From assembly GCA_002409375.1 (NCBI GenBank), contig DHNF01000006.1, forward strand, positions 5,118-18,750: DNA of 13,633 nucleotides, given 5' to 3'. The DNA is from Ruminococcaceae bacterium UBA5423. GTDB taxonomy: Bacteria > Bacillota > Clostridia > Oscillospirales > Acutalibacteraceae. The notes beneath the pieces were generated by a model, which saw nothing but the letters and a program-made list of their open reading frames with translations, had not been told where the DNA came from and made no database searches. The translations under genes and the position numbers were made by a program. The first letter of the stretch is position 1. The number at the start of each line of letters is the position of its first letter. Shown here in pieces: positions 1 through 13,633 of the stretch.

Positions 1-13
1 CTTTTTAAAATAA

Positions 14-1006
14 CTATTCCTGTAAATCATACTGTCTTACTATTTCCTCACATGCATTTTTAACCGTTTTTGGGTTTACATACACTTTGTCAGGCGTAAA
101 CCCTGTGTCCGCTGTAACTTTATAAATGCGATTAAGGTCATTTTCGTCGGATAGATGGCCGCTGATAACAAGGCTTCCATCCGATAGATTATATTGATAT
201 TGTGGAAATTCCTGACTTAGTACGTCTTGAAGCCCTTGCGTGTTTTTGTCCCATATTGTCAAGATGATTTTATCATAAGTTTTGCAAAAATTATCGATGG
301 TTCCCGCATATACAATTTTACCGTTTATTAGGTATGCAGTGTGGCTGCATACTCGCCCGATTGTTTCACTGTCCGTACTGGATAAGACGAGTGTTCTGTC
401 AGTGTTTTTTAGTAATCCTACAATAATGTATATTGATTCTCTCTGTTTGTCAGAGTATATATAATCCGGATAGTTAAAAATTATAAGCTCACTTGCCGAA
501 AAAAACCCGGAGATGAGTATAATTATTGATTTATATTCTTTTGTAAGGGAATAAATGGGCGAAAGCGATATGTTCCCTAACCCCACCGTTTGCAAAAAAT
601 TAAAAATTTCTTTTTGTCTGGTTATGATGTTGCCCTTTCTATTCGCTGTGATGAACATAAGAAATTCAAGTACGTTCATGTTGTCATATATCATGGTGGG
701 AGTTCCTGCATAAAATACACGCGGAAGTATGATTCTCTTTTGCTGCATCATACCGTGCTCAAAAAGCACACACTTTCCGCTGTAGTATGGTTTGATATTA
801 GCCATAATTTCAAGCAAAAGTTTGATGTCAAAGAGGGATTTTCCATTGATACCCCAAATCTCTCTTTTTTTTATGCAAATATTAATGTAGTCCAATACCC
901 GCCTTAACTCGTAGTGATTTCCCCAAAGCAGTTCACTCGAGCAAAGCTTTTCCATAAGAACAACAGTATCATAATCTTTTGGTATCTCTCTGATGCATTT
1001 TTTCAT
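14..1006 (-). CDS. ABC-transporter ATPase-like protein with degenerate catalytic motifs (pseudo-ATPase)
   Basis: The 330-residue protein follows the layout of ABC-2-type (CcmA-like) ATP-binding subunits, but the nucleotide-handling motifs are eroded. Where the P-loop GxxGxGKT should be, it has WGINGKS (residues 51-57), two to three residues too short. The LSGGQ/LSKGM signature reads SLTKEY (153-158). Walker B LLILDEP reads LIIFNYP (174-180), so both the Mg-binding Asp and the catalytic Glu are lost. The H-loop SSH reads SST (209-211). The surrounding scaffold is still recognisable: KPYYSG after the P-loop, and LINGKIVYAGT after the H-loop. The start ATG follows GGAGAG at good spacing. The gene lies 30 bases after the signal peptidase gene, so the two probably share a transcript. 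The reading frame is intact, so this looks like a maintained non-catalytic protein rather than a decayed gene. A membrane partner could lie beyond the left edge. The ABC-fold assignment is fairly sure; the role is unknown. Confidence 0.75.
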   Translation of the reverse strand: MKKCIREIPKDYDTVVLMEKLCSSELLWGNHYELRRVLDYINICIKKREIWGINGKSLFDIKLLLEIMANIKPYYSGKCVLFEHGMMQQKRIILPRVFYAGTPTMIYDNMNVLEFLMFITANRKGNIITRQKEIFNFLQTVGLGNISLSPIYSLTKEYKSIIILISGFFSASELIIFNYPDYIYSDKQRESIYIIVGLLKNTDRTLVLSSTDSETIGRVCSHTAYLINGKIVYAGTIDNFCKTYDKIILTIWDKNTQGLQDVLSQEFPQYQYNLSDGSLVISGHLSDENDLNRIYKVTADTGFTPDKVYVNPKTVKNACEEIVRQYDLQE

Positions 1007-1036
1007 TATCCGCTCTCCAATTGCAGGATATAAAAT

Positions 1037-1558
1037 TTAAGTCAGAGGTACTTTTGTGACAAACACCGCAATTACTTGGTCGGGACTCAACGGCTCAGGA
1101 TCTGTTGAATTAGCAATATTATCTCCCTTTGTACTATATAGAACCCTTCCATCTTTATCGTGTGCAATCTCTGTTATTCTATGTGTGACGGTAGAGCCTT
1201 TTGTGGTCTTGAAAGTTACGATATCACCCACGTTAAGCGCAGTCACATCCTTGGGAATTTTACTGATAATTACTGAACCGACTTTTAGTGTCGGCTCCAT
1301 GCTTCCCGATTCGATTACATAAAGCTGGTAGCCAAGCAGATTCGGAGTTTCACCTTTACTCTTTGCTATTAAAACAAATGCGAGAACAAAAAGAAGAAAT
1401 AATATCATTAAACTCAAAAGCATTCCGGTTACTCGTTTTGTCCAAAATATCAGCTTGTTCGTACTCTCTGCTTTAACTGATTTGGATTCGGATGCTTTTT
1501 TTAATTCTTCCTTCATAGCTTCTATTTGTTCATTTGTCGTATAAATAATTCCTGACAT
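1037..1558 (-). CDS. sipW: SipW-like (ER-type) signal peptidase I
   Basis: This 173-residue membrane protease belongs to the archaeal/eukaryotic-type signal peptidase I family, which uses a Ser-His pair instead of Ser-Lys. In Bacillus subtilis SipW removes the signal peptides of TasA and TapA. A hydrophilic, Lys/Glu-rich N-terminus (1-40) precedes one strong membrane segment (about 44-66). The catalytic Ser lies in SGSMEPTL (Ser86), the His in TVTHRI (His126), and the Asp-bearing region is STKGDNI (142-148). The protein stops at FVTKVPLT, soon after the last conserved strand, so the C-terminal membrane helix of B. subtilis SipW is absent. The start ATG is preceded by AGGGTG at about 8 bases. 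Three proteins with SipW-type signal sequences are encoded directly upstream on the same strand, and these are its likely substrates. A terminator and a 300-base gap separate it from them, so it probably has its own promoter. Confidence 0.9.
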   Translation of the reverse strand: MSGIIYTTNEQIEAMKEELKKASESKSVKAESTNKLIFWTKRVTGMLLSLMILFLLFVLAFVLIAKSKGETPNLLGYQLYVIESGSMEPTLKVGSVIISKIPKDVTALNVGDIVTFKTTKGSTVTHRITEIAHDKDGRVLYSTKGDNIANSTDPEPLSPDQVIAVFVTKVPLT

Positions 1559-1571
1559 AGATATTCACCCT

Positions 1572-1630
1572 ATACTATTCTCAGTTAAAAAAGAAGACAA
1601 GATGCCTTCGGTTTATTCTGAGGATAGTAT
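1572..1630 (-). repeat. 13-base inverted repeat in the sipW-like leader
   Basis: The arms at 1572-1584 and 1618-1630 match at 12 of 13 positions, around a 33-base spacer. In a minus-strand transcript the structure would end just before the AGGGTG ribosome binding site of the sipW-like gene, and one A-C mismatch interrupts the stem. No U-run follows, so it is not a terminator for that strand. It could be a 5' stem-loop that affects mRNA stability or translation, or a two-site operator in DNA. Confidence 0.45.
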
Positions 1631-1631
1631 T

Positions 1632-1660
1632 ATTCTAATATTTGACTAAATACTTGCGAA
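1632..1660 (-). promoter_or_regulatory. Possible promoter of the sipW-like gene
   Basis: On the minus strand there is TTCGCA (-35, 1655-1660), a 17-base spacer and TAGAAT (-10, 1632-1637). It lies between the upstream terminator and the leader inverted repeat, which is where a separate promoter for the signal peptidase and pseudo-ATPase pair would be expected. The -35 match is only moderate in an AT-rich region. Confidence 0.35.
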
Positions 1661-1720
1661 AACCGATAAGCAACAATTTTTTTATAGTAGCTGCAGAAAC
1701 ATTTTAAGATAATTCAAAAT

Positions 1721-1747
1721 AAAAGCTGTTTTAAAGAAACAGCTTTT
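1721..1747 (-). terminator. Rho-independent terminator after the tasA-like gene
   Basis: A perfect 11-bp stem (arms 1721-1731 and 1737-1747) has a 5-base loop and is followed on the minus strand by ATTTTG and further AT-rich sequence. It lies 110 bases beyond the tasA-like stop codon. The stretch 1748-1856 holds only this 3' untranslated region, with two GGTTACA repeats and nothing else recognised. The plus strand also has a T-rich tail after the stem, so it could act in both directions, but no plus-strand gene ends here. Confidence 0.7.
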
Positions 1748-1856
1748 ATTTGTTGTGTTTTAGAACTTTGGTTACATTCTAACTATTAAAATTTTTGGTC
1801 ACAAGGTTACACAATGTGGACGCAGTAGGACGAAAATCTAAAGAAGAAGCATTCTG

Positions 1857-2387
1857 TTACTTTTGAGTACCTGTTACATTTACGTTAACCGCTGTCCCAA
1901 AGTCTGCGCCTGCAAAGTTTATATCGCTGTCATCGTTGCCAGGCCAGTTAATAGTTACAGTATATGTATGTGTCTGGCCCTCCTGTGCAAGTATAAACTC
2001 ATCAGCAAAACTAATTGTACCGACACCCGTTTGTGTCCCCACTTTATTGCCGTTCTCATCAGTTACAGTAACAACAAGGGGGTCTATTGCAGATTTGCCT
2101 TCTGCTGCAGCTACATCGACGGTAAGTGCAAGGTCCATAGCCGTTTCGGAAACAATTTCACCGTCGAAATTCTTGATTGAGAATTCCCATGTCTTCGTTT
2201 CTGCCGGAGCAATTTTCACATTTTTAGCAAAGGCGTCTGTGCCGTTTCCAAGAAGGATAAATTCTTTTGCAACAACGCTGCCTTCGGCAAGACCATCGAC
2301 GGTTGTTGTATACATTGCCAAAGTTCCAGAAATGATAGAAACTGCCACTACCATAACAAGGGATAGAAAAACAAGAGCTTTTTTCAT
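1857..2387 (-). CDS. TasA/camelysin (CalY)-like exported protein with SipW-type signal peptide
   Basis: The 176-residue secreted protein starts with a hydrophobic segment (3-20) and the SipW-type motif SGTLAMYT (20-27), so processing by the neighbouring ER-type signal peptidase is expected. The mature part is a beta-rich domain of the TasA/camelysin group. TasA polymerises into the protein fibres of Bacillus biofilms and camelysin is a surface protein. It shares clear blocks with the larger paralogue at 3133-4074: GSVVxKEFI, GTDxFxxNVKIAP, WxFSxxN, INWPGNDDSDINFAG (IYWPSNDEIDINYAG in the paralogue) and a final strand FxTAxNVxxT. It lacks any extra C-terminal domain and ends GTQK. A strong GGAGGA site precedes the ATG. 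It is the last of three genes for SipW-type exported proteins and is followed by a terminator. The fibre-subunit role is inferred from the family. Confidence 0.85.
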   Translation of the reverse strand: MKKALVFLSLVMVVAVSIISGTLAMYTTTVDGLAEGSVVAKEFILLGNGTDAFAKNVKIAPAETKTWEFSIKNFDGEIVSETAMDLALTVDVAAAEGKSAIDPLVVTVTDENGNKVGTQTGVGTISFADEFILAQEGQTHTYTVTINWPGNDDSDINFAGADFGTAVNVNVTGTQK

Positions 2388-2554
2388 GATGATTCCTCCA
2401 TTATACTAATTTTGTCGTTTATTTACTCAATACTCTAATCGAGTAATGCGAAGCTGGTTTTTGTAATGCGTGTGGTGAAACGGATCCTGTCGAAACCGTA
2501 TCACGAGATACACCATTTTGCTTTGCGTCATAGGCTTTTTTATATTGAATCGAA
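2388..2554 (-). other. Structured-looking leader of the tasA-like gene, unassigned
   Basis: This 167-base gap on the minus strand contains TGACGCAAAGC (2520-2530), identical to the core of the c-di-GMP aptamer further upstream. After it come a perfect 5-bp hairpin with a 4-base loop (2498-2511), a possible GGTG/CACC closing pair (2474-2477 with 2511-2514), a competing ACGG/CCGT pair (2480-2483 with 2496-2499), and near the gene a TACTC/GAGTA hairpin. The GNRA-capped P2 helix, the tetraloop-receptor helix and the closing P1 of a c-di-GMP-I aptamer are missing. It may be a decayed duplicate, an unknown element, or an RNA processing site that sets the ratio of the two TasA paralogues. Confidence 0.3.
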
Positions 2555-3124
2555 TCAGTATCTTAAAGTGAGCGGTATATTAAGCTTGGCACATTCCTCT
2601 GCGGGATTGGTGCAAACTTGCAATCTAACATCATTCGCAAGGCTGCGCTCGCGTGTTTCAATCACATACAGGGAGTCGTCAAATAAATCCTGCGCGGTCT
2701 TAATCTTATAAAAACCGCTCATCTGGATTTCTGTACCATCATAGAAAAAGATTTTTGTGCCGGGTTCAAAAAATATTATGTAATAATCTATATCGTCCTT
2801 ATTTATTTTGCCTATTTCAAATGCTGCATTTTTTCTGTCTTGTCTGATATTCCCGCAAAAGGCTATGAAATAGTAATCGTTTCTTATCCATTTGTGGTAT
2901 CTGATATCCATTTCCTGCAATATGTTTACATCTTTAGGAAGAGCTGAATAATTAGGTGTAAGACGGTTACTGATTTTTTCTATGTCTGGGCTTATTTGTA
3001 CCAAATGAGTGCTGTTTATAGTGTAACTTGATAAGGTTCCCGCCGAAGCGGTAGTGATAATTGCACAAATAAGGAAGAGAATAATTAATAACTTAAATTT
3101 CAAATTAAAAATCATCCTTTCCAT
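2555..3124 (-). CDS. Exported protein with SipW-type signal peptide, unknown domain
   Basis: The 189-residue protein is not recognised beyond its signal. A basic N-terminus and hydrophobic core (9-27) end in SAGTLSSYT (27-35), the same GTLxxYT motif as in its two neighbours, so it should be a third substrate of the SipW-like peptidase. The mature part is not camelysin-like. It is rich in aromatic residues and beta-prone strands (NDYYFIAFCGN, IDYYIIFFEPGTKIFFYDG) and has three cysteines (FCG, VCTN, EECA), which could form a disulphide outside the cell. The start is uncertain: the first ATG has a poor ribosome binding site, and an ATG three codons on is preceded directly by GGAAAGG. The start sits only 8 bases after the stop of the TasA-CBM gene, so the two are co-transcribed and probably translationally coupled. 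By analogy with TapA beside TasA it might be an assembly or anchoring partner, which is a guess. Confidence 0.75.
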   Translation of the reverse strand: MERMIFNLKFKLLIILFLICAIITTASAGTLSSYTINSTHLVQISPDIEKISNRLTPNYSALPKDVNILQEMDIRYHKWIRNDYYFIAFCGNIRQDRKNAAFEIGKINKDDIDYYIIFFEPGTKIFFYDGTEIQMSGFYKIKTAQDLFDDSLYVIETRERSLANDVRLQVCTNPAEECAKLNIPLTLRY

Positions 3125-3132
3125 GCCGATGG

Positions 3133-4074
3133 TTAATTGAATGAAATTCCATACTGGTATCGAACGGTTGTTTCAAAACCATTAATCATAACCGAAGTTA
3201 TCGGATCCTCTCCTTTACCTACAGCGAGACCTCCGAATGTTATGCTTTCACCAGGCGCTATCGACTGATTATAATTGTCAGGGTGTCTGAAAGTATAAGA
3301 GCCGGTATTCAAATCTGAGGATACAAGAACTGATTGCCAATGCTGATATACCTGACCGGGATATATCATGCTTATGTTCCAATTATGTATAGTTGTATCG
3401 GATGTATTAGTAATTGTTATTCTAAACTGGTGCTTGTTAATGCCATTTTCATCATCAATCCATGGTGCCCCGGCTTCATAAAGCACAGATGTATCGGTTT
3501 GCCGTGGCTCGTCTTCGTTGTCGTCTCCATTGTTAATGTCGAAAGGTACCTGTGATGCTGTTGCAGAAACATTGATTGCTGTACTGAAATTGTTACCTGC
3601 GTAGTTTATATCAATTTCATCATTGCTTGGCCAGTATATCTCAACGGTATAATCATTTTTTTGACCGGTAGGGGAAAGCAGAAAAGAATTATATACGTTA
3701 ATTAAACCTGTACCGGTTACTGAATCAATTTTTTTGCCGTTTGCATCTTTGATTGTAATAATTAAAGGCTCGATTGCTTGCTTGTCTGTTGATGCTGTTA
3801 CTTCGAATGCAAGATTATAATACAAATCAGTCTCAGTAATCAACAAATCATCATAATTTCTAACCGAGAATTGCCATACAACTAAATCTTTAGGTGCTAT
3901 TTTTACATTCTGTTGAAATATATCTGTGCCGTCCGCTGTGAAAATAAATTCCTTGCCGACAACGCTGCCCGATGCGACCTTATCTAATGTTATAGTGTAG
4001 CTTGCAAGCGTTCCTGCGAGAAGAGAGCATGATATGGTAAATATTAATGCTGCAATTATTATTGGTTTTTTCAT
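3133..4074 (-). CDS. TasA/camelysin-like protein fused to a CBM2-like carbohydrate-binding domain
   Basis: The 313-residue exported protein has two parts. Residues 1-27 form a SipW-type signal (hydrophobic core, then GTLASYT at 21-27). Residues 28-175 form a TasA/camelysin-like domain, paralogous to the protein at 1857-2387. An acidic linker (181-194, DNEDEPRQTD) leads to about 197-295, which resembles CBM2 cellulose-binding modules: FRITITNTSDTTIHNW, a second W in YQHWQSV, the block NYNQSIAPGESITFGG, and exposed Trp at 205, 232 and 246. I choose the ATG at 4072-4074 because AGGTGA lies 6 bases upstream; the in-frame GTG at 4081-4083 is part of that AGGTG site. It is the first gene after the c-di-GMP riboswitch. 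A likely role is a matrix fibre subunit that also binds a polysaccharide, either cell-wall glycan or plant or self-made cellulose. The CBM2 family call is by motif only. Confidence 0.82.
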   Translation of the reverse strand: MKKPIIIAALIFTISCSLLAGTLASYTITLDKVASGSVVGKEFIFTADGTDIFQQNVKIAPKDLVVWQFSVRNYDDLLITETDLYYNLAFEVTASTDKQAIEPLIITIKDANGKKIDSVTGTGLINVYNSFLLSPTGQKNDYTVEIYWPSNDEIDINYAGNNFSTAINVSATASQVPFDINNGDDNEDEPRQTDTSVLYEAGAPWIDDENGINKHQFRITITNTSDTTIHNWNISMIYPGQVYQHWQSVLVSSDLNTGSYTFRHPDNYNQSIAPGESITFGGLAVGKGEDPITSVMINGFETTVRYQYGISFN

Positions 4075-4106
4075 TATATTCACCTATGTTCTACAAATTT
4101 CTACAA

Positions 4107-4146
4107 TAAAAAAAGCCGGCTGCCACGGATGCAGTGGCAGCTGGCT
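4107..4146 (-). terminator. Riboswitch expression-platform terminator
   Basis: On the minus strand a 13-bp GC-rich stem (arms 4134-4146 and 4114-4126, one A-C mismatch, 7-base loop) is followed by seven T. It lies between the c-di-GMP aptamer and the first structural gene. Its 5' arm contains the TGCC that closes aptamer helix P1, so the two structures compete. This geometry predicts that ligand binding favours read-through. Confidence 0.88.
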
Positions 4147-4208
4147 GTCATCTCCATATATGGATTAGACCCTTTAGCTTTGCGTCACAAACTTTCGTCT
4201 GTTTTGCC
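4136..4208 (-). ncRNA. Cyclic-di-GMP-I (GEMM-I) riboswitch aptamer
   Basis: Read on the minus strand, the class I c-di-GMP aptamer elements appear in order. GGCA (4205-4208) opens P1. P2 is a perfect 6-bp stem capped by GAAA (4187-4202). The hallmark GACGCAAAGC follows (4177-4186). Next come AAAGGGTCTAA, a P3 hairpin TCCATATATGGA (4153-4164), then GATGACAGCC, close to the common clostridial GATGATAGCC. TGCC (4136-4139) closes P1. The GAAA loop and its receptor arm are the known tertiary contact of this class. It controls the operon for the SipW-type exported proteins. Exact ligand-contact residues were not mapped. Confidence 0.88.
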
Positions 4209-4239
4209 TTTTTCATGTTTTATTAATGTCTTTGTAAAC

Positions 4240-4269
4240 ACTATAAGTCATTGATAAGACATTTGTCAA
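4240..4269 (-). promoter_or_regulatory. Promoter of the c-di-GMP riboswitch/tasA operon
   Basis: On the minus strand there is TTGACA (consensus -35, 4264-4269), an 18-base spacer and TATAGT (-10, 4240-4245). Transcription would start near 4233, about 25 bases before the aptamer. This is the expected place for the promoter of the riboswitch-controlled operon. Confidence 0.75.
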
Positions 4270-4280
4270 TGACTTATAGT
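4251..4280 (+). promoter_or_regulatory. Mirror-image plus-strand promoter-like sequence
   Basis: Because of the palindrome, the plus strand carries TTGATA (4251-4256), an 18-base spacer and TATAGT (4275-4280). If active, it would make an RNA antisense to the 3' end of the DUF4317 gene. No plus-strand gene starts within the next 1.3 kb, so it may be silent or produce a non-coding RNA. Confidence 0.35.
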
Positions 4281-4325
4281 AACAAGATTAATAAACATTA
4301 CTGCGTGAATTTTGTAAAACATGAC

Positions 4326-4347
4326 GCGGGAATAGCAATATATCCGC
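4326..4347 (-). terminator. Weak hairpin downstream of the DUF4317 gene
   Basis: On the minus strand a GCGG/CCGC stem with A-T extension and a bulge (4326-4347) is followed by GTCATGTTTTAC. It is the only hairpin near the end of the DUF4317 gene that could act as a terminator, and its T-run is poor. The rest of 4299-4401 shows nothing else. Confidence 0.2.
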
Positions 4348-4401
4348 TGATTACGCTTTGCAGACTCTTTTCCTGCGGACTATTTGTAAAATTCTTCTGT
4401 T

Positions 4402-5526
4402 TCACGAAATAAAAATGTTTACACCGTTTACTTCGACGCCGTCGTTCGCGCGGATTAATATGTACTTTGCTCCATCAATAATCCGTGTTTCAACCAGGTT
4501 GCTGTGCTCTGGGTTTACACGAATTGTCACATTGGGGGTGCGAACCTCAAACTGCTTGGTATCAATAATATTTCGTGGACTAATTTCAGTATTAGCGCCA
4601 AATTCGGCATCGTATTTTTCTTCAAACTCGGTCAAACGATCTTCCGAAACACCACATGATTCAAGCATGCCTTTGACTGTTTTTTTGGAAATCAACAGTG
4701 GTTCTGTTTCTTTATTTGTCTTATGCTCCTCAATCATCTCTGATAATTGATCGTGTACCACCTGCACAACATCTAAATTACATTCTTCGGCGATGCTATC
4801 GCCTAAAACAGATTGGAATGTTTCTTTCTGCACAGCAGCAGGCATGGGTATTTCGCTTTTAAACACTGATTCCAAAAACTCCGGATGGATATCCGAAGTG
4901 TTGCGGGAGTAGTAGACCGAGTTATAAATATTAGCGCTGCGATCATCAAAGGCCGGAAACATAAACCCAAGCTCCGGAGATGATACATACCAGTCTGATG
5001 CCAAATTTCTAAATCTGTTTTCATATGTATAGTAACTAAGCGCCGGCTTTGTCAGTTTAATGGGGCAGACACTGCATAAAAAGTATGAAAACACCTCTGA
5101 GGAATCCTGATTTTGCCCGTCTTTTGAATAGAATGGAACATCATATTTATCATAAGCCAAAAGAATCAGATAATTGCCTTCTATCTGAAGTGTCTTAATA
5201 ACTCGATCATAAAACTCATGCACAGCGTTGTCGTCCTCCAAAGAGGAATCACGAATTGCCATGAGCAGCTTGTGTTCTTCCCCTTCAAGGACTTGCTTGG
5301 TTGCAAATTCGATATCGATCAAATTTTTTCCTAACGTTCCGGAAAGCGTCTTCTTTATAATTGTTAAAAGTGCATCTGTTTCTTCCTGCGACATCGTACC
5401 TGTGGATTGTTTAAACTCGGATATTATTTCATTTTTGTCGTTTACATAACAGCCGCGCAACTGAAAAATATTACCCTTATCCGAACGGAAACGGCGTCGA
5501 ATTTCTGCAATTTCTTTTTCGTTCAT
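4402..5526 (-). CDS. DUF4317 family protein, function unknown
   Basis: The 374-residue protein matches the DUF4317 family by its opening MNEKEIAEIRRRF and overall length. The family is widespread in Clostridia and has no known function. The first part (about 1-120) is helical and charged. A middle section has aromatic stretches (YLILLAYDKYDVPF, YYTYENRF) and a single CSVC pair typical of an intracellular reducing environment. The C-terminal third has a helical KTVKGMLESCGVSEDRLTEFEEKY block followed by a beta-rich tail. There is no signal peptide or membrane helix, so it should be cytosolic. I start it at the ATG at 5524-5526, because GAGGGTG lies about 6 bases upstream; an in-frame ATG five codons earlier overlaps that site. 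It is a single gene with its own promoter, unrelated in sequence to the secretion genes. Confidence 0.88.
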   Translation of the reverse strand: MNEKEIAEIRRRFRSDKGNIFQLRGCYVNDKNEIISEFKQSTGTMSQEETDALLTIIKKTLSGTLGKNLIDIEFATKQVLEGEEHKLLMAIRDSSLEDDNAVHEFYDRVIKTLQIEGNYLILLAYDKYDVPFYSKDGQNQDSSEVFSYFLCSVCPIKLTKPALSYYTYENRFRNLASDWYVSSPELGFMFPAFDDRSANIYNSVYYSRNTSDIHPEFLESVFKSEIPMPAAVQKETFQSVLGDSIAEECNLDVVQVVHDQLSEMIEEHKTNKETEPLLISKKTVKGMLESCGVSEDRLTEFEEKYDAEFGANTEISPRNIIDTKQFEVRTPNVTIRVNPEHSNLVETRIIDGAKYILIRANDGVEVNGVNIFIS

Positions 5527-5566
5527 AACATACACCCTCATTTTGTATTAGATTTCATAGCCACTC

Positions 5567-5595
5567 ATTTTATCACGAAACCAAGTTTTTGTCAC
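5567..5595 (-). promoter_or_regulatory. Promoter of the DUF4317 gene
   Basis: On the minus strand there is GTGACA (-35, 5590-5595), a 17-base spacer and TAAAAT (-10, 5567-5572), with an extended TGA just before the -10. The start would be near 5560, giving a leader of about 34 bases to the preferred ATG. Confidence 0.65.
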
Positions 5596-5647
5596 CAGAG
5601 GGAGCACAATTATTAGCAATTTGTACAATGTTATTAGCAGATAATTC

Positions 5648-5676
5648 TTGATATTATTCAATCTTGGGAGTATAAT
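5648..5676 (+). promoter_or_regulatory. Promoter of the envelope operon
   Basis: TTGATA (5648-5653), a 17-base spacer and a consensus TATAAT (5671-5676) form a strong vegetative promoter. Transcription would start near 5683, inside the adjacent inverted repeat. The open reading frame can be extended back to a TTG at 5648, but that codon is the start of this -35 box, which argues against it as a translation start. Confidence 0.75.
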
Positions 5677-5679
5677 CAA

Positions 5680-5710
5680 TGCATACATAATTTGGGTAAT
5701 TATGTATGCA
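5680..5710. repeat. Perfect 13-bp inverted repeat at the envelope operon start site
   Basis: TGCATACATAATT (5680-5692) and AATTATGTATGCA (5698-5710) are exact reverse complements around TGGGT. The repeat begins 4 bases after the -10 box, covers the predicted transcription start, and contains the ATG at 5702. It could be a repressor operator, or an RNA hairpin that hides the first start codon. Confidence 0.75.
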
Positions 5711-7618
5711 GCGTTTGATATGGAGATGATAAGGTTGGAATCGGGATTAACATCCAATCCTCCGATGGGTCAGACAGCAGACAGTAAACTGCCTCAAGCA
5801 ACTCCCGATGCCCATCGGCAAGATATTATAACAAAATCTGAAGATACAATAGATAATGCAGGGTTAAATCAGATAACACCTGAATCTAAGCCGGAAAATA
5901 TAAAAACACAAACGCAGTCTTCAAAGCTTTCAAAAGCACTTTCGATTGTTCATCGCAACTTCGGCAAAAGACTGTTTTTATCTATGATAATCACTTTTTG
6001 TGCATGCTTTACATTCTTGTTTTTTGGTCCTGTTGAAATAACCGCTTTCAGTCAGGATTCATTACATTTTACTGTTTATAATATTGCGCCGGTTATGGCA
6101 GTGTTTGCGCTTGCCGTGTGTTTAGCAACTTCTTTTATCATTTCAATATTTAAAGAAACAATCCACAATCGCATAATTACGGGTGTATTTTCATTTTTAT
6201 TTTGCGGATATATCCAGGGAAATTTGTTAAGCGGTAAAATGGGAGCACTTGATGGGAATCCGGTTCAGTGGCATACTCAAAAAACCGAAATGCTTTTAGA
6301 TTTTTTCATATGGTTTATGATTTTTTATATATTTTATTTTTTGCTAAAGACTAATAAAAACATTTGGACAAAAATAATAAAATTCGTTCCCCCCGCATTA
6401 GTTGTCATGCAGTCAGTCGCATTGATAAGTATCTTTTCAGGGGTTTCTGTGAAATCCATGGATACAAACAAAGATTACCTTTCAACGGCTGATTTCACTA
6501 CATATTCTTCGAAAAAAAATACGCTTGTTTTTGTGTTGGACAGGTTAGATTATGAATTTATTGACGAGGTGCTGAATGATGATCCGGATTTTTTCAATCA
6601 GATGGACGGATTTACAAGCTATACCAACGCCATTTCAGAGCATGCAAGAACACGACCTGCACTTAATTTTCTTTTGACCGGCTGTGAGGATGGATTGTGG
6701 GAAAAACCGGCTGATGAATTTTTTGATGATTCATGGAGTTCTAAAATAAACCTTCTGGACGATTTAAACTCTGCTGATTATAAAGTTGATATTTATACTG
6801 AGATTGATAATATATTTGGTAATATCGGCTCAGCCGTAAATTATGTTTCTAATTATTCATGCAATGCCAATAAGTTAAATAAAAAACAAGTTATAAAAAA
6901 TCTGATGACTTTATCCGCATATCGCTATGCACCTATTACTATGAGACCGTTTTTCTGGTGCTATACCGACACTGTTAATAAAGGCATATTTAAAGACAGC
7001 ATTGTTTACGAGGTTGACGAGTTACAGTATGCCGATAAAATTTCTGATTTTAAATTAGAAAAGAATAAGTATTTTAAATTATACCATTTCAACGGTTCAC
7101 ACCCTCCATATGTCTTAAACGAGGACGGTACAAAAGACGAAAAAGGAACAAGCTCGCTTGAACAAACCAAGGGAGCCTTTAACATATTGTTCTCAGCATT
7201 TAGAAAAATGAAAGAGCAGGGGATATACAAGGATGCTGCAATTATTATTACAGCCGATTATGGCAGTGCGTTATCAGATACAGATCCTGTACAAAAAGCT
7301 ACCACAATCGGGCTGTTTTACAAACCGACAGGAAGTGCCGACACTCCGCTTGAAACTTCCCGTGCTCCCGTTTCATTAAAAAACATTCCCGCTACTATAG
7401 CGAAATCTGCAGGACTGAATACTAAAAAATACGGGGCAGCACTTGACGAGGTCGGCGAGGACGAAAATGTTACAAGATTTTTTTATAAAGGAATTATAAA
7501 CGATTATGGAACAGAAATTATGGCATATAAATATGAAATCAACGGTGATGCCAGCAATTTTAACAACTGGAAAATCATCAATGAGATAAACGTTAAAGAA
7601 TCACATTCATTTTATTAA
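5702..7618 (+). CDS. Membrane-anchored alkaline-phosphatase-superfamily (LTA synthase/sulfatase-like) protein
   Basis: From the ATG at 5702 it is 638 residues: a hydrophilic, probably cytosolic N-terminus (about 1-90), some five membrane helices (about 91-250), and an extracellular sulfatase-type domain. Motifs of that domain are visible. They include NTLVFVLDRLDYE (metal-binding Asp280), HARTRPALNFLLTG, where the nucleophile Thr is expected (Thr317), YHFNGSHPPY (His467) and IIITADYGS (Asp519). In relatives the last motif is DHG; here the metal-binding His is Tyr520. LTA synthases and OpgB-type enzymes of this fold move phosphoglycerol from phosphatidylglycerol to a glycan or polymer. The start is uncertain: ATG 5702 has a weak GGGT site, and ATG 5720, ATG 5726 and TTG 5735 are alternatives. 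It is the first gene of a plus-strand operon that also carries a CDP-glycerol transferase domain. Confidence 0.78.
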   Translation: MYAAFDMEMIRLESGLTSNPPMGQTADSKLPQATPDAHRQDIITKSEDTIDNAGLNQITPESKPENIKTQTQSSKLSKALSIVHRNFGKRLFLSMIITFCACFTFLFFGPVEITAFSQDSLHFTVYNIAPVMAVFALAVCLATSFIISIFKETIHNRIITGVFSFLFCGYIQGNLLSGKMGALDGNPVQWHTQKTEMLLDFFIWFMIFYIFYFLLKTNKNIWTKIIKFVPPALVVMQSVALISIFSGVSVKSMDTNKDYLSTADFTTYSSKKNTLVFVLDRLDYEFIDEVLNDDPDFFNQMDGFTSYTNAISEHARTRPALNFLLTGCEDGLWEKPADEFFDDSWSSKINLLDDLNSADYKVDIYTEIDNIFGNIGSAVNYVSNYSCNANKLNKKQVIKNLMTLSAYRYAPITMRPFFWCYTDTVNKGIFKDSIVYEVDELQYADKISDFKLEKNKYFKLYHFNGSHPPYVLNEDGTKDEKGTSSLEQTKGAFNILFSAFRKMKEQGIYKDAAIIITADYGSALSDTDPVQKATTIGLFYKPTGSADTPLETSRAPVSLKNIPATIAKSAGLNTKKYGAALDEVGEDENVTRFFYKGIINDYGTEIMAYKYEINGDASNFNNWKIINEINVKESHSFY

Positions 7619-7645
7619 TTTTAACATACAGGGGAGTGGTTAATT

Positions 7646-7960
7646 TTGAAAAAAATCCGCAATATTTCAGTTTTTATTCTGTATTTTATCTTAGGTATTT
7701 TTCTTTTCTCATCAACTGCCAGTGCATATATTGACCCTTCGGCAATGACCTATATTATTCAAATTGTTGTAGGAATTATTATTGCAAGCGGCGCTGCCCT
7801 GGGCTTTTATTTTAAAAAAATCAAAAGGAAATTTAAGAAAAAGCACGAGGAACAGGAAGATTACGAAACTCAAGCAAATGTGACACTTAACGAAAGCGAT
7901 GAGTTTGACGACAGCAATTTAACTGAAGAAGAAATAAACAGTTTGTATGGAAAGAAATAA
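7646..7960 (+). CDS. Small membrane protein with YIDPSAMTY motif
   Basis: The 104-residue protein starts at TTG with GGGGAG about 8-10 bases upstream. It has an N-terminal hydrophobic segment ending in a good signal peptidase site (SSTASA, 22-27). The motif YIDPSAMTYIIQ (28-39) comes next and runs straight into a second membrane helix (about 36-57). A very basic patch follows (KKIKRKFKKKH, 57-67), then an acidic tail (68-104, NESDEFDDSN, LTEEEINSLYG). If the signal is cleaved, the mature N-terminus would be YIDPS outside the membrane, with a cytosolic charged tail. I recall similar small YIDPS proteins beside sulfatase-like membrane genes in Clostridia, but no function is known to me. The next gene overlaps its end by 14 bases, so the two are translationally coupled. 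Confidence 0.75.
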   Translation: MKKIRNISVFILYFILGIFLFSSTASAYIDPSAMTYIIQIVVGIIIASGAALGFYFKKIKRKFKKKHEEQEDYETQANVTLNESDEFDDSNLTEEEINSLYGKK

Positions 7961-8477
7961 AAAACTAAAAAGCATAAAAGGCAAATGCAAATACTTATTG
8001 ATTATTTTTATTGCTCTGCTTACAGCATTGCTTTTAAACGCCTTTGTGGTTTTAAACACAAGGATTATAGGCAAGTCAATGTATCCTTTGTTAAATCAAA
8101 ACGATTGGGTATTTGTCAATCGGATAGCCTTTGTCAACTGCGAACCCTCGTTTGGAGATATCGTAGTTTTAAAAAAGCCGGATTTAACAAATGAAACGAT
8201 TATAAAAAGGATTATCGGAACTCCGCATGATACTGTAGAAATAAAAAACGGCAAGCTTTATTTAAATGGCAATTTAGTTGAAAACGATTTTGCACAAATG
8301 GATGAGAATGAAAATATGAGTATTATAACAGTTCCAAAAAACTGTTATTTTGTGATGGGGGACAATACAAGCGAATCAAACGACTCTCGCAAATGGACAA
8401 ATCCGTTTGTTAAAAATAATGAAATCATTGGTAAGGTAATTTTTAAATATTTTCCTAAACCGCGGATAATAAAGTGA
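7947..8477 (+). CDS. lepB: Signal peptidase I, Gram-positive (Ser/Lys) type
   Basis: The 176-residue protein has a cytosolic basic N-terminus, one membrane helix (about 16-36) and the family boxes in order. These are GKSMYPLL with nucleophile Ser44, ETIIKRIIGTPHDTVEI with general base Lys87, and MGDNTSESNDSRKW (137-150). It cleaves signal peptides of Sec-exported proteins on the outer face of the membrane. The length is normal for Gram-positive Lep/Sip enzymes. It starts inside the previous gene with no clear ribosome binding site, so translation depends on coupling. The preceding gene encodes a protein with a classical cleavage site, a plausible client. This is mechanistically different from the Ser/His enzyme at 1037-1558, so the window encodes two kinds of signal peptidase. 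Confidence 0.92.
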   Translation: MERNKKLKSIKGKCKYLLIIFIALLTALLLNAFVVLNTRIIGKSMYPLLNQNDWVFVNRIAFVNCEPSFGDIVVLKKPDLTNETIIKRIIGTPHDTVEIKNGKLYLNGNLVENDFAQMDENENMSIITVPKNCYFVMGDNTSESNDSRKWTNPFVKNNEIIGKVIFKYFPKPRIIK

Positions 8478-8499
8478 AATAATAAAGGAACATTGGTTT

Positions 8500-10617
8500 A
8501 TGGGCATTGTTGGAGAAATACTGGGTACACCCCTTGGCTACATCATGAAGTTTTGCTATGACATAATTAACGACTATGGGTTTTCTATAATAATTTTCAC
8601 TGTATTTACAAAGGTGATTTTATTTCCTATATCTTTATGGGTTCAAAAGAATTCGATTAAAATGGTCAGGATGCAGCCCCAACTCAGCGCTTTAAAATAT
8701 CAATATGTCGACGACAAAGACGCCCTGCTTGATGCACAAAGTGAGCTTTATAAAAAAGAAAAATATAATCCTTTTGCGAGCACAATTCCTTTGCTTTTTC
8801 AAATTCCACTTATTTTTGGATTGATTGATGTTGTATACAGACCGTTAAAGCATATCTTGCATTTGCCGCAAGGGGCAATCGATGCTTTTACGCAAAAGAC
8901 TACCGAGATTTTAGGGACAACTCAGCTTGCCTCCTCTCCTGAACTAATTGTTATGCGGTGCATGAATGACCAAAATAATTATCAAGCGTTTATGTCGTTG
9001 CAGAACGGCACACTGCAGGGCAGTGATGTTAGTGCAATTATAAAAAGTGTGCAAAGCATGAATATGAATTTTTTTGAATTTGACCTTGCCGCAAAACCTG
9101 AAATACTGAGCATTAACCTGCTTTTTTTAATCCCTGTGTTAGCTGGATTAAGTGCGTTTATTATGTGCTTTGTGCAAAATAAAATCAATGTTTTGCAAAT
9201 TGAGCAAACAGCCTTGGCCAGATGGGGACAAACAATATTTATGATTGCGTTTTCAACTTATTTTGCTTTTTTAGTTCCGGCGGGAGTCGGTCTTTATTGG
9301 ATATTCGGCAACCTGTTTTCAATTCCTGTTATGCAACTTGTCAATATCATCTATAATCCGGGCAGGCACATTGACTATAAAACTTTAAATAAATTAAAGT
9401 TAAAGGCAAAGGAAAACAATAAAATAAAAAGGGAAAATAACAGGCTTTCAAAAAAATATTATCGTGAAATATGTAAAAACAATAATCTTAACAACATGAA
9501 CCTGATGTTCTATTCAGAGCAAAGCGGGTTTTATAAATACTTTGAAAATATCATCGACGCTTTACTGAAAAAATTTGATGAAACTATTTATTATGTTACA
9601 AGTGATTCTAAGGATCAAATTTTTGATATTAAAAATCCGAGAATAAAGGCTTATTATATCAGCGGAAATCATTTAATAGCTTTAATGATGAAGCTGGAAT
9701 GTAAAATGGTCGTTATGACTACACCTGATTTGGAAAAATATCATATAAAGCGTTCAAAAGTCAGAAAAAATATTGAATATATCTATGTTGACCATGGCTG
9801 CACAAGCTTAAACCTGACTTACCGTCCAGGTGCTTTAGACCATTTTGACACAATTTTTGTGGTAAGTCGCAACCAGGGCATTGAAATACGCGAAATGGAA
9901 AAGCTAAGAGGCACTAAACGAAAAATGATTGTAAAATGCGGTTATGGACTGATTGACAATATGATTGCGTCTTATCGTAAGCTGGATAAAGCCGAAAATA
10001 AAAAGCCGGTAATTTTAATTGCGCCTTCATGGCAGTATGACAATATATTGGATAGCTGTCTTGATAATATTCTGACAGGACTTGTCTGCGATAAATATAA
10101 AGTGATAATAAGGCCACATCCCCAGTACATAAAGCGCTTTCCTGTTCAAATGGAAAGTATAATAGAGAAATACAAAGATAAGTTTAGCGAGGATTTTATA
10201 ATCGAAACGGATTTTTCGTCCAATGTTACAGTGTATACTGCCGACATGGTGATAACCGACTGGTCATCAATCGCCTATGAATTCAGCTTTACAACAGACA
10301 AGCCAACACTGTTTATCAACACACAAATGAAAATCGTAAATAAGGACTATGACAAAATAAAGCTTAAGCCCTTTGATATTTTTGCAAGGAACATCGTAGG
10401 CAAAGCAATCAGCAAGGAAGAAACCGTTAACATATCCTGCGCTGTCGACAGCTTGCTTGAAAATCGTGAAAGCTATGTTCAAAGCATTAGAAGACTTAAA
10501 AACAGCTATTTTTATAATCTTGGACACAGTGGAGAGGTTGCGGCCGATTATATAATTGAAAGGCTGTCAAATCGGAAAAACTGCACCGCAGACGCTAAGG
10601 AAGCTGCTGCTATTTAA
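8500..10617 (+). CDS. Fusion of YidC/Oxa1 insertase domain and CDP-glycerol glycerophosphotransferase (TagB/TagF-like)
   Basis: Residues 1-290 are a YidC/Oxa1/Alb3 membrane insertase domain: FTVFTKVILFPISLWVQ, KMVRMQPQLSALKYQY, YNPFASTIPLLFQIPLIFGL, and late helices with VPAGVGLYWIFGNLF. The usual positively charged groove residue is Lys38 here rather than Arg. A long basic linker (about 291-335, KLKAKENNKIKRENNRLSKK) joins it to a glycerophosphotransferase domain (335-690). That domain has VDHG (430-433), GYG (481-483), IIRPHPQYIKRFP (536-548) and TDWSSIAYEFSF (586-597), the His and Asp/Ser motifs known from TagB and TagF. These enzymes add glycerol phosphate from CDP-glycerol to teichoic-acid chains on the inner face of the membrane. 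The frame is continuous across the junction. A GGAAC ribosome binding site precedes the ATG. It is the last gene of the operon. The insertase part may be a membrane anchor or channel for the polymer enzyme. Confidence 0.88.
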   Translation: MGIVGEILGTPLGYIMKFCYDIINDYGFSIIIFTVFTKVILFPISLWVQKNSIKMVRMQPQLSALKYQYVDDKDALLDAQSELYKKEKYNPFASTIPLLFQIPLIFGLIDVVYRPLKHILHLPQGAIDAFTQKTTEILGTTQLASSPELIVMRCMNDQNNYQAFMSLQNGTLQGSDVSAIIKSVQSMNMNFFEFDLAAKPEILSINLLFLIPVLAGLSAFIMCFVQNKINVLQIEQTALARWGQTIFMIAFSTYFAFLVPAGVGLYWIFGNLFSIPVMQLVNIIYNPGRHIDYKTLNKLKLKAKENNKIKRENNRLSKKYYREICKNNNLNNMNLMFYSEQSGFYKYFENIIDALLKKFDETIYYVTSDSKDQIFDIKNPRIKAYYISGNHLIALMMKLECKMVVMTTPDLEKYHIKRSKVRKNIEYIYVDHGCTSLNLTYRPGALDHFDTIFVVSRNQGIEIREMEKLRGTKRKMIVKCGYGLIDNMIASYRKLDKAENKKPVILIAPSWQYDNILDSCLDNILTGLVCDKYKVIIRPHPQYIKRFPVQMESIIEKYKDKFSEDFIIETDFSSNVTVYTADMVITDWSSIAYEFSFTTDKPTLFINTQMKIVNKDYDKIKLKPFDIFARNIVGKAISKEETVNISCAVDSLLENRESYVQSIRRLKNSYFYNLGHSGEVAADYIIERLSNRKNCTADAKEAAAI

Positions 10618-10645
10618 TAAGAAGTGTTCAAAAACCTAAAAATGC

Positions 10646-10676
10646 AGCGTCAAAACTGAACAGACGCTATATTTTT
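10646..10676 (+). terminator. Probable terminator of the envelope operon
   Basis: A perfect 6-bp stem AGCGTC/GACGCT (10646-10651 with 10663-10668) has an 11-base loop and is followed by ATATTTTTG. It lies 28 bases after the YidC-TagB stop codon. The stem is short for its loop, so termination may be partial. Confidence 0.5.
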
Positions 10677-10686
10677 GCCTAAAAAT

Positions 10687-10710
10687 AACGCAATGCTAAA
10701 CTTTTGCGTT
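10687..10710. repeat. 7-bp inverted repeat upstream of the ABC importer operon
   Basis: AACGCAA (10687-10693) and TTGCGTT (10704-10710) are exact reverse complements with a 10-base spacer. No T-run follows. A weak promoter-like pair, TTGCCT (10675-10680) and TAAACT (10697-10702) with a 16-base spacer, overlaps it, so it may be an operator controlling the importer genes. Confidence 0.4.
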
Positions 10711-10752
10711 CACATAACAAGCACAAGTCAAACATTATGAACAGGAAAGGAT

Positions 10753-11769
10753 ATGAAAATGTTGAAAAAATTAAAGCGTGCACTACCCCTGTTATTGTCT
10801 GTACTGTTGTTTATATCCATCATCTCCGTGTTTTCCGGCTGCTCTCGAAAATCCTCCGAAAAAAAAGAGCGCGTTGTTATTTTTACCAGCTCTGAGGATT
10901 ACGGAGTTGAATTTATCAGGCAACGATTGAACGAAGAATTCCCGGACTATGATATTAAAATTGAGTATTTGTCATCAGGTAATCATGCAGCAAAGCTTTT
11001 AGCCGAGAGAAAAGAAACAGACTGCGATATTACGCACGATCTGGAATATGGATATTTGGGACAGCTTGAAAAAGCAAATATCCTGGCTGATTTATCAAGC
11101 TACGATACTTCTATATATACCGACGACGCTGTAGTTAGCAATTATTTTATGCCGGAAGCCAGAACCGGCGGCGCAATAATCATTAATCCCAAGGTGCTTG
11201 ATGATAAGGGGCTGGAAGTCCCTAACAGCTATGACGATTTATTAAAGCCCGAATACAAAAAACTTATATCTATGCCTAATCCCAAGTCGTCGGGAACAGG
11301 TTATATGTTCTTAAAGGCTCTTGTAAATTCAAGAGGCGAAGAAAAGGCATTTGAGTATTTTGATAATTTAGCAAAAAATGTTTTAAGCTTTACTTCCTCA
11401 GGTTCCGGTCCGGTCAATGCACTTATTCAGAACGAAGTTGCAATAGGACTTGGAATGACGGCGCAGGCAGTGACCGAAATTAATAAGGGAGGCGAGCTTA
11501 TGATAAAGTTCTTTGAAGAAGGTTCTCCTTTTAACATGTACGGTCAATCGATCATAAGCGGAAAAGAAACAAAGGAAGGCGTAAAAAAAGTGTTTGACTT
11601 TTTGGTTAGCACATTAAACGCCGAATATTGTGCAAAGTTCTTTCCTGAAAAATTTTATAAGGAAAAAGACTTTTCGGTAGAAAACTTTCCCGAAAATATT
11701 AAATTCTGCGATATGAGCAACAACTCAAGCCAAGAGAAAACAAGATTATTAGAAAAATGGAAATATTAA
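10753..11769 (+). CDS. Lipoprotein substrate-binding protein of an Fe(III)/thiamine/phosphonate-type ABC importer
   Basis: The 338-residue protein has a lipoprotein signal peptide with lipobox VFSGC (26-30), so Cys30 should be lipidated and the protein tethered outside the membrane. The mature part looks like the type 2 periplasmic-binding fold of the FbpA/AfuA/PhnS group: VVIFTSSEDYGVEFI at the first strand, MPNPKSSGTGYMFL in the middle, SSGSGPVNALIQNEVAIGLGMTAQAV, and GSPFNMYGQSIISG near the hinge. The paired tyrosines that bind iron in FbpA are not evident, which leaves 2-aminoethylphosphonate, thiamine or another small anion possible. The start has AGGAAAGG just upstream; a second ATG two codons on is an alternative. 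It is followed at 19 bases by the ATPase gene and then the permease, which together make a complete importer. Confidence 0.85.
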   Translation: MKMLKKLKRALPLLLSVLLFISIISVFSGCSRKSSEKKERVVIFTSSEDYGVEFIRQRLNEEFPDYDIKIEYLSSGNHAAKLLAERKETDCDITHDLEYGYLGQLEKANILADLSSYDTSIYTDDAVVSNYFMPEARTGGAIIINPKVLDDKGLEVPNSYDDLLKPEYKKLISMPNPKSSGTGYMFLKALVNSRGEEKAFEYFDNLAKNVLSFTSSGSGPVNALIQNEVAIGLGMTAQAVTEINKGGELMIKFFEEGSPFNMYGQSIISGKETKEGVKKVFDFLVSTLNAEYCAKFFPEKFYKEKDFSVENFPENIKFCDMSNNSSQEKTRLLEKWKY

Positions 11770-11788
11770 AAACATAAGGAAGGCAGAA

Positions 11789-12550
11789 ATGACAAACCGT
11801 AAAAAGCTGCAGATACTCAACCTTGAAAAATCATATAAAGACAAGTGTGCTCTAATTAATGTGAGCTTTGACGTTATCGACGGTGAGTTTTTATCAATAT
11901 TAGGGCCGTCAGGATGCGGAAAAACCACCCTGCTGCGAATAATGACCGGTTTGATTTCGCCTGATTCAGGTCGGATTATTAAAGATGGCACAGACATTAC
12001 CAAGGCACCGCCGTCTTGTCGGGGGATGGGCATAGTTTTCCAAAGCTATGCCCTGTTCGAAAATATGACAGTACTCGGCAATGTGGAATATGCTCTGAAA
12101 ACAAAAAGAGCCACCAGAAAATATGCACGCCAAAAAGCATCCGATATTATCGCTCAGCTGGGCTTGACAGAGCATATCTCAAAAAAGCCGTATCAGTTAT
12201 CCGGCGGTCAGCAGCAAAGGGTAGCAATAGCCAGAACGCTTGTACTTAATCCTGATATTATTCTTTTTGACGAACCAATGTCTGCCCTTGATGTTGCAAC
12301 AAGGCTTATGCTCAGAAAAGAGCTGAAAGCCATTCAGGCCGAGTTTGGAACAACCATGATTTATATTACTCACGACCAGGAGGAAGCTTTTGCACTGTCA
12401 GACAGGATAATGGTTATGGATGAAGCCAGAATTGTCCAGCTTGATACACCGGATAATATCATACAATCACCAAAAAATAACTATGTCCGCACCTTTGTAA
12501 TAGATAATTTGCAGGCGAAGATTGACTCCCTTGCAAGCTATGTGAGGTGA
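11789..12550 (+). CDS. ABC importer ATP-binding protein
   Basis: This 253-residue ATPase has every catalytic motif: Walker A GPSGCGKTT (39-47), Q-loop VFQSYALFENMTV (83-95), signature LSGGQQQRVA (137-146), Walker B IILFDEPMSALD (157-168) and H-loop ITHDQEEA (193-200). The motifs GIVFQSYALF and DEPMSALD are typical of the Fe(III), spermidine/putrescine, sulfate and phosphonate importer group. Relatives usually have about 350 residues with a C-terminal TOBE regulatory domain. This one ends soon after the ABC core, so the regulatory domain is missing. The ribosome binding site is AGGAAGG about 5 bases before the ATG. Its stop lies 4 bases before the permease ATG and overlaps the permease ribosome binding site, implying coupled translation. 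It powers import with the lipoprotein receptor and permease on either side. Confidence 0.93.
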   Translation: MTNRKKLQILNLEKSYKDKCALINVSFDVIDGEFLSILGPSGCGKTTLLRIMTGLISPDSGRIIKDGTDITKAPPSCRGMGIVFQSYALFENMTVLGNVEYALKTKRATRKYARQKASDIIAQLGLTEHISKKPYQLSGGQQQRVAIARTLVLNPDIILFDEPMSALDVATRLMLRKELKAIQAEFGTTMIYITHDQEEAFALSDRIMVMDEARIVQLDTPDNIIQSPKNNYVRTFVIDNLQAKIDSLASYVR

Positions 12551-12554
12551 GCTG

Positions 12555-13633
12555 ATGGAATCATCCGTCAAAAAGCTTATACAGCAAAGAAAGAAGCCAT
12601 ACATATCGAGTTTAAAACACATAAAAGACTCAGGGGATATCGCCAAACTGATTATTGGCTTTATTTTTGTTGTTCTCATCATCATTCCACTGGCAAAAAT
12701 GCTTATGTTCATAGATGCAAGCAGTTTGAACCGTGTATTAAAAAATGTGATGTTTCCAACCGCTGTATTAAACTCTGTAAAAGTATCAGTTATTGCAACT
12801 GCGATAACCCTGCTAATAGCCTATTTACTCGCTTTTTGTATTGAAAGGACCGGGATACGTTTTAAAGGCATTCTAAATATCATACTAATTCTGCCCATGC
12901 TGATACCCTCAATATCTCATGGCATGGGGTTGATTATATTGATGGGGAATAATGGCGTTGTTACAAGGCTTTTAGGTCTAAGGACAAGTATTTACGGCTT
13001 GCATGGCATAGTTTTCGGATCGGTGATGTATGCTTTTCCGGTTGCCTTTTTGATGATTAGCGACATATTTAAATATGAAGACTGTACGCCATATGAAGCA
13101 GCAAAAGTACTCGGTATCTCCGGATTGCGCCAGTTCCAATCTATCACCCTGCCCTATTTAAGAAAGCCGATGATTTCTGTTATATTTGCGATATTTACGA
13201 TGATAATTACCGATTATGGTGTTCCGCTTATGGTCGGGGGTAATTGTATAACCATACCTGTTATCATGTATCAGGAGGTAATCGGCCAACTGGAGTTCGG
13301 AAAAGGCTGTGTTTACGGTGTAATACTTCTTATTCCCGCCGTAGTTGCATTTATATTTGATTTTTTGAACAAAGACAAAGGAAACATGTCCTACGTCAGC
13401 CACAAGCTTGAGTATAATAAAAAAAAGCTTGTAAACTTTCTTTCTTACTCTATTTGTGGGCTGGTTTCTTTATGTACAATACTTCCGATAATAGCTTTTG
13501 TCATATTGGGTTTTACAAAAAATTATCCCGGTGATTTATCATTTACTTTTTCAAATATAATTAAATCATTGGATATGGGAGCAGATCAATATCTGCTAAA
13601 CTCCATAACAATTGCCTTGTTGGTTACGCTGAT
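12555..13633 (+). CDS. ABC importer permease, FbpB/PhnU-like (cut off by window end)
   Basis: An open frame of 359 codons runs off the right edge. It starts at an ATG preceded by AGGTGA, which overlaps the stop codon of the ATPase gene. After a basic cytosolic N-terminus (MESSVKKLIQQRKKP) there is a first helix (about 34-53) and then several more membrane segments. The EAA loop that docks the ATPase reads YEAAKVLGISGLRQF with ITLPYLRKP after it (about 178-202). A second hydrophobic block begins near residue 295 (LVNFLSYSICGLVSLCTILP), and LNSITIALLVTL at the edge looks like the start of a second transport domain. This matches double-length permeases of about 550 residues in the FbpB/PhnU family, in which one chain carries both membrane halves. 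It forms the channel for the importer encoded just upstream. Confidence 0.9.
   Translation, partial: MESSVKKLIQQRKKPYISSLKHIKDSGDIAKLIIGFIFVVLIIIPLAKMLMFIDASSLNRVLKNVMFPTAVLNSVKVSVIATAITLLIAYLLAFCIERTGIRFKGILNIILILPMLIPSISHGMGLIILMGNNGVVTRLLGLRTSIYGLHGIVFGSVMYAFPVAFLMISDIFKYEDCTPYEAAKVLGISGLRQFQSITLPYLRKPMISVIFAIFTMIITDYGVPLMVGGNCITIPVIMYQEVIGQLEFGKGCVYGVILLIPAVVAFIFDFLNKDKGNMSYVSHKLEYNKKKLVNFLSYSICGLVSLCTILPIIAFVILGFTKNYPGDLSFTFSNIIKSLDMGADQYLLNSITIALLVTL

What the first reader, a model, noticed from the sequence alone, without database searches (positions are those of the whole stretch)
4107..4213. Cyclic-di-GMP-I riboswitch gating a SipW/TasA-type matrix operon
The minus strand shows all the main parts of a class I c-di-GMP aptamer: a GAAA-capped P2, GACGCAAAGC, a P3 hairpin followed by GATGACAGCC, and a GGCA/TGCC P1. 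A 13-bp terminator with seven T comes next, and its 5' arm shares the P1 closing strand. Ligand binding should block the terminator, giving an ON switch. The controlled genes encode TasA/camelysin-like exported proteins, so the second messenger tied to sessile life would directly switch on matrix subunits. Direct riboswitch control of SipW-type substrates is, to my knowledge, little described.
Basis: partly seen in the sequence, partly recalled or inferred. Interest (0 to 1): 0.85.

Follow-up and report, generated by a model that had tools for sequence, protein, structure and literature searches.

The report
c-di-GMP riboswitch controlling surface-protein genes
An RNA switch of a type that senses the bacterial 'settle down' signal c-di-GMP sits in front of genes for exported surface proteins, the first of which carries a cellulose- or chitin-binding type of module, and its layout predicts that the signal turns these genes on.

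Summary
Window 4218-4132 (minus strand) is a class I c-di-GMP aptamer: RF01051 77.2 bits (cut-off 35), RF03167 67.2 (cut-off 59), with G20, A47 and C92 equivalents. A terminator (4146-4114, 12 pairs, one mismatch, -21.8 kcal/mol) takes 14 nt of the aptamer's 3' strand, which predicts an ON switch. GGCA/TGCC is not P1.

The first gene encodes a SipW-type exported protein with a C-terminal CBM2. It heads a cassette with a 176-aa homologue, SipW, an ABC-like protein without Walker A and a membrane protein; a 189-aa gene varies. Of 25 named loci with this gene, 9 have the riboswitch directly in front, 14 have none, 1 only further inside the operon, 1 cannot be judged. In all 11 such leaders (window included) the called hairpin overlaps the aptamer, though only 4 of 11 beat a shuffle control clearly one by one.

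A second class I riboswitch of this genome precedes flagellar genes (flgB-flgC-fliE), with a layout that predicts OFF: c-di-GMP may act on adhesin and flagella in opposite directions through two RNAs of one class.

TasA/camelysin cut-offs were not met. Nothing is bench-tested. ON switches on adhesins are known (Bc2-cap, Vc1-gbpA); I found no paper on a SipW/CBM2 target.

The parts
4132..4218 (-). class I c-di-GMP aptamer (G20 = 4208, A47 = 4181, C92 = 4137, placed by me on the Rfam alignment)
   Evidence: RF03167 67.2 bits, RF01051 77.2 bits, own model R1 78.9 bits (the window is one of the 27 rows R1 was built from)
4108..4146 (-). intrinsic terminator; its 5' arm is shared with the aptamer's basal P3, C92 and P1 3' strand
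4240..4280 (-). promoter TTGACA-18-TATAGT (11 of 12) inside a palindrome (18-nt arms, 94%); possible operator
   Evidence: 0 of 60 shuffles reach it
3133..4074 (-). 313-aa SipW-type exported protein (AGTLASYT) with C-terminal CBM2 module; start ATG 4074 chosen by eye
2555..3124 (-). 189-aa protein with SipW-type signal (AGTLSSYT)
   Evidence: BLAST relatives at 6 of 25 named loci
1857..2387 (-). 176-aa SipW-type exported protein (SGTLAMYT), homologous to the N-terminal part of the 313-aa protein
1037..1558 (-). SipW-class (ER-type) signal peptidase
   Evidence: TIGR02228 86.4 bits, cut-off 51.85; NF046067 110.2, cut-off 190
14..1006 (-). ABC-ATPase-like protein without a Walker A motif; cassette member
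   Evidence: ABC ATPase models below their cut-offs; BLAST relatives at 22 of 25 named loci, GxxxxGK[ST] in 0 of 22
1717..1751 (.). terminator-like hairpin between the 176-aa gene and sipW; may reduce riboswitch-driven transcription of sipW
   Evidence: z -7.1 folded as the minus strand; listed by the scan on the + strand only

Best explanation
A class I c-di-GMP riboswitch works as a transcriptional ON switch for SipW-dependent surface-protein genes. At low c-di-GMP the 3' strand of the aptamer (basal P3, C92, P1) is captured by the terminator and transcription stops before the first gene. At high c-di-GMP the ligand locks this strand into the aptamer, the terminator cannot form, and the CBM2-tailed protein, the 189-aa protein and probably the 176-aa protein are made, exported and cut by SipW. 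Shown by computation: the aptamer, canonical ligand residues, the mutually exclusive terminator in the window, recurrence of the layout in relatives, the CBM2 fold, the SipW-class peptidase. Inferred: ligand binding, the ON sign, and that the products form surface fibres that bind a polysaccharide.
For: Rfam scores far above cut-offs. G20/A47/C92, which contact c-di-GMP in Vc2 (PMC4744006, passages), are kept. Terminator 5' arm overlaps the aptamer by 14 nt, with fold and duplex controls. In 11 of 11 leaders in front of this gene (window plus 10 leaders at 9 named loci, L037 having two) a hairpin followed by U-rich sequence overlaps the aptamer 3' end by 6-19 nt. The shared strand fits its own partners better than those of other loci: P1 36 of 44 cells, as high in 23 of 5000 shuffles; terminator energy as low in 13 of 3000 swaps. 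All 13 RF01051 hits in the 25 named loci lie on the gene's strand. Three GGDEF domains in the 77% complete genome. ON class I switches on adhesins exist: Bc2-cap (PMC4933901, abstract), Vc1-gbpA (PMC4744006, passages).
Against: No binding or transcription data. P1 of the window is weak (2 adjacent pairs). The strand-against-platform control is strong for 4 of the 11 leaders (window 0, L004 = L048 2, L050 1, L051 1 of 300 shuffles as low) but not for the other 7 (L031a 34, L032a 85, L037a 67, L037b 221, L052 36, L053 85, L054 25 of 300); hairpin energies run from -8.2 to -21.8 kcal/mol, and those of L032a and L052 are not clean terminators. In one search relatedness is not controlled and P1 takes the best of three registers; at each single register (linker 4-8) P1 pairing did not exceed the shuffles. 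L052 has A at the C92 place, and its shared strand fits its terminator worse than strands of other loci do. In 14 of 25 loci the gene has no riboswitch. For five of twelve C. difficile class I riboswitches no downstream gene or transcript was detected (PMC6200980, section 8), so a good score need not mean regulation in cis. A hairpin at 1717-1751 may cut off sipW.
Confidence: 0.75

Rival explanations
1. The aptamer belongs to the variant family c-di-GMP-I-GGC and senses a ligand other than c-di-GMP (cGAMP or unknown).
For: RF03167 was the family kept by cmscan for the window in the competition within the clan. Relatives L010, L015, L017, L023, L030 carry A where the window has G20, the change recalled as typical of cGAMP-selective variants.
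Against: By bits RF01051 (77.2) beats RF03167 (67.2). The RF03167 consensus has G in GACGCGAAGC where the window has A, the position called A47; G20 and C92 are also canonical.
Confidence: 0.08
2. The switch is OFF or unresponsive: the hairpin is a constitutive attenuator, and control lies in the palindrome over the promoter.
For: Palindrome exactly over -35 and -10 in the window, and one of similar size but other sequence upstream of L037a, each reached by 0 of 60 shuffles; weak P1; precedent of a class I riboswitch, Bc1, that binds c-di-GMP without changing expression (PMC11218506, abstract); 7 of 11 leaders do not beat the duplex control clearly.
Against: Aptamer and overlap recur across divergent leaders, which a dead element would hardly keep; a palindrome of this size is missing upstream of the other 9 of 11 leaders (only 54 nt available for L048).
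Confidence: 0.14
3. The riboswitch is real and ON, but the first gene is not a polysaccharide-binding fibre subunit; the CBM2-like domain has another role, for example contact within a surface or transporter complex.
For: Related proteins occur in Desulfosporosinus and Dehalobacter, not known (recalled) as cellulose degraders; the third aromatic of the binding face is kept in 35 of 71 homologues; the cassette includes an ABC-like protein and a membrane protein.
Confidence: 0.3

Closest known systems
Bc2 riboswitch - cap, Bacillus thuringiensis (PMC4933901, abstract read)
   Same: class I aptamer in a Gram-positive; anti-terminator ON switch upstream of a surface adhesin
   Different: target is a wall-anchored collagen adhesin, not a SipW-type CBM2 protein with a peptidase in its cassette
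Vc1 riboswitch - gbpA, Vibrio cholerae (PMC4744006, passages read)
   Same: class I aptamer with positive control by c-di-GMP over a secreted polysaccharide-binding adhesin
   Different: Gram-negative, a single secreted protein; the passages I read describe no terminator overlap of this kind
Clostridioides difficile riboswitch regulon: Cdi-1-3 flgB (class I, down with c-di-GMP) and class II switches (up) on pili and adhesins (PMC6200980 section 8; PMC11477304 passages)
   Same: opposite control of flagella and adhesion by riboswitches in one Firmicute
   Different: there six of the seven responding class I loci go down and one (CD630_19900) goes up, and the adhesins are under class II; here both leaders are class I with opposite platforms
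tapA-sipW-tasA of B. subtilis (recalled) and the sipW/BsaA system of C. perfringens (PMC7395162)
   Same: SipW-type peptidase beside its exported substrates
   Different: in PMC7395162 the words riboswitch and c-di-GMP occur only in the reference list; the proteins here do not reach TasA/camelysin family cut-offs

Membership tests
c-di-GMP-I riboswitch (RF01051) | covariance model score above gathering cut-off (35 bits) | tested here: met
   77.2 bits
c-di-GMP-I riboswitch (RF01051) | ligand residues G20, A47, C92 | tested here: met
   alignment; residue numbers from PMC4744006, placed by me
c-di-GMP-I riboswitch (RF01051) | binds c-di-GMP | not testable with these tools
   needs in-line probing or ITC
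c-di-GMP-I-GGC (RF03167) | score above gathering cut-off (59 bits) | tested here: met
   67.2 bits
c-di-GMP-I-GGC (RF03167) | G in place of A47 (my recalled reading of the name; the model consensus shows G there) | tested here: not met
   window has A at 4181
transcriptional ON riboswitch | terminator that cannot coexist with the folded aptamer | tested here: met
   window; relatives mixed on the control
transcriptional ON riboswitch | more read-through with ligand | not testable with these tools
   needs single-round transcription
SipW-class signal peptidase | ER-type signal peptidase I model above cut-off | tested here: met
   TIGR02228 86.4 vs 51.85
SipW of Bacillus (NF046067) | equivalog cut-off 190 bits | tested here: not met
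   110.2 bits
TasA / camelysin (NF046066, PF12389) | family model above curated cut-off | tested here: not met
   window 176-aa protein: no match; among the 13 members of A3 (window's included) 2 match PF12389 (best 0.0018; that protein 18.5 bits vs 22.5) and 1 matches NF046066 (0.03)
TasA / camelysin | shared fold of the N-terminal domain | tested here: inconclusive
   model weak there (block means 34-79 for residues 1-190); only generic beta-sandwich matches listed
CBM2 (PF00553) | family model above cut-off and CBM2 fold | tested here: met
CBM2 (PF00553) | three exposed aromatics on the binding face (recalled for Cex CBM2a) | tested here: inconclusive
   W205, W246, Y268 in the window; aromatic in 66, 61 and 35 of 71 homologues

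The most novel reading that the evidence does not exclude
One second messenger sets the lifestyle through RNA alone: two class I c-di-GMP riboswitches of opposite sign in one genome shut the flagellar operon and open an undescribed SipW-dependent cassette (CBM2-tailed fibre, further exported subunits, SipW, an ABC-like protein that has lost its ATP site, a membrane protein) for holding on to cellulose or chitin.
Probability: 0.35. Interest if true: 0.7.

Novelty: new member of a known kind. Interest (0 to 1): 0.5.

Why it matters
It links c-di-GMP directly, by RNA, to SipW-type export and a carbohydrate-binding type of surface protein in uncultured Clostridia, and it predicts when such cells attach and to what. 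Two class I switches of opposite predicted sign in one genome make the swim-or-stick decision testable in vitro with two RNAs and one ligand.

Tried and rejected
GGC-variant membership: the model matches, the defining residue does not.

A general link of class I riboswitches to SipW export is not supported as a rule. Of 169 leaders examined from the order, a signal-motif test was positive downstream in 5 (L001, L004, L012, L027, L029; L012 looks false by eye; L027 and L029 precede the same gene) and in the divergent control in 1. Four further leaders (L016, L130 and the two of L131) have a SipW-class peptidase as first gene, above the TIGR02228 cut-off. That makes about 8 of 169 by a conservative count. 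Proteins with AFGWF/AWF-type motifs (L013, L020, L025, L089, L174) were not counted; of these L013, L025, L089 and L174 were scanned and no family supports them. The 169 are 30 of the 31 matches listed, plus 27 loci and 112 places, which left further matches unlisted; members of tandems count singly.

The adhesin gene is rare in the order: 1 of 295 genomes (the own genome) and 2 of 12 in the genus.

A decayed second aptamer at 2506-2546: 5.5 bits only, no Rfam match; left as a possibility. My first try at folding with the aptamer isolated from the platform gave an empty structure because of a wrong constraint and is not used. TasA did not appear among the chains listed; that absence proves nothing. 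The pattern used favoured proteins without Walker A; one search repeats the count by BLAST.

Novelty searches that gave no paper on this target (listings only unless said): c-di-GMP + riboswitch + TasA (16 papers); SipW + riboswitch (11 papers; one checked for passages); c-di-GMP-I riboswitch + cellulose (9 papers; two abstracts read); camelysin + c-di-GMP (3 papers); GEMM/riboswitch/Clostridia/signal peptidase, five of six terms (7 papers; passages of PMC3649979); 'c-di-GMP riboswitch' + carbohydrate-binding (0 papers); c-di-GMP + riboswitch + signal peptidase + biofilm matrix (5 papers). Most subscription papers are not in that library, and I did not see the original GEMM papers, so absence from print is not shown.

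Full report
The element. On the minus strand the window matches RF03167 at 4217-4132 with 67.2 bits (cut-off 59) and RF01051 at 4218-4133 with 77.2 bits (cut-off 35). The positions that contact c-di-GMP in Vc2 (G20, A47, C92; PMC4744006, passages) correspond to G4208, A4181 and C4137 as I place them on the alignment. The RF03167 consensus has G at the A47 place and the window has A, so although it scores against the GGC model it looks canonical at the ligand site.

The platform. A stem of 12 pairs with one A/C mismatch (4146-4114) and seven T follow; -21.8 kcal/mol, 0 of 200 shuffles as good. Its 5' arm takes 14 nt of the aptamer: basal P3, C92 and the P1 3' strand. That strand pairs with the platform far better than with shuffled platforms (-24.3 kcal/mol, 0 of 300). 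Folded aptamer and terminator exclude each other, which predicts ON. ATG 4074 lies 33 nt after the T run. A promoter TTGACA-18-TATAGT lies inside a palindrome at 4240-4280 (18-nt arms; 0 of 60 shuffles reach it). L037a has a palindrome of similar size and other sequence in its upstream region (0 of 60); the other 9 adhesin leaders have none of that size, with only 54 nt upstream available for L048.

Relatives. A scan of named genomes with the 18-row alignment gave 25 loci. RF01051 lies directly in front of the gene in 9 of 25 (L031, L032, L037 with two leaders, L048, L050, L051, L052, L053, L054). L034 cannot be judged, as the gene starts near the contig edge. L033 has an aptamer only inside the operon before the second exported gene, where L031 and L032 also have one. 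Fourteen have none, seven of them Desulfosporosinus (model R1 gives the same places). All 13 hits are on the gene's strand. L048 has the contig length and aptamer of L004, so they are taken as one.

Does the layout hold? In 11 of 11 leaders in front of the gene (window included) a hairpin followed by U-rich sequence overlaps the aptamer 3' end by 6-19 nt, with energies from -8.2 to -21.8 kcal/mol; those called for L032a and L052 are not clean terminators. The strand-against-platform control is strong for the window, L004, L050 and L051 (0-2 of 300 shuffles as low) and not for the other seven (25-221 of 300). Taken together the shared strand fits its own partners better than those of other loci: P1 36 of 44 cells paired (23 of 5000 shuffles as high, best of three registers), terminator energies as low in 13 of 3000 swaps. 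At single fixed registers P1 did not exceed the shuffles, and relatedness is not controlled. L052 departs: A at the C92 place and a misfit terminator.

Spread. On a tree of the N-terminal parts the window groups with L032 (95/92), and the riboswitch label, with L033 and L034 counted as lacking it, needs 4 changes; 13 rows, seven of them Desulfosporosinus, form a group without it (support 93/88). By BLAST with the window's proteins, SipW and the ABC-like protein are found in 22 of the 25 loci each (missing in L031, L050 and L054; the first two contigs end soon after the gene, and in L054 another gene follows), the 176-aa protein or its homologue in all 25, and the 189-aa protein in 6 (L031, L032, L034, L035, L048, L051); L033 has a protein of similar look there. 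Walker A (GxxxxGK[ST]) is absent from the ABC-like protein in 22 of 22. So the core of the cassette exists with and without the riboswitch, and the 189-aa gene is a variable part.

The other riboswitch of the genome. RF01051 also matches G000:C72:5034-5117 at 68.6 bits, 109 nt before a Flg_bb_rod gene (flgB-like), followed by a Flg_bb_rod/Flg_bbr_C gene (flgC-like) and fliE, then a partial frame that looks like fliF by eye. There the aptamer 3' strand pairs with the 5' arm of the following terminator (antiterminator; duplex -21.9 kcal/mol, 1 of 300 shuffles as low), which predicts OFF, the sign measured for flgB in C. difficile (PMC6200980, section 8). A further stem lies between, so this sign is less sure. 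The genus relative G001 has the same layout before the same gene (L022), the ON-type leader before the adhesin (L004) and an overlapping terminator before a SipW-class gene (L016). Three GGDEF domains are in the 77% complete own genome.

How common. RF01051 occurs in 83 of 295 genomes drawn from the order. Of 169 leaders read, about 8 precede SipW-type substrates or SipW-class peptidases by a conservative count; others precede exported proteins, flagellar genes and pilins (by eye). SipW export is thus a recurring but minor target, and this adhesin gene is rare in the order (1 of 295; 2 of 12 in the genus).

Known and new. ON class I riboswitches on adhesins are known: Bc2-cap (PMC4933901, abstract) and Vc1-gbpA (PMC4744006, passages), the latter also a polysaccharide-binding adhesin. 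Opposite control of flagella and adhesion by riboswitches is known in C. difficile, with the adhesins under class II (PMC6200980, section 8; PMC11477304, passages). I found no paper on a c-di-GMP riboswitch before a SipW cassette or a CBM2 protein with the searches named in Tried and rejected. I call it a new member of a known kind with a target that appears new.

What remains inference: ligand binding, the ON sign, polysaccharide binding, fibre formation, and whether sipW and the ABC-like gene share the riboswitch-controlled transcript, since a hairpin with z -7.1 lies at 1717-1751 before sipW.

Noticed in passing
window 14-1006 (-): ABC-ATPase-like protein of the cassette has no Walker A; absent also in 22 of 22 relatives found by BLAST at the 25 named loci. 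A conserved ABC-like protein without its ATP site beside SipW substrates; I made no literature search on it.
   Followed up: partly
window 2506-2546 (-): GACGCAAAGC core of the aptamer stands alone before the 176-aa gene, where L031, L032 and L033 have a whole class I aptamer; only 5.5 bits, no Rfam match. Possible remnant.
   Followed up: partly
window 4240-4280: Palindrome with 18-nt arms exactly over the promoter of the riboswitch transcript; L037a has one of similar size upstream, the other 9 adhesin leaders do not. Possible operator, or two facing promoters.
   Followed up: partly
window 1717-1751: Strong A/T-rich hairpin between the 176-aa gene and sipW (z -7.1); terminator-like in the + strand scan.
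   Followed up: partly
L010, L015, L017, L023, L030: Class I aptamers of relatives with A at the G20 place, recalled as the mark of cGAMP-sensing variants; L023 precedes a gene that looks like a type IV pilin.
   Followed up: no
L037 4545-4631 and 4844-4930 (+): Two leaders (aptamer plus hairpin, each with a promoter-like sequence by eye) in a row before the adhesin gene.
   Followed up: no
L059, L077, L112, L134, L140, L145, L150: Several class I leaders of the order precede similar genes that look like VTC-domain proteins by eye.
   Followed up: no
window 5648-10617 (+): Divergent cluster: protein with a sub-threshold sulfatase match, a second, bacterial-type signal peptidase I (TIGR02227), and a YidC-like domain in one protein with a glycerophosphotransferase domain.
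   Followed up: no
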